Notes under the pieces: generated by a model
What the model was told of the DNA's origin: nothing
What the model saw: the letters and a program-made list of their open reading frames with translations, nothing else
Databases searched by the model: none
Made by a program: the position numbers and the translations under genes
In this document: one piece after another, positions 1-58,352 of the stretch
Position numbering within the stretch: position 1 is the stretch's first letter
How the letters are laid out: each line of letters opens with the position of its first letter
Source: Verrucomicrobiota bacterium
GTDB taxonomy: Bacteria > Verrucomicrobiota > Verrucomicrobiia > Verrucomicrobiales > DEV007
Length of the DNA: 58,352 nt
NCBI GenBank assembly: GCA_020630975.1
Contig: JAHDID010000038.1
Span: 1-58,352, forward strand
Direction of reading: 5' to 3'

Positions 1-61
1 CAGTTGGTAGAGCAGTTGGCTTTTAACCAATTGGTCCTGGGTTCGAGTCCCAGTCTGTCCA
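1..61 (+). tRNA. tRNA-Lys (UUU), 5' end cut by window edge
   Basis: The anticodon loop CTTTTAA is closed by a GTTGG/CCAAT stem, giving anticodon TTT. The T arm CTGGG-TTCGAGT-CCCAG and the 3' acceptor strand TCTGTCC with discriminator A follow. About 14 nt of the 5' acceptor and D stem lie outside the window. CCA is not encoded. Confidence 0.93.
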
Positions 62-173
62 TACCTTTCCCACCTGCGGGATGCTCATCCTCCACACATC
101 TCTTTGGAGATCTGACGCAAGCGCGCTTACTCTTTCTCGTAGGCTTCTTATGATTAGCTGATAATCTGTTTCC

Positions 174-2927
174 ATGATCAGCCCAATCCTCAGAGATATC
201 TTTCTCCTGAGTCTACTCATGGCTGTATCTCTAGCGCTATCGACCGCTGCCGAGTCATCGACACGAGCCGATTTTTTCGAGAAACAGATCCGACCACTTT
301 TGATCGCAGAGTGCTACGAGTGCCATAGCCAGGAGAGCGGCAAAGCAAAAGGCGGTTTGGTTCTCGATACCAAAGCAGGATGGGAAGTTGGTGGCGACTC
401 CGGCCCCACTATCACCCCTGGCGATCCTGATGATAGCCTACTGATGCAAGCGGTCTCTTATCAGAGCCAAGATCTGCAGATGCCACCCAAGACCCGTCTG
501 ACCGATGAGGAAATCGCCTCCTTGCACCGTTGGGTTGCAGACGGTGCATTCGATCCCCGAGACTCCGAGCCTGCTCAGCCAGCGCACACTGCACCCACCG
601 GACTATCTCTTGAGGCAGGCCGACAGTTTCATTCCTTTCGCCGTCTCTCTCTACCAAAGATCCCCGAGCCTAGCGATCCTACTTTAGCCCGAAATCCGAT
701 CGACCACTTCCTACTGTCCAGACTCGACGAGCATCAGATAACACCCGCTCCATTAGCAGATCGACGTACGCTCATCCGCCGTGCCTTCATCGACCTAATA
801 GGCCTGCCACCACTAGTCCAGCAGCTCGATCACTACAGCTCATTGCCCGACTATTATCCCCTGCTCATCGATGACCTACTCGACTCACCTCGCTATGGAG
901 AGCGCTGGGGCCGACACTGGCTAGATGTCGCCAGATACGCCGACTCCAATGGCCTCGACGAAAACCATACCTATGGCCAAGCGTGGCGCTATCGCGACTA
1001 CGTGATCGATAGTTTCAACCGAGACAAACCATTCGACCAATTTCTAATCGAGCAGCTCGCCGGCGACCTGATCGAATACAGCAACAACGAAACCAAAACT
1101 GGCACGGGCTTTTTAGCACTCGGCGGCCGACTGCTCGCCGAGCGCGATATGGCCAAACTGGAAATGGACGTCATCGATGAGCAAATCGATAGCACTGGCA
1201 AAGCCTTTCTCGGTCTCACTCTCGGCTGCGCTCGCTGCCACGATCACAAATTCGACCCGATCACACAGGCCGACTACTACTCACTGGCCGCTATCTTTAA
1301 AAGCACCGAAAACTTCACCACTACCGATACCGGAAATAAGCGCCATTGGTATGAGCACGCGATCGGCACACCCGCCGAGATAGCCAAACACAGTGCTATC
1401 GACACTGAAATCAAGGAACTGCGACGGGCAGCCGCCAACTACAAACAAAAGCAAACGGTGAAGCTCCGCGTAGCGGCTAGAGAGCGTGCCACCGACTACC
1501 TACTCGCTTGCCTAGATCTCCCCTTCGATGCTACACTCAGCGATGCCCGTGCTGTAGCCGAGCCTCTAGATCTGCATCCTCGCATTCTGCACCACGCACG
1601 CACCCATCTCGAGTACCGGCGCGATGATTTGGCCGTTACCCATTGGCATCATTTCGCCGCTCAACAAGATCGCGAAGGGCTAGTTACTTTCTATACCAAA
1701 AAATTCGCCCAAGCGATCGATGCCTACTCGAAAGCGAGAAAAAACAATCCCAAAGCACAACGCCTAGATGATCCTGAACTAGAGGCCTACCGTATCGCCT
1801 ACTACGATACTGCCGGTCTACTAGCTGTCCCTACCAAACCTAGCCATGCCTTTGATAAAGAAACCCTAGCCGAGTATGAGACCCTACGCCTAAAGGCGAT
1901 CGACTTCGAGAGCCAAGCCTACGATGCACCCGCTATCATGGGAGTATCCGAAGCCGCCGAAACAGTCGACGAAATCCCTATCGCCATACGCGGCAGCCAC
2001 ACCAATCTCGGCAAATCGGTAGCCAAAGCCGTGCCAGCAGTGTTTCACAAGACCACAACTTTCTCATCTGGGCGTAGCGGTCGATTAGAACTAGCCAAAT
2101 GGATGACACAACTAGATAGCGCGCTTGCTGCCAAAGTCTATGTCAATCGGGTTTGGGCTTGGCATTTCGGCACTGGCCTAGTCGACACCCCAGACAATTT
2201 TGGCGTGTTAGGCAGAGCACCGAGCCACCCCGAGCTCTTGGATTGGTTGACCCATTGGTTTATCGATAGCGGCTGGAGCACCAAATCTCTACACAAACTG
2301 ATCATGCAGTCGAGATTTTACCAACACTCATCACACCACCCTGCCGCCCAACCCTTATCTGAACTAGATCCCGAAAACCGCTGGCTTGCCTACTACCCGA
2401 CACGCCGACTGCAGGCAGAGGCCATCCGCGACTCTATCCTCCATGTATCCGGCAGACTGGATCTGACTCAGGGAGGTAAAACGCTACAGCTGCGAAACCG
2501 GCAAATTGTCTTCGACCACACTTCCGTCGATCGGGCTCAATATGGCTCGACACGCAGATCCGTCTACCTACCTGTGGTGCGCAACCATCTATGCTCGCTA
2601 TTCGAACAATTTGACTTTCCCGATCCGACCATGGTCACTGGCCAACGAAACATCACCACCGTAGCACCCCAGGCACTCTACCTGATGAACTCCGAGATGG
2701 TCACCCGATCAGCCGAAACCTTGGCAAAACAAGTAATCGAAGAACACGCTACCTTATCCATCGATAAAAGGGTCGACCACATCTACCACTCAGTTTTAGG
2801 GCGATCGCCTATCCCCGACGAACTAAAGCTAGCTAAAACTTTCCTAACAGCAGCGGACAACTTAGAGACCTGGACGCTATTCTGCCAAAGCCTCCTGATG
2901 TCGAATGAGTTTCTCTACCTGAATTGA
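174..2927 (+). CDS. PSCyt1-DUF1549-DUF1553 secreted cytochrome-type protein
   Basis: This 917-residue protein begins with a signal peptide (about residues 1-26). A cytochrome-c-like PSCyt1 domain follows, with CYECH at residues 47-51 and a likely axial Met in QMPPK near residue 103. The middle holds a DUF1549 (PSCyt2) domain with a second haem-like motif CARCHDH near residue 352, and the C-terminus is DUF1553 (PSD1). The family is abundant in Planctomycetota and Verrucomicrobiota. Its chemistry is not established, but it is usually found with DUF1501 proteins and linked to polysaccharide or sulfated-glycan use. The DUF1501 partner begins 12 bp downstream, so the two form an operon. The ATG fits the signal peptide directly. 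Confidence 0.9.
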   Translation: MISPILRDIFLLSLLMAVSLALSTAAESSTRADFFEKQIRPLLIAECYECHSQESGKAKGGLVLDTKAGWEVGGDSGPTITPGDPDDSLLMQAVSYQSQDLQMPPKTRLTDEEIASLHRWVADGAFDPRDSEPAQPAHTAPTGLSLEAGRQFHSFRRLSLPKIPEPSDPTLARNPIDHFLLSRLDEHQITPAPLADRRTLIRRAFIDLIGLPPLVQQLDHYSSLPDYYPLLIDDLLDSPRYGERWGRHWLDVARYADSNGLDENHTYGQAWRYRDYVIDSFNRDKPFDQFLIEQLAGDLIEYSNNETKTGTGFLALGGRLLAERDMAKLEMDVIDEQIDSTGKAFLGLTLGCARCHDHKFDPITQADYYSLAAIFKSTENFTTTDTGNKRHWYEHAIGTPAEIAKHSAIDTEIKELRRAAANYKQKQTVKLRVAARERATDYLLACLDLPFDATLSDARAVAEPLDLHPRILHHARTHLEYRRDDLAVTHWHHFAAQQDREGLVTFYTKKFAQAIDAYSKARKNNPKAQRLDDPELEAYRIAYYDTAGLLAVPTKPSHAFDKETLAEYETLRLKAIDFESQAYDAPAIMGVSEAAETVDEIPIAIRGSHTNLGKSVAKAVPAVFHKTTTFSSGRSGRLELAKWMTQLDSALAAKVYVNRVWAWHFGTGLVDTPDNFGVLGRAPSHPELLDWLTHWFIDSGWSTKSLHKLIMQSRFYQHSSHHPAAQPLSELDPENRWLAYYPTRRLQAEAIRDSILHVSGRLDLTQGGKTLQLRNRQIVFDHTSVDRAQYGSTRRSVYLPVVRNHLCSLFEQFDFPDPTMVTGQRNITTVAPQALYLMNSEMVTRSAETLAKQVIEEHATLSIDKRVDHIYHSVLGRSPIPDELKLAKTFLTAADNLETWTLFCQSLLMSNEFLYLN

Positions 2928-2939
2928 TCGAGTTCACTT

Positions 2940-4310
2940 ATGGATAGGCGCACATTACTACAGCGATACGCAACAGGGTTTGGCCATCTGGCCTTCATAT
3001 CGCTATTACGAGCTGAGTCCCCTCACCTACCCACCATCGCACCTCGCGCCAAAAGAGTTGTGTTTTTATTTATGAAAGGCGGGCCTTCGGGCATCGATAC
3101 TTTCGACCCCAAACCCCAACTGGATAAAGACCATGGCAAGCCCCCACCTTTCGCTCTACCCAAAATCACTTTCGCTAAGCAAGGCAATCTACTGAAATCC
3201 CCCTGGCGCTTTCGTCAATATGGACAAAGCGGACTCCCCGTGAGCGATCTCTTTCCTCACGTGGCCAAACACGCCGATGATCTTTGCGTGTTACGCTCGG
3301 TCCACGGCACTAATACCGCCCACGGCGCTGCCCTACTTAAACTACACACTGGTAGCGATACTTTCGTCCGCCCCAGCCTAGGAGCGTGGACTGTCTACGG
3401 CCTAGGCTCAGATAACGCAAATCTCCCAGCATTCGTCACGATCTGCCCGACTCTGGCGCACGGCGGTGTCACCAATTGGGGAGCGGCCTTCCTCCCTGCA
3501 CACTGCCAAGGCACCCCGATCGGCAACGCCAGTCAGGCGGCAGAGCACGTCCGAGTGAAAGATATCGCCAACAGCCGAGACCTCGACCGGCACACCCAGC
3601 GCCAGCAGCTAAACCTATTTCGCTCGCTCAATGAGATCCATCTCCACCAACACCCCTCTCAAGAGAAAGTGCTCAGAGAACGCTTGGATTCCTTTGAGCT
3701 AGCCTACCGCATGCAGAGCGAGATGCCTGATGTCCAGACTCTAGATAAAGAAAGCTCAGCCACCAAGCGGCTGTATGGTATAGACGATCCGGTCACTGCA
3801 GATTTTGGCCACCAGTGCCTGATGGCTCGACGATTCCTAGAGCGAGGTGTGCGCTTTGTCCAAGTCACTCACAGCGATAGTGAAGTACAGTGGGATCAGC
3901 ACTCGAATCTCTACCAAGGCCACACCAAAAACGCCGCCGAAGTCGATAAACCCATCGCCGGCTTCCTCACCGACCTCAAATCTCGTGGCTTACTGGATGA
4001 CACCCTCGTACTCTGGGGTGGCGAGTTCGGCCGCACACCTACCGCCCAGGGGACCAATGGTCGCGATCACAATCCCCACGGATTCACCATGTGGATGGCC
4101 GGCGGCGGGGTAAAAGGAGGCATGGCCTACGGTGCCACCGATGAGTATGGCTACTACGCAGTGGAGAACAAAATGCACATCCACGATCTACACGCCACGA
4201 TCCTACATCTACTCGGTATCGACCACGAGCAGCTTACCTATCGCTATGGCGGCAGAGACTTCCGACTGACGGATGTCTACGGACACGTCGCGCACGATAT
4301 CCTGGCCTGA
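2940..4310 (+). CDS. DUF1501 family protein, partner of the upstream DUF1553 gene
   Basis: This 456-residue protein has the DUF1501 fold, related to sulfatases and alkaline phosphatases. Characteristic segments are FLFMKGGPSGIDTFDPKP near residue 42, the GGEFGRTPTAQG motif near residue 360 and a DHNPHGFTMWMAGGG motif just after it. The N-terminus (MDRRTLLQRYATGFGHLAF) looks like an export signal of the short RR type. It follows the DUF1553 gene by 12 bp and is surely co-transcribed with it. Family members are exported proteins of unproven activity that occur with DUF1549/DUF1553 partners. The function is inferred from this pairing only. Confidence 0.88.
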   Translation: MDRRTLLQRYATGFGHLAFISLLRAESPHLPTIAPRAKRVVFLFMKGGPSGIDTFDPKPQLDKDHGKPPPFALPKITFAKQGNLLKSPWRFRQYGQSGLPVSDLFPHVAKHADDLCVLRSVHGTNTAHGAALLKLHTGSDTFVRPSLGAWTVYGLGSDNANLPAFVTICPTLAHGGVTNWGAAFLPAHCQGTPIGNASQAAEHVRVKDIANSRDLDRHTQRQQLNLFRSLNEIHLHQHPSQEKVLRERLDSFELAYRMQSEMPDVQTLDKESSATKRLYGIDDPVTADFGHQCLMARRFLERGVRFVQVTHSDSEVQWDQHSNLYQGHTKNAAEVDKPIAGFLTDLKSRGLLDDTLVLWGGEFGRTPTAQGTNGRDHNPHGFTMWMAGGGVKGGMAYGATDEYGYYAVENKMHIHDLHATILHLLGIDHEQLTYRYGGRDFRLTDVYGHVAHDILA

Positions 4311-4387
4311 GCCTGACATATCTTTTACAACTTCATGACAAATGACTGACCAATTGAGGTGTATCTTCCCCCATGCTGGTTAGGTCT

Positions 4388-5743
4388 ATGAAAAACCTAT
4401 TCTTATATCTCACATCGCTCGCCTTCTTGGTCACTCCCGCTCTGGCCAAACAAGTCCAGCTGGAAGCCGCGCTCGCCAATCCGCTACTCAAATCTGGGCA
4501 AACCAATAAGACCTTTCTCAAAGTTGGGCTGACCGGATTCGCCCTGGAAGCTGATCAGGAACGAACGCCGGTAAATGTGGCCCTCGTCATCGATCGATCG
4601 ACATCCATGAGTGGCGGCAAAATCGCCCAAGCCCGCGACGCGGCTCGACTGGCTGTGCAGCGTCTCGGCGCAGAAGACATCGTCTCCATCGTCGCCTATG
4701 ACAATAGTGTAGAGATCCTAGTGCCCGCCACCAAGCTCACCGACAAAACGCCCGTGCTAAAAGCGATCGAAAAACTCGAGCCGACCGGCAATACCGCGCT
4801 CTTCGCCGGAGTCAGTAAAGGAGCCGATGAACTGCGCAAATTTTTCTCCAAGGAGAAGGTCAATCGAGTGCTACTACTCTCCGATGGCCAGGCCAATGTC
4901 GGCCCGCGCAGCCCAGGTGAACTCGGCGAGCTCGGCGCTTCGCTGGTGAAGGAAGGTATCTCGGTGAGCACAATCGGCCTCGGCCTCGGCTACAATGAAG
5001 ACCTAATGGCCAATCTCGCCAGCAAGAGCGATGGCAACCATGTCTTCGTCGAAAACGAGGTCGATCTAGTCGCCGCATTCGATCGTGAGTTTGGCGATAT
5101 CCTCAGTATCGTCGCCCAGGAAGTCGTCGTGACCATGGACTTCCTACCCGGCGTAAAACCGCTGCGCGTGATCGGTAGAGAAGCCGACATCGCCGGCCAG
5201 CAAGTCACTACCATGATGAACCAGCTCTACAGCGAGCAGGAAAAATACGTGGTCGTAGAGGTCGAGGTAGAGTCGGGCAAAGTCGATGAAACCCGCCGCG
5301 TGGCCGATGTCGCAGTCAGCTATGCCAATCTCGCCACCCTGACACCCGATCGCCTCACCAGCGAGCTATCAGTGAGATTCAGCGACCAGGCAGAGGTCGT
5401 AGAGGCTCAGGCCAATGCTCCTGTGATGGCAGCATGCGTTCTCCTAGTAGCGACTGAGAATAATGAGCAAGCGATGCAGCTGCGGGATAAAGGTGACATC
5501 GCCGGTGCGAAGCAGGCTCTATTCGATAATGCAGCCTATCTCGAGTCCAGTGCCCATAAATGGGACTCCTCTGCACTGAAAGACTATGGCTTCAGTAATC
5601 TTAGTCAATCTGCGGCTATCGATAGTCCTGACTGGAGCGCTACACGAAAAAGAATGATCGAGTTGCAAATCGAAAACAATCGCCAAATCGGCCACGGCAG
5701 TGGCTTTGTTTTCCCCATCGACAACCAAAAGAAAACCAAGTGA
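4388..5743 (+). CDS. Secreted von Willebrand factor A domain protein
   Basis: A signal peptide (MKNLFLYLTSLAFLVTPALA) leads into a VWA domain. The MIDAS metal site is visible: DRSTSMSGG (DxSxS), then TGNTALFAG with the conserved Thr, then LLSDGQANVG with the second Asp. The C-terminal third matches the extra beta domain common in VWA proteins of the YfbK type. ATG 4388 is preferred over ATG 4373 because it opens directly on the signal peptide. The stop overlaps the GTG of the histidine kinase gene by 4 bp (GTGA), so translation is probably coupled. The protein may be the extracytoplasmic partner of the two-component system, but that is inference from gene order. Confidence 0.85.
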   Translation: MKNLFLYLTSLAFLVTPALAKQVQLEAALANPLLKSGQTNKTFLKVGLTGFALEADQERTPVNVALVIDRSTSMSGGKIAQARDAARLAVQRLGAEDIVSIVAYDNSVEILVPATKLTDKTPVLKAIEKLEPTGNTALFAGVSKGADELRKFFSKEKVNRVLLLSDGQANVGPRSPGELGELGASLVKEGISVSTIGLGLGYNEDLMANLASKSDGNHVFVENEVDLVAAFDREFGDILSIVAQEVVVTMDFLPGVKPLRVIGREADIAGQQVTTMMNQLYSEQEKYVVVEVEVESGKVDETRRVADVAVSYANLATLTPDRLTSELSVRFSDQAEVVEAQANAPVMAACVLLVATENNEQAMQLRDKGDIAGAKQALFDNAAYLESSAHKWDSSALKDYGFSNLSQSAAIDSPDWSATRKRMIELQIENNRQIGHGSGFVFPIDNQKKTK

Positions 5744-7284
5744 AGCACCGGTATCTAGTCGTTTTCCTCCTGCTCACCCTCGTCCCAGCCGGCCTCATCG
5801 TCTGGCTGGGCTGGCGGGTCAGTGCCGAGGAGCAGCATCGCACGCGGCGCGAGTTCATCGCCGTGATCGACGAGTCGCTGCAGACCCACCGGCAGATCAT
5901 CGAGGATCGATTAGCCGATCGCTTTACTGACTTGCTGCAGGTAGTAGAGACCGCACGCCTAGCTGATACCGCAGGCCGCCGAGAGCTAGCTAGGACTCAT
6001 CCCTGGGTACGCCAGTGCTTCGAGATCGGTCCTCGCGGCAGGATCGTCTTCCCCTCTCGATCGCAATTGACCGAAGCCGAGCAAAACTTCCTGATGCGGA
6101 CGGCTACGATATGGCAGGAGCGACAGCCTTTTCGCCTAGTCGATGAGTATGGCAGCCGGGCAGACAGCGGCTGGCATACTTGGTACTGGAGCGATGGACC
6201 ACACTACATCCTCTGGCTCTGGCACCCTGCTACCGATCATGTCTACGGTATCGAGGTCGAGCGCATGCGCCTAGTCTCCGAGGTGCTCGCTGCACTACCT
6301 ACCGAGGGCCAGCCCCATGTCTCCATCCCCAGCGAGGCACAGATCCAGCTACGCGATCCGTCGGGCCGAGTGGTCTACCGCTGGGGGCGGGCTGCAGTCG
6401 AGGCAGATGCCAGCCCCATCACATCGATCGCTCTAAACGCTCCCCTCACCTCGTGGACGCTCAGCTACTACACTGGCCGGATTATCACGACACGTCAGTT
6501 CTCTTCACAAACACTCATCAATACGCTAGCCATACTGCTCGGCACCCTGGCTCTACTCAGCGGACTGGCGATCTATTTCTACCGCTCGATGACCACGCAG
6601 ATGCGAGATGCCGCCCAGCGGGTGACCTTCGTCAATCAAGTCTCCCACGAGCTGAAGACTCCCCTCACCAATATCCGCATGTACGCTGAGCTCCTCGAGC
6701 GCAGCCTGGATCCCGATGACGAGCGGCGGCGCAAACATCTCGACGTGATCGTAGGCGAGAGCCAACGACTGAGCCGCCTGATCGGCAATGTGCTGACTTT
6801 CTCGAAATCGAAACAAGGCAAACTGAGCATCCACCCACAGACCGGCTGTATCGATGAAACCATCTGCCGCTTGATCGAACCCTTTCGACAGAAAGTAGGC
6901 GCCGACTTCTCGATCGAGCAGCAACTCGACGCCCAGGATGACTGCCAATTCGACTCCGATGTGCTCGAGCAGATCCTCACCAACCTTCTCAGCAATGTGG
7001 AGAAATACGCCATCTCCGGCGACTACCTATCGGTATCCAGTAGCCTCAGCGATGGCCTGTGCGAGATCCGAGTCACCGATCGAGGCCCCGGAGTCCCCAC
7101 GAGCAAACAGGAGCTCATCTTTCAGCCCTTCGAAAGACTCAGCGACAAGCTATCCGAAGCCGCTGGCACTGGTATCGGGCTGAGCATAGCCCGCAGCCTA
7201 GCTCGTCTACATGGGGGCGACCTCTCCTATCTGGCCACCGATTCAGGCTCCTGTTTCAAACTCACCCTACGCGTATCACCATGA
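5740..7284 (+). CDS. Membrane sensor histidine kinase
   Basis: The 514-residue protein has an N-terminal membrane segment (about 5-23), a roughly 240-residue extracytoplasmic sensor region and a second membrane segment near residues 255-280. The HisKA phospho-acceptor box VNQVSHELKTPLTN (His near residue 302) and a HATPase_c domain follow. N-box (EQILTNLLSNVEKYA), G1 (VTDRGPGVP) and G2 (GTGIGLSIA) motifs are all intact. The GTG start overlaps the VWA stop, and its own TGA overlaps the ATG of the response regulator (ATGA). The sensor region has no family I recognise. The three genes form one tightly coupled signalling operon. Confidence 0.92.
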   Translation: MKHRYLVVFLLLTLVPAGLIVWLGWRVSAEEQHRTRREFIAVIDESLQTHRQIIEDRLADRFTDLLQVVETARLADTAGRRELARTHPWVRQCFEIGPRGRIVFPSRSQLTEAEQNFLMRTATIWQERQPFRLVDEYGSRADSGWHTWYWSDGPHYILWLWHPATDHVYGIEVERMRLVSEVLAALPTEGQPHVSIPSEAQIQLRDPSGRVVYRWGRAAVEADASPITSIALNAPLTSWTLSYYTGRIITTRQFSSQTLINTLAILLGTLALLSGLAIYFYRSMTTQMRDAAQRVTFVNQVSHELKTPLTNIRMYAELLERSLDPDDERRRKHLDVIVGESQRLSRLIGNVLTFSKSKQGKLSIHPQTGCIDETICRLIEPFRQKVGADFSIEQQLDAQDDCQFDSDVLEQILTNLLSNVEKYAISGDYLSVSSSLSDGLCEIRVTDRGPGVPTSKQELIFQPFERLSDKLSEAAGTGIGLSIARSLARLHGGDLSYLATDSGSCFKLTLRVSP

Positions 7285-7973
7285 AAGTCCTAGTAGCAGA
7301 AGACGATCCTCATACCCGCGCAGGATTGGAAGAAATCCTGATCGAGGAGGGCTACCAGGTGATCGCCACAGCCGATGGTAGACAGGCCTGGCAAGCATTT
7401 CAGGATCACTCGCCAGACGTGGTCTGCCTAGATATCATGATGCCACACATGGATGGCTACGAAGTCTGCCGCAAGATCCGCCGCCAGACCGACGAGCCCG
7501 CGGTGCTATTTATCACCGCCAAATCCGAGGAAATCGATGCGGTGCTCGGCCTCGAGCTCGGTGCCGATGATTTCATCCAAAAGCCATTCGGCGTGAAAGA
7601 AGTCCTAGCCAGAATCCGGGCTGTCACCCGCCGGATCTACAAAAAACAATCCGCAGCCAACACAAAGGCCCTCCCCGATAGCTTCACCCTAGCAGACCTC
7701 AAAGTCGTACCCAGTGAACTACGTGGCTTTCGTGGTGATCAAGCCATCGAGCTCAGCCTGCGCGACCTACAGATCCTCAAATTTCTTCATCGCAACGAAG
7801 GCCGCGCCCTGTCGCGAGATTCCTTTTTCGATGAATGCTGGGGCTTCGACTACCTACCCAACAGTCGCACGCTAGACCAACACATCTCTCAACTGCGCAA
7901 AAAGATCGAGCTCGACCCCAAGTCCCCAGAGATCATCAAAACGGTGCACGGAGTAGGGTATCGCTACGGGTAA
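7281..7973 (+). CDS. OmpR-family response regulator
   Basis: The 230-residue protein has a receiver domain with the acidic pair EDD (residues 7-9), phospho-acceptor Asp51 in CLDIMMPH, the conserved Thr in FITAK and Lys in IQKPFG. It is followed by a winged-helix DNA-binding domain ending HGVGYRYG. The start chosen is ATG 7281, which overlaps the kinase stop by 4 bp and gives a full receiver. A longer in-frame reading upstream would only translate kinase sequence in another frame. It is the cognate regulator of the upstream kinase. Its targets are unknown; the VWA gene at the head of the operon is an obvious candidate. Confidence 0.93.
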   Translation: MKVLVAEDDPHTRAGLEEILIEEGYQVIATADGRQAWQAFQDHSPDVVCLDIMMPHMDGYEVCRKIRRQTDEPAVLFITAKSEEIDAVLGLELGADDFIQKPFGVKEVLARIRAVTRRIYKKQSAANTKALPDSFTLADLKVVPSELRGFRGDQAIELSLRDLQILKFLHRNEGRALSRDSFFDECWGFDYLPNSRTLDQHISQLRKKIELDPKSPEIIKTVHGVGYRYG

Positions 7974-8003
7974 AGAATGCTGCCCTGCAAAGCCTATCCG
8001 CCG

Positions 8004-8912
8004 CTAACCATGCTTCCGGCGATCTGCCGAGATGATACGGTCGATCTCACTGCGCTTCATCATCACAGCAGTAGACAGCGGCTTCATCTTCACCACCACA
8101 CCGAGGCGCATGGTGCTGAGCACACCGCAGAGACGACCTTCCTGATCGATCAGCGGTGAGCCACTGTCACCTTTGATCATAGGGATCGATGTGACGACTT
8201 TGTAGAAAGGCGTGCTACCGCCATCAGGCGCGACAATCGGCACCACTTCGCGAAACTTGCCACCCGCTTTCTCATGCATCCAGCCACCAGCAAAAAGTGT
8301 GGTGTTATGGCTGAGCGTCGCCGTGCGATACTCCAGCACCCGCGGCGTCTTGATATTGGCTTTCACGATCGCGAAGTCCGAATGCAGATCGCTATACACC
8401 ACACGACATTTCGCAGAGTCGATGTAGGTACGCTTGCCATCTGAAGTCGCATAGAGCACAAACGTATCCTCGTGTGATAGCACGTGAGCCACCGTGAGAA
8501 AGTATCCGTCTGAGGTGATCGGTGCACATGAGCCAAAGCCCGTCCCACCATTAGCGATCGGCACCGAAAAGCCCAAGGTCAATTCCCCCTGCTGATTGCC
8601 CCGAAAAGTCGCCAGATCTTCCTGAAACTGCTGGCTGCTGACATACTCACCACTCACCAACATACCTGAATGGAGCGTCAAAAAATCAGCCGCCGAAAAT
8701 TTTCCAGTCTGGGCATTTCTCAGCTCCGGCAGATTCACTTGAGCATCGATTCCCTCAGTATCGTAGCGCGCCAATGAGGCCAATTGGTCTCGGTGAGTAT
8801 TCGCCGGGACGAAGGCACAGCCTGACAACAAGACTGCACAGAGCAGGAGCATCAGCACGAGGCCTAGATGCTCACGTTTTGGGGTGTTTCGACGTTCCTG
8901 GGGTTCGCGCAT
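8004..8912 (-). CDS. Lipoprotein trypsin-like serine protease
   Basis: This protein of about 302 residues starts with a hydrophobic export segment ending in the lipobox LLSGC, so it should be a lipid-anchored envelope protein. The chymotrypsin-fold triad is visible: His in LTVAHVLSH, Asp in LHSDFAIVKAN and the nucleophile in KGDSGSPLID. There is no PDZ domain, so it is not a typical DegP/HtrA. It converges on the response-regulator gene with a 30-bp gap. The first residues before the hydrophobic core are unusually polar (EPQERRNTPKREH), so the start could be slightly further in. Substrates are unknown. Confidence 0.82.
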   Translation of the reverse strand: MREPQERRNTPKREHLGLVLMLLLCAVLLSGCAFVPANTHRDQLASLARYDTEGIDAQVNLPELRNAQTGKFSAADFLTLHSGMLVSGEYVSSQQFQEDLATFRGNQQGELTLGFSVPIANGGTGFGSCAPITSDGYFLTVAHVLSHEDTFVLYATSDGKRTYIDSAKCRVVYSDLHSDFAIVKANIKTPRVLEYRTATLSHNTTLFAGGWMHEKAGGKFREVVPIVAPDGGSTPFYKVVTSIPMIKGDSGSPLIDQEGRLCGVLSTMRLGVVVKMKPLSTAVMMKRSEIDRIISADRRKHG

Positions 8913-9069
8913 ATGGCAATTCTTAACTAATCCCGATTTTTACAAACGGTCAAGTGGCGAGAGGGGACGAATCACTTGGGGAATCATGTACAAAAACGAA
9001 CCAACTCCGCCAAATTTTAGCGTTGTTCGTCATTTCTTTCTCAATTTCAAACATTTTGGACATTTTCTC

Positions 9070-9098
9070 TTCACAGAATCGGGAAAGTTTCTTATAAC
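9070..9098 (+). promoter_or_regulatory. Candidate sigma-70 type promoter for the TPR gene
   Basis: TTCACA and TATAAC are separated by exactly 17 bp and each matches the housekeeping consensus at 5 of 6 positions. They lie about 70 bp upstream of the ATG at 9167 in an AT-rich 254-bp intergenic stretch between divergent genes. This is a consensus match only. Confidence 0.4.
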
Positions 9099-9166
9099 TA
9101 TAGTGACTTGGTCTCGACCCAACCCAGTCTTCCCTCCCCCACGAAACACCACACACACACCTAGGG

Positions 9167-11476
9167 ATGAAACGCCTCATAGCTCTATGCCTCTCGGCAA
9201 TGGCTGCAATCGTATGGAACGCAGCTGAAGGCTCCAGTGTCCACAGCTCGATGCGCCTCAGCGATGGCGACTGGGTGAAGCTGGGCGAACGCTACCACCG
9301 ACTCGGCCGTCTCGACGAAGCCCAGGATGCCTACCAGCGCGCTATCGCAGTAGGCACCACTCGATCGATCACCGGTGCTGCTGCCTACCGATTAGGGGTG
9401 TTGCATTTCAATCGGGGCAAATACGCCCTCGCAGCCCCTTCCTTCGAGCTGGCTTCGCGCGAAGCCGCTAGCGATACCTACCGCTACCAGGCAGGCTATT
9501 ACCACGCTCGCGCCCTCCAGCATCTGGATCAGGCCGATCATGCCTACCATATCTATTCTCGACTGATCGCTCACAATCCCGGTAGCCAGACCGATCACTT
9601 CTACGAAAAAAGCTGCCTCGAAGCCGCTCGAATCCAGGCCGGACGTGGCCACCACGAGACCGCACAGGCCAGTCTCTCCGACTTGATGCAAGAGGCATCG
9701 ACTCCCTCCGTGCGAGACGAAGCCCTAGTCCACTCCTGCATGCTCGCTCTCGAGTCTCGTGACCTCGAGCTAGCTCACCAGCGCATGGATCAGCTAAAGG
9801 CTATGCCAGAAGACAGCACCTGGCGCAGCTACTGGGATGTAGCCGATATCCATCTCGCACACCAGCATGGCGACCACCAGCGTATCGTAGATATCTATCA
9901 GCGCAGCGCGGTCGCGGGCCTGACCAGTGAGTACCGCGCCGATATGCTGATGAAAGTGGCAGAAGCCTTTCAGGCAGGCGGCGATCGCGACACCGCCCAC
10001 CGGCTATTCGGAGTCGTCTCAGCCAGCCACCGAGACAAAGCGGTCTGCGCCGAGGCCGGCTACCGGCGCCTAGTGCTACTCCACCAAAAAGGCGACACAC
10101 ATATGCCCAGCGAGATCCGCAGCTACCTCGCAGAGGTGCGGGCTCACATGCCTAGCAGCCACTTCATCGATCGAGCTAGCTTGATGCTGGCCGAGTGGTA
10201 TTTCTTCGATGGGCTAAAGGCCAAGTCCGGCAATGATCAACGCTTTGCCAAAGCCCAATTTGGCAATGCTCTGGTCACCTACCGCTGGCTGCGCACGGCT
10301 AATCTAGAGGCCAGCCATCGTCCCACCTGGCTCAGCCACCAGATCTGGGCGCAGTATGAGACAGGAGCACTCGGCACTGCGGATCAACAGCTACGTCAGC
10401 TACGCAGCGATTATCCAGACCACCCCGATACCATCTCTGCCATGGCCAAGCGAGCAGAGACCCATCTGGAGCGCCGCTACCTCGATTCTGCTCGCGCCGC
10501 ATTCCACCAGATCATAGCCGACTACCCAGAGGCGCCCGAGGCAGAGGTAGCCATGGAGCGCATCGGCAGGATCTATGCCACGGAAAAACTCTGGCCAGAG
10601 ACCATCGATGCCTATGGCCAATACATCGCTCGCTACCCCGAGGCAGCTGCATGCGATGCTCACTACTGGATCGGCGTAGCTCACTACGAGCTGGAGCAGC
10701 ACGCTAGGGCGATCGAGCACCTCACTCAGGCCCGCGAGCTGGCACCAGACGATTACTTCAATCAGGCGACCATCCGCATCATCGTCTGTCACCACGCGAT
10801 GAGCAGCCTCGAAGAGCTGGCTCACAACTGCCGTCTCTACCACCAGAGGAATGCCGATCTGGGCATCCGCAATACCGCCCAACGCCGCGATACCCACATC
10901 CCCGTGCCGACCATGATCTACCGAGATCTCGGTATGACCCTGGCGCAGGAGGAAAAATGGATCGATGCCGAGCATTTCCTGACCAAAGCCATCGAGCGCC
11001 AAACACCCGACCACGTCGATGAGGAAATTTGGAAAAACCTAGCCGAAGCTAGACTGCGCCTGGATGACTACGTCGGCTCGATCGTTGCCTACGATCACTA
11101 CCTGATCCGAGCGCGCGACGCCCACGACCGCGGCCGCGCCTACCTACGCCGGGGCTATGCTCAGATGGCACTGGGCGACTACGCGCTGGCCAAGCGTAGC
11201 GCCTACGAGTGCATGCGGGTCATCCGCCAGGGCCGACTCAATGCCGATGCCCGTATACTCATCGGTGATATCTCTCGGGAAATGGGCGACTATCAGGCTG
11301 CCCTAGCCGAGTATCAGATCGTCAGCGTCATTTTCAAAGATCCCGAGATCACCCCCCTGGCGATCCAAAAAGCTATCAGCACTCACCGAATCGTAGGCGA
11401 CTCGCAGCAGGTCGCCTTCCTCGAGGAGCACATGGCTCAGACCTATCCGGAGTACGGCATGGTACTCACCAATTGA
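9167..11476 (+). CDS. Large secreted TPR-repeat protein
   Basis: The 769-residue protein has a signal peptide (about residues 1-22). The rest consists of helical tetratricopeptide-like repeats, for example LGRLDEAQDAYQRAI near residue 45, a LFGVV/AYRRL unit near residue 285, EAPEAEVAMERIGRIYA near residue 460 and ALGDYALAKRSAYE near residue 670. The spacing resembles BamD/YbgF-type envelope TPR proteins, but it is much longer than those. The ATG is preceded by AGGG. No catalytic motif is seen, so a scaffolding role in the periplasm is the most that can be said. It is followed 45 bp later by the inositol-phosphatase family gene. Confidence 0.8.
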   Translation: MKRLIALCLSAMAAIVWNAAEGSSVHSSMRLSDGDWVKLGERYHRLGRLDEAQDAYQRAIAVGTTRSITGAAAYRLGVLHFNRGKYALAAPSFELASREAASDTYRYQAGYYHARALQHLDQADHAYHIYSRLIAHNPGSQTDHFYEKSCLEAARIQAGRGHHETAQASLSDLMQEASTPSVRDEALVHSCMLALESRDLELAHQRMDQLKAMPEDSTWRSYWDVADIHLAHQHGDHQRIVDIYQRSAVAGLTSEYRADMLMKVAEAFQAGGDRDTAHRLFGVVSASHRDKAVCAEAGYRRLVLLHQKGDTHMPSEIRSYLAEVRAHMPSSHFIDRASLMLAEWYFFDGLKAKSGNDQRFAKAQFGNALVTYRWLRTANLEASHRPTWLSHQIWAQYETGALGTADQQLRQLRSDYPDHPDTISAMAKRAETHLERRYLDSARAAFHQIIADYPEAPEAEVAMERIGRIYATEKLWPETIDAYGQYIARYPEAAACDAHYWIGVAHYELEQHARAIEHLTQARELAPDDYFNQATIRIIVCHHAMSSLEELAHNCRLYHQRNADLGIRNTAQRRDTHIPVPTMIYRDLGMTLAQEEKWIDAEHFLTKAIERQTPDHVDEEIWKNLAEARLRLDDYVGSIVAYDHYLIRARDAHDRGRAYLRRGYAQMALGDYALAKRSAYECMRVIRQGRLNADARILIGDISREMGDYQAALAEYQIVSVIFKDPEITPLAIQKAISTHRIVGDSQQVAFLEEHMAQTYPEYGMVLTN

Positions 11477-11557
11477 TCCTCAGCCTAGGGAACCTAGCCC
11501 CAGAGATTCGATTCACCGGTTGTGATTTCGGCCAGCGAGTGTAGAGACTCCCACGTG

Positions 11558-12403
11558 ATGCTACCAGATTTCTTCGCCGACGATCGCTTCTCCGACTCGC
11601 TACGTCTCGCTGCCCAGGCCGCGCAGGCGGCAGGCCAGATCATAGCCGACGGCTATCAGGATGTGCAGAAGGTCGAGGTAAAAGACGTCGGCGATCTGGT
11701 GTCAAAAGTCGACTTCGATGCCGATCGAGCAGCCACCGCCATCCTAGAAAACGATGGCGTAACGATCGTCTCTGAGGAGCTAAACCCCGAGGCCAATGAC
11801 GAGTCCGCCGACATGTGGATCGTCGACCCACTGGATGGCACCACCTCCTACCTGATGAAAGGTGGAAGCCACATCTCCTCCACCCTAGTCGCCAAGCGCG
11901 TCGGCGGCGAGACCGTGGTGGGCATCTGCTACTTCCCGCTGACTGATGAGTGGTTTTACGCCGAGAAAGGCCAGGGAGCCTGGCGCAATGGCGAGCCACT
12001 CAGGCTAACTCCAGACGACAAGCCGCTAGGCGAGTGCTGGGTAGAGATGAACCAGTATGGCAACCAGGGCTACGAGACTCCATTCTTCGCCCGAGCTCGC
12101 ACCGCGCTGCGCTCTGCTGGTGGCGCTCAGATCGTCACTTCAGGCTTTCCCCACGCTGGTATCGCCATGCGTATAGCCGAGCAGAATAGCGGTCTAGCAG
12201 TCGCCATACATGACAACAATGCCGACAACCTCAAGCAAGGTCCCTGGGATATCGCAGGCCCTCAGTTGATCTTCGAAGAAGCCGGTGGCGTCTTCCTCAA
12301 TCCAGATGGAGAGCGCACCAATCTCTTTCAAGCCGATCCGATCATCATCGCACCGAGCCGGGAGCTGGCCATGCGAGTGCTGGAGTGCGTGCAGCGTGCT
12401 TAG
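11558..12403 (+). CDS. Inositol-monophosphatase family phosphatase
   Basis: The protein has the Mg-dependent phosphatase signature in order: a metal-binding Glu in IVSEELN, WIVDPLDGTTSY (the DPxDGT motif), and WDIAGPQLIFEEAGG (the WDxAG motif) near the C-terminus. The length of about 281 residues fits the family, which covers inositol-1-phosphatase, histidinol-phosphatase and 3'(2'),5'-bisphosphate nucleotidase (CysQ) activities. The sequence alone does not separate these. I prefer ATG 11558 (MLPDFFADDRF); in-frame GTG codons at 11522 and 11555 would give longer products without a better ribosome site. Confidence 0.87.
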   Translation: MLPDFFADDRFSDSLRLAAQAAQAAGQIIADGYQDVQKVEVKDVGDLVSKVDFDADRAATAILENDGVTIVSEELNPEANDESADMWIVDPLDGTTSYLMKGGSHISSTLVAKRVGGETVVGICYFPLTDEWFYAEKGQGAWRNGEPLRLTPDDKPLGECWVEMNQYGNQGYETPFFARARTALRSAGGAQIVTSGFPHAGIAMRIAEQNSGLAVAIHDNNADNLKQGPWDIAGPQLIFEEAGGVFLNPDGERTNLFQADPIIIAPSRELAMRVLECVQRA

Positions 12404-12525
12404 CTAGCAGACAGGGAAAAAACCTTCGAAACGCGCGGAACTGCTGCATGGCATTTTAAATAATGCCACACACAGCAAAACTTTACCTTTCGTAAATAAA
12501 TTATGGAAATTATATTCCTCAAACC

Positions 12526-12897
12526 ATGTTTGAGAAGCTTCCATCCGAAATCTTGAGGTATTCAAACTCTCACTCAAGAGTTAAGCACTTGGCCCTTAAA
12601 GCTCTGCCGCACCTAATCTGCATAGTTCCAATGCTATCCTTTGGTGTTTCATTTTGGCAGCACAAAATCTTTCACCACCACCGACTGAATAGCGGTTCGA
12701 CCAATATTTTCACCCCTGACTACCTAGCATCAGTCAATTCCCCCTTTTCCATAGTTTCTTCGACTCAAACCATCCTATTCTATGTCGCGTTCATTGGCTT
12801 TTTCCTTCTACATCAAGTTTGTAGGTCCATGATCTGTAATTGCATCGCATTGCCCTTTTTAGCCGCTTCATTCTGGTATGGCTACGTGGCCTACTAG
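12526..12897 (+). CDS. Small multi-pass membrane protein of unknown function
   Basis: The 123-residue protein has three likely membrane segments: around residues 29-45 (ICIVPMLSFGVSFW), 84-100 (ILFYVAFIGFFLLHQV) and 105-122. I recognise no family. Codon use is more AT-rich than in the surrounding genes, as in the next gene, which suggests the pair was acquired separately from its neighbours. The upstream 120 bp is AT-rich and could hold a promoter. It ends just before, or overlaps, the following unknown gene depending on that gene's start. Confidence 0.55.
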   Translation: MFEKLPSEILRYSNSHSRVKHLALKALPHLICIVPMLSFGVSFWQHKIFHHHRLNSGSTNIFTPDYLASVNSPFSIVSSTQTILFYVAFIGFFLLHQVCRSMICNCIALPFLAASFWYGYVAY

Positions 12898-12925
12898 TCA
12901 GACATCCTCAGCCCAACATACCCAA

Positions 12926-13351
12926 ATGCTCACCCGACTGTTTCGCAGCAAAAAATTCCAGCCAACCACGCTTGATGACCCAACCTTTGGCAAACTCACT
13001 AATGACCGAAGCGGCTTCTGGTCGAGCTGCACCATGTTTCCTCCACTGGCCAAGGAGATCGATATCTCCATTAATTTAGCCCCAGGCTCAGATATCAATC
13101 AAGAGCACCGCGACTTCTTCGAGCAAATCGTCACCCATTGGTCGGATATCCATCAGGATCTGCGATCCTCCCTATTTGAGGATCTGCCGACCTGGGAAGA
13201 CGGTCTAGATTTTGATAGTTTTATTTTTAGGCAAGTGGAGGAAAAACCGTGGAACTGGGAAATTGCTGCATCTACTCCATTACTATGTGATCACTACTTC
13301 GGCATCATGATGGACGACCTCCAAAATAGTGGCTTTAGAATGGATAGCTAG
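12926..13351 (+). CDS. Small cytoplasmic protein, unknown function
   Basis: The 141-residue acidic protein has no signal peptide or membrane segment. The N-terminal pattern LDDPTFGKLTNDRSGFW resembles a short domain (Dp.FG.L..d...W) found in several small uncharacterised proteins, some associated with immunity-type loci; this is recognition by eye and weak. I start it at ATG 12926 because the conserved-looking part begins there. ATG 12878 would overlap the upstream membrane-protein gene by 20 bp. Base composition is more AT-rich than the flanks, as in its upstream partner. Confidence 0.5.
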   Translation: MLTRLFRSKKFQPTTLDDPTFGKLTNDRSGFWSSCTMFPPLAKEIDISINLAPGSDINQEHRDFFEQIVTHWSDIHQDLRSSLFEDLPTWEDGLDFDSFIFRQVEEKPWNWEIAASTPLLCDHYFGIMMDDLQNSGFRMDS

Positions 13352-13363
13352 CAACCAACTAGC

Positions 13364-14431
13364 TCACGCCGCCTTCTCAGCAGCATCTTGCGGCTTATCC
13401 CCCCTATGCTCTACCTTCGTCCCTGACTCCAGACTCGCATCCGGTCGAGCCGATCTATAGCTAGAGGTATACTCCCCACCCCAGTCCGAAATATTTGGCA
13501 GTGCTCGATAGAGGATCTCGTGAAACAGCGGGCCTGGCAGTAGCTTGCGCATAGCACCGAAAACTCGCGCATCAAAGGTAGCTGGCACACGCAGCGCGGG
13601 GCGCCGGGAGTCCATGACGCGTTCGATCTTTTTGGCCACACTGTCCGGAGTGGCCCATGCTAGATGCATGGCCTTGCGGATCAGGCGCTCCATGTAGAAG
13701 TAATGCGGGTGGTAGGGATCTTCCGCGCTCTCAAAGGAGGCATCGCTCGCCTCAGTCATACGGGTGTTTTCGAAAGAATCGGAGTGGATGAAGCCCGGCT
13801 GCACGATGGATACCTGGATATTCCACGGACGCATCTCGTACCAGAGAGCCTCGCTGACACCCTCTAGCGCCCACTTCGAGGCCGAGTAGGGAGTCATAGT
13901 CGGCATAGCGAGCATGCCACCGACAGACGAGACATTGATGATGCGACCGCACTTTTTCTCGCGCATGGTCGGCAGCACCAGACGGATCAGCTGCAGCGGA
14001 GCGGAAAAATTGATCTCCATCTGCCGATCGATCTCCTCACACTTGAGGTGCTCCATCACGGCTCGATAGGCGACGCCAGCGTTATTGATCAATATATCGA
14101 CTCCTCCCCAGCGTTTGTCGATTTCCTCGACCACCGCTCGGCGCTCGCAGTCGGTATTCACTCGTAGGGGTCTGAGGTGCACGCGATCGGTCTCGAGTAG
14201 ACCAACATCTTGAAACCTAGCTAGCGATGCCTCTCTAGCAGTCAGGATCAGTCGCAGATCCTTTCTCGGTAACAAACGCTGAGCGAGCGCCAATCCTAAT
14301 CCTGTGCTCGCTCCTGTGATCAATACATTTTTGAGCGGCTCGCCCTCAGCCAGCGGGTTGTTCTGACTTCTTTTCTCCACCCTATCACTATGCCAAAAAT
14401 ACTGACATTCGACAAGACTTAACTCTCCCAA
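13364..14431 (-). CDS. Short-chain dehydrogenase/reductase
   Basis: A classical SDR: the nucleotide-binding glycine motif is TGASTGLG, followed by NNAGVAYR and the active site with Ser in INVSSVGG and the YSASK catalytic Tyr-Lys. The C-terminal extension of about 100 residues is longer than in minimal SDRs. The Rossmann fold starts near residue 33, so the annotated N-terminus (GELSLVECQYFWHSD) is probably too long and an internal GTG near 14377 may be the true start. Substrate unknown. It is transcribed divergently from the sulfatase gene, with less than 75 bp between them. Confidence 0.85.
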   Translation of the reverse strand: MGELSLVECQYFWHSDRVEKRSQNNPLAEGEPLKNVLITGASTGLGLALAQRLLPRKDLRLILTAREASLARFQDVGLLETDRVHLRPLRVNTDCERRAVVEEIDKRWGGVDILINNAGVAYRAVMEHLKCEEIDRQMEINFSAPLQLIRLVLPTMREKKCGRIINVSSVGGMLAMPTMTPYSASKWALEGVSEALWYEMRPWNIQVSIVQPGFIHSDSFENTRMTEASDASFESAEDPYHPHYFYMERLIRKAMHLAWATPDSVAKKIERVMDSRRPALRVPATFDARVFGAMRKLLPGPLFHEILYRALPNISDWGGEYTSSYRSARPDASLESGTKVEHRGDKPQDAAEKAA

Positions 14432-14502
14432 ACACGGTACGTATATCGGACAACCGCAAAATCCAAGTGGTCAGCAGCACCAAGCGAGTGCTATCTAGAG
14501 GT

Positions 14503-15954
14503 ATGAAACGAGCCACCTACCTATGCGCCAGCTTGCTCCTGCTCTGCCACCTGACCTCGGGGGATGAGCCCAAAAAAGAACACCAACAGCCAAACATCGT
14601 GCTGATCATGTGCGATGACCTGGGCTGGGGCGATGTCGGATTTCAGGGTGCCGAGCATATCCACACCCCACATCTCGATGCGATGGCGGCCAATGGCATG
14701 ACCTTCTCGCGCTTTTACGCACAGGCACCGGTATGCTCACCCACTCGCGCCTCGATCGTGACTGGGCGCCACCACGACCGCACTGGCATCTACACGGCCA
14801 ATCAGGGGCACCTGCGTGCTGGAGAGCACACGCTATACGAGGCTCTGGCTGCCGAGGGCTATGCCACTGGCCACTTTGGCAAATGGCATATGGGCACTCT
14901 AACTCGCGAAGTGGTAGAGGCCAATCGCGGTGCTAAACAACCCCAGCACTTTTCCCCACCCTGGCAGCACGCTGTCGGCACCACCTTTGCCACCGAGGCC
15001 AAGACTCCTACCTACGACCCGATGTGGAAACCTGCCAAAGGTGCAGAGGGCGACTTCCGCCAAGCCACTCGTCAGGGCTGGCACCCACTGACCGATAGCG
15101 ACGCACGAGAGGCCTATGGCACCCACTACTGGACCGCCGAGGAGACCATGGTCGCCCCCGACTCCGACGAGCTACTCGGCGACGACTCAGGCATCATCAT
15201 GCGCCGCGCTATCAAGTTTATCGAAAAGGAAAAGGATGGCCCCTTTCTAGCCATTGTCTGGTTTCATGCCCCACACCTACCTGTGGTGGCCAGCCCAGAG
15301 GATGTCGCCTCCTACGACGATGGACAGACCACGGGCTTCCAGCAAAACTACTACGGCTGCGTGACGGCCCTAGACCGAGCCGTAGGCGCACTGCGTGAAA
15401 AGCTGAAGGCACATGGCATCGCCGACAATACGCTAGTCGCCTTTACCTCCGACAATGGTCCAGAGGGCAATGACCAGGCCCCTGGAAAGCAAGGCCCATT
15501 CCGCGGCAGAAAGCGCAGTCTCTACGAGGGCGGCGTGCGTGTACCCAGCATCATCGAATGGCCTGCTCAGATCCAGGCAGGCTCGACTAGTGCGATGGCA
15601 GCGTGCACAGTGGACTACTTTCCCACCATCCAGGAGATCGTCGGATTCGACATGCCTGACGATCGCGAGCTAGACGGCATCAGCCTACTGCCTGCTATCC
15701 GTGGTGAGATGACAGAGCGGAGCCAACCTCTCGGCTTTCACATCAAAGGCCAAGCAGCTTGGCACGATGGCTCTCTCAAAGCCTACTGCAAAAAGGTCGG
15801 CCAGAATGACTGGCAGCTCTATGACCTAGCCTCAGACCCCAGCGAAAAGACCAATCTCGCCGAGCAACAACCCGAGCGGCTAGCCGCCATGGTAACAGCA
15901 TGGCAGGCATGGAAAACTTCGGTCGATGCCAGCGATAAAGGTGGTGACTACTAA
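14503..15954 (+). CDS. Secreted sulfatase (formylglycine type)
   Basis: A signal peptide (MKRATYLCASLLLLCHLTSG) is followed by a sulfatase domain with the metal-binding opening MCDDLGWGDVG. The formylglycine signature is CSPTRASIVTG in the context APVCSPTRAS, so the Cys would be oxidised by a maturase encoded elsewhere. Asp/Asn ligands appear in AFTSDNGPEG. Length is typical. ATG 14503, preceded by AGAGG at good spacing, is preferred over GTG 14467. It probably desulfates a glycan, consistent with two further sulfatases in the window; the substrate cannot be read from sequence. Confidence 0.9.
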   Translation: MKRATYLCASLLLLCHLTSGDEPKKEHQQPNIVLIMCDDLGWGDVGFQGAEHIHTPHLDAMAANGMTFSRFYAQAPVCSPTRASIVTGRHHDRTGIYTANQGHLRAGEHTLYEALAAEGYATGHFGKWHMGTLTREVVEANRGAKQPQHFSPPWQHAVGTTFATEAKTPTYDPMWKPAKGAEGDFRQATRQGWHPLTDSDAREAYGTHYWTAEETMVAPDSDELLGDDSGIIMRRAIKFIEKEKDGPFLAIVWFHAPHLPVVASPEDVASYDDGQTTGFQQNYYGCVTALDRAVGALREKLKAHGIADNTLVAFTSDNGPEGNDQAPGKQGPFRGRKRSLYEGGVRVPSIIEWPAQIQAGSTSAMAACTVDYFPTIQEIVGFDMPDDRELDGISLLPAIRGEMTERSQPLGFHIKGQAAWHDGSLKAYCKKVGQNDWQLYDLASDPSEKTNLAEQQPERLAAMVTAWQAWKTSVDASDKGGDY

Positions 15955-16243
15955 AGTATTACCGCTGACACTCGACTCCAAAGTTTGCTTCATAGATCTC
16001 TGCTAGGCCTCCTAGGTGGTATCCCACCTAGCGGGAGCTTGTGGCCAGCAAAGTCAGGTTTTCACCTGCTCAGAGGGGGATTAATTCAGAGTCTCGAGAA
16101 ACTCTTCTATCTCGCGCCATTCGCGACGCAGTTTTTTAATCGCCTTGATCATAATTTCCATGTTAGCAAGATATCTAAAATGTCAACTTATCTTAACTAC
16201 TTTTCGTCTGGCTTATCGGCGTGATATCCTGAACCCAAAACAC
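15955..16243. other. Intergenic region with a hairpin and a micro-ORF
   Basis: No ordinary gene is seen in the 370 bp between the sulfatase and the next minus-strand gene. It holds a perfect 8-bp hairpin, CTAGGTGG-TATC-CCACCTAG (16012-16031), without a following T run, an AT-rich stretch around 16130-16200, and a 26-codon minus-strand reading frame listed separately. A minus-strand terminator lies just to the right (16244-16282). Confidence 0.5.
16081..16161 (-). CDS. Possible 26-residue helical micro-peptide
   Basis: An ATG-to-TAA frame encodes a strongly charged amphipathic helix (contains IKKLRREWREIEEFLETLN). The codons use GC-rich third positions where possible, unlike the AT-rich DNA upstream of its ATG. 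No clear ribosome site is visible. It may be a real micro-gene or the tail of a decayed gene. Confidence 0.2.
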   Translation of the reverse strand: MEIMIKAIKKLRREWREIEEFLETLN

Positions 16244-16282
16244 AAAAAACAGCCCGAACCGGCGGCTGCCAGTCCGAGCTGT
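16244..16282 (-). terminator. Rho-independent terminator of the duplicated-domain secreted protein gene
   Basis: Read on the minus strand, a 14-bp stem (arms 16269-16282 and 16249-16262, three G-U pairs) with a 6-nt loop is followed immediately by six T. It lies about 40 bp past the stop of the gene ending at 16325. Confidence 0.8.
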
Positions 16283-16324
16283 CCCAATGCGGATTCTGGA
16301 GATTTTTTGAGTTACCGCTGACCT

Positions 16325-17290
16325 TTAATACCAGCTCACATTCCGATAGCTGGTAGGGCGGTGATTACTGGAAGAAAGAGTGCCGCAGGTATTATTGCCT
16401 CGCTGATAGCGTGGATCATAAGGACGGAAGTGATCACTATTCTTATGAGTGTAAGTCGCCAATGGGCAAGACTGACTGATCGCTTGGCAGACCTGAGGAC
16501 TCACGGTGAGAGCTTTCCGGGCTTTCTGCACGCAGGTCAGAGCCTCTCTAGCATCGCAGGCAGCTTTCTTGAAGGTCTTCGGGCACTTACCATAGTAGGC
16601 AGAGTTTAGAGCGGTGGTTTTGCCACGGTAGGTCTGCATATGTTGATACAGCGCTCTACTTTTCGGGCAATTCCAATGCACCTCGCGACCGTAATCATTG
16701 ACCATACGAGTCGAGTAATGATTCAACTGGCCGATATTTGCCCCGATCTGTGCATAGACAGGATCGTAGACTGGCCGGGCCGGAGCTACCGGACGAAAGC
16801 GATCATCATTATCCTCGACATAATCAGAGAGCTCATCCGTCGCACGGATCAGATAGGTGATCTGCCTACTGGTATTCACGTCTTTCCGCAGTTTGGTGAG
16901 TCGCTTACTGGAGTCTCGCACCTCATCAGCAGCTTTCTCAAAGGTCTTCGGACAAGTGCCTCGAAACGCTCGTGCGAGAGCATCGGTATGGATAGAATGC
17001 TTGTTCATGTGCTGGTGCAGCGCTTTGGCTCGCGGGCAGCCATGTGTGTAGCGTAGCTCCTGCCCATAGCGCCAGACCATCTCATCGGCATAGCGATCGA
17101 GGTCTTGTACATTACGAGCTAGCGATGGCGAGGTATGGTTTCGGTGTTGGTTGTTATGGCTGCGGTGATCGTCATTTGCTATCGCTCCGATGATATCGAA
17201 TAGGTTGAAACCCTGCGCCATCGATTGGCTAGGAGCGATAAAGATTCCGGTAGAGAGTGCGATAGATAATGATATGGATTTTACTGTCAT
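16325..17290 (-). CDS. Secreted protein with internal duplication, unknown function
   Basis: The 321-residue protein starts with a signal peptide cut near SQSMAQG. Two homologous halves follow. The first runs from about residue 58 to 165 (LDRYADEMVWRYGQELR, GCPRAKALHQHM, GTCPKTFEKAADEVRDS). The second runs from about 180 to 290 (LNHYSTRMVNDYGREV, NCPKSRALYQHM, GKCPKTFKKAACDAREAL). Each half has conserved Cys-Pro pairs, suggesting a disulfide. I recognise no family. A good terminator follows the gene, and one of the four 39-bp elements lies about 107 bp upstream of its start, in the same orientation as at the msrB and DUF1501 loci. Confidence 0.7.
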   Translation of the reverse strand: MTVKSISLSIALSTGIFIAPSQSMAQGFNLFDIIGAIANDDHRSHNNQHRNHTSPSLARNVQDLDRYADEMVWRYGQELRYTHGCPRAKALHQHMNKHSIHTDALARAFRGTCPKTFEKAADEVRDSSKRLTKLRKDVNTSRQITYLIRATDELSDYVEDNDDRFRPVAPARPVYDPVYAQIGANIGQLNHYSTRMVNDYGREVHWNCPKSRALYQHMQTYRGKTTALNSAYYGKCPKTFKKAACDAREALTCVQKARKALTVSPQVCQAISQSCPLATYTHKNSDHFRPYDPRYQRGNNTCGTLSSSNHRPTSYRNVSWY

Positions 17291-17396
17291 ATAGGGAGTG
17301 TATTTTCTGTTCGGTTCGGGATGTTTCGGTATTCCATGAGACGCAGCCCCCGGGATTTTATGTATTTTATTTCACACCCCACTCCCTGAGGGCTGA

Positions 17397-17435
17397 AATT
17401 CAATAGGGTACAATTTTGACTCAATAGGGTACAAT
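17397..17435 (-). repeat. 39-bp tandem-unit element, copy A
   Basis: Two direct copies of ATTGTACCCTATTGA(A/G) (minus strand) stand 21 bp apart and are joined by TCAAA. The element lies in the 213-bp gap upstream of the secreted duplicated-domain gene. The same 39-bp unit occurs at 29269, 42652 and 50403. Confidence 0.95.
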
Positions 17436-17503
17436 CCACGGGAACCAACAGTCCACGGTGCGAGCACACAAATCTCGGAAAGAACAGGTGGTCCAGAGTC
17501 GCC

Positions 17504-20500
17504 CTAGCCACCGATAGGCGACACTGGCTCTACGGGGCGATTGCGGCGCATGAGTAGCCACTCGGTATGCTCGTGGAGTGCTTCTTTACCTAGTATCAGA
17601 TAGAGATCTTGGATGGCTTTTTGAGTGCGCATCATTCGCTTCTCGATAGCGATCTTTTCCGCTCGATCAGTGCACACAGCAGACTGCTCGATCAGGCTCT
17701 CATAGCGCTTCAGCAGTCGGTCTATCTTCTTCCGTGCCGAGCGAAACTGGCCGAGCATCGCGGTGTAGCGACGGCTATTTTCACTAGAAAATTTCACCAA
17801 GGCATAACCCAAAAACAAACCGCCTAGGGTCACAAATAGATTTCGGACAAAGTCGACTGCGATCTCATGCATCACATCGACCTCGATATAGCCATCGACC
17901 ATCTGTGGCACCACTCCCGGCGCATGAGGCGGTACCAGCGAGTGGATAGCCGAGTAGCTGACCAAGCCCAGCAACAGGCCCAGTATGATGCGCACCGGTC
18001 GGCGGTCGATCCGATTCCACACGCGCAGTGCGGTCACATAGTCATCCGGCGCCTTGGTCTCGTAGAGGGCAGCGTGCACGCCCGATACGATCACCTGATG
18101 CGCCCCCCACAGGATGCAGGCAGAGAGAGCCCACACCATCAGCCCGTAATGCTGCATCCACTCAAAGGCGCTCATCAGCCAACGATATACCGGTCTCCCA
18201 TCAAGCCAGCTATGCGCGAAGGTGATGAATATCATGAAAGCTGCGGCGGAGAGAAAAAGATTTCCCCACAGGGCTCCGGTGGCATTCAGTCGACTGTGGT
18301 AGTGACTGTCCTCAGCAAAGAAGTTTTCCTCATTCTTCACCCAGCCACGCCAGACATCGCGCAAGCGAGCACACTGCTCGGCGTGACCATTTAGCTGGTA
18401 AAAATCGGTGGCAGCTCTCTCGACCGGCATGGTAAGAGAACCCAGCGATGATTTGATCCAAGCCAGCTCTCCGCTCAGGCGCTGGATATAGTGATTGGGC
18501 ACGGCTTCTTTGATACCAGCAGCTAGCCAGAAAAACTGCACTCGCGTGCCCTCGATCAGCGCGCGGTAATCATTCTTTCGGTCAAAGGCCCCCCAAGATT
18601 TTGCCCAAGTGTGAAACCACACACCCAACAGCAGTAGCAGACCACCGAGCAAGAAACTGCTCACCGCCCAGAGGCGCCGGTAGTCGAGAGTCAGATCCTG
18701 CAGTGAATGGTGGAACTCATAAATCAGAAACACCAACAAGCCCATCACAAATGGCGCATTGGTAAGGAAAGCGACCTGCCTATCGTAGCGCGTAAAGGCA
18801 TGCTCCACCCGGCTTTTGAAACTGACCAGTCGACGCAATGGCGGCAGAGGCTTGTCCGCATCGGTATTCCGAAAAGCCGGAAAAAACGCAGCCGCACGGC
18901 GCACGCGCTCGCTCCAAAATCCAGCAATATCAAAGACCTTGCCCATACCGACCAGTCGATCCCAAGCATTGTGCGGGCGGTAGGTCGGACCGGCTTTATA
19001 CATTTTTTCCGGAGCAAACTCGATCTTCGGGCAGCGATCGAGGTCGGTGTTTAGCTTCTCTAGGCGATCGGCCAATGTGCGCAGCTCGCCCATCTCGTGC
19101 TCGTGGATCTGATCGTGAAATTTGCCCTCGTCGGCAGCATCTGCTGGGTGCCAGATACGGATATCGCCCACCCCATGTCGCGAGGGTCTAGGGTGTTTTT
19201 CATTTCTGGAAAAGATGCGCACGACTGGACCATTCTCCTGCCATGATAGCGATGGTGGCAGCGGCAGGATACCTGGCTCGATGCCATTGATATACGAGGA
19301 AATGATGATCCGGCTACCACTCTGCGCGATCGGACTGAGTTCGGGATTCAGGTAGGGCTCCTCGAGCGCTTCCTCCTGATCGCAGATGGCGATGAGCAGA
19401 TCGCAATTGGCCGCCACATACTCACCTGCCGCACGGTAGCGACGGTTGCGGAATTCTTTGTCAGCCAGCTGATCCTCCAGATAGGGCTGATACTCCCGCG
19501 AGTCGTCGGCATGAGTCACCAGAAAGGTATTCTCCACCCCTATTCTCTGCACCAGCGTGTCGAAGGTACCTTGGCGAGAGATCGCAGCTGCTACCGGCCC
19601 CTCGGTGAAGGAGCTGGCCTGGCGATATACCTCATGTGGAAATGGCAGGGGGCAACGCACGTTTATCCCCTCGTCTAGGGCGACCTCTGCAGCAAGCTGG
19701 TCGGCACCAGGCGCCAAAGAGCTGAGCAGTACGATAGGCGTTTTCTCAAATCCCAATGGCTTGCCGAAGCCCGGCCGATCATCGCCGACATGGGTGTCTC
19801 GCAGCCAGCGAAAGACCTCGCGGATTCTTTTTTTCAGCACCTCCTCGGACTCGGGAGAGATATGCATATGCCCCGTGATACCGACGGTGAAAAATGGCCG
19901 GGCATCATAATAGCTTGGTTTCGCCGGCCCCCAGAGCTGATACTCGGGGCCATGTAGGTCACGCAGCAGTGTCTGAGCCTCTCGGTAGTCGCCGCGCGAT
20001 TTTAGCACGGCGGCTAGGTTGTGTTTGGTGCGCAGCGTGATCGGATCGTCGATGCCGTAGGTATCCTCGGCGATCCGCAGACCATAGCGCAGTCTGGCCT
20101 CGGCTCGCTGCGAGTCCATCAGCAGAGCGGAGTCATTCAGACTATCGAGCGTGTCGATATGACTGCCCCCTAGCACTCGACGCCGATTCTGGTAGCACTG
20201 CTCGGTCAAACGGGCCGCCTCGGGGTAGTCCCCCTTCATACGCAGCACATCGCAGAGATTGTTGAGCGTATCCAGCGTCGAGGGATGATCATCCCCAGGG
20301 TCGCGCTTTTTCAGCTCCCACGACTGGCGGAATAACTGCTCGGCCTCGTCGTAGAGGTGTCCAGACGTCAGCGCCACACCCAAGTCATTGGCTACGGCGA
20401 GGGTGTCGGAGTCATTGTAAAAGCTCAGGCAATGGCGGTAGAGCAGTCCAGCCTGCTGCTGGTAGCCACTGCGATCCATCTCGGCGCCTAGGTCGCGCAC

Positions 20501-20995
20501 ACAGCGGAAGAGCATCGCCTCATCCGAGTCATCGATGCGCACCACGCAGGCTTTATTCGGCGTATGAATCAGGCGATCGCAAAACGCATTTTTCGTGAGC
20601 GAATAAACATACACCGGTAGACCACGGTGGATCGCCAGTATGATCTCCCACTGCGCGTAGTTGAGGTAGGGTAGATCGCCATTCAGCCCATGGATAAGCC
20701 CCTCGGGTATCGGCCGCCCTTCGCGGCGCAGTAGGCGCTCGAGCACACCTCGCACCTGACTATCTGGGATCTCGGGTAGGCTCTCATCATAGATCGTCAC
20801 ATAGCAGGAGGCCTCGCCTAGCCTCTTGTAAGTATCCTGGAGAAAGGTCCGATAGCCACGGCTGTAGTTGGGCTCTTCGAGCACGTGAATGTCCGCACCA
20901 TCGAGCATCTCCCCTAGCTGGGAGCGGATGGCTTTGAGTCTGTCTGTGGTCGTGCGTGATAAGTAGACGGCACTGCTGGAGTTGTCGTCCGACAT
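17504..20995 (-). CDS. DUF4062-TPR-SLOG-transmembrane protein, candidate nucleotide-sensing effector
   Basis: This very large protein (1163 residues from ATG 20995, 1182 from ATG 21052) has four parts. Numbering is from the longer start. Residues about 28-175 resemble DUF4062 (VYLSRTTTDRLKAIRSQL, YLNYAQWEIILAI). TPR repeats of the TPR_12 type occupy about 195-370 (DPGDDHPSTLDTLNNL, YGIDDPITLRTKHNLA). A Rossmann-like SLOG domain spans about 388-620, with FFTVGITGHMHIS, LLSSLAPGADQLAAEVAL and CDLLIAICDQ. The rest has membrane helices near 763-780, 797-815, 928-948, 970-990, 1020-1038 and 1070-1085, ending in the segment LGKEALHEHTEWLLMRR seen in SLOG-associated membrane effectors. SLOG domains are known to bind nucleotide-derived ligands in conflict systems; the role here is inferred. 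The fold order favours the 20995 start. Confidence 0.8.
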   Translation of the reverse strand: MSDDNSSSAVYLSRTTTDRLKAIRSQLGEMLDGADIHVLEEPNYSRGYRTFLQDTYKRLGEASCYVTIYDESLPEIPDSQVRGVLERLLRREGRPIPEGLIHGLNGDLPYLNYAQWEIILAIHRGLPVYVYSLTKNAFCDRLIHTPNKACVVRIDDSDEAMLFRCVRDLGAEMDRSGYQQQAGLLYRHCLSFYNDSDTLAVANDLGVALTSGHLYDEAEQLFRQSWELKKRDPGDDHPSTLDTLNNLCDVLRMKGDYPEAARLTEQCYQNRRRVLGGSHIDTLDSLNDSALLMDSQRAEARLRYGLRIAEDTYGIDDPITLRTKHNLAAVLKSRGDYREAQTLLRDLHGPEYQLWGPAKPSYYDARPFFTVGITGHMHISPESEEVLKKRIREVFRWLRDTHVGDDRPGFGKPLGFEKTPIVLLSSLAPGADQLAAEVALDEGINVRCPLPFPHEVYRQASSFTEGPVAAAISRQGTFDTLVQRIGVENTFLVTHADDSREYQPYLEDQLADKEFRNRRYRAAGEYVAANCDLLIAICDQEEALEEPYLNPELSPIAQSGSRIIISSYINGIEPGILPLPPSLSWQENGPVVRIFSRNEKHPRPSRHGVGDIRIWHPADAADEGKFHDQIHEHEMGELRTLADRLEKLNTDLDRCPKIEFAPEKMYKAGPTYRPHNAWDRLVGMGKVFDIAGFWSERVRRAAAFFPAFRNTDADKPLPPLRRLVSFKSRVEHAFTRYDRQVAFLTNAPFVMGLLVFLIYEFHHSLQDLTLDYRRLWAVSSFLLGGLLLLLGVWFHTWAKSWGAFDRKNDYRALIEGTRVQFFWLAAGIKEAVPNHYIQRLSGELAWIKSSLGSLTMPVERAATDFYQLNGHAEQCARLRDVWRGWVKNEENFFAEDSHYHSRLNATGALWGNLFLSAAAFMIFITFAHSWLDGRPVYRWLMSAFEWMQHYGLMVWALSACILWGAHQVIVSGVHAALYETKAPDDYVTALRVWNRIDRRPVRIILGLLLGLVSYSAIHSLVPPHAPGVVPQMVDGYIEVDVMHEIAVDFVRNLFVTLGGLFLGYALVKFSSENSRRYTAMLGQFRSARKKIDRLLKRYESLIEQSAVCTDRAEKIAIEKRMMRTQKAIQDLYLILGKEALHEHTEWLLMRRNRPVEPVSPIGG

Positions 20996-21052
20996 AGGAG
21001 ACGACCAAGATGCATGGTGAATTTTAGCAGACAAGACATTTAACCCACCCAT

Positions 21053-21379
21053 TTATTATGGAAACGATAGAGAATCGTTTTTATTCAGCCTGGGCGTGAA
21101 TATTTTAGCAAAGGGCACCCAAAAGTAGCGACGAGTGCCCACGAGTGGACCTGCAGCGCATACAGTGCCCCTAACCCGTGCTTTCTGATGAAGACGAAAC
21201 TCGCTGACGCACTGGCAAGGTGAGTGAGTGTGGGAGAAGAGAATGGAGACTGTGGCGGCGAGCGTAAAGCGAGTGGCCTGCAGAGCCGATCCGTCCATGC
21301 CCTCAGCCAGATGCAACTCCACTCGCTGACGCTCGCTGCCACATATCACAACCCACTGGCGTTCAGAAGCCCTGCACAG
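21053..21379. repeat. Gene-free region with GTGGCAGCGAGCGTCA-type repeats
   Basis: No credible gene is seen here. The stretch holds partly inverted arms: a degenerate GTGGCGGCGAGCGTAAAGCG copy near 21252 and the inverse TGACGCTCGCTGCCAC at 21327-21342. The same 16-bp word occurs at 43478-43493 between two convergent genes, so it is a small dispersed repeat. Frames through it give low-complexity-looking peptides and are not genes. Confidence 0.6.
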
Positions 21380-22231
21380 CTAGTATTTTGCCTGCTCTTC
21401 TTTCCCTGAAGCCCAGACGATCGCTTTGGCCATCAGATCGATGAAAGTCTGATCGCGGAACGTGTCATCAGTATGCCCGAAGGTAGTGCCTACGACACGT
21501 GTTCCCTGAAAGTCATTGGCCCAGATCACTGGGTGCACGGACTGATCTTTCTCACTGACTGATGTGGCCAGAGTGGTCGCAGAAGGCCAAAGCTTGTCGA
21601 TGATGTAGAGCTCATCCATCGGCGTCACCCAGTCTTTAGGGAAAGTCTTCATCAGGTAGTGCTCGGGCTCAGTCACCGTCACCGGATAGCGGCTCTGATG
21701 ATCGTGCTTACGGCTGGTCACACCCAGAAATTGGCGCCAATCATCAATCTCGGCATCGCGGTAGGAGTGCATGGCACAGTGCACTACCACTGCTGGTGTG
21801 GTCAGGTGACCGGAGGTGATCTTTTTGATGTATTCGGGATTGGTCGTCTTGGCGAAACACTCATTGTGAATCACCACATCATACTCGGCGTTCCACTGCG
21901 GATTATCATAGAGATCGATCTCGGCAGCGGTCCCTGTGCCACCCACATTCACGACTTGAAATTCGACATTGGCCAGCTTCTGCACGCCTGACGCCAGCGC
22001 ATAGGTCTGGAAGATGTAGTTGTGACAACAACCTCCGGTGATGATCAGCGCGCGGATCTTTTCGCCATCATAGAGGGGCTTCGGCGGACCTACTTTCTTC
22101 TTTTTCTTTGGCTTCTTCTTCGCATTAGCCTGAGCCTCAAGATTTTTCTCATCTGCCTGAGCGACTGACCAAGTGTGGAGGCAACCGCAGGCTATGGCTA
22201 GGGAGAGGACTAAGGCGAGAGTGGTCTTCAT
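21380..22231 (-). CDS. Secreted ThuA-like domain protein
   Basis: The protein of about 283 residues starts with a signal peptide (MKTTLALVLSLAIACGCLHTW) and a short Lys-rich linker (KKKPKKKKK). A ThuA-like class-I glutamine-amidotransferase fold follows: IRALIITGGCCHNY, VVIHNECFAKT, VVVHCAMHSYR, and HPVIWANDFQGTRVVGTTFGH. The family is linked to sugar (trehalose) utilisation and is common as an exported protein in this phylum. ATG 22231 is chosen; the codon two positions upstream is GTG and would also work. The cysteine-rich export region could make it a lipoprotein (CGC). Function is unproven. Confidence 0.83.
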   Translation of the reverse strand: MKTTLALVLSLAIACGCLHTWSVAQADEKNLEAQANAKKKPKKKKKVGPPKPLYDGEKIRALIITGGCCHNYIFQTYALASGVQKLANVEFQVVNVGGTGTAAEIDLYDNPQWNAEYDVVIHNECFAKTTNPEYIKKITSGHLTTPAVVVHCAMHSYRDAEIDDWRQFLGVTSRKHDHQSRYPVTVTEPEHYLMKTFPKDWVTPMDELYIIDKLWPSATTLATSVSEKDQSVHPVIWANDFQGTRVVGTTFGHTDDTFRDQTFIDLMAKAIVWASGKEEQAKY

Positions 22232-22291
22232 AACCACGAGGATAAGAGAAACAGCAACGGAAATGCAAGCCCGCTCAAAGCCGAATCGAGA

Positions 22292-22355
22292 GGGTCAGTT
22301 AACTAATTAGTTTCTATTGATATTTTAGTTTTCTTAACTAATATCTCACTGACCC
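22292..22355. promoter_or_regulatory. Inverted/direct repeat block upstream of the 55-codon gene
   Basis: GGGTCAGT (22292-22299) and its inverse ACTGACCC (22348-22355) bracket two direct copies of TTAACTAAT (22299-22307 and 22334-22342) in an AT-rich stretch. The block ends 10 bp before the small gene at 22366. It could be an operator and promoter, or a weak hairpin. Confidence 0.35.
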
Positions 22356-22365
22356 AAAATCACTT

Positions 22366-22533
22366 TTGAACCACCTCTCTCCAAATCGGCTCCCACTGTG
22401 GGTGCTATTCGCTCTGACACTGATCGCGGTCACCACCCTGCGCGACGCCACGCTGGAAGTAGAAACCAGCAGTGTACAGGGCAAAACAACCCTACCCTAC
22501 GCTGAGGTCGCAGTGGTCCAGATCGGTCGCTGA
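22366..22533 (+). CDS. Small single-pass membrane peptide (55 codons)
   Basis: A TTG-started frame encodes a short N-terminus, one membrane or signal helix (LPLWVLFALTLIAVTTL) and an extracytoplasmic tail ending AEVAVVQIGR. Codon choice is like the surrounding genes (CTG, ATC, ACC, GGC), while other frames are poor, so I take it as real. No ATG is available nearby. It converges on the FMN-binding membrane protein gene with only 11 bp between the stop codons, and sits directly after a repeat-rich AT region that could be its promoter. No family recognised. Confidence 0.5.
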   Translation: MNHLSPNRLPLWVLFALTLIAVTTLRDATLEVETSSVQGKTTLPYAEVAVVQIGR

Positions 22534-22544
22534 ATATTAGGCAA

Positions 22545-23804
22545 TCAACCAAACGGATAAGGTAGCCAATACAAAGCCACGGATAGTGCGAGTAAAGCGA
22601 GCAGCCACCAGTCGCGACTACGAAACCCTTTCCGGTCGCGGCGGACGAGATCCAGTAGAAACCCAGTCGGGCAGCCATAGCGGCAGTAGCCCATGGGGAC
22701 AAAGATGCTAAAGATCAGCCCCACTACAGCGATCACTACCGTCGCCATGCCGACTCCCTTGATCGCCCAGGCGTCGAATGGCTCCATACCAGCCAAGTCG
22801 ATAGGCAGCCGCCAAAAAGTGATCACCAAAATCGTAGCCAAAGTCAGCCCTGGTAGCAGCCCAAAGCTCCACTTCTCTGGCTGACCCAGCTTTGGCCGCC
22901 AGCGACTGGGCGTGATCTTCATGAGAAACCGCTGGGCATGACCGTGCGGACAGAGATGCGTGCAGTAGATCGGCTTGCCAGTGGACCATGGGATGATGAG
23001 CGCCGCAGCCAGTAGCAGGACCAATCCCAACACCGAATACCATGGCACCCCATGCTGCGCCCAACTCACTATCAGACTCTGTGCCAGCAAGTCGCCACTG
23101 ATGAGGCCGATGTAGATCGCGATCGCCGCCTGTACCCACGCCTTGCGCCGATTGAGCCAAGGCACCTTGGTAAAAGTCAGCAGCAGAGCCAGCACCACAC
23201 AGACTAGTAGCGCGACATCCTGCCAGCGGATGCGCATCTGGGGGCGGCTAGCGGCCTCCCCACCCATTGCCGCTCTCAGATGCACACTCTGCAGCACCGC
23301 CTCGCTAGTGCGACTCGCTCCGGACACGATGTGATGAGCCGATATATCCCTCATCTCCAGAGCCGCGATCTGCTGGCGAGTTTTGCCATTCCACTGCTCC
23401 ATGAAGAGATAGTCCCGAGCGACATCGTCGACATGGCTGGAGGTATCGTAGCTATGGCGAAAAGCGATACCGAGTAACTGCTCTTCAGCATCGTAGACCA
23501 GCAGCATATCGCTGGGTCCGGAGTAGCCTTTTACAGACCGACTGTGGGGCATAGTCTTAGTCGCCAGCCCTATCTGCTCACCCTGCTGGTCGAGCACTCG
23601 CAGCCCACCGGCAGGCCCAGAGTTGAGTCGTAGCTGATGTGCCTCAGGGAGAAACACTTTCACCTCTGATAGTCGCACCGGGCGTCGCCCTGCCTGGTCG
23701 CTACGCAGTTGGCTCTGATGGACTAGCCAACCGATGGCAAACAGGCAGACTAGCCGAAAACCCAACGCCAATGGCTGACTGTGGCGCAGTCCTTTCGCAT
23801 CCAT
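22545..23804 (-). CDS. FMN-binding / ferredoxin-like membrane electron-transfer protein (NosR/NapH-like)
   Basis: The protein of about 419 residues has an N-terminal membrane helix, then an extracytoplasmic FMN-binding domain. This domain ends in a motif like the flavinylation site of NosR and RnfG (SGASRTS near residue 161-167; the usual form is S/T-GAT-x-S/T). About five membrane helices follow, with two CxxxCP cluster motifs (CTHLCP near 281 and CRYGCP near 374) as in NapH and NosR. It probably moves electrons across the membrane through covalent FMN. Its ATG overlaps the stop of the response-regulator gene (TGATG). The flavin transferase ApbE is not in the window. The Ala-Ser in place of Ala-Thr in the motif deserves attention. 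Confidence 0.8.
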   Translation of the reverse strand: MDAKGLRHSQPLALGFRLVCLFAIGWLVHQSQLRSDQAGRRPVRLSEVKVFLPEAHQLRLNSGPAGGLRVLDQQGEQIGLATKTMPHSRSVKGYSGPSDMLLVYDAEEQLLGIAFRHSYDTSSHVDDVARDYLFMEQWNGKTRQQIAALEMRDISAHHIVSGASRTSEAVLQSVHLRAAMGGEAASRPQMRIRWQDVALLVCVVLALLLTFTKVPWLNRRKAWVQAAIAIYIGLISGDLLAQSLIVSWAQHGVPWYSVLGLVLLLAAALIIPWSTGKPIYCTHLCPHGHAQRFLMKITPSRWRPKLGQPEKWSFGLLPGLTLATILVITFWRLPIDLAGMEPFDAWAIKGVGMATVVIAVVGLIFSIFVPMGYCRYGCPTGFLLDLVRRDRKGFRSRDWWLLALLALSVALYWLPYPFG

Positions 23805-24532
23805 CACGCACTATCCTCAGTGAGACTGTAGCCTATGCCGCGATGAGTGACGATCGGGTCATACTGAGCATCGATCTGGCGAAACTTGCCACGCAGGGTC
23901 TTGATATGGGCATCCACGGTTCGATCCGTAGCGGCCTCCGGCTCGTCCCAGACAGCTTCCATGAGTTGGTCCCGATTAAAAACGCGCCCAGGCTGTCCGA
24001 CAAACTCGCGGAGCAGACCAAACTCGTAGCGCGACAAACCGAGATCTCGATCATCTAGCAGCGCCTTCATCTTTACGCTATCCACAGTGATCCGCCCATG
24101 AGTGTCGCCACCTGATACCACCGCACCACTCGTAGTCGCCTGCTGGATCTCCGCTGCTGCCGAAAACCGGCGCAAAATAGCTTTCACCCGAGCTGTGAGC
24201 TCGCGCGGACTGAAGGGTTTCACCACATAATCATCCGCCCCGATTTCCAAGCCCACGACTCGATCGATCTCTGCCTCTCGTGCCGTCAAAAAGATCAGCG
24301 GCACATTCGACGTCTTACGAATCTCGCGGCACACATCGAAGCCCAGCTGATCAGGCAGCCCAATATCCAGCACGATCAGATCTGGCTGCCGAGCGGCAAA
24401 AATCTCTAGCCCCTCGCCTCCTGTCTCGGCCAGCACCACCTCGAAGCCCTCCTGGCTCAGAGCGTACTCCACCGTCTCCGCGATCGAAGGCTCGTCATCG
24501 ACGACTAGGATAAGCTGCTGGGAAGCGGACAT
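23804..24532 (-). CDS. OmpR/CreB-like response regulator without adjacent kinase
   Basis: The 242-residue protein has a receiver domain with acidic pair DDE (residues 12-14), Asp56 in IVLDIGLPD, Thr in IFLTAR and Lys in VVKPFSP. It is followed by a winged helix ending THRGIGYSLTED. The receiver resembles CreB. No histidine kinase gene is next to it; the downstream coupled gene is the FMN-binding membrane protein. The stop overlaps that gene's start, so the two proteins are made together. It may regulate, or be controlled by, redox state at the membrane, but this is inference. Confidence 0.9.
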   Translation of the reverse strand: MSASQQLILVVDDEPSIAETVEYALSQEGFEVVLAETGGEGLEIFAARQPDLIVLDIGLPDQLGFDVCREIRKTSNVPLIFLTAREAEIDRVVGLEIGADDYVVKPFSPRELTARVKAILRRFSAAAEIQQATTSGAVVSGGDTHGRITVDSVKMKALLDDRDLGLSRYEFGLLREFVGQPGRVFNRDQLMEAVWDEPEAATDRTVDAHIKTLRGKFRQIDAQYDPIVTHRGIGYSLTEDSA

Positions 24533-24569
24533 GGCAAAATAGTTTTAACAGAACAGGCGAGCTCAACAA

Positions 24570-24920
24570 TCAACGACCGCGAATGATCTCGACACTCACT
24601 GCCCCACAGCCGGGCAGAATAAATTTCTCTACCTCTAGCTGCACGCTGTCGACACCATCAAAGCCCAATATCGCACCAGCCAGATCCTCGGCCAGGGTCT
24701 CGATGAGCTTGCGCTCGCCCTCCGCAGCCACGCGGCGCATAGCCTGAGTGACCTCGTAGTAGTCGACCGTCTTTGATAGATCGTCATCGATCCCCTGCCA
24801 GCTCTGAGCCATCGTCAGCACAGCATTCACTGAGACACTCTGCGGTAGGCTGCGCTCCTCGTCGGGCACACCCACAGTCGTGGGCAGAGCGAGGTCTTTG
24901 ATATGGATGCAATCGGACAT
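24570..24920 (-). CDS. folB: Dihydroneopterin aldolase (FolB)
   Basis: The product of about 116 residues matches dihydroneopterin aldolase/epimerase of folate synthesis: the N-terminal strand IHIKDLALPTTVGVPDEER, the helical TVDYYEVTQAMRRVA, and the catalytic Lys region LEVEKFILPGCGAVSVEI. It acts on 7,8-dihydroneopterin in the cytoplasm as an octamer in known family members. ATG 24920 fits the usual N-terminus; a GTG at 24938 is possible. It lies 37 bp upstream of the response-regulator gene and may share its transcript. The usual FolK/FolP neighbours are absent. Confidence 0.85.
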   Translation of the reverse strand: MSDCIHIKDLALPTTVGVPDEERSLPQSVSVNAVLTMAQSWQGIDDDLSKTVDYYEVTQAMRRVAAEGERKLIETLAEDLAGAILGFDGVDSVQLEVEKFILPGCGAVSVEIIRGR

Positions 24921-24953
24921 TCCCGTAAATTCTGCCACGTCGGTGGTGGTGGA

Positions 24954-25784
24954 TTATTTTTGCTTAAGTTGCTCAACTTGCTCCACTGAAAGCTCAGTGA
25001 ATTCCGCAACCTGTTGAACGGACATCCCAGAATCTAACAAACGCTTAGCAACGCGCGATGCACTCTGTTCGATGCCTTGCTCAACACCCTGTTCTATCAA
25101 TGCCTGGCCGCCTGGAGTCTGGCGCATCTGCTGCGGAGTCAACTCGTGTGCCCAGATAGATAGTATCTCGCGTTCCACTTCTTCGACTTCTGGATCTAAG
25201 ATTCCCATTTCTTTGAATTGTTGCTCAAGCTTCTTAAGAATAGCGGAGACAGAACCTTTTTGCCAGCGGCTTCTATCTCCATGCAGTAGGTGCCAAAGCC
25301 AGTTTTGCGGCTTTTCATTGGCTCTATTTATTACGATCAGTTTCACCAGCCAGCCTGAAAAGTCGATTTCATAAACAGCCTGGTTATCGGTTTCGTGCCA
25401 AAGTTTGGCCACCACACTTGTAGATGGCTTGCGGGTCGAGATAGCGATCAAACCTAGTGTATCACTAAATTTCCTCCAATCGCTTTCTGCCTTCAGCTTA
25501 GAATAAGCCACCGTATGCGCTATCAACTCATTCAGCGCATAATGATCGAAAGGCTCATTCATTGACTTGTAACTGACTAAGTTGTGATCCGCCAGTTCCC
25601 TTAACCCATCAGGCATTTTCCTCCGGTCAGGCTCGGGCAAATCCTCATCTGACTTCCGTATAATCACAAAATCAACCCGTTGAGCTTGATTCGAAATATC
25701 AAACTCATCGACCACATCATAACAGGTCCCTTTCAGCAACTGCCTAAGACCGATCTTTAGAAAACGATGCCAGGGAATGATCAT
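24954..25784 (-). CDS. Rpn/YhgA-like PD-(D/E)XK family protein
   Basis: The 276-residue protein begins with a region that looks like the Rpn-type nuclease fold (RVDFVIIRKSDE, NLVSYKSMNEPFDHYAL). It ends with the typical C-terminal helices: IEQGVEQGIEQSASRVAKRLLDSG then a short TELSVEQVEQLK tail. Rpn proteins are recombination-promoting nucleases related to IS elements and to defence-like functions; the nuclease residues here cannot be checked by eye. It differs in composition from its neighbours. A separate fragment of the same C-terminal type lies at 47975-48226. Confidence 0.7.
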   Translation of the reverse strand: MIIPWHRFLKIGLRQLLKGTCYDVVDEFDISNQAQRVDFVIIRKSDEDLPEPDRRKMPDGLRELADHNLVSYKSMNEPFDHYALNELIAHTVAYSKLKAESDWRKFSDTLGLIAISTRKPSTSVVAKLWHETDNQAVYEIDFSGWLVKLIVINRANEKPQNWLWHLLHGDRSRWQKGSVSAILKKLEQQFKEMGILDPEVEEVEREILSIWAHELTPQQMRQTPGGQALIEQGVEQGIEQSASRVAKRLLDSGMSVQQVAEFTELSVEQVEQLKQK

Positions 25785-25793
25785 CTTCTTCCC

Positions 25794-26915
25794 CTACAGC
25801 CCCTCCGCCCCAAGATGCTTCTCAAAAAACGCCTCCATTTCCGGGAAAGTCTCATCCTTCTTGGCTCCGACGACACCATGCCCTCCATCGGGAAAGCTGA
25901 GCAACGTCACTTCTGCCCCGACGGCCTTTAGCGCAGCCTCGAGATCAGTACTTTGCTTGTGAGGCACAGTGCGATCGTCCTCGGCATGGATCAGCAGGAA
26001 AGGCGGTGCCTCCTCGTGAGCATGAGTCACCGGCGATGCCTCTCTAGTCGCAGCCTCGATATCGGGTGGCTCATTTTGAGCGATGAAACCAAACTCTTCT
26101 TTGCCATCTCGCTTAGGCTGCCCCCAATCAAGAAAATTGGCGGGCACCGCTCCTGTCACTACCGCCTGCACCTCGCTAGAGTAGTCAAGATGAGTACCAT
26201 CCCCCTCTAGCCCCGCCTCTTTCCTCACCAGACCGAGCATGCTCACCAGATGAGCCCCCGCCGAATTGCCATAGGCGCCTATGCGCTCCGGATCCAGCCC
26301 ATAGTCCGCACCATGAGCCCGCAGCCAGCGAACCGCATTTTTTACATCGTGCACACAGTTCGGATAGCCGCCACCATCGGGAGTCAGCCGGTAATTCACC
26401 GATATACACACATAGCCTAGCGAGGCATATCGAGCGGGCAGATGCTGCCACATCCAGCCATCCTTGGAGCCGCTCTTCCAGCCACCACCGTGCACAAAGA
26501 CGATGCCCGGTCGCAGCTCCTGCGATCTCTCTTCCGGATAAAACAGATCGAGTCGCCAGCGCGGGTGGCCGTCTCGGTAGGCGATATTTTTCTCCACCAC
26601 CACTCCCTCGGGCAGCCCTTCTGGTTGCTTCTGCGTTGGTTGCTTTGCCTTAGGCTTGTTCAGATTCATGCGTTGGTTCAAATAGGCTGCCAGTTTTGAT
26701 AGTTCCTCCCGATCGATCGAGCCATTCTGATCCTGATCGATCCGCCGGAAGTTTTTCTGCATCGGCCCCTTCGCCTCGGACTGCTCGATAGTGCCATTCT
26801 TATCCTCATCCAGCTTTAGCCAGTTGGCGATCTGTTGCTCATTAGATAGGGCATATAGGCTGGAGAAAGCCCACAGCACGGTCTGGGTCAGGATGTGCTT
26901 CATGACTTTCATCAT
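25794..26915 (-). CDS. Secreted EF-hand plus alpha/beta-hydrolase esterase
   Basis: An export signal (MKHILTQTVLWAFSSLYALS) is followed by two EF-hand loops (DEDKNGTIEQSE and DQDQNGSIDREE). A BD-FAE-type alpha/beta hydrolase then has the oxyanion segment VHGGGWKSG, the nucleophile elbow GNSAGA, an acid in HAEDDRTVP and a catalytic His in DGGHGV. Such enzymes often hydrolyse acetyl or feruloyl esters on polysaccharides. The EF-hand/esterase combination suggests calcium control or anchoring. I start at ATG 26915; the longer in-frame start would add a cysteine-containing peptide overlapping the divergent MscS gene. Confidence 0.82.
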   Translation of the reverse strand: MMKVMKHILTQTVLWAFSSLYALSNEQQIANWLKLDEDKNGTIEQSEAKGPMQKNFRRIDQDQNGSIDREELSKLAAYLNQRMNLNKPKAKQPTQKQPEGLPEGVVVEKNIAYRDGHPRWRLDLFYPEERSQELRPGIVFVHGGGWKSGSKDGWMWQHLPARYASLGYVCISVNYRLTPDGGGYPNCVHDVKNAVRWLRAHGADYGLDPERIGAYGNSAGAHLVSMLGLVRKEAGLEGDGTHLDYSSEVQAVVTGAVPANFLDWGQPKRDGKEEFGFIAQNEPPDIEAATREASPVTHAHEEAPPFLLIHAEDDRTVPHKQSTDLEAALKAVGAEVTLLSFPDGGHGVVGAKKDETFPEMEAFFEKHLGAEGL

Positions 26916-26974
26916 AATAGTACTGAGAGAGATTTCCAGTTGCGGGATGCGTAGGGTGTTTTTACCGATGGCAC

Positions 26975-28438
26975 ATGCAGCAGACACCCACCGATCCCGA
27001 TGCCCCAGCCGCAGCAGCCGATGTAGCTGATATCGCCAGCTCCACCACGCCAGAGACCGCTACCGAGGCGCAGAATGCAGCTCCACAGATCATCAGCGAT
27101 GTCACCGAGCGGATCCAAGTGGGGGCCCAGTCGCTCTCCTGCTACGCGGTCAACTTCATCTCCAAACTGGGACTGCCCATCTGGCTGGAGCCGATCGTGT
27201 CGGGCGCTTTTCTTTTCATCTGCCTAGCGATCCTTTCCTTTCTGATTTTCTTCATCATCCGCCCATTCGTGGTCGGCATTTTCTCCAAAATCGTCTCTCG
27301 CACCGAGGCACAGTGGGATGACAAACTGGTGAAATACGGCATCGCCAAATGGCTGAGCCACTTTATCTCCGCTCTGCTGATCAACTTTCTGATCCGCCCT
27401 TTCTTCGACGACACACCCGAGATTCGCGACACCCTGGAGATCGTGGCAAAGGTTTACCTCGTGCTTTCAGGGCTGTTCACGGTGAACTCCTTTCTCAACG
27501 CAGCGCGCAGCATCTACTCAGAAGCAAAACCGCCTCGCCACCGCGTGCCCGCGACCAGCCTCACCCAAGTGCTGAAGCTCGTCGCATTTATCGTCGCGGC
27601 GATCTTCCTCATCTCCACACTCATCGGCAAGTCCCCCGTCGCCTTCCTTGGTGGTCTGGGTGTCTTTACCTCGGTGATCATGCTGGTGTTTAAAGATGCC
27701 ATCCTCGGCTTTGTCGCCGGTATCCAGCTCACGTCGAATGACATGATCAAAGAAGGCGACTGGATCGAAATGCCCAAACACGGTGCCGATGGCGATGTAC
27801 TCGAGGTCGGCCTGACCACTGTGAAAGTACTCAACTTCGACAAGACCGTGACCACCATCCCCACCTACGCGATGATCTCCGAGTCATTCAAAAACTGGCG
27901 CACCATGCCTGAGAGTGGCGGCCGCCGGATCAAGCGCTCCATCTACATCGATAGCCAGACCATCCAGCTCTGCGATGGCGCGATGCTCGACCGCTTTCGC
28001 GAGATCGACCTGATCTCCGACTACGTCGACGAGCGTCTCGGCGAGATCAATGATTGGAATGAGAAGCGTGGCTTCGATCCCGATGCCAGCCCCATCAATG
28101 GCCGCCAGCTGACCAATATCGGCACCTATCGCGCCTACATCCTGGCTTACCTGCGCAATAGCCCATTCATCCACCAGTCAGGCATGACACTACTGGTCCG
28201 CCAGCTTGCTCCCGGAGCGACCGGTGTGCCCATCGAGATCTATTGTTTTTCCAATATCACCAACTGGACCCGCTACGAGGAGATCCAGTCCGATATCTTC
28301 GACCATCTCATGGCCGTGGCCGAGGAGTTTGAGCTGCGACTCTTCCAGAACCCCACCTCCATCAACTCCGATACCACCGTGCAGATGTATGGCCTACATC
28401 ACACAGCGATCAGCTCGGACAAGGTGGTCAAAGACTAG
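26975..28438 (+). CDS. MscS-family mechanosensitive ion channel (YbdG-like)
   Basis: The 487-residue protein has an Ala-rich N-terminus, about five membrane helices between residues 70 and 255, and the MscS pore-beta region VFKDAILGFVAGIQLTSNDMIKEGDWIEMP. This is followed by the family's vestibule domain. The longer C-terminus with FKNWRTMPESGGRRIKRSI and AYLRNSPFIH segments is typical of YbdG/MscM rather than MscS itself. It is an inner-membrane osmotic valve. It is divergent from the esterase gene, and starts at an ATG 60 bp from that gene's start. Confidence 0.9.
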   Translation: MQQTPTDPDAPAAAADVADIASSTTPETATEAQNAAPQIISDVTERIQVGAQSLSCYAVNFISKLGLPIWLEPIVSGAFLFICLAILSFLIFFIIRPFVVGIFSKIVSRTEAQWDDKLVKYGIAKWLSHFISALLINFLIRPFFDDTPEIRDTLEIVAKVYLVLSGLFTVNSFLNAARSIYSEAKPPRHRVPATSLTQVLKLVAFIVAAIFLISTLIGKSPVAFLGGLGVFTSVIMLVFKDAILGFVAGIQLTSNDMIKEGDWIEMPKHGADGDVLEVGLTTVKVLNFDKTVTTIPTYAMISESFKNWRTMPESGGRRIKRSIYIDSQTIQLCDGAMLDRFREIDLISDYVDERLGEINDWNEKRGFDPDASPINGRQLTNIGTYRAYILAYLRNSPFIHQSGMTLLVRQLAPGATGVPIEIYCFSNITNWTRYEEIQSDIFDHLMAVAEEFELRLFQNPTSINSDTTVQMYGLHHTAISSDKVVKD

Positions 28439-28508
28439 AGATCAAGTAAAGCGCCCGATTTGACGCGACCTCACTCTTTCAGTATTTTGGCCTCTCAGAT
28501 TCCAGCCC

Positions 28509-29246
28509 ATGAGCACCAAGCATAAGCCTAACGACCAGAACCAGTTCAAAGCCGATACCTTCGAGCGGCCAAAACTGCAGACTCCGAATGGTGAAGACAA
28601 GCTCTTCCTACACTCGTGCTGTGCACCTTGTGCGATCGAGATCATGGATGCGCTGGTAGCATCTGAGATCGAGACGACCATCTTTTTCTACAATCCCAAT
28701 ATCCACCCACGCGATGAGTACAACATGCGCAAGGAGGAGAATATCCGCTACGCAGAGAAAGTGGGCATGGACTTCATCGATGGCGACTACAATGTCCGTG
28801 ACTGGTTCGACCTGACCAAAGGTATGGAGGACGAGCCCGAGCGCGGTATCCGCTGCACGGCTTGCTTCGACATGAGATTCGACGTGACCGCGGACGAGGC
28901 TGCCAAGCGCGGCTTCAATCTGATCTCCAGCACGCTCGGTATCTCGCGCTGGAAAAACATGGACCAAATCAATGGCTGCGGCGAGCGCTCCGCGGCCCGC
29001 CACGATGGCATGACCTACTGGACCTACAACTGGCGAAAGCAGGGCGGCAGTTCCCGTATGATCGAGCTCTCCAAGCAAGAAGAATTCTATCAGCAGGAGT
29101 ACTGCGGCTGCGTCTACAGCCTGCGCGATACCAACAAATGGCGCCAGTCCAAAGGCCGCGAGAAAGTGAAGCGCCTGGTGAAATTTTACGGTCGCGATGC
29201 CATCCTCGAGGATGCTGAGCAGGGCGATGCCGATGTAGAAAGCTAG
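28509..29246 (+). CDS. queH: Epoxyqueuosine reductase QueH
   Basis: The 245-residue protein matches QueH (DUF208), which makes queuosine in tRNA from epoxyqueuosine, replacing QueG. The cysteine motifs are in order: HSCCAPC near residue 35, RCTACFDMR near residue 117 and [12 protein letters not shown] near residue 200. These bind the iron-sulfur cluster and metal in the family. The N-terminal 30 residues are a polar extension. Downstream, 22 bp after its stop, lies a 39-bp tandem element and then msrB. Confidence 0.9.
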
Positions 29247-29268
29247 CCTTCTAGCCATTCGCACGACC

Positions 29269-29307
29269 ATTGTACCCTATTGAATCAAAACTGTACCCTA
29301 TTGAAAA
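29269..29307 (+). repeat. 39-bp tandem-unit element, copy B
   Basis: Two direct units (ATTGTACCCTATTGAAT and ACTGTACCCTATTGAA) with 21-bp period. It fills most of the 64-bp gap between queH and msrB and ends 3 bp before the msrB ATG, so it occupies the ribosome-binding site. Confidence 0.95.
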
Positions 29308-29310
29308 CCC

Positions 29311-29733
<423 letters not shown>

Positions 29734-29745
<12 letters not shown>

Positions 29746-32049
29746 CAGGCGATAGGTCGTGATCCGTGGCTTTCCGACCGGCCCCACCTGTATCTCCACG
29801 CTCCCGGCTCGATCTACCGAGATCAGCTCCACACCTCGCTGCTCTATAGCCGAGACCCAGCGCTGCGGGAGTCGTTCGTGCGGAGGAAAGTCTGCCTGCC
29901 CACTGATCACGGTGTGAGGTTTTACCGCATCGAGTAGCTCGATCATCTCACCTCCAGTCTCGAAGTGGTTACCCTTTACCCAAATATCTGCCTTCAGATC
30001 TATTCGCGCATCCTGCAGCGTCTGCCCCGCCAGCCAGCCGAGGTCCGAGGTGAAGAGGATACGGTGACCGTGATAGACGACCCGAACGACTAAACAGCGA
30101 TCATCCGCCTTCCCCGATGGAGGTGATAGCTCTGGCGAGGGATACAGGATCTCCCAGTAATACTCTAGATCGTGGCGGATCACATCGCCCGCCTGCACTT
30201 GGAGGATCTCTACCTTGCCCTCTTGTCGCTCTAGTTCAGCTAGTGTCTCAGCATAGGCCTTTCCTCGATAGGGCTGCTGCGACTGTACCAATACCTGCGG
30301 CTGTAGATGACGTATGATCTCAGGTGCACTACCGATATGCCCAGAGTCTCCATGCGACAACAATATCCCGTCGACATTATTTATCCCTTGTAGCCTCAGT
30401 ACCGGATTCAGCTGCGACCGGTAGATATGCTCACTCCCCGTATCCAGCAGCCAGTGCCGATCTCGGTAAGAAAACAAATGAGCCATATCTCCTGCTTTGC
30501 CCAGCACGGTGATCTGCAGCGACTCACCAGACACCCGATACTCAGTCCCCGTATGGACATGCGCCCCCGGTAGCGAGGCAAACCACGTGGCCGATGCTAC
30601 CAGTAGGGCCGTCAGATATTGGTTGAGTATATTGATGCCCGCAGTCAGAAAGCCAAGCTGCAGTCCATAGCAAAGGATCGACACCCCAGCAGCCGACACA
30701 ATCACCGTCGCGAGTGGCACCATCACCAGATTCGCCAGCACACCGATCAAAGACAGCTCGTGAAAGCAAAGACTCAGAATGAGCATCGACCCGATCCACG
30801 ACGACGCCGACACCGCCACCAGCCCCGCCACACGTGTGGTCGCTTTCTCCAGCCACTGCCGCCAGCGCGGTGTGCGATAGACCGCGATGTAGGGATCGAT
30901 GGCCAGCGGCCTATGTACCCATATCGCTATCGCAGGTGCTAGCACACCCAGCGTCAGCACCACACAAAAACTCATCTGAAAGCCCGGCAAAAAAAGCCGC
31001 TGCGTATCCAGTGCCAGCAGGATCAGCGCTGCCACACCGATACCATTGGCCAGCTGAGCTTTGCGACGCAGGGCAAAGCCAAACAACAAGACCGATAGCA
31101 TGACCGCAGCGCGAAACGAAGAAGGCCTCAGCCCAGTGATCAAAGCATAAAACAGCACCGCAGGTATCAGCCCCCATATCGCGTAGCGCCGAGGTATACC
31201 CAGCGCCTTGGCAAACAACCACAGCAGCAGCGCTACCACCCCGACATGCAATCCTGACACGGCGAAAAGATGCATCGTCCCCGAGCGGCGAAACCACTCC
31301 TCCAAATCGTCGGGCGACTCCTCTTTGGCCCCGAGCACCATAGCGATCGTCAGCCCAGTCAGATCCGGCTCCCGCTGCTCGACTCCGTGACGCAGCGCTC
31401 GCATCATCCAGCCGCGACAGCGGACTGCTAGACGGCGCACGCTGCTCCCTCTAGTTTCAGGCAGGATCTCCAGCCTATCACCCGGAGTGATCTCCAGCTC
31501 AGCTATCGCATGAGCACTACGGAAGAAATAAGCCGCAGGCTCAAATCCTCCAGGCGTAGCCGCTGCATCGATAGCTCGCAGTCGTCCGCTGAAGCGGAAT
31601 ACACTGCCATAACCCATCTGAGCCACCTGCGGATGCCGGATCATACACCACACACGATCACTACCCGCTAGATCGACTCGGCCCGCGCCCTCTACCTCGA
31701 TACTATCGAGTCGCACCACCGATCGTAGAGGCTTATCCCGCATCGCCCGAGCGTCGCTCGCTACCCAGCCCCGCCCCGATATCGATAGAGACCGATCCAC
31801 CGACAGCTCCCCAGCCAGCGGAAACTGCCGGATCGAATCGATCTGCTGATGATGCCGTAGACCATAGACCAGCCCCACACAGACGATCGCTGCTGCCATG
31901 ATCCACCTCAGACCGCGGTCGATCGCCCAGACTACCACAGCCATCCCCACCAGAATCCCCCACCACAGCCGACCGCCAGCCTCATCGACAGCGAGAATGC
32001 CGGCACAAGCTGCTGTAGCAGCCCAGAGCAGGGGCACCTTGCGGGCCAT
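29734..32049 (-). CDS. comEC: ComEC/Rec2 DNA-uptake channel protein
   Basis: This protein of about 771 residues has the full ComEC layout: a short N-terminal membrane pair and DUF4131-like OB region, then the competence membrane domain with [18 protein letters not shown]. The C-terminal metallo-beta-lactamase domain carries [13 protein letters not shown] and [10 protein letters not shown]. The usual HxDxDH metal motif reads HGDSGH here, so nuclease activity may be altered. It would carry single-stranded DNA across the inner membrane during natural transformation. ATG 32049 has GGA upstream; a longer start at 32136 is not supported. The last 12 bp overlap msrB convergently. Confidence 0.88.
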
Positions 32050-32251
32050 ATTTTCCAATGAGGAGAGCATCAGATAGTCATCATGAAATGAATTTAGATC
32101 TTTCGAAAAGCAAAAATCTGGTTGGCAACGCGACACTTTCGATTATTATCCAGTCCGCTCGAGATCGAATGATTCTCTAAAAGAGAAAGTTTTAAAAATT
32201 TAATTAACCTTAGTTGATTATTTTAAAAACTTAAGCGATCTTACAGGAGTT

Positions 32252-32325
32252 GCGGGTATAGCTTAGTGGTAAAGCTCCAGCCTTCCAAGCTGGCTACGCG
32301 GGTTCGATTCCCGCTACCCGCTCCA
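32252..32325 (+). tRNA. tRNA-Gly (UCC)
   Basis: Acceptor arms GCGGGTA and TACCCGC pair fully. The anticodon arm is CCAGC-CTTCCAA-GCTGG, anticodon TCC. The T arm CGGGTTCGATTCCCG is intact and the 3' CCA is encoded after discriminator T. An AT-rich stretch lies upstream. Confidence 0.96.
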
Positions 32326-32341
32326 AATTTACCTCAGCGTA

Positions 32342-33322
32342 ATGATGGCACGACTCCTAAACACTCTCACCCTGTTGGTCTTTCTCTGTCCGCTCGGACA
32401 AGCTCTCGCACAGAACTCTTCCTGCCGAGTCGAAGCGATCACACTAAAATCCAAGATCATGGCAGATCCCAGCTCTGCACTGATCGTGCTTGGCGATGCT
32501 CTGACCGTGAATCCCAACTGCGTCTCTTACCTCATGGAAGCGACCATTCAGGCGACCAAGCCCAACGAAGAGCAGCTACGGCAGATCCTCAAAGTCGCTG
32601 TCGATAAGTGCCCTAAAGAGGCCGATGTGATCGCCCAATCGGCGGTGCGCGGTATGCCCGGCGAGGTAGAGATGATCCGCCGAGTCTTCAAAAATCTAGC
32701 CAGCGGAGAAACACCCAAAGTGAAAGAGCGGGCTAATCCCACACCGATTGAGAAATTTCTACTCAAGTACCAGACCTCACGTCCCCACGATCACACCGAT
32801 GTGGCCGACGAGGCACTACTCGCCATCGATCGCATGCTGGCAGATCTCGACAAAGCCAGCAATGAGAAGAAAAACGCCGATCTCGTGCAGGTGGAAACTA
32901 GTCTCAGCCAAAGAGCCCCCCTCTCGGAAGAGGAGTTTACCAACTTTCAGATGCCCAAGATCGAAGAATTTCGCATGAGCACCTCAGACATGGACCTCGG
33001 AACCACGACTCTGAACGATCCCGCCCACCACGATCTGCAGAACGAGCTAGTCACCGATCTCACAGAAAGCGCACCGGTGATCGAAGATCCCGTAGCGAAA
33101 GTCAATGTAGCCTCCTATCTCGACCGCATGAAGCAGCAGCGAGAAGCCGCCACACGCGAGCAAGAGGCCATGGAAGACCCCAAGCGGTACGGCCCACGCG
33201 ATATCAACTCCTCGGTCTATCACATCCCGACAGCCAATGGCATCGTCAATGTGCCTGCTCCAGTGCTGCGCAGCCGTTCCGTATCACCCACCAGCCCAGT
33301 GACCAAACTAGGCGCAAACTAA
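32342..33322 (+). CDS. Secreted protein of unknown function
   Basis: This 326-residue protein has a signal peptide (ARLLNTLTLLVFLCPLGQALA). The N-terminal half is helical and Cys-containing (ALTVNPNCVSYLMEATIQA, VDKCPKEADVIAQSAVRG); the C-terminal half is polar and low-complexity (MKQQREAATREQEAMED). I recognise no family. It begins 17 bp after the tRNA-Gly gene, so it may be transcribed with it. The ATG could be 32342 or 32345. Confidence 0.65.
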   Translation: MMARLLNTLTLLVFLCPLGQALAQNSSCRVEAITLKSKIMADPSSALIVLGDALTVNPNCVSYLMEATIQATKPNEEQLRQILKVAVDKCPKEADVIAQSAVRGMPGEVEMIRRVFKNLASGETPKVKERANPTPIEKFLLKYQTSRPHDHTDVADEALLAIDRMLADLDKASNEKKNADLVQVETSLSQRAPLSEEEFTNFQMPKIEEFRMSTSDMDLGTTTLNDPAHHDLQNELVTDLTESAPVIEDPVAKVNVASYLDRMKQQREAATREQEAMEDPKRYGPRDINSSVYHIPTANGIVNVPAPVLRSRSVSPTSPVTKLGAN

Positions 33323-33386
33323 CGCCTACACAAAAAGTGCCGACGAGTGAACCGCACAGCCTCCCGCCACTAGCCAAACCAGGCAA

Positions 33387-33770
33387 TCAGTCCTCGAGCT
33401 GCTCCCGATTCAACAAATGCAGCTCGTATAGCAGCTTACCGCGATAACATCCAGCGAGAGCGGCAATCATAAGCCCCGCCGCACAGAAACCGAACCCTAC
33501 GGCTGCAGGGTATCTCCACAAAGAGGACATCCATATCCCTGCCGGAGCTACCACAAACCAAAAGCGGTCGATAGCCCGCTGTAGTTTCTCCCTTGCATCA
33601 TCGACACCGTCCGCACCAGCTAGCCGAGCCTGCAACTTCTGCTCCACACCACCGCGCCAGAAAACCTTGTCCCTGTGCAAACAGCCGAGGACAATCCTGC
33701 CCACGCCCCACACACTCCCGACAGCCAATGCCGCTCCAGCGAGATGCGATGCTATGATAAGCCCTATCAT
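33387..33770 (-). CDS. Small membrane protein, unknown function
   Basis: The 127-residue protein has an N-terminal membrane helix (LIIASHLAGAALAVGSVWGVG), a cytoplasmic-looking loop rich in charged residues and two further hydrophobic segments (FWFVVAPAGIWMSSLW and AVGFGFCAAGLMIAALAGC). I recognise no family. It follows the DUF4250 gene by about 29 bp on the same strand and probably belongs to the same transcript. Confidence 0.55.
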   Translation of the reverse strand: MIGLIIASHLAGAALAVGSVWGVGRIVLGCLHRDKVFWRGGVEQKLQARLAGADGVDDAREKLQRAIDRFWFVVAPAGIWMSSLWRYPAAVGFGFCAAGLMIAALAGCYRGKLLYELHLLNREQLED

Positions 33771-33799
33771 AAATCACCAAGCAAGCCCCCTCAGCCCAA

Positions 33800-33997
33800 T
33801 CACTGCGCGGCTCGAAACTGATTGATATCAGCATGATAAACCATGCCAATAGTCCCTAGCCGCTCAGCTAGCACTTCGGCATCGATATCCTCGCGCTTCA
33901 CCAGATCGTCGAGGCTGTCGCAGTCATTACGCAGCGCCGTATTCACCAGCCCGAGCAGGAGCTGGACATCCATGGTCTGGTAGTTTTTCAGACTCAT
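33800..33997 (-). CDS. DUF4250 family small protein
   Basis: The 65-residue protein fits DUF4250: it opens with a helix of the LKNYQTMDVQLLLGLVNTALR type, continues SLDDLVKREDIDAEVLAERL, and ends in YHADINQFR, where the family has a Y..x..NQF ending. Function unknown in the family. It sits in a minus-strand cluster between the PilZ-like protein and a small membrane protein. Confidence 0.72.
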   Translation of the reverse strand: MSLKNYQTMDVQLLLGLVNTALRNDCDSLDDLVKREDIDAEVLAERLGTIGMVYHADINQFRAAQ

Positions 33998-34006
33998 GAC
34001 GGCGGC

Positions 34007-34372
34007 TTAGTTGTAGCCCATCGTAGTTCTCCGAGACCAGACTTTCGATCCCTGGGAGTGCGACAGCTGCATCAGCCGCATGCGGTCGCGATGCTCGACG
34101 CCACAGAAAAGCAGCGTCACTAGGTGGCAAAACTCCCCGCGATCGGACAGCACTCGCTCCGACTCGACTACCAGAGAGTCGGCACTCACGATGAAGCTGG
34201 CATCGTGACTATCGTCAAACATCTGAAAGCCAATCTCCAACTCGTGCCCCACCTCTAGCGGCTGATCAGTCTCGATCTCCATGCCGATCTCCGTGGTGCG
34301 GACCACTTTTAGCACTGGTGGCCCAGGCGAGTGATGAGAAGTGTTGTCTGCAGGATTTGCTTCGTATTTCAT
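34007..34372 (-). CDS. Possible PilZ-like small protein
   Basis: The 121-residue product contains a pattern like PilZ: LKVVRTTEIGMEIETDQPL then EVGHELEIGFQMFDD, and near the end LLFCGVEHRDRMRLMQL, which resembles the PilZ strand order. The RxxxR c-di-GMP binding motif is not evident, so binding is doubtful. It ends 10 bp before the DUF4250 gene on the same strand. It could be another small beta-barrel. Confidence 0.4.
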   Translation of the reverse strand: MKYEANPADNTSHHSPGPPVLKVVRTTEIGMEIETDQPLEVGHELEIGFQMFDDSHDASFIVSADSLVVESERVLSDRGEFCHLVTLLFCGVEHRDRMRLMQLSHSQGSKVWSRRTTMGYN

Positions 34373-34493
34373 ATCGACTCGCGCGTTGCTCTAAGAAAAG
34401 ATAATCTCAAATGACGATGGTGTCAAAAGTGATAGCCTCCGAGGCAGTTTTTTCCGAGTGATTCCGCGGCAATCCGTGGTTCAGTACTAGTCG

Positions 34494-35405
34494 ATGCATG
34501 CTACCGATATCTTTGCCAAACACCCCACCACCTTTTCATTCGAGTTCTTTCCGCCCAAGACAGAAGCTTCCTCTGAGGCTCTGTATGGTACGATCTCCGA
34601 GCTAGAGGCGTACAAGCCCCATTTCGTAAGTGTCACCTATGGCGCTGGCGGCTCGACCCGTGAGCTCACTCACGATCTCGTCGTGAAGCTGAAAGGCCAG
34701 TCCAGTCTCGATCCCATCCCTCACCTGACCTGCGTCTGCCATCAGGAAAACGACATCCAAGAGATCCTCGACCGGTACGCAGAGGCAGGAGTGAGCAATA
34801 TCCTAGCCCTGGGTGGCGATCCACCTCGCGGTCTGGACAACTACCGCAAAGAGGACGACGCCTTTCAGCACGCAGCCGATCTGGTGCGCTTCATCAAAAA
34901 GCATGCTGACAGCGGCGTCCACCCTGACAAGCGCGGCTTTGGCATCGGAGTGGCCGGTTTTCCCGAGGGCCACCCCGGCACGCCCAATCGCATCAAGGAG
35001 ATGGACTACCTGAAGGCCAAAGTCGACGAAGGCGCCGACTACATCGTCACCCAACTTTTCTTCTCCAACTATGCCTTCCTCGATTTCCGCGACCGCTGCG
35101 ATCTGGCTGGCATCAATATCCCGATCATCGCAGGCATCATGCCGATCAGCACCAAATCGGGCATGACTCGTATGGCCGATCTATCGGCAGGCACCAACTT
35201 CCCTGCCAAGCTCCTGCGCGCGCTCAACCGCGCCAGCGACGACGAAGCAGTCGAGCGCGTCGGTATCCACTACGCCACCGAGCAGTGCCTCGACCTACTG
35301 GAGAACGACGTCCAAGGCATCCACTTCTATACACTCAACAAGTCGCACGCCACTCGCGAGATCTACGCCAATCTAGGTCTCAAAGACACCGACGGTCTGG
35401 AGTAA
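34494..35405 (+). CDS. metF: 5,10-methylenetetrahydrofolate reductase MetF
   Basis: The 303-residue protein is a typical MetF: the opening FSFEFFPPKTEAS, SVTYGAGGSTRE near residue 47, ILALGGDPP near residue 104 and VTQLFFSNYAFLDF near residue 185. It uses FAD and NADH to make 5-methyl-THF for methionine synthesis. The short upstream region has a weak hairpin and a T-run but no riboswitch I can identify. The PPIase gene follows 11 bp later, then acpS directly, so the three are one operon. Confidence 0.94.
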   Translation: MHATDIFAKHPTTFSFEFFPPKTEASSEALYGTISELEAYKPHFVSVTYGAGGSTRELTHDLVVKLKGQSSLDPIPHLTCVCHQENDIQEILDRYAEAGVSNILALGGDPPRGLDNYRKEDDAFQHAADLVRFIKKHADSGVHPDKRGFGIGVAGFPEGHPGTPNRIKEMDYLKAKVDEGADYIVTQLFFSNYAFLDFRDRCDLAGINIPIIAGIMPISTKSGMTRMADLSAGTNFPAKLLRALNRASDDEAVERVGIHYATEQCLDLLENDVQGIHFYTLNKSHATREIYANLGLKDTDGLE

Positions 35406-35416
35406 AGCGACCTATC

Positions 35417-36457
35417 ATGAAGGCCAAGCTACCCTGGAGATCCGCGCTCTATATGTGCGTGCTGCTCTACCTGCTGCTCGATCTCAAAGTGTGCCACGGC
35501 CCCCTGAAAAAGCGCATCGCCGAGAGTCGCCCCTCCTCGGACATCACCCGAGAGAAAGCCGCAGCTCGCGGCTGGGTAGCCCTCGTCAATCAAGAGCCAG
35601 TCACTAGCCAGCAGCTCTCGCTGGCAGTAGCCCGCTACCTCTACCAGCGCGGAAAAGAGTGGCAGGATATACCGAGAGTAGCCCAAACTCGCATCCAGCG
35701 TGCCACCCTGCGCCGCCTGATCGATGATGTGCTGATCCGCCAATACGCCGATGGCGACGATTACCAGGCCCCCGACGCCGAGATAGCTAGCTACATTGCA
35801 GCATGGGAAAGCCAGTTTCCCAGCCCGCAAAGCCTAACGGATCGTTCGCGCGACCAGAGCCTGTCTAAAAAGGAGCGCGAGGCACAGCTAGCCCGCATCT
35901 GGAGCCACAAACGCTGGCTCGAGCAGCGCATCGAGCCCGGCATCGGGGTGACCGACCAGATGGTCCGCGACTGGTATGAGGTCAATGTCGCCGCTGGCAA
36001 CCTGAGAGAACCCGAGAAAGTCCGCGTCCGCCACATCTTCGCCAGTACCGTGCAGGCCGATAGCGATACCCAGCGCGAAAAAATCGAGGTCGCACGCGAG
36101 CAGGTGCTCGATGGGATCGAGTTTGCCGAGGTCGCTCGGGAAGTGTCGGAAGACCAGCGAACCAAGGACCGCGGCGGCGAGCTGGGATGGCTGTCACGCG
36201 CGCGCGTGCCCACCGACTTTGCCGACGTCGTCTTTAGCCACGACCCAGGTCTGATCACCGACCCATTCCAGACCTCCATCGGCTGGCACATCGCTGAGGT
36301 GCTCGAGCACCGACCCGAGCGCGACTCCACCTACGAGGAGGTCGAGGCAGAGATCCGCGCCTACCTACTCAATACTCAGCGCAAAGACACCGTAGACCGC
36401 CTACTGGGCAAACTACGCAAAGTGGCAAACATCGTTATCTTTACCGAAAATCTATAG
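35417..36457 (+). CDS. Exported PpiC/SurA-type (parvulin) peptidyl-prolyl isomerase
   Basis: The 346-residue protein has an N-terminal membrane or signal helix (WRSALYMCVLLYLLLDL). A SurA-like helical N-domain follows. The parvulin domain near residues 197-315 has VRVRHIFAS, GGELGWLSR and FQTSIGWHIAEV. It would help outer-membrane protein folding in the periplasm. ATG 35417 is chosen because an upstream start would overlap metF by over 100 bp. Its stop abuts the ATG of acpS with no gap (TAGATG). Confidence 0.85.
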   Translation: MKAKLPWRSALYMCVLLYLLLDLKVCHGPLKKRIAESRPSSDITREKAAARGWVALVNQEPVTSQQLSLAVARYLYQRGKEWQDIPRVAQTRIQRATLRRLIDDVLIRQYADGDDYQAPDAEIASYIAAWESQFPSPQSLTDRSRDQSLSKKEREAQLARIWSHKRWLEQRIEPGIGVTDQMVRDWYEVNVAAGNLREPEKVRVRHIFASTVQADSDTQREKIEVAREQVLDGIEFAEVAREVSEDQRTKDRGGELGWLSRARVPTDFADVVFSHDPGLITDPFQTSIGWHIAEVLEHRPERDSTYEEVEAEIRAYLLNTQRKDTVDRLLGKLRKVANIVIFTENL

Positions 36458-36844
36458 ATGCACATCTACGGCATAGGCATAGACATCGTCGATACCCAAA
36501 GAATCGCCGACTCCATCACTGGCGATCTCGGCGAGCGTTTCATCGCACGTATCTTTACTCCGGCCGAGCAAGAGTACTGCGAGCAGATGCGCTTTCCCGC
36601 ACCGCACTACGCCGCTCGCTTCGCCGCTAAGGAAGCCATCTCCAAAGCCTTTGGCATCGGCATCGGCGAAGACCTCAACTGGACCGATATGGAGATCCTC
36701 CGCGACGACCTAGGCAAACCCTACGTCACCCTCAGTGGGCGAGGTAAAGATTTCGCAGCCCAGCACGGCATCGACGAGATCATGATCAGCCTCAGCCACT
36801 CCGATAATCACGCCGCAGCAAATGCGGTGGCGGTGGTGGGGTAG
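36458..36844 (+). CDS. acpS: Holo-[acyl-carrier-protein] synthase AcpS
   Basis: The 128-residue protein matches AcpS, which transfers 4'-phosphopantetheine to ACP: YGIGIDIVDTQRIA at the start with the metal Asp, FAAKEAISKAFGIGIG in the middle and ISLSHSDNHAAA near the end. The length is family-typical. It is translated directly after the PPIase gene, and a cluster of palindromes follows. Confidence 0.94.
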   Translation: MHIYGIGIDIVDTQRIADSITGDLGERFIARIFTPAEQEYCEQMRFPAPHYAARFAAKEAISKAFGIGIGEDLNWTDMEILRDDLGKPYVTLSGRGKDFAAQHGIDEIMISLSHSDNHAAANAVAVVG

Positions 36845-37157
36845 AGATCATCCATTTCAAAGTTCCAGATGCAGCTTATTGCTTCCACAGGTGGCTCAGC
36901 CTGTCGGTCAGCTACAAGCTGACCCTACGTAGAATCAACCTTTAGTTGATCGACTTCCATCAGTCCCGGAGGGACTAAAAGACAGTAGCCGGTGGCAAGC
37001 ATAGCGCAGCCACCGGATGTTCCGGAAGTGAAACCGCACCCCGGCGGGGTGCTAGAAGCTTTATCTTCCCCCAAGGCTCTTCGATTTATTTACACCACCA
37101 CTGAGCTCACATCATGCATGTTGATTAGCTAGCGCATAGGGATTACGCTTACTTCCA
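36845..37157. repeat. Array of palindromic hairpins (REP-like)
   Basis: No gene is seen. Five palindromes follow each other: GGTCAGCT/AGCTGACC (36906-36924), ATCAAC/GTTGAT (36934-36950), AGTCCC/GGGACT (36962-36976), CCGGTGGC/GCCACCGG (36989-37016) and GCACCCC/GGGGTGC (37036-37052), with TTCCGGAA at 37020. Comparable strings of hairpins (GTCCCGGAGGGAC followed by TAGCCGGTGG) recur in Verrucomicrobiota and Planctomycetota genomes as intergenic repeats, from memory. Confidence 0.75.
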
Positions 37158-37679
37158 ATGAGGTTACACTGTTTTGCCTTCTCGATAATAATAGCAGCCC
37201 TGCTCATAGCCTGCTTTCTAAAATCTCGTAGCACCAAGGCCATCCTGACTCACAAACCGGCCATCCCCGAAAAATCACTTGTCGGTACCTCAATCAAAAG
37301 CGAGCAAGAAGCGATCGTCACCTTTCTAAGTGAGTGCAAGGTAATCAAAATAACTCAAGCGACTCATTCCCTCCGTCTGTTACTCGAAGGAAATATCGCT
37401 GTAGAAGCCGGTTTATATCTGGATCAATTGATCCCTAATCAAACCCACCCCATCAAAGTTGTCTCCGTGACTCGTTATGACTTCACTGTAGGCTGGGTCG
37501 ATGCACAAACCGGATTTTTGACCGGAGAGACGAAATCTTTCAAGTACAATTCTGGAGCGTTCCGTTACTTTGAGCTCGCGTCTTTACCACCTTCGCTAGA
37601 AAGTAGACATTGCCATAGTTTCCTCGAAACAGACAACTCTGTAGCTGGAGTCTCTTCCCGTCTCGACAGCGTCGAATGA
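37158..37679 (+). CDS. Putative membrane-anchored or lipoprotein, unknown function
   Basis: The 173-residue product begins with an export segment ending IIAALLIACFLKS, which could be a lipobox or a membrane anchor. A small mixed domain follows (LLLEGNIAVEAGLYLDQL, GWVDAQTGFLTGET). It looks like a real gene but is lower in GC than its flanks. The final ~38 codons overlap the convergent membrane-protein gene by 115 bp, so one of the two ends may be wrong. Confidence 0.5.
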   Translation: MRLHCFAFSIIIAALLIACFLKSRSTKAILTHKPAIPEKSLVGTSIKSEQEAIVTFLSECKVIKITQATHSLRLLLEGNIAVEAGLYLDQLIPNQTHPIKVVSVTRYDFTVGWVDAQTGFLTGETKSFKYNSGAFRYFELASLPPSLESRHCHSFLETDNSVAGVSSRLDSVE

Positions 37680-37900
37680 TGAATGAGCCAGTAAAATCCA
37701 GCTCCAGCCAGCGAGGTAGGCAAAACGATCAATAACCAGAACACCGGCGAAACAAACATCGTCGATCCTCGCTTTTTCTTCACGCGACAAGCATCGCGAA
37801 AAATTGCGATAGCCAGCACGAGGTGGGCTATCAAAATAAGATCGGTGAAAACCGTGATGACAACTTCGATTGGCAGGCCTGATGTCAGAGACTCCATCAT
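37565..37900 (-). CDS. Two-helix membrane protein, unknown function
   Basis: The product of about 111 residues has two clear membrane helices (VVITVFTDLILIAHLVLAIA and FWLLIVLPTSLAGAGFYWLI) with a basic cytoplasmic loop between (DACRVKKKRG). ATG 37900 is the first sensible start. It overlaps the end of the convergent upstream gene by 115 bp. No family recognised. Confidence 0.5.
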   Translation of the reverse strand: MMESLTSGLPIEVVITVFTDLILIAHLVLAIAIFRDACRVKKKRGSTMFVSPVFWLLIVLPTSLAGAGFYWLIHHSTLSRREETPATELSVSRKLWQCLLSSEGGKDASSK

Positions 37901-38025
37901 AATGAATCGGCCCAATCAAAACCTGAACTAGCCGGAAAAGCCAGTTCCTTTCCGTCCGCATCTTCGGCCTGTATCCTCCCCTTCTTCAGTGCTAATATCC
38001 TCTAGCAGCCACCGTTTCCCACACC

Positions 38026-40497
38026 ATGAAGCCTCTTTTCCTCATCTGCCTAGCCTTAGCTGCCGGTACTTTAGCCGCACGCGCCGCTCCGCAGATCATC
38101 AACTTCGCTCCAGAGGACCTGATCGCAGCGGAGGTCATCACCGCCCCCTTTGTGGTGAAGCAGCGCTACAAATCGATGGAAGGCCCCACGCAGATGGTCA
38201 CCATCACGCCGCAGGGTCTGGCCGTCCGGCAGGAGCCCCTGAAACTGATGCTGGAGGCTTCTGAGGAAAATCGCAACATCTCCTACGGCCTGATCGCCCC
38301 TGCTACCAAGACTCGCCACCTCATGTGGTTCCTCGGAGCCAAAATCGAAGTTCTCGACGAGGTCGAAGACCGCGTGATCTCGCCTGAGTACATGTGCCAC
38401 CTGAATCTCGACACCAATCTCAACATACGCCGCGATAGCTTCCCCATGTCGCCTGGCACGAATACTCGGCTACTCACTCTCACCGGAGGGGCGATGGACT
38501 TTTTCTTCCCACCAGGCTACGGGCTGCCGGTGGCCAGCGACGAAGAGCACGACGTGACCTTCCAAGTGCTAAACCACAACCGCGACGAGCCGATCTCCGT
38601 GCGCCACCGGCTCACGCTCTACTACGTGGCCGACCATCAGCTGCAGTCACCCATGCAACCGCTGATCTACGATGTGCCATTCGTAGCGGTACCGGTGGAT
38701 GAGGGAGGCAAAGCCGACGAGCGCTTCAAAGTCTCTCGCTGCTCCTGCTGCACCCCACTAAAATACGGAGCCGAGGCCGACAATGCTATCGGCGGTCTCT
38801 TCGACGGGCCCGAGGGCAAAAAATACTCCGGCCACTGGTCGGTGCCACCGGGGCCATCTGAGTTCCGCTTTCCTCTACGCTACTACGCCCGCAGCTTTGG
38901 CAGCTACGAGACCACTGCCCATGCGATGATCCCACACATCCACCCCTACTGTACTGAGATGACGGTGATCGAGCACGACCCTACCTGCTCGACCAGCCGC
39001 GTGATCTATCGCTCGCAGGTAAAAAATAAAGAACACGAAACAGGCCTGCTCGATATCGATCGTTTCTCCTCGGCCCAAGGACTGGAGATCCATCCCGACC
39101 GCCAATATGAGCTCGCTGTGCACTACGATAATAGCAGCGGCATCGCTCAGGACTCGATGGCCACCATGGCGATCTACACGCATGACAAACGCTTCATCAA
39201 ACCACACTGGACCCAGAATGAGATCGAAGACATCAAGCTGAATGGACTGATCAATCTACCTTTCGATCCCCGAGAGAATGTGAAAGTCTTTCTCGATACC
39301 AACCTCGGAGGGATCGAAGTGGAGCTCAATGCCATCGACTATCCCGATATCGTCTTCCCTTTCCTCCAGCGATTGGATTACGGTAGTTTCGATGGGCTGT
39401 CTTTCTATCGAGTGCAGGCGGGGACCTATGCGCAGACCCATCACATCACCCGCGAGCGGCCGAAGCTCCAGCCCTACACCGGCCCGATCCCCGAGGAAAA
39501 AAGCTTTGCCCGCTGGGCACAGGGCCAGGGCACCATCCTCATGCCACAGAGCGCCGGTCCCTCACAGGGCAATTCCTCCTTTCTCCTCAGCCTCCAGCCC
39601 ATGGTGGCCGATGCGGGGTATGTGGTCTTTGGCCGTATCACCAAGGGGAAAGCCGTGCTCGATCGCCTCTCCCGAGTGCCCGCCAGCGAGGATCTCACTC
39701 CCGAGCAGCGTATCGAGATCCGCACTGCTTACCGCGTGGTGCCGATCGAGGATGAACTCGCCAAAACCGCACAAGACGATCCCGCCGCTCTCCTGCAGAT
39801 GCTCGCCGCCGGACGTATCGCGCCCACCTCTCCGCCACCGCCCTCGCGACCGGCAGGCATGTTTGGCCTACCTACGGTGTCGGATACCTTTGAGAGCTGT
39901 GGTGTCGCGCCTCGCTTCGATGCTTTTGTCCCCTGCTCTCTGGCAGAAACCGCCCAAGGCAACCATCTGCTGATCAAAACCAGCTACGGCAATATGATGT
40001 GCGAGCTCTACCCCGAGGCAGCCCCCGAGCACGTCGCCCAGATCAAAAAACTAGTCGCCAACCGCTGCTACGATGGCTCGACCATCGTCCGCATCGACAA
40101 AGACTTTGTCGCCCAGATCGAAGACCTCGACTACAAACGCACCGGACCTCTGTCGCCCACGCAAAAAGCCCTCATCAGTCCGCTACCGCTCGAGGTTTTC
40201 CCCAATCTCAATCACCAGAGAGGCACACTATCCATGGCGCGCTCGGATGACCCAGGCTCGGCCAAAACCTCATTTTCCTTCCTACTAAACGCTGCCCCCC
40301 ATCTCGACCAGCAGTACACCGTCTTTGGCAAAGTCATCGAGGGGCTCGCCGTACTAGATGAGATCGAGGCCCGAGCGACCTCCGACGCGTACGCTCCCAG
40401 CGAGTGGATCCAGCTAGAGTCCGTGCAGATCGTGCGCCCGACAGATGAGGCACTCTCGGCAGCGACAGCTACAGAGAAACAGGAGGTAGCACCATAG
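38026..40497 (+). CDS. Secreted protein: copper-monooxygenase-like region fused to two cyclophilin domains
   Basis: This 823-residue protein has a signal peptide (residues 1-21). A large N-terminal part carries a Cys-rich SRCSCCTPLKYG motif, then PHIHPYCTEMTVI (HxH near residue 307) and ELAVHYDNSSGIAQDSMATM near residue 365. This resembles Cu type II, PHM-like monooxygenase domains. Two cyclophilin-like domains follow, about 425-560 (VKVFLDTNLGGIEVEL ... DAGYVVFGRITKG) and 645-800 (GTLSMARSDDPG ... YTVFGKVIEG). In both, the catalytic Arg box is changed (SFYRVQ, TIVRID). The permease gene overlaps its stop codon. Confidence 0.72.
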   Translation: MKPLFLICLALAAGTLAARAAPQIINFAPEDLIAAEVITAPFVVKQRYKSMEGPTQMVTITPQGLAVRQEPLKLMLEASEENRNISYGLIAPATKTRHLMWFLGAKIEVLDEVEDRVISPEYMCHLNLDTNLNIRRDSFPMSPGTNTRLLTLTGGAMDFFFPPGYGLPVASDEEHDVTFQVLNHNRDEPISVRHRLTLYYVADHQLQSPMQPLIYDVPFVAVPVDEGGKADERFKVSRCSCCTPLKYGAEADNAIGGLFDGPEGKKYSGHWSVPPGPSEFRFPLRYYARSFGSYETTAHAMIPHIHPYCTEMTVIEHDPTCSTSRVIYRSQVKNKEHETGLLDIDRFSSAQGLEIHPDRQYELAVHYDNSSGIAQDSMATMAIYTHDKRFIKPHWTQNEIEDIKLNGLINLPFDPRENVKVFLDTNLGGIEVELNAIDYPDIVFPFLQRLDYGSFDGLSFYRVQAGTYAQTHHITRERPKLQPYTGPIPEEKSFARWAQGQGTILMPQSAGPSQGNSSFLLSLQPMVADAGYVVFGRITKGKAVLDRLSRVPASEDLTPEQRIEIRTAYRVVPIEDELAKTAQDDPAALLQMLAAGRIAPTSPPPPSRPAGMFGLPTVSDTFESCGVAPRFDAFVPCSLAETAQGNHLLIKTSYGNMMCELYPEAAPEHVAQIKKLVANRCYDGSTIVRIDKDFVAQIEDLDYKRTGPLSPTQKALISPLPLEVFPNLNHQRGTLSMARSDDPGSAKTSFSFLLNAAPHLDQQYTVFGKVIEGLAVLDEIEARATSDAYAPSEWIQLESVQIVRPTDEALSAATATEKQEVAP

Positions 40498-41246
40498 ATC
40501 TACCCTTTGATAGCACCTGGGGCGTGATCGCACTCGCCTCGGTCGGCGCCTTCAGCCTCGGCATCTCAAAGACTGGCTTCCCCGGGCTGGCACTGGTGAA
40601 TATTCTGATCATCGCCGAGTGTTTTGGGGCCAAAGCCAGTGTCGGCATCATCCTGCCCATGCTCATCCTTTGCGATGTGCTGGTGTTTCCTTTTTTTCGC
40701 AAATACGCCCGCTGGGCCGATATTTTGCCCCTGCTACCGGCGACTTTGCTCGGCCTGGCCATCGGATATTTTCTACTCGATACCATCGACGATACCACCG
40801 CCCGCCGAGTGATCGGTGCCATCATCCTGATCCTGCTCGCCCTCCAGCTACTGCGCGAGTATCGCCGCCAGTTTCTGGAGAATCTACCCGACTCACGCTG
40901 GTTTCTCGCTGGATCAGGCCTAGCCATCGGCACCTCCACCATGGTCGCCAATGCCGCTGGCCCCGTCTACTCGATCTACGCCCTCGTGCACCGCATGCCC
41001 AAGGAGGCGTTTCTCGGCGTGGCCGCCCGTTTCTTTCTACTGATCAATGTGCTCAAAGTGCCCCTCCTCGGCCAGCTCGACCTGATCCATGGCGATTCCC
41101 TAAAGCTAAATCTCCTACTGGTCCCCAGTATCGTGCTCGGCATCCTGATCGGCAGAAAGCTGATCCATCTCGTCCCCCAGCGCATCTTCGAGTGGCTACT
41201 CTATATCTTTTCCCTGATAGCGGGACTCAGGCTGCTATTGGCTTAG
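40494..41246 (+). CDS. TauE/SafE-family permease, apparently starting at ATA
   Basis: This product of about 250 residues is a sulfite/organosulfonate exporter-like TauE/SafE (DUF81) protein with seven to eight helices. GISKTGFPGLALVN near the start is the typical repeat core, as is GTSTMVANAAGPVYSIY in the second half. In-frame codons upstream of GTG 40524 read D-L-P-F-D-S-T-W-G, a natural N-terminus, back to ATA 40494. That ATA overlaps the previous stop as ATAG and lies 7 nt after a strong GGAGG. No ATG, TTG or CTG is available between. It could also start at GTG 40524, which lacks a good ribosome site. It is coupled to the cyclophilin-fusion gene. It may export sulfite released from organosulfur metabolism. 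Confidence 0.85.
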   Translation: MDLPFDSTWGVIALASVGAFSLGISKTGFPGLALVNILIIAECFGAKASVGIILPMLILCDVLVFPFFRKYARWADILPLLPATLLGLAIGYFLLDTIDDTTARRVIGAIILILLALQLLREYRRQFLENLPDSRWFLAGSGLAIGTSTMVANAAGPVYSIYALVHRMPKEAFLGVAARFFLLINVLKVPLLGQLDLIHGDSLKLNLLLVPSIVLGILIGRKLIHLVPQRIFEWLLYIFSLIAGLRLLLA

Positions 41247-41276
41247 GCGGAAGAATGTGACTACAATGAGCCCATC

Positions 41277-42647
41277 ATGACACGGCTCTTTACCAGCATC
41301 ATTTGTCTACTCTCCCTGTATGGCCTACAAGCAGAGGAGCGCCCCAATATCCTACTCATCATGGCCGACGATCTGGGCATCGAGGGACTAGGCTGCTATG
41401 GAGGTGATTCCTACCCCACACCTCGCCTCGATCAGCTGGCAGAGGAGGGCATGCGCTTTACCCATGGCTACTCTCAGCCCCTCTGCACGCCCACGCGAGT
41501 GCAGATCATGACCGGCAAGTACAACCACCGCAATTGGCTATACTTTGGTATACTCGATCCCAGCGAGCGCACCTTTGGCCACCTGATGTCAGATGCCGGC
41601 TACCGCACCGCCATCGCCGGCAAATGGCAGCTCCAGAGCTACGACCCGCCAGATTTCCCGGGGTCTGAAAAGCGCCGAGGCACGGGTATGAAAGTCAATG
41701 AAGCCGGATTCGATGAGTATCAGCTATTCCACAGCTGGCACACCGAGGACAAAGGCTCGCGCTACGGTCACCCCAGCTACGATCGCAATGGCGAGATACA
41801 CAAAGATCTCGTCGATCAATATGGCCCCGATGCATCGGTCGACTTCATTCTCGATTTCTATCGCCGCCATCAGGATGAGCCCTCATTTGTGTATTATCCC
41901 ATGGCGCTCCCCCACTGGCCCGTCAATCCCACCCCCGACTCAGCAGACTGGTCCGATCCGAAAAAGCGCCTCGCCGAGGATGATAAATACTTCGCCGATA
42001 TGGTCACCTACATGGACAAACTCGTCGGCCGACTCGTAGATGGCCTTCAGGAGCTAGGGCTCAGAGAAAAGACGCTAGTCATCTTTTACTCCGATAATGG
42101 CACCGACAAGAAGGTGACCTCCCAGTTCCGCGGCCAACCAGTCAAAGGTGGAAAAAACTCCGTGCTCCAGACCGGCATCCGCGTGCCCCTCATCATCAGT
42201 CAGCCTGGCACCGTAAAGCCTGCAGTCGTCAGCGACCTAGTCGATGCCTCCGATTTTCTACCGACCTTTGCCGAGCTGGCAGGTATCGATATACCTAGCG
42301 ACTGGCACTGCGATGGCATCTCCTTTGCTCCTGTCCTATCGGGCCAGAAGGGCACCCGCGATACCGCTTTCTTCTGGTACGATCCCCGCCCCGGCTGGGA
42401 CAAGGAACAATTCCGCAGACATATCTTCGCCCTCGATCACAACTACAAGCGCTTCTCCGATGGCCGCTTCTTCGCCATCGATGGCGATGGCTTCAAAGAA
42501 CAGCCCCTAGATAGTAAATCTCTCACCGGAGAAGCCGAAAAAGCCTACCAGAGACTAGGCAAAGTCATCGATACCACCATGTCCACTGGGCCCATCTCGG
42601 CAGCAGCCAAAATGAAGGTAGATGCCTTTGGAAATATCGAGAAGTAG
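41277..42647 (+). CDS. Secreted sulfatase (CTPTR type)
   Basis: This 456-residue protein has a signal peptide (TRLFTSIICLLSLYGLQA), then LLIMADDLGIEGLGCYG. The formylglycine signature CTPTRVQIMTGKYNH is preceded by QPL, and the metal ligand segment is FYSDNGTDKKV. The Cys allows maturation to formylglycine. The substrate is not readable. It starts 30 bp after the permease gene and probably belongs to the same transcript; sulfite or sulfate export would suit this pairing, by inference. Confidence 0.88.
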   Translation: MTRLFTSIICLLSLYGLQAEERPNILLIMADDLGIEGLGCYGGDSYPTPRLDQLAEEGMRFTHGYSQPLCTPTRVQIMTGKYNHRNWLYFGILDPSERTFGHLMSDAGYRTAIAGKWQLQSYDPPDFPGSEKRRGTGMKVNEAGFDEYQLFHSWHTEDKGSRYGHPSYDRNGEIHKDLVDQYGPDASVDFILDFYRRHQDEPSFVYYPMALPHWPVNPTPDSADWSDPKKRLAEDDKYFADMVTYMDKLVGRLVDGLQELGLREKTLVIFYSDNGTDKKVTSQFRGQPVKGGKNSVLQTGIRVPLIISQPGTVKPAVVSDLVDASDFLPTFAELAGIDIPSDWHCDGISFAPVLSGQKGTRDTAFFWYDPRPGWDKEQFRRHIFALDHNYKRFSDGRFFAIDGDGFKEQPLDSKSLTGEAEKAYQRLGKVIDTTMSTGPISAAAKMKVDAFGNIEK

Positions 42648-42651
42648 CCCA

Positions 42652-42690
42652 AATTCAATAGGGTACAATTTTCATTCAATAGGGTACAAT
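42652..42690 (-). repeat. 39-bp tandem-unit element, copy C
   Basis: Read on the minus strand, two ATTGTACCCTATTGAAT units are 21 bp apart, joined by GAAA. It fills the 51-bp gap between the sulfatase stop and the mtfA ATG (42699). Its orientation relative to the downstream gene is opposite to the other copies. Confidence 0.95.
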
Positions 42691-42698
42691 CCCCTCCT

Positions 42699-43451
42699 AT
42701 GAGCGACTGGTTTACCAGAATCTTCCGCCCACGGCTGCATCGCCGCCGCCAGTGGGCTACCAAGCCTATCCCCAAAGAATGGCAAACGATCATCGCCGAG
42801 AATGTTCCTTTCGCCGAGCGATTGCCCGCTACTCTTCAGCGCCAGCTCGAGCAGCGAGTCGTCGTCTTTCTACGCGAAAAATCATTCGAAGCCTGTGGTG
42901 ATCTAGGCGAGATCACTGATGAGATACGAGTCACTATCGCAGCCCAGGCCTGCATGCTCACACTCGGTCGGGAGGAGTATTACGATCGGCTGCGCAGCAT
43001 CCTCATCTACCCCTCCAGCTACTTTGCCAGCGAGGATGGCCAGGGCCACCGTTTCGGCGAGTCGTGGACACATGGATCTGTGGTGCTCGCCTGGGACAAT
43101 GTCCAGCACGGCGCTTTTGACATGCGCGACGGGCACAATCTCGTCTGGCACGAGTTTGCCCACCAACTAGATCAGGCCGATGGCGTCGGCGATGGTGCTC
43201 CGATCCTCAATCCCAGATCTCGCTACGTCACCTGGGCCCGAGCCTTTGGCGAAGCCTACGCCAAACTACTCAAACGCCTAGAGAGAAACCACCGCACCGT
43301 CATCGATGAATACGGTGCCACCAATCCCGCCGAATTCTTCGCCGTAGCCACCGAGACCTTTCTAGAGAAACCCAAACAACTAAAGAAACGCTACCCCGAC
43401 CTCTATCAGGAGCTAGCGGAATACTACTGTCTGGATCCCGTGGAGTGGTAG
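42699..43451 (+). CDS. mtfA: MtfA-like zinc peptidase
   Basis: The 250-residue protein matches MtfA/YeeI (M90 family). The metalloprotease motif is WHEFAHQLDQADG near residue 151, and the family opening RRRQWATKPIP and the C-terminal AVATETFLEKPKQLKKRYPDLY are present. In E. coli MtfA binds the repressor Mlc and controls the glucose PTS; that partner is not in the window. A 39-bp element lies directly upstream of the start. Confidence 0.9.
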   Translation: MSDWFTRIFRPRLHRRRQWATKPIPKEWQTIIAENVPFAERLPATLQRQLEQRVVVFLREKSFEACGDLGEITDEIRVTIAAQACMLTLGREEYYDRLRSILIYPSSYFASEDGQGHRFGESWTHGSVVLAWDNVQHGAFDMRDGHNLVWHEFAHQLDQADGVGDGAPILNPRSRYVTWARAFGEAYAKLLKRLERNHRTVIDEYGATNPAEFFAVATETFLEKPKQLKKRYPDLYQELAEYYCLDPVEW

Positions 43452-43477
43452 GCAAATAGTATAACAGGATACCGAAA

Positions 43478-43493
43478 GTGGCAGCGAGCGTCA
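43478..43493. repeat. GTGGCAGCGAGCGTCA repeat copy
   Basis: The 16-bp word also found inverted at 21327-21342. Here it sits in an imperfect hairpin (AAAGTG ... CACTTT) in the 62-bp gap between two convergent genes, so it might also act as a terminator. Confidence 0.5.
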
Positions 43494-43513
43494 CTTTGCC
43501 TATCGATAGTCAA

Positions 43514-44659
43514 TCACTCGCACAGCACCCTCAACTTCTCCAAGCCCTCCAACACACGCTCACGCGGGCAGCCGAAATTGAATCGAATATTCTGCGGTGA
43601 ATTAAAATAAGCCCCATCGGATACAAATATCTGAGACTGCTTTTCCACAAACTGAGCTGGATTATCGTGGCCCAATTTTGAGCAATCCAACCACGCCAAG
43701 TAAGTCGCCTGGATGTGAGTCATAGTCACACTCGGTAGATAGTCTTTCACAAAAGCCTCGAGCACATCTCGGTTTCCCCGTAGGTACTCCAGCAGCTCCT
43801 GGCGCCAAGACTCACCATCGCGGTAGGCGGCCTCGGCCCCATAATAGGCTAGGCAATTAATCTCTGGCGCCGTGTGTCCCTTAGCGGCTTTGAACCTAGC
43901 ACGCAGACGATCATTCTCTACGATCGCATAGGCAAACGCGAGGCCCGCGATATTGTAAGTCTTCGAAGGTGAGTGCAGGACGATGGTATTCTGCCGAAGT
44001 TTATCAGCGAGATTCAGCGTGCTGTAGAAAGGTGTATCCGCCTCGTCGAGCACCAAATCGCAGTGAACCTCATCCGCTACTAGCACGATGCCTTTCTCCA
44101 GACACCACTCCGCCAGCCGAGTGATCTCCTCTGCTGAAAAACAACGCCCCAGCGGATTCTGCGGACTGCACAAAATAAACAGCTTCGTGCGCTCGGTAAC
44201 TGCCGCATCCATAGCCTCCCAGTCGAAGCTCCATTGCCCGTCCTCCAACACATGCGGCACCTTCACCGTCTTCATCTGCGCATCCTTGGCCACGGTCAGA
44301 AATGGTGGGTAAACCGGCGTGCAAGTCATCACCTCATCGCCCGACTTTCCCAGAGCACGTGCTGCCAGACTCAAAGCCGGCACCAGTCCTCCCAGATACA
44401 CGATATCATCCGTATCGGCCTGATAGCCATGCCGCCGCTCCAGATACCCTACGACCTCTGCCACCAGCCCATCGTGCGGCCTCGCATAGCCAAACACCCC
44501 ATGCTCCACCCGCTCACACAGCGCCTCCAGCACCGCCGGAGGCGAGACAAAGTCCATATCCGCCACCCAAAACGGATCTAACTCTGGGCGCATATCCCAT
44601 TTGAGCGATCCCGTGTCACGGCGCGGAATGATGGTGTCGAAAGATGAAGAGGTAAGCAT
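43514..44659 (-). CDS. PatB/MalY-type PLP aminotransferase (C-S lyase)
   Basis: This 381-residue protein has a PLP fold type I layout. The lysine is in HSPSKTYNIAGLAFA near residue 232, LFILCSPQNPLGRCF near 160 and LVADEVHCDLVLD near 195. The N-terminus (GSLKWDMRPELDPFWVADMDF) matches the PatB/MalY group, which cleaves cystathionine or cysteine S-conjugates. The specific reaction cannot be read here. It converges with mtfA. Confidence 0.88.
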   Translation of the reverse strand: MLTSSSFDTIIPRRDTGSLKWDMRPELDPFWVADMDFVSPPAVLEALCERVEHGVFGYARPHDGLVAEVVGYLERRHGYQADTDDIVYLGGLVPALSLAARALGKSGDEVMTCTPVYPPFLTVAKDAQMKTVKVPHVLEDGQWSFDWEAMDAAVTERTKLFILCSPQNPLGRCFSAEEITRLAEWCLEKGIVLVADEVHCDLVLDEADTPFYSTLNLADKLRQNTIVLHSPSKTYNIAGLAFAYAIVENDRLRARFKAAKGHTAPEINCLAYYGAEAAYRDGESWRQELLEYLRGNRDVLEAFVKDYLPSVTMTHIQATYLAWLDCSKLGHDNPAQFVEKQSQIFVSDGAYFNSPQNIRFNFGCPRERVLEGLEKLRVLCE

Positions 44660-44810
44660 GTTTTAAATCTAGCCTGATAGAATCGGAAGCTTTCTCAGAA
44701 TGCGCCACTGTTTTTTTACTGCCCGTTCTCAAGGTTTCGGACGCCAAAAGCTACTAGCATGCTGGTACAATCAGGACTATGGTTCAGAAGAGTTTCTAAA
44801 CATCAAAGCC

Positions 44811-45062
44811 ATGAGTGTTAGTGAAATCGCAAATCAATTGCTGGTATTGCCGGTCGATCACCGAGCAAAACTGGCAAAAATATTAGCGGATAGTGTCGAT
44901 GATTTTGTCGATGGGCGGATTGAAGACTCGTGGAATGCAGTCGTCGCTGATCGAATCGCCGAAACAGAATCGGGCGAAGGCGAATTGACCGAATCCTCTG
45001 ATGTCCATTTAGAAGCACGTCGCCGACTTGAAGAAGCTCGTAAAATATCATCTGCACGCTAG
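44811..45062 (+). CDS. Antitoxin, putative addiction module component
   Basis: This 83-residue acidic protein starts at ATG 44811 with MSVSEIANQLLVLPVDHRAKLAKILADS, matching the antitoxin family that pairs with RelE/ParE toxins (usually encoded in that order). Its stop overlaps the toxin frame start. The pairing and sequence are what identify it. The toxin gene downstream is broken, so the antitoxin may be a relic. Confidence 0.75.
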   Translation: MSVSEIANQLLVLPVDHRAKLAKILADSVDDFVDGRIEDSWNAVVADRIAETESGEGELTESSDVHLEARRRLEEARKISSAR

Positions 45063-45343
45063 CAGTGAGCTAATCGAAACCATGCTCTATCTGGAGCGTC
45101 GTGACTACGGTCTTGGCTATGACTTTCAGGACGAAGTGCTCAAAGCCGAAAGTGCTCAAAGCCGAACAGGAGATCGAGCGCAGCCCAGAATCCGGACAAC
45201 CGACGGTGGGAAATACCCGAAAGCGTAGGGTTGCGAGGTATCCCTAAGCTCTGATCTACCGTGCAGAGGATGAGCAAATTGTGATTTACGCAGTATCCTC
45301 ATTTAGCCGAAAGCCAGGCTATTGGCTTGAGCGACTACCTTGA
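45028..45343 (+). pseudogene. Broken RelE/ParE-type toxin gene
   Basis: The first frame gives KLVKYHLHASSELIETMLYLERRD, typical of a ParE/RelE opening. A perfect 16-bp tandem duplication of AAGTGCTCAAAGCCGA (45134-45165) then shifts the frame. In the next frame the continuation is EQEIERSPESGQP, TRKRRVARYP, an in-frame TAA, then IYRAEDEQIVIYAVS and SRKPGYWLERLP before TGA 45343. So one frameshift and one nonsense change destroy it. The last part is a normal RelE C-terminus, which proves the family. Confidence 0.85.
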
Positions 45344-45346
45344 GTG

Positions 45347-47914
45347 TCACTTTTTCTTCTTCGGATCCGCCGAAAAGCTACCCGCCCCCGGGGTAAAATC
45401 CCAGGCCTGAGTCTCGCCGCCTAACTTGTCGAGGAAGGCTCCGGATGAGAAGGCTAGAAAGAAGCTTTGATCGCCTTTTTGGTGGCAATGCTGATCGTAG
45501 AGTGCCTGCATCTGCGGTAGCAGAGGGCGGGCAGTCTCGCCGAGTAGCTCGATAGCACGACAGGCGCGCAGGGCAGACCACCAATCCTCGTGAGCGGTGG
45601 TGGCGATGAGTTTGTCGAGAGCTAGTTTTCGATACGACTCTGACTCAGCAGCCAGCCAGGAGGCAGCCTCCACACGCACGTCGACCGCCATATCCTCCAG
45701 ATGATCGAGCACGATCTGGTGCAACTCGGCATCCTGCGGGTAATCGACTCGCATACCGATGATGGCCCAAAAGCGATCTTCAGGGTAGGAGCTTTTCAGG
45801 AGCTCGAGTAGAGCGGGGCGATCTTTCTGCCCCACTTTAGCGGCCGCCTGCCAAGCGCGCTTCAGATCGGGACGATGGTTGGTTTTGCCTAAAGCAATGT
45901 CACGGATTGGCGCCTGCTCCCCCTCCACATAGTCGCGCATGACCGACTCTGGCAGCACGCCAGTGTCTTTGGTGAATTTCCGATATAGTAGCAACCATTG
46001 GCGCATTATATCTAGCTGATCCTGATCCTCCGTGCTGACTTCTCCCACTAAGAGATTGTTAACATTCTCAGGATCAGCCACACAATCGTACAGCTCCTCT
46101 ATCGGCTTGGTCGGTCCTGCATAGGCTTGCTGAGCAGCTGTCATCGACGCCAAGTCGGACGCTGCTAATGCATTAATCGATTGGCGAATCTCAGCGAGAT
46201 CAGAAAAGACGCTGGGTTGATTCGGCGACAAGTGAGGCATGTAATTGCGGATGTAGAGGTATCGCTTGTCACGAATGGAACGGGACATCTCATACACCTC
46301 GTCGACTCGATCGCGAGTGCCGTAGATGATCTGGTGCTCTTCATCAGATTCTGGCCCCAGAAAAGGTTTACCCTGCATATACCTAGGTATCGGACGCCCA
46401 GTCAGATTGAGCACAGTGGGTGCGAAATCGACAAAGCTCACCAGTCGATCCAATCGAGTCCCTGGCTCAGCTGGAGCGAGGTGCTGATACTTCTCGGGAA
46501 AGCGCACCATCAGCGGCACACGCATACCGCTATCGTGTAGTAGGCGCTTGTGGCGGGGTAGGCCGGAGCCGTGATCGGAGTAGAAAAATACGATGGTATC
46601 CTCTGCCAAACCATCCTCCTCCAGCTGATCGAGCAGGCGCTTCACATTGCCATCCATCACCTCCACGCAGTCGTAAAACCGCGCCACCGTGCGTCGCACC
46701 GCCTCGGTATCGGGGTAGTAGGGCGGTAGCGGCACATCGGCCGGATCGCTGATTTGATCGGCAGAAAGCTGCGACTGGATGTGCTGCTGAAATGCCGCGT
46801 ATGGCCACACTCCAGTACGCGACTGGTGTGTGGTCATATCATTAAAGACCGCGAAGAAAGGCTGATCCCCCTCTTTTCCCCGCCAATGAGCATCGGCCGC
46901 CGAGAGATCCCAAGACTCCTCGATGAGCCGAGTATTCTCGGCGCAGTTGTAGTCGGTCTTCACATTATTGGTCGTGTAGTAACCAACCTCGCGCAGGTAA
47001 CTAGGAAAACCTTTCACACCAGTGGGCAGAAGGTTTGCCGAGCGCATCTGATTGGTTCCCATGCTGACATTGTACATCCCAGTGATCAGAGTCGAGCGCG
47101 AGGGCGAACACACGGGCGATGCAGCAAAGGCATGGGTGTAGAGGATGCTCTCTTTGGCAAACTGATCGAGAGTCGGCGTGTCGGCATACTCATCACCATA
47201 GCAGCCCAGAGTCGGGCTCATGTCCTCGGTGACGATCCACAAGATATTGGGCACCTCGCTTGTCCCAGCTGACTCAGCAACAGCGGCGGCAGGCAACTCG
47301 CGCGCCCGGATATTGCGAAATTTCACCACCCCGCCTTTACCATGATGCTGGATGGCAAAGAAACCTCGCAGCGACTGACTATCTTCTACCTCGACCACCT
47401 TCGTGCCATTCAGGTAGGTGGTTATCTTTGGCCCTTGGCAGACCACCCGGTAGTGATTCCACTCCCCCGCTTTCACCAATCCCTCGCTTGCTTTGGGATG
47501 CGCCGCGCGCTCTTCCTTCGACTTGGGCGCCAGCCAGCCTCCCAGCCCGATACCATAGATGGCGCCGGACATACCCGGCACCTTGCCATCGATCTCCACC
47601 TGATAGCCCTTGGGCTTGCCATCGCCCGTGCAACGGAAGGCAAAGCCGGAGTTGAAGCCAGACGTGGTCGCATCCTCTGGAGTCAGCACCTCGATCTCCG
47701 CCTCAAAGTCGCCCATCTGCCGAGCCGAAGTGACCCAGCAGTTCTTCTCGGAGTCGAGATGAATCTCGCCATCACTCACCTCAAACACTGTGGTCTCGGC
47801 CCGAGGCGTCCAGCCCTCGGTGGACTCTCCATCAAAGAGATCAAACCACTCTTCTGCGTGCAGAGATAGCTGGGAGAAGAAAAGTGAAACGAGAAGAAGA
47901 TGCAATGCCCTCAT
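45347..47914 (-). CDS. Secreted DUF1080-sulfatase fusion protein
   Basis: This 855-residue protein has a signal peptide and a DUF1080 (3-keto-disaccharide hydrolase-like, beta-jelly-roll) domain in about residues 23-205 (WFDLFDGESTEGW, RGFFAIQHHGKGGVVKFRNI). A sulfatase follows with ILWIVTEDMSPTLGCYGDEY, the formylglycine signature CSPSRSTLITG and FFYSDHGSGLPRHKRL. The C-terminal ~170 residues are helical, HEAT-like (DYPQDAELHQIVLDHLEDMAVDVR). The fusion suggests that the beta domain binds a sulfated glycan. The stop lies 3 bp from the broken toxin gene. Confidence 0.85.
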   Translation of the reverse strand: MRALHLLLVSLFFSQLSLHAEEWFDLFDGESTEGWTPRAETTVFEVSDGEIHLDSEKNCWVTSARQMGDFEAEIEVLTPEDATTSGFNSGFAFRCTGDGKPKGYQVEIDGKVPGMSGAIYGIGLGGWLAPKSKEERAAHPKASEGLVKAGEWNHYRVVCQGPKITTYLNGTKVVEVEDSQSLRGFFAIQHHGKGGVVKFRNIRARELPAAAVAESAGTSEVPNILWIVTEDMSPTLGCYGDEYADTPTLDQFAKESILYTHAFAASPVCSPSRSTLITGMYNVSMGTNQMRSANLLPTGVKGFPSYLREVGYYTTNNVKTDYNCAENTRLIEESWDLSAADAHWRGKEGDQPFFAVFNDMTTHQSRTGVWPYAAFQQHIQSQLSADQISDPADVPLPPYYPDTEAVRRTVARFYDCVEVMDGNVKRLLDQLEEDGLAEDTIVFFYSDHGSGLPRHKRLLHDSGMRVPLMVRFPEKYQHLAPAEPGTRLDRLVSFVDFAPTVLNLTGRPIPRYMQGKPFLGPESDEEHQIIYGTRDRVDEVYEMSRSIRDKRYLYIRNYMPHLSPNQPSVFSDLAEIRQSINALAASDLASMTAAQQAYAGPTKPIEELYDCVADPENVNNLLVGEVSTEDQDQLDIMRQWLLLYRKFTKDTGVLPESVMRDYVEGEQAPIRDIALGKTNHRPDLKRAWQAAAKVGQKDRPALLELLKSSYPEDRFWAIIGMRVDYPQDAELHQIVLDHLEDMAVDVRVEAASWLAAESESYRKLALDKLIATTAHEDWWSALRACRAIELLGETARPLLPQMQALYDQHCHQKGDQSFFLAFSSGAFLDKLGGETQAWDFTPGAGSFSADPKKKK

Positions 47915-47974
47915 GCGGACACCACTACCACGCAGGCAGATCGAGGAGCAAGGGTGATTCCCACCCCGAAGAAG

Positions 47975-48226
47975 CTAGTCCTGACCTCGCAGTTCAGCGA
48001 TAGCCTCCGGCGACAGATCTGTCGCTTCTGCGATCTCCTTGTCCGATTTCCCTAGTTGGATCATGCGCTTAGCGACCTGAATGACACCCTTTTCGATGCC
48101 TTTCTTAATCCCAGATTCCTCCATTGAAGTCACGTATGCCATATTCACCTCCTCTTCGTATTCTCGTATCTCTAGGTTTAGTCGCTGCTTCAATTGCTGA
48201 GACAGTAAAATCATGTGATCGATCAA
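47975..48226 (-). pseudogene. C-terminal remnant of an Rpn-type gene
   Basis: The 83-codon frame has only the tail of an Rpn/YhgA-like protein: NMAYVTSMEESGIKKGIEKG, then IQVAKRMIQLGKSDKEIAEATDLSPEAI, the repeated helical tail of that family. The nuclease core is missing. The intact relative is at 24954-25784. The ATG at 48226 may be fortuitous. Confidence 0.65.
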
Positions 48227-48312
48227 CCTGTTAACACTGTTCTAAAAAACAAATCAAGACCGAAATATTTACTCGTAACGAAACCCTCCTTTGCGGTATC
48301 CTCTACTGAGGT

Positions 48313-50403
48313 ATGACAAAGTTCGTGATAGCTCTGACCCTGATCATCTGCGCTCTGGATATAGCATGTGCAGCAGGCAAAGTGCGCCGCTGGACCGATG
48401 TGCAGGGACGAAAGATCGAGGCCAAGCTAGTCGGCTACCAGGGCGGTATGGTGAGTCTGGAGATGGAGAATGGACGAGTGGTCCGCTTCCCTCTCGAAAA
48501 GCTCCGCGAACGCGATCGTGAGCGAGTCATGCAAAACCTCCCCATCGACCTAGCCACCGCATCGGTCGATATCGACAAACTCATCTGGGAAGGCTTAAAG
48601 CGCGCCAATGTCGACATCAAAGAACAGCGCGCCGCCCTACAAGCCGATACCCAGATCGATCCAACGGAGCGAAACAAAGAGCTCGCTCGCCTCCAGCACA
48701 TGGAGCAGATGACTCACCCGACTCAGCCGCTCAGCGATGCCGCATTCATGAGGCGCGTCTATCTCGACATCGCCGGGCGAGTCCCCACCTACGCCGAGAC
48801 ACAAAACTTCCTCCGCCGTGGCAAGGGCTCGGCCAAACGCGCCGCGCTCATCGACGAGCTACTCGACTCGGAGGCATTCGTGAGCCATTTCTTCAACTAC
48901 CTCAGCGACTTGCTGCGAGTGCGCGATGGCATCAGCACAGGTGGCCTAGGCGACCTCAAAACTCAAGCCTACGCCGACTGGGTAAAAGATCAGATCCGCA
49001 GCGATCGGCCCTGGGACAAATTCGTGACCGACCTGCTCTCTGCCAAAGGCTACCTCTGGGAAAGCCCCGCTATCGGCTACCTACTCACCGACCAGGGCAT
49101 GGAGCTGTGCAATCTCTCCAATACCTTCACCACCTTTACCGGCACCGAGATCACCTGCGCCCAGTGCCACGATCACCCATTCGAGCAGGTCATGCAGATC
49201 GACTTTTATCGCATGGCCGCTTTCTTCGGAAATCTATCCTACGACTCGACAGAAAATGATCGCCTCCTAGGCCATATCCAGAGCCGCAAAAAAGACTTCG
49301 CCGAAGGCGCCAAAGCAGCTAAGCAAAATGCCGCCGATCTGAACCGCCTATTCGCCGGCTACAATGTGAACCTAGGCGACACAGCTCCCGAGAATGTAGT
49401 CAAACTTCCCTTCGACTACCAGTATGACAATGGCGAGCCCCACCAGTCTATGCTGCCAGGTGTCTACTTTGGCGATCCTATCGATGTCTCTGCCGCCGAC
49501 AGCCCGCGCCGCGCCTTTGCCGAGTGGATGACGGCTGAGACCAATCCGCGCTTCACCATCAATATCGTCAACCGCTTGTGGAAACATGTCTTCGGCATCG
49601 CCCAGATCGAGCCTGTCGACAACATACCCGGCCACCTCGATGGCCAAGCCCAAAACTACGACCTCCTCAAATACCTAGAGCGCCTCATGGTAGAGGTAAA
49701 CTACAGTGTAAAAGACTTCCTGCGCGTGCTCTACAATACCAAAACCTACCAGCGCGAGGCCTGCTACACCTCCCCCACTCTGAGTATGATCGATCGGGGC
49801 GAGTTTCACTTCCCTGCACCGATTTTACGCCGTCTCAGCGCCGAACAGCTGTGGGACTCCATGGTCGCTATGTCGGTAGACGATCCCGAGGCCAGCGAGC
49901 GCCGCACCCGCATCCTCGAGGCCTACCGCGAGATCATGTCGGTCGACTGGCGCCTGACCACCTATACCGATGCCCGCGATCGCCTGCAAAAGCACAACCA
50001 ACTGGGCCGCCAAACCAATAACAATCAGATGAAGCGCGCCTCCGAGCTGCCTCTACCCAATCGAGTCGGCACCTTTCTCTATGCCTTTGGCCAGTCCGAC
50101 AAAAAATATATCGAAAACAGCAGCCGCGACGGCACCATCCCCCAGGTGATGGAACTCCTCAACGGCTCACTCACCAATAAAGTAATGTCTGCCGACAGCA
50201 AAGAAATGGTCCACCTGGCAAAAAGCGAGACCAGCGTCAATGATGGCATCGACATCATTTTCCTCAGTATCCTCAGCCGACTCCCCAAACCCATGGAGCG
50301 CGACTACGCCAAAACCCTAGTCCCGGGCGATGGCAAAGGCTCCGACTACTCCGACCTCATCTGGGCTCTGCTCAACATGCGTGAATTTATGTTTATCCAG
50401 TGA
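48313..50403 (+). CDS. SHD1-DUF1549-DUF1553 secreted protein
   Basis: This 696-residue protein has a signal peptide (TKFVIALTLIICALDIACA), then an SHD1-like domain near residues 20-65 (RRWTDVQGRKIEAKL, VSLEMENGRVVRFPL). DUF1549 (PSCyt2) follows with one CAQCHDHPFEQ motif near residue 285 and FMRRVYLDIAGRVPTYAE, and then DUF1553. It lacks the N-terminal cytochrome domain of the paralogue at 174-2927. Its stop TGA shares its A with the 39-bp element that separates it from the DUF1501 gene. Confidence 0.87.
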   Translation: MTKFVIALTLIICALDIACAAGKVRRWTDVQGRKIEAKLVGYQGGMVSLEMENGRVVRFPLEKLRERDRERVMQNLPIDLATASVDIDKLIWEGLKRANVDIKEQRAALQADTQIDPTERNKELARLQHMEQMTHPTQPLSDAAFMRRVYLDIAGRVPTYAETQNFLRRGKGSAKRAALIDELLDSEAFVSHFFNYLSDLLRVRDGISTGGLGDLKTQAYADWVKDQIRSDRPWDKFVTDLLSAKGYLWESPAIGYLLTDQGMELCNLSNTFTTFTGTEITCAQCHDHPFEQVMQIDFYRMAAFFGNLSYDSTENDRLLGHIQSRKKDFAEGAKAAKQNAADLNRLFAGYNVNLGDTAPENVVKLPFDYQYDNGEPHQSMLPGVYFGDPIDVSAADSPRRAFAEWMTAETNPRFTINIVNRLWKHVFGIAQIEPVDNIPGHLDGQAQNYDLLKYLERLMVEVNYSVKDFLRVLYNTKTYQREACYTSPTLSMIDRGEFHFPAPILRRLSAEQLWDSMVAMSVDDPEASERRTRILEAYREIMSVDWRLTTYTDARDRLQKHNQLGRQTNNNQMKRASELPLPNRVGTFLYAFGQSDKKYIENSSRDGTIPQVMELLNGSLTNKVMSADSKEMVHLAKSETSVNDGIDIIFLSILSRLPKPMERDYAKTLVPGDGKGSDYSDLIWALLNMREFMFIQ

Positions 50404-50441
50404 TTGTACCCTATTGAATCAAAATTGTACCCTATTGAATT
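50403..50441 (+). repeat. 39-bp tandem-unit element, copy D
   Basis: Two perfect ATTGTACCCTATTGAAT units 21 bp apart. It fills the whole 42-bp gap between the DUF1553 and DUF1501 genes and starts at the last base of the upstream stop codon. The element is open in one frame, so it could be mistaken for coding sequence. Confidence 0.97.
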
Positions 50442-50445
50442 TGCT

Positions 50446-51711
50446 ATGAAAGACGATCTCCTACAGCTCGACTCCCTATCCCGACGATCCTTTGCGGAGC
50501 GCACTGCTGCAGCAGCGCTGGGACTCAGCCTACTGCCTAGTGCCGAGGAGGCGATCGCCGCAGCCAGCAGTGCAGGAAAGGCCAAACACGTGATCTACAT
50601 CTACATGGCCGGAGGGATGACTCACATCGATACTTTTGATCCCAAGCCCGGTGCAGACACCCAAGGGCAGACCGGAGCTATCGATACGACGGTACCAGGC
50701 ATCAAACTGAGCGAATACATGCCAGAGCTAGCGAAAACTTTCAATGACATCGCCGTCGTTCGTTCTTTAGGACAAAAAACCGGTGCCCACGGCGGGGCCA
50801 GCTACTGGATGCAGACAGGCTATCAGGAGAGCCCAGCCATACGCCACCCCAATATGGGCGGCTGGGCACAGCGCGCGCTCGGCAAGCAGCACCCCCAGCT
50901 ACCAGACACCATCTACATCAATGGTGGCGGTCCCGGCGCGGGATTCCTAGGCGCGTCCTACGCACCACTGCCAGTAGCCGATCCAACCCGCGGCCTGCCC
51001 AATTCAAAATTCCCAGTGAAAAATGCCGAACTCCAGGCACGACTCGATGCGCTCGAAGGGCTGAATGATTCTTTCCTAAAGAAATACAAAACTGACGACG
51101 TGCAGGCCTACTCAGATTTCTACGACAACACCCTCGACTTCCTCCAGAGCAAAGAGCTGGAGGTATTCGACCTCAGAAAGGAAAAAGGCGAGACACGCCA
51201 GGCCTACGGCAATGGTCGCTTTGGCCAGGCACTACTGCTCTCCAAGCGCCTAGTGAAAAGCGGTGTCCGCTTCGTGCGCGTCGGCAATGGTGGTTGGGAC
51301 ATGCATGGCGATCTATGGAATCGCGCTCCTGGCAAGATCAATGAATTCTCCCGGGGCGTCGCCACTCTTATCGACGATCTCAAAGCCGAGGGCCTATTCG
51401 ACTCGACTCTCATCGTGCTCACTACCGAGTTTGGTCGGACGCCGGGCATCAATGCCAATGGCGGACGAGATCACCACCCGCGCTGTTTTTCAGCCATGCT
51501 AGCTGGCGGCGGCATCCGTGGCGGGCAAGTCTTTGGCGAGACAGACGCCCGTGCCATGGGCGTAAAAGAAGATCCCTGCTCGGTGCGCGATTTCAATGCT
51601 ACGATCGCCACGGCGCTCGGCCTAGATCTCGACAAGCGCATCTACTCACCAGGCGGCCGCCCCTTCCTCATCGCCAATCGCGGCAAGCCAATCATGCAGC
51701 TATTTAGCTGA
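50446..51711 (+). CDS. DUF1501 family protein, second copy
   Basis: The 421-residue protein matches the paralogue at 2940-4310: VIYIYMAGGMTHIDTFDPKPG, TTEFGRTPGINANGGRDHHP and CFSAMLAGGGIRGG. The N-terminus has a twin-arginine-like SRRSFAERTAAAALGLSLLP. ATG 50446 is chosen; a TTG at 50404 would extend it through the 39-bp element, encoding two LYPIE units, which is not credible. It forms an operon with the SHD1-DUF1553 gene, in the same order as the first pair. Confidence 0.88.
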   Translation: MKDDLLQLDSLSRRSFAERTAAAALGLSLLPSAEEAIAAASSAGKAKHVIYIYMAGGMTHIDTFDPKPGADTQGQTGAIDTTVPGIKLSEYMPELAKTFNDIAVVRSLGQKTGAHGGASYWMQTGYQESPAIRHPNMGGWAQRALGKQHPQLPDTIYINGGGPGAGFLGASYAPLPVADPTRGLPNSKFPVKNAELQARLDALEGLNDSFLKKYKTDDVQAYSDFYDNTLDFLQSKELEVFDLRKEKGETRQAYGNGRFGQALLLSKRLVKSGVRFVRVGNGGWDMHGDLWNRAPGKINEFSRGVATLIDDLKAEGLFDSTLIVLTTEFGRTPGINANGGRDHHPRCFSAMLAGGGIRGGQVFGETDARAMGVKEDPCSVRDFNATIATALGLDLDKRIYSPGGRPFLIANRGKPIMQLFS

Positions 51712-51830
51712 TTTGCGATTTGGGTGACAAATTTGCTTTCGCTTGTGTCCACTATACAGGAAGATAGCGCGGTCAGACGGGATAACTACGTCCACCGCTT
51801 GGCTTCCTACACCACCACTCACTGTACTCT

Positions 51831-54800
51831 ATGGACCCAATTCTGAATCTCTTCGAAGGCTTTGAAGTATGCCACCTCGATGAATGGCGTGAATGGCACC
51901 GCCGCTGCTGGTTTTTCTGGCTGTTTATTTTTCTCTTCTCACTCATCCTACTGGGAGCGTTTGGAGCTCTGCTCTACATGATGCTCTACCCAGCTTGGGA
52001 TCGCCTAACTGGCCGCGAGTCGACTGGCTCGAGCACAGACGGTAGCGGAGCCACATCCGGTAGTGGTAGCACTGGAAGCAGTAATGCGGCAGGCATCTCC
52101 GCAGGAGCTACCAGCAGCGCCACAGCAGCAGGAGCCTCCGCCGCCACAGGAGACGATCTCACTCTGCGAGACAGTATCGACGCCGATATCGCTGCTAAAC
52201 TCAAAGCCGACGGCATCGACAGCTACACCAAGCTAGATGGCCTAGACGATGCACGCCGCCTCGAGCTCGCCGCGAAGTACGGCATCCCAGCCACCGCACT
52301 CGGCCTCGCAGCAGACGATCTCGCCCAGCGTGATGGGATCGATGCCGATACGGCAGCCAAGCTCAACGCCGCTGGTATCTACAACTTTGACCAGCTCGAT
52401 GGTCTCGACGATGCCGCCCGTGCCGAGCTCGCTGCCAAATACGGCCTACCCGGCGCAGCCCTAGGCCTCCACTCGGACAAAGTCGACGACCTCACCGAGC
52501 GCGATGGCATCGACGTGCACACCGCCGCCAAGCTAAATCAAGCTGGCATCTACAACTTTGATCAACTCGATAGCCTAGATCAGGCAAAAGCCGCTGGGAT
52601 ATCAGTAAAATACGGCATCCCAGCCGCAGCTCTCGGCCTCGCCACTGCTGGTAACTACGACAGCGCAGACGAGACTTGGGAATACCAGAAAGACAGCTCG
52701 TCCGATGGCGACGGCGATCGTGACTATGGCTTTGCTGCCGACGGCGGCGCTGCTGGAGCAGGTGCCGATGTCGACGAGTGGCCACGCATCCCGACAGAGG
52801 CGGAGATAGGCGCCCGCGCCACCGAACTCAGCCAATGGCGCGCCGGTAAAGGTATCGACGCCACCCAGGAGGATGACTGGCACCTAGGCGAGCGAGAGCT
52901 CTACATGAACGCTTGCGAGCTAGACGGCTCTCCGGATCGCCTCGCTTTCTACGACGGCGGCAGAAGCCGCAGCGCTATCGACGGCGTATCAGACGACCAT
53001 GCTGCAGAGCTCAGTCGCCTCGGCTACCCTAGCGCAGCAGCTCTGGCCGCTATGACCGCTGCAGACAAAGCTCAGGTGCAACGCTGGTTCGATGCTCGCG
53101 GCAAAGACTTCGATCTCGATGCCGCTATCGCTAGTGCACAGTCACAGGTGGATGCGGAGGCATCCGCCGCCACAGCAGGATTCGCTGGCGAGTCCGTCCA
53201 TGCCGATGATGACTTTGGCGTGCTCTACTCCAGCAGACCCGACCAAGTAGACGATCTCACCGAGATCTCCGGTGTCGGCGAAGTCATCGAAGGTCGCCTG
53301 AATGATGATGGGGTTTACCGCTTCAAGCAGATCGCAGGCTGGTCCGATGCCAATGCCCTCGCTTTTGGCAAAAAACTCGACTTCCCAGGCCGCATCGAGC
53401 GCGAGGAGTGGATCCCACAGGCCCAGCGTCTCGCCCAGATGGAAGAGGAGCGCGCCAATCTCGAGCCCGAGCCGGAGCCAGAAAACAAGCCAACCCTAGA
53501 CGACTACGCAGGTCTCGACGCCCAGTATGCGGGCGAAGATGTTCGCACCGACGAGGATCTCGGCGTGCTTTTCCAGGCACAAGCCCACTGCGAAGATGAC
53601 CTGACTCAGATCAAAGGTATCGGCAAAGTGCTCAACAAGACTCTCAACGATCGCGGCGTCTATCGCTTTCAGCAAATCGCAGATTGGAATGAATACAACG
53701 TCTGGTCTTTCAACCAGATCATCGCATTCCCAGGCCGTATCCAGCGCGATGAGTGGATCGCTCAAGCCGCAGAGCTCGCTCCTAGCAGCAGCTGTCTCGC
53801 CAGCGCAGACGATGCAGCTGGTAGCCAGGATGCCGACCTCGGATTCCTCTACTCCGAGAAGCCCGAGCAGATCGACGATCTCACCGAGATCTCTGGCATC
53901 GGGCAAGTGATCGAAGGTCGCCTCAATGATGATGGTGTCTACCGCTTCCAGCAGATCGCTGACTGGAGCGATGCCAATGCCAATGCTTTTGGTGATCGCT
54001 TCGAGTTCCCAGGTCGCGTCCAGCGCGAGGAGTGGATTCCACAGGCCCAGCGCCTTGCCCAGATGGAAGAGGAGCGCGCCAATCTCGAGCCCGAACCAGA
54101 GCCAGAGAACAAGCCAACCCTAGACGACTACGCAGGTCTCGACGCCCAGTATGCGGGCGAAGATGTTCGCACCGACGAGGATCTCGGCGTGCTTTTCCAG
54201 GCACAAGCCCACTGCGAAGATGACCTGACTCAGATCAAAGGTATCGGCAAAGTGCTCAACAAGACTCTCAACGATCGCGGCGTCTATCGCTTTCAGCAAA
54301 TCGCAGATTGGAATGAATACAACGTCTGGTCTTTCAACCAGATCATCGCATTCCCAGGCCGTATCCAGCGCGATGAGTGGATCGCTCAAGCCGCAGAGCT
54401 CGCTCCTAGCAGCAGCTGTCTCGCCAGCGCAGACGATGCAGCTGGTAGCCAGGATGCCGACCTCGGATTCCTCTACTCCGAGAAGCCCGAGCAGATCGAC
54501 GATCTCACCGAGATCTCTGGCATCGGGCAAGTGATCGAAGGTCGCCTCAATGATGATGGTGTCTACCGCTTCCAGCAGATCGCTGACTGGAGCGATGCCA
54601 ATGCCAATGCTTTTGGTGATCGCTTCGAGTTCCCAGGTCGCGTCCAGCGCGAGGAGTGGATCCCACAGGCCCAGCGTCTAGTCCAGCTCGAGTCCGAGCG
54701 CGCCAATCTCGAGCCAGAACCGGAGCCAGAGAACAAGCCGACTATGGATGATTACGAGGGCTTCGATGTGAAGTACCCTGGCGAGGACATCCGCACCGAC

Positions 54801-55388
54801 CAAGATCTAGGTATCCTCTTTCAGTCCGAGGCCAACTGTGCAGACGACCTGACCAAGATCAAAGGCGTCGGCAAAGTGCTAAACAAGACTCTCAACGATC
54901 GCGGTGTCTTCCGCTTCCAGCAGATCGCTGATTGGAATGAATACAACGTCTGGTCTTTCAACCAGATCATCGCATTTCCAGGTCGTATCCAGCGCGACGA
55001 GTGGATCAAGCAGTGCGAAGAGCTAGCTCTGACCAGCCGCTGCACCAATGTCGGCGCAGCAAGAGTCACTAGTGAAGATCTCGACGAAGTGATCTACAGC
55101 GAATTCGAAGGCGAAGACGTGGAGATCCGTCCACCATTCGGCATCGTCTACAAGAGCGCCCCTGCCAACCCAGACAATCTCCAAGATATCTGGGGAGTCG
55201 GCCCCGTGCTCGAGAAAAAGCTACACGACTTCGGCGTGTATCGCTTCAAGCAGATCGCCAACTGGCCAGACGACGCCATCGACGAGTTTCAAGAGCAGCT
55301 CAGCTTCCCAGACCGCATCCGTCGCGATGACTGGGTAAGCCAGAGTGAACAGCTCGCTCGCGGTGAGAAGCCGAATAGGAAGAAGTAA
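51831..55388 (+). CDS. Membrane-anchored repeat protein of helix-hairpin-helix modules
   Basis: This 1185-residue protein has one membrane helix near residues 26-50 (CWFFWLFIFLFSLILLGAFG), a Ser/Gly-rich linker and three short HHH-like repeats at about 104-265 (LTLRDSIDADIAAKLKADGI, LAQRDGIDADTAAKLNAAGI). A middle acidic part follows, then seven longer modules starting near residues 472, 589, 681, 797, 889, 1004 and 1115. Each has DDLTxIxGIGxVxExxL, a YRFxQIAxW helix and FPGRIxRDEWI, as in the COG3743-type DNA-nuclease-like HHH domain. Modules alternate between two subtypes. A 624-bp tandem duplication (copies near 53490 and 54114) is almost identical. A strong terminator follows. HHH modules usually bind DNA, which would be odd for an exported one. 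Confidence 0.85.
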   Translation: MDPILNLFEGFEVCHLDEWREWHRRCWFFWLFIFLFSLILLGAFGALLYMMLYPAWDRLTGRESTGSSTDGSGATSGSGSTGSSNAAGISAGATSSATAAGASAATGDDLTLRDSIDADIAAKLKADGIDSYTKLDGLDDARRLELAAKYGIPATALGLAADDLAQRDGIDADTAAKLNAAGIYNFDQLDGLDDAARAELAAKYGLPGAALGLHSDKVDDLTERDGIDVHTAAKLNQAGIYNFDQLDSLDQAKAAGISVKYGIPAAALGLATAGNYDSADETWEYQKDSSSDGDGDRDYGFAADGGAAGAGADVDEWPRIPTEAEIGARATELSQWRAGKGIDATQEDDWHLGERELYMNACELDGSPDRLAFYDGGRSRSAIDGVSDDHAAELSRLGYPSAAALAAMTAADKAQVQRWFDARGKDFDLDAAIASAQSQVDAEASAATAGFAGESVHADDDFGVLYSSRPDQVDDLTEISGVGEVIEGRLNDDGVYRFKQIAGWSDANALAFGKKLDFPGRIEREEWIPQAQRLAQMEEERANLEPEPEPENKPTLDDYAGLDAQYAGEDVRTDEDLGVLFQAQAHCEDDLTQIKGIGKVLNKTLNDRGVYRFQQIADWNEYNVWSFNQIIAFPGRIQRDEWIAQAAELAPSSSCLASADDAAGSQDADLGFLYSEKPEQIDDLTEISGIGQVIEGRLNDDGVYRFQQIADWSDANANAFGDRFEFPGRVQREEWIPQAQRLAQMEEERANLEPEPEPENKPTLDDYAGLDAQYAGEDVRTDEDLGVLFQAQAHCEDDLTQIKGIGKVLNKTLNDRGVYRFQQIADWNEYNVWSFNQIIAFPGRIQRDEWIAQAAELAPSSSCLASADDAAGSQDADLGFLYSEKPEQIDDLTEISGIGQVIEGRLNDDGVYRFQQIADWSDANANAFGDRFEFPGRVQREEWIPQAQRLVQLESERANLEPEPEPENKPTMDDYEGFDVKYPGEDIRTDQDLGILFQSEANCADDLTKIKGVGKVLNKTLNDRGVFRFQQIADWNEYNVWSFNQIIAFPGRIQRDEWIKQCEELALTSRCTNVGAARVTSEDLDEVIYSEFEGEDVEIRPPFGIVYKSAPANPDNLQDIWGVGPVLEKKLHDFGVYRFKQIANWPDDAIDEFQEQLSFPDRIRRDDWVSQSEQLARGEKPNRKK
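53434..54681 (+). repeat. 624-bp tandem duplication within the HHH-module gene
   Basis: Sequence at offset +624 is almost the same from about 53434-54057 to 54058-54681. The stretch from about 53493 to 54045 appears identical to its partner by eye, with a few substitutions at each end. It equals 208 codons, one A-type plus one B-type module, so reading frame is kept. Confidence 0.85.
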
Positions 55389-55418
55389 ACCCTACTTTTT
55401 ACCACTTTTCTCAAAGAA

Positions 55419-55449
55419 ACCGTCACCATTCACATGGTGGCGGTTTTTT
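55419..55449 (+). terminator. Rho-independent terminator of the HHH-module gene
   Basis: ACCGTCACCAT - TCAC - ATGGTGGCGGT forms an 11-bp stem with one G-U pair and a 4-nt loop, followed by T6. The stop codon of the convergent gene overlaps the T run. It could also work in part on the other strand. Confidence 0.88.
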
Positions 55450-56731
55450 AGTAATTAGGTTGCCTCAACTTTGGAATGTTTCCTATCCACGTACAGCCCA
55501 TAGCGACGAGCATTGCAATCCAGAACAAACTAGCAATAGCCTCAGAAATACCACCACCATTCATTACCGCGCTACCAGCGGATGCCAACAGCACTAGATA
55601 GAATAAAACGGTTATCGAACCAAACAGGATCTTTCCATACTTTGATGGATTGGTATAAGTCAAAGAAGCAGGCATCGCAGAAAGAGCCAAAAAGGCACCG
55701 GTAAATGAGACGCCTACCGCTCCGATTAACAATCCAGCAAATACCAGAACCAACCCAACAACAAAAGCGCCCCCCACAGCAATGCCCTCTATTTTCTCTG
55801 ACTTCTTCAAAGCAAGGCGAGCCCTCCTATCCATAAGAAGAAACAAGCTGCCAATCCCTGAGGCGAGCCAGACCCACAAAATAAATATAAAATACACCGC
55901 TACCAACGCGGTACTTGCGATTGGGTGAAGTTTTTCCAAAAGGGTTCTACCAACGCGCACACCGACGAGTAGACCAATTACAATTGCCCAACCCGCCTTG
56001 TCTGTAAATCGCTGCATAAAGAAGCAATATTGCAGGTAAGCTCGATAGAACGCCGATCTACTTTTAAAACTCTCAATCAAGCCCTCCCGAGCTGGATCAA
56101 ATTCTGGGTCTAGTCGTAAAGCTTCAGAAAAGTGCTCTTCAGCTTTTGAACTGTCATTATTCTGCAAGGCGGCCCACCCTGCGTTATAATGCGCATAGGC
56201 ATCCTCTGGATTATCTGAAAGCAACCCATCAATCGTCTGCTCCGTATCAGCCATTTTGTTCTGCATACGGAGTACGTGAGCCAACAGATTTCCTGCTGCT
56301 TCATCATCAGCATCTAAAGTTAGAGCAGTGCGTAGTTGCTGTTCTGCATTCGACCACTGATTTTGCTTCATGTAGCAAATCGCTTTCGCTATGTAGCCGC
56401 TGCCATTATCTGGATCTAAGATTATCGCTTGATCTGCCGATTCATGCCCTTGCTTGACCTTATCGAGGTCGATTGATAGTTGAGAATGTAAAGCAAAGTA
56501 ATGCGATTCCTCCGCATCGTACTTTATCGCATTTTCACTCGCTTCAAGAGCCTCTCGCTTCTTATTGCCTTCCATCGAATCAAGCGTGGTTGCCATTCGA
56601 TAATGGGCGAAAGCATTTTCGGGATCTGTAGCTAGCACCTCCATCAATAGTGCCGCTGCTTCATCATAACGGCGAGATGCACAAAGCATCTCCGCTAACC
56701 GCATTTTATCGGCTGATATCTCGTCACTCAT
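55448..56731 (-). CDS. TPR-domain multi-pass membrane protein
   Basis: This 427-residue protein has TPR repeats in about residues 1-230 (SRRYDEAAALLMEVLATDP, NDSSKAEEHFSEALRLDPEF). The C-terminal half has about six hydrophobic helices, including VAVYFIFILWVWLASGIGSLF, AFVVGLVLVFAGLLIGAVGV and KILFGSITVLFYLVLLASAG. I recognise no family for the membrane part. Its ATG overlaps the stop of the AAA+ gene by 4 bp (ATGA), so the two proteins are made together. The pair is lower in GC than its neighbours. Confidence 0.8.
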   Translation of the reverse strand: MSDEISADKMRLAEMLCASRRYDEAAALLMEVLATDPENAFAHYRMATTLDSMEGNKKREALEASENAIKYDAEESHYFALHSQLSIDLDKVKQGHESADQAIILDPDNGSGYIAKAICYMKQNQWSNAEQQLRTALTLDADDEAAGNLLAHVLRMQNKMADTEQTIDGLLSDNPEDAYAHYNAGWAALQNNDSSKAEEHFSEALRLDPEFDPAREGLIESFKSRSAFYRAYLQYCFFMQRFTDKAGWAIVIGLLVGVRVGRTLLEKLHPIASTALVAVYFIFILWVWLASGIGSLFLLMDRRARLALKKSEKIEGIAVGGAFVVGLVLVFAGLLIGAVGVSFTGAFLALSAMPASLTYTNPSKYGKILFGSITVLFYLVLLASAGSAVMNGGGISEAIASLFWIAMLVAMGCTWIGNIPKLRQPNY

Positions 56732-58116
56732 TTCTTTAATCCTAGGTGCTCTAAAACTTCATCATAGAAACCGCTTTGGTTCGCATAGAGCGCATAATTT
56801 TTCGCGCTTTCGAACCACTTAGCGGTAGATGGTTTCACTTGTTTTCGTGCTTTTGAAATATCCCGATTAGATACAGGAACAATCTCTCCAGACTCCATCG
56901 CAACCTCCAATGCGGCTTCGATTGCTCGATCAAAAACAGCCTTAATATCAGCTCCTGAATAGCCATTGGTTTTCTTTGCTAACCCTTCGACATCCAGATT
57001 GTGAAGAGGCTTTCCTTTCGACATCACCTCTACTATTTCTTTACGAGCGGGTTCATCAGGGGGAGGAACAAATATCAATCGATCGAATCGACCAGGCCTT
57101 AAGAAGGCTGAATCGAGATGCCATGGCGCATTAGTAGCGCCCAAAACGAGGACCTCCTCGTTATTACTTTGATCACCATCAAGTTCAGAGAGGAATTGAT
57201 TAATCAATGTCCTAGCAGCAGACCCACGCATATCCCTCCGGTCCGCAGCCAAAGCATCAATCTCGTCAAAAAATAAAACGGAAGGCTTCGAGGAGCGGGC
57301 TAGTTCGAAAATCTCGTGCAACTTCTGCTCGCTTTTACCAATCCACATCTCAAGAATCTGATGTAAGCCGATAGAGAAAAAATTTGCATTTATTTCGCCC
57401 GCAGTAGCCTTGCTAATCAATGTTTTTCCACAACCAGGAGGACCATAAAGAAGGACTCCGCCGCCTGCTTTCTTACCATAAGCTTCGAAAATTTCTTTCT
57501 GTTGCAGAGGTAACAGAATCTTCATTCGGATAGCTTTTTTCACTTCTTCCATCCCTCCGACATCTTCAAATCCGATGTCTGCTTTCTGCAAAAAATCTAG
57601 CCGGAGATCATCGAGGCTGTCAGAGTCATCATCATCTTCTTGATCACCGTAGGCACCGCCTTGCCAAGAGTTCGCTGACGCGAGAGTTGGTGTGCTTGTC
57701 TTTGGAGGAGGGGAGCCACCCGCCTGCTCTATACGCTTCAATAAATTAACGTCTACTAGCTCAGGGTCGAGAGAAATAGCTTTATCATACCGCTGCCTAG
57801 CTACTACACCATTCACCTCCTTCAGGTGCAACTTCGCTGATAACAGAAAGGCATCACCAGAATCAGGATGCTCTTCACACAGCGCATCTAGGCGTAGAAT
57901 AGCTTCAGAGACCTTTCCTGAAAAATCGAGTGCTCGAATATAACCTAATTTTGCAGGCAGGCTAGACGGCTCAACTTTTAAAGCTGCTTCAAATGTTTCC
58001 GCAGCTTCCTCCCCTATAAAATTTTCTAACAATGCATCACCAAGCATTAGCAAAAGAGGCAGGTTATCTGGTGAAACAGCGACTGCTTTTCTTAGGGAGT
58101 CAAGATTTTCAGACAT
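56728..58116 (-). CDS. TPR-AAA+ ATPase (Vps4/CDC48-like)
   Basis: This 462-residue protein begins with TPR repeats (about 1-125), an acidic linker (EDDDDSDSLDD near 160-170) and a classical AAA+ domain. Walker A GPPGCGKT is at 225-232, the pore-loop-like LEMWIGKSEQ near 255, Walker B LFFDEIDAL at 281-289, sensor 1 GATNAP at 326-331 and LRPGRFDR with two Arg fingers near 340-346. A C-terminal KPSTAKWFESAKNYALYAN resembles the tail of Vps4/katanin. ATG 58116 is chosen, since the longer reading would translate antisense of an HHH repeat fragment. It overlaps the TPR-membrane gene. Low GC marks the pair as acquired. Confidence 0.88.
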   Translation of the reverse strand: MSENLDSLRKAVAVSPDNLPLLLMLGDALLENFIGEEAAETFEAALKVEPSSLPAKLGYIRALDFSGKVSEAILRLDALCEEHPDSGDAFLLSAKLHLKEVNGVVARQRYDKAISLDPELVDVNLLKRIEQAGGSPPPKTSTPTLASANSWQGGAYGDQEDDDDSDSLDDLRLDFLQKADIGFEDVGGMEEVKKAIRMKILLPLQQKEIFEAYGKKAGGGVLLYGPPGCGKTLISKATAGEINANFFSIGLHQILEMWIGKSEQKLHEIFELARSSKPSVLFFDEIDALAADRRDMRGSAARTLINQFLSELDGDQSNNEEVLVLGATNAPWHLDSAFLRPGRFDRLIFVPPPDEPARKEIVEVMSKGKPLHNLDVEGLAKKTNGYSGADIKAVFDRAIEAALEVAMESGEIVPVSNRDISKARKQVKPSTAKWFESAKNYALYANQSGFYDEVLEHLGLKK

Positions 58117-58165
58117 ACCTCGGAAGATATAATAGATACAGCAAGATCCCAACGAGAAATCGCTT

Positions 58166-58222
58166 ATCATCTCATTCCCAGGTCGTATCCAGCGCGATGA
58201 GTGGATCGCGCAGGCCGCAGAG
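58166..58222 (+). repeat. Stray fragment of the HHH-module repeat
   Basis: The stretch CATTCCCAGGTCGTATCCAG and the bases following it match the end of an HHH module (as near 53726-53780 and 54960-55010) with only a few changes. It encodes FPGRIQRDEWIAQAAE. It stands alone, just upstream of the AAA+ gene's N-terminal region and next to the 3' end of mpl. Confidence 0.9.
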
Positions 58223-58278
58223 CGCCGCACCAATCACTGCTGCACTAATCGCTGCCGGCCTACCTGGATGATGTCCTG

Positions 58279-58352
58279 TTACAAAGCCGCCAGCAGTTTG
58301 TCGTGGATGCCACCGAAGCCGCCATTCGAAAACACGATGACCACATCATCGT
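58279..58352 (-). CDS. mpl: UDP-N-acetylmuramate tripeptide ligase Mpl, C-terminal end
   Basis: The last 23 codons read VIVFSNGGFGGIHDKLLAAL and then TAA, which matches the C-terminus of Mpl (SNGGFGGIH.KLL), the peptidoglycan recycling ligase. The rest of the gene lies outside the window. MurC-type proteins lack this ending, so Mpl is favoured, but only 72 bp are available. Confidence 0.7.
   Translation of the reverse strand, partial: DDVVIVFSNGGFGGIHDKLLAAL

Follow-up and report, generated by a model that had tools for sequence, protein, structure and literature searches.

The adjoining genes A and T form a two-gene unit that is old and occurs in several verrucomicrobial families, with relatives in Actinomycetota. 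A encodes a TPR-AAA protein and T a TPR protein with predicted membrane helices. The explanation that best covers mechanism and origin jointly is that the two proteins are a membrane-tethered threading unfoldase pair and that the copy described here was transferred; taken whole, we regard it as evenly poised between right and wrong. The window, the whole 58,352-nucleotide stretch analysed, is contig C24 of genome G000 (7.14 Mb in 158 contigs), and its relevant features are listed in Table 1.

Table 1. Features of the A-T locus and its surroundings (positions in the window).
Feature	Position	Strand	Evidence
Neighbouring HHH-repeat gene (outside the unit), apparently complete and convergent with T	51831..55388	+	Pfam HHH_5, G009 relative
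Hairpin with T run, between HHH gene and T	55419..55449	.	Read from sequence; terminator by eye only
T, 427-aa protein; TPR part of 13 helices, followed by 5-6 predicted membrane helices	55448..56731	-	Pfam, model, hydropathy, alignment
ATGA overlap, A stop and T start	56728..56731	-	Sequence
A, 462-aa TPR-AAA protein	56728..58116	-	Pfam, alignment of relatives, structure model, motif counts
HHH-repeat relic between A and mpl	58166..58242	+	Match to HHH gene repeats
mpl 3' end, upstream of A, same direction	58279..58352	-	Rest on contig C67

The first-pass annotation had described two genes coupled through an ATGA, and both do lie on the minus strand with that overlap. The start of A is most likely the ATG at 58116 and not the TTG at 58233 listed by the ORF finder, because CCGAGGT precedes the ATG and the resulting N-terminus aligns with those of relatives; the TTG falls inside the HHH relic. 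Pfam, run on the longer TTG-start frame, reported AAA (3.1e-41), AAA_lid_3 and TPR_19, in agreement with the earlier reading of A as an AAA+ ATPase with a TPR front. In the structure model (mean pLDDT 84.6, pTM 0.59) the N-terminal TPR occupies helices at 2-131 and a low-confidence linker 140-163, followed by a single AAA domain with its lid and a C-terminal tail, KPSTxKWFESAKN.

Walker A and B, RPGRFDR and the sensor-1 asparagine do not vary among the 29 aligned A proteins, and the arginine fingers are kept in 29/29 rows. The pore-loop position holds an aromatic residue, then I or M, then G in every one of the 29, aligning with MWFGES of Cdc48 D2, and most of the tail is invariant across the same rows. 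With these motifs, lid 3 and the aromatic pore loop, A classes by sequence as a predicted classical AAA ATPase of the Cdc48 group. The best matches in a PDB sequence search were the D2 domains of Cdc48/p97. The tail had originally been called Vps4-like; this did not hold up, as neither an MIT nor a Vps4 C-terminal domain was reported for A by Pfam at E<=0.01. Nor did Pfam find a peptidase domain.

The description of the partner as a multi-helix TPR protein proved correct: T has a TPR domain in Pfam, and its model (pLDDT 90.2) shows a TPR arm plus six long C-terminal helices. As the model has six such helices and the hydropathy plot five peaks, we predict five or six membrane helices. The alignment of relatives shows a loop conserved at D301/R305/L308. 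A six-helix topology would place both the C-terminus and the charged loop near residues 300-310 on the cytoplasmic side. With helix ends assigned by hand, a clear positive charge is seen in just one of the predicted cytoplasmic loops, and the charge of the remaining loops is too low to indicate a side of the membrane. A fold search with T gave TPR proteins among the 50 matches listed, and the membrane part is therefore unclassified. No NCBIfam model reached its own cut-off for either protein, and the Pfam models that reached theirs name only the AAA and TPR parts.

The simplest reading of these two proteins together, based on sequence and models, would be a membrane-docked threading motor. A would assemble into a ring of AAA domains, probably a hexamer like that of its Cdc48/p97 relatives. 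T would sit in the inner membrane and tether A there, with the TPR domain and tail of A binding the cytoplasmic TPR arm of T. ATP hydrolysis would then pull substrates through the A pore, so that membrane or membrane-associated proteins may be extracted, unfolded or remodelled; the class of substrate and the direction of movement are as conjectural as the hexamer and the A-T contact.

Several known systems resemble A. Cdc48/p97 (VCP) is like it in the motifs and pore loop of D2, but has an N-domain and two tandem AAA domains, whereas A has a single AAA domain with TPR in front in place of the N-domain. A is thus not Cdc48/p97 proper, and it scored 243 bits with the CDC48 model against a cut-off of 803. 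Msp1/ATAD1 is a single-AAA extraction motor at the membrane, anchored by its own N-terminal helix. A would likewise be a single-AAA motor at a membrane, but it begins with TPR helices and seems to rely on T for anchoring. FtsH, another AAA motor, carries its own membrane helices; unlike FtsH, A has no peptidase domain, and its 206 bits with the FtsH model fall below the cut-off of 600. The FtsH of G000 itself scores 814 bits with that model; over the AAA part, it and A share 39% identity. Vps4 has a helical N-domain, and Vps4/CdvC shares with A this arrangement of a helical N-domain and a single classical AAA domain; by domain content, on the Pfam result above, A does not class as a Vps4/ESCRT ATPase, and it scored 191 bits with the CdvC model (cut-off 650). 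Among bacterial relatives of Cdc48, to which A also belongs, Cpa is a Cdc48-like actinobacterial protein described as a proteasome interactor in the title of the paper and as sharing an operon with two further genes in one of its section titles (PMC6017811). The terms TPR, tetratricopeptide and Verrucomicrob* do not occur in the main text of that paper. A literature search of titles and the beginnings of abstracts returned nothing on the A-T pair.

The distribution of the pair was determined in a sample of 387 genomes drawn from the phylum, with four candidates scored per genome. The A profile matched in 39 genomes at E<=1e-60 and in 27 at E<=1e-140, so that only a minority of the phylum has the pair. 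All but two of the 27 strong matches are near full length, the two beginning at profile positions 181 (G379) and 174 (G207). A T match at E<=1e-60 stands next to A in 25 of these 27 genomes, G050 and G053 being the exceptions, and in none of the 387 did T reach this threshold where A was absent. Weak T matches without A came from G237 and G415 (about 1e-26, TPR part only). The first-pass annotation had proposed a physical complex from the TPR on both partners, and the conserved adjacency of the genes supports a physical partnership. The genomes of genus g4 listed in the search are without the pair; it occurs in records of Haloferula rosea and Roseibacillus persicicus strains. In a set of 56 genomes, G000 and its relatives, an AAA match at E<=1e-20 was found in all 56, often FtsH-like. 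T matched in 43 of them at E<=1e-5, where the weaker matches can be general TPR matches, and 32 reached 1e-50.

We fetched 90 A loci, of which 82 were left after eight duplicates were dropped. T lies directly downstream of A in 65, divergent from it in two (L178, L179) and directly upstream in two (L126, L127), and is absent from 13. Three gene orders of A and T therefore occur, the surroundings vary across the phylum, and no third gene family common across the phylum sample was found. In the 21 loci fetched within the genus, an OmpA-like gene is directly upstream of A in 12 and rplS directly downstream in 15, both names coming from a scan.

The first reading had suggested looking for the pair in other phyla, and some Actinomycetota records do have the same two-gene layout. 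A matched a record of a plasmid collection from Nonomuraea with 98% coverage and 41% identity, and the next frame there encodes a relative of T (BLASTP 3e-18, from a single comparison). In five annotated records from Streptomyces and Actinomyces oris the AAA gene is followed directly by the second gene, with an overlap in four; a sixth record carries no annotation. A tblastn search with one Streptomyces T found eight Streptomyces records, and a related form of the unit is carried on Streptomyces plasmids. Pfam confirmed TPR in three of the Actinomycetota T proteins, and two of them have three and four hydropathy peaks. The membrane part of T in Verrucomicrobiota was not recognised by a mixed Actinomycetota profile (hhalign probability 0.3%), and the sole Actinomycetota T with similarity to it is that of Nonomuraea, a weak match of 18 bits. 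Of the plasmid records, 311 matched the window's A at E<=1e-30, and the match spans at least 80% of the protein in one of them. With the window's T, no plasmid or phage match was found at 1e-8.

Within G000 the pair is unusual in composition, as hand counts in the first-pass annotation had indicated. GC is 45.6% for 55448-58116 against 55.7% for positions 1-55400 of the window and a background of 54.3% (SD 2.8; 700 overlapping windows covering 400 kb of G000), and in 200-bp bins the step coincides with the gene boundaries of the pair. Windows as GC-poor as the pair number 6/700 when overlapping and 2/140 when non-overlapping, over those 400 kb. GC3 of A (0.380) is below that of all 207 comparison genes of at least 250 aa, and five of the 207 are as low as T (0.437). 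Against 54 genes of 380-520 aa, the codon usage of A is farther from that of the genome than all 54 and that of T farther than 53, with one as far. The pair lies 10 GC points below its surroundings, whereas in 26 loci measured in relatives neither A nor T is more than 2.5 points below the flank, and many are above it.

The phylogenetic position of the pair also differs from that of other genes in the genome. In the FtsH tree G000 and G024 form a fork with 100/100 support; rows G004 and G036 of this tree, whose frames were chosen by length, are probably wrong frames (22-27% identity), and in the later FtsH comparison G004 was left out and G036 not included. GlyRS of G000 is nearest to G024 (88%, next 84%), as is mpl (82%, next 77%); outside G000 the names GlyRS, betaCASP, LysM and FtsH rest on similarity, apart from a scanned set. 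A and T of the two genomes are 64% and 41% identical, and in both the A tree and the A+T tree G000 branches outside the genus rows. AU tests rejected a G000+G024 clade (p 0.0066) and a position of G000 among the 18 genus rows (p 0.0074), although the choice of these clades followed inspection of the first trees and the tests are weaker for it. With Dayhoff recoding the AU values were 0.053 and 0.078, without rejection at 0.05, and KH and SH gave 0.036-0.044. The mean identity deficit of G000 against the genus rows is 3.4 points for mpl (11 rows), 6.5 for betaCASP (8) and 8.9 for FtsH (14), compared with 12.8 for A and 17.3 for T (18 rows each). The deficit of T is partly a matter of rate, because T also varies more within the genus.

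We found only one A-T pair in G000. Its contig C79 carries a block of betaCASP (78%), LysM (42%) and OmpA-like (33%) genes, then a 105-aa ORF and GlyRS, without the pair; rplS is elsewhere, on C1. GlyRS and a relative of the 105-aa ORF also adjoin in G024. The OmpA-like gene matches its counterpart weakly and had no Pfam hit at 1e-5, so the claim that this is the old site rests mainly on betaCASP and LysM. It seems probable that the pair was acquired from a related, lower-GC lineage outside the genus and settled between mpl and the HHH gene. The native pair at the genus's commonest site would have been lost, making the acquired copy a replacement.

The first-pass annotation had regarded the module as a foreign unit inserted into, or beside, the HHH-repeat gene. 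Insertion into the gene was rejected: it looks complete, with 75% identity to its G009 relative up to residue 1181 of 1185, in a match that crosses one stop codon, the end of the G009 frame. The stray copy of the repeat is real. Its 57-bp core (58166-58222) agrees at 53/57 bases with each of two repeats inside the HHH gene (53718 and 54342), and the gapped match over 58166-58242 scores 97 against a maximum of 30 in 200 shuffles. The annotation had also suggested looking in related strains for an empty site where the HHH gene is joined directly to mpl. Neither HHH nor the pair lies beside mpl in 16 mpl loci of relatives, including that of the nearest, G024, and therefore no empty site was found. 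An apparent synteny with G024 through DUF1501/DUF1549-like genes was dismissed, as those genes match other window paralogues better. In G044 and G047 an HHH gene adjoins an AAA paralogue that lacks T, and in G040 the HHH and AAA genes are about 6 kb apart; as these are the only three HHH matches in 90 A neighbourhoods, we treat the proximity of HHH and AAA genes as chance or lineage-specific. What is foreign is thus at most this copy, odd in composition and discordant in its tree with FtsH, GlyRS and mpl, and not the kind of module, in which T so regularly adjoins A. By the comparison of place and composition in relatives that the first-pass annotation had set as its own refutation, 'inserted' survives for the G000 copy but not for the module in general.

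That the G000 pair was acquired from another lineage and the native copy lost is more likely than relocation with fast evolution, but it is not proven. A native pair that moved to a new place and then evolved fast with AT drift, without transfer, is rather unlikely in our view, though it has real points in its favour. The FtsH branch of G000 is also long (0.28 against a median of 0.14), so fast evolution could contribute to the odd placement of the pair; the recoded AU tests do not reject at 0.05, and the frequent change of surroundings across the phylum makes relocation common. The low GC, however, affects the pair and not the neighbouring HHH gene (GC3 0.65), GlyRS and mpl of G000 show no unusual divergence from their G024 counterparts, and the unrecoded AU tests speak for a foreign position. 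Counted against transfer is that neither a donor lineage nor a tRNA or long flanking repeat at the pair was found. Foreign DNA joined at a contig end by misassembly is very improbable. The pair does lie at a contig end in an assembly of 158 contigs, and C24 ends inside mpl, 187 bp from the start of the stray HHH copy; but C24 and C67 share an exact 55-bp overlap inside mpl, this mpl is nearest to that of G024, and the relic between A and mpl matches the HHH gene at the far side of the pair.

The mechanism has its own competitors. An assembly chaperone or scaffold, anchored in the membrane and moving subunits of a larger machine without threading, would suit the TPR on both proteins, the lack of a protease domain in A and the lack of a phylum-wide third gene to name a substrate, but the pore-loop aromatic and arginine fingers, kept throughout as in threading AAA proteins, make it unlikely. 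The A loci without T, 13/82, count against the threading pair itself. A Vps4/ESCRT-like remodeller that disassembles a membrane polymer, for instance a PspA/Vipp1 coat, is quite improbable: the single classical AAA domain, helical N-domain and conserved tail would fit, but the domains that Pfam did not report and the PDB matches to Cdc48/p97 D2 do not. We give scarcely any credence to an anti-phage system of the IetAS kind. PADLOC IetA models match A at up to 111.5 bits, yet the NCBIfam model IteA_antiphage gives A 100 bits against a cut-off of 510 and gives G000 FtsH 119, so the hit on A reflects general AAA similarity. The AAA partner in IetAS is a peptidase, while T has TPR and predicted membrane helices, matches only a TPR model in PADLOC and has no match in phage records.

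The AAA machine usually associated with bacterial membranes, FtsH, is a protease. If the membrane-tethered threading pair is correct, Verrucomicrobiota have an AAA motor that lacks a protease and is paired with a membrane protein of its own, the two genes having stayed together through many genome rearrangements, and this would be a route of membrane extraction or remodelling unnamed in the libraries searched. More speculatively, and on balance doubtfully, the pair may be a bacterial equivalent, as yet unnamed, of Msp1 or of p97 recruited to membranes. It would be an autonomous threading unfoldase docking, TPR to TPR, on a dedicated polytopic receptor, common to Verrucomicrobiota and Actinomycetota and sufficiently self-contained for one lineage to exchange its own pair for a foreign one.

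The pair of adjoining genes, A (TPR and AAA) and T (TPR and predicted membrane helices), also occurs in records with other taxon titles. L160, titled Kiritimatiellae, carries a pair whose position in the A+T tree is close to the Verrucomicrobiales rows that represent the genus of the window; this record is either a mislabelled or mis-binned MAG or a case of transfer. L165 is a MAG record under the title Akkermansia muciniphila, and its pair sits on a long branch. At three loci (L162, L168 and L225) the first T gene is followed by a second, diverged one.

Relatives of the HHH repeats occur in other settings (table). In G047 and G044 an HHH-repeat-related protein is the convergent neighbour of an AAA paralogue without T, and a Pfam scan of these two proteins at 0.001 found no named domain; in G040 the distance is about 6 kb. 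The HHH-module genes of L148 and L149 have neighbours that, from their sequence starts, we take to be ribosomal protein genes.

HHH-related genes at other loci
Feature	Locus and position	Genome
HHH-repeat-related protein	L119:4680-5699	G047
HHH-repeat-related protein	L120:5227-6363	G044
HHH-repeat-related protein	L121:3168-4148	G040
Gene with HHH module	L148:3392-4243	
Gene with HHH module	L149:4007-4717	

The stray HHH-like piece between A and mpl scores equally against the HHH gene copies at 53718 and 54342. Within that gene, near-identical units spaced 624 bp apart (53718-54965) suggest a recent internal duplication.
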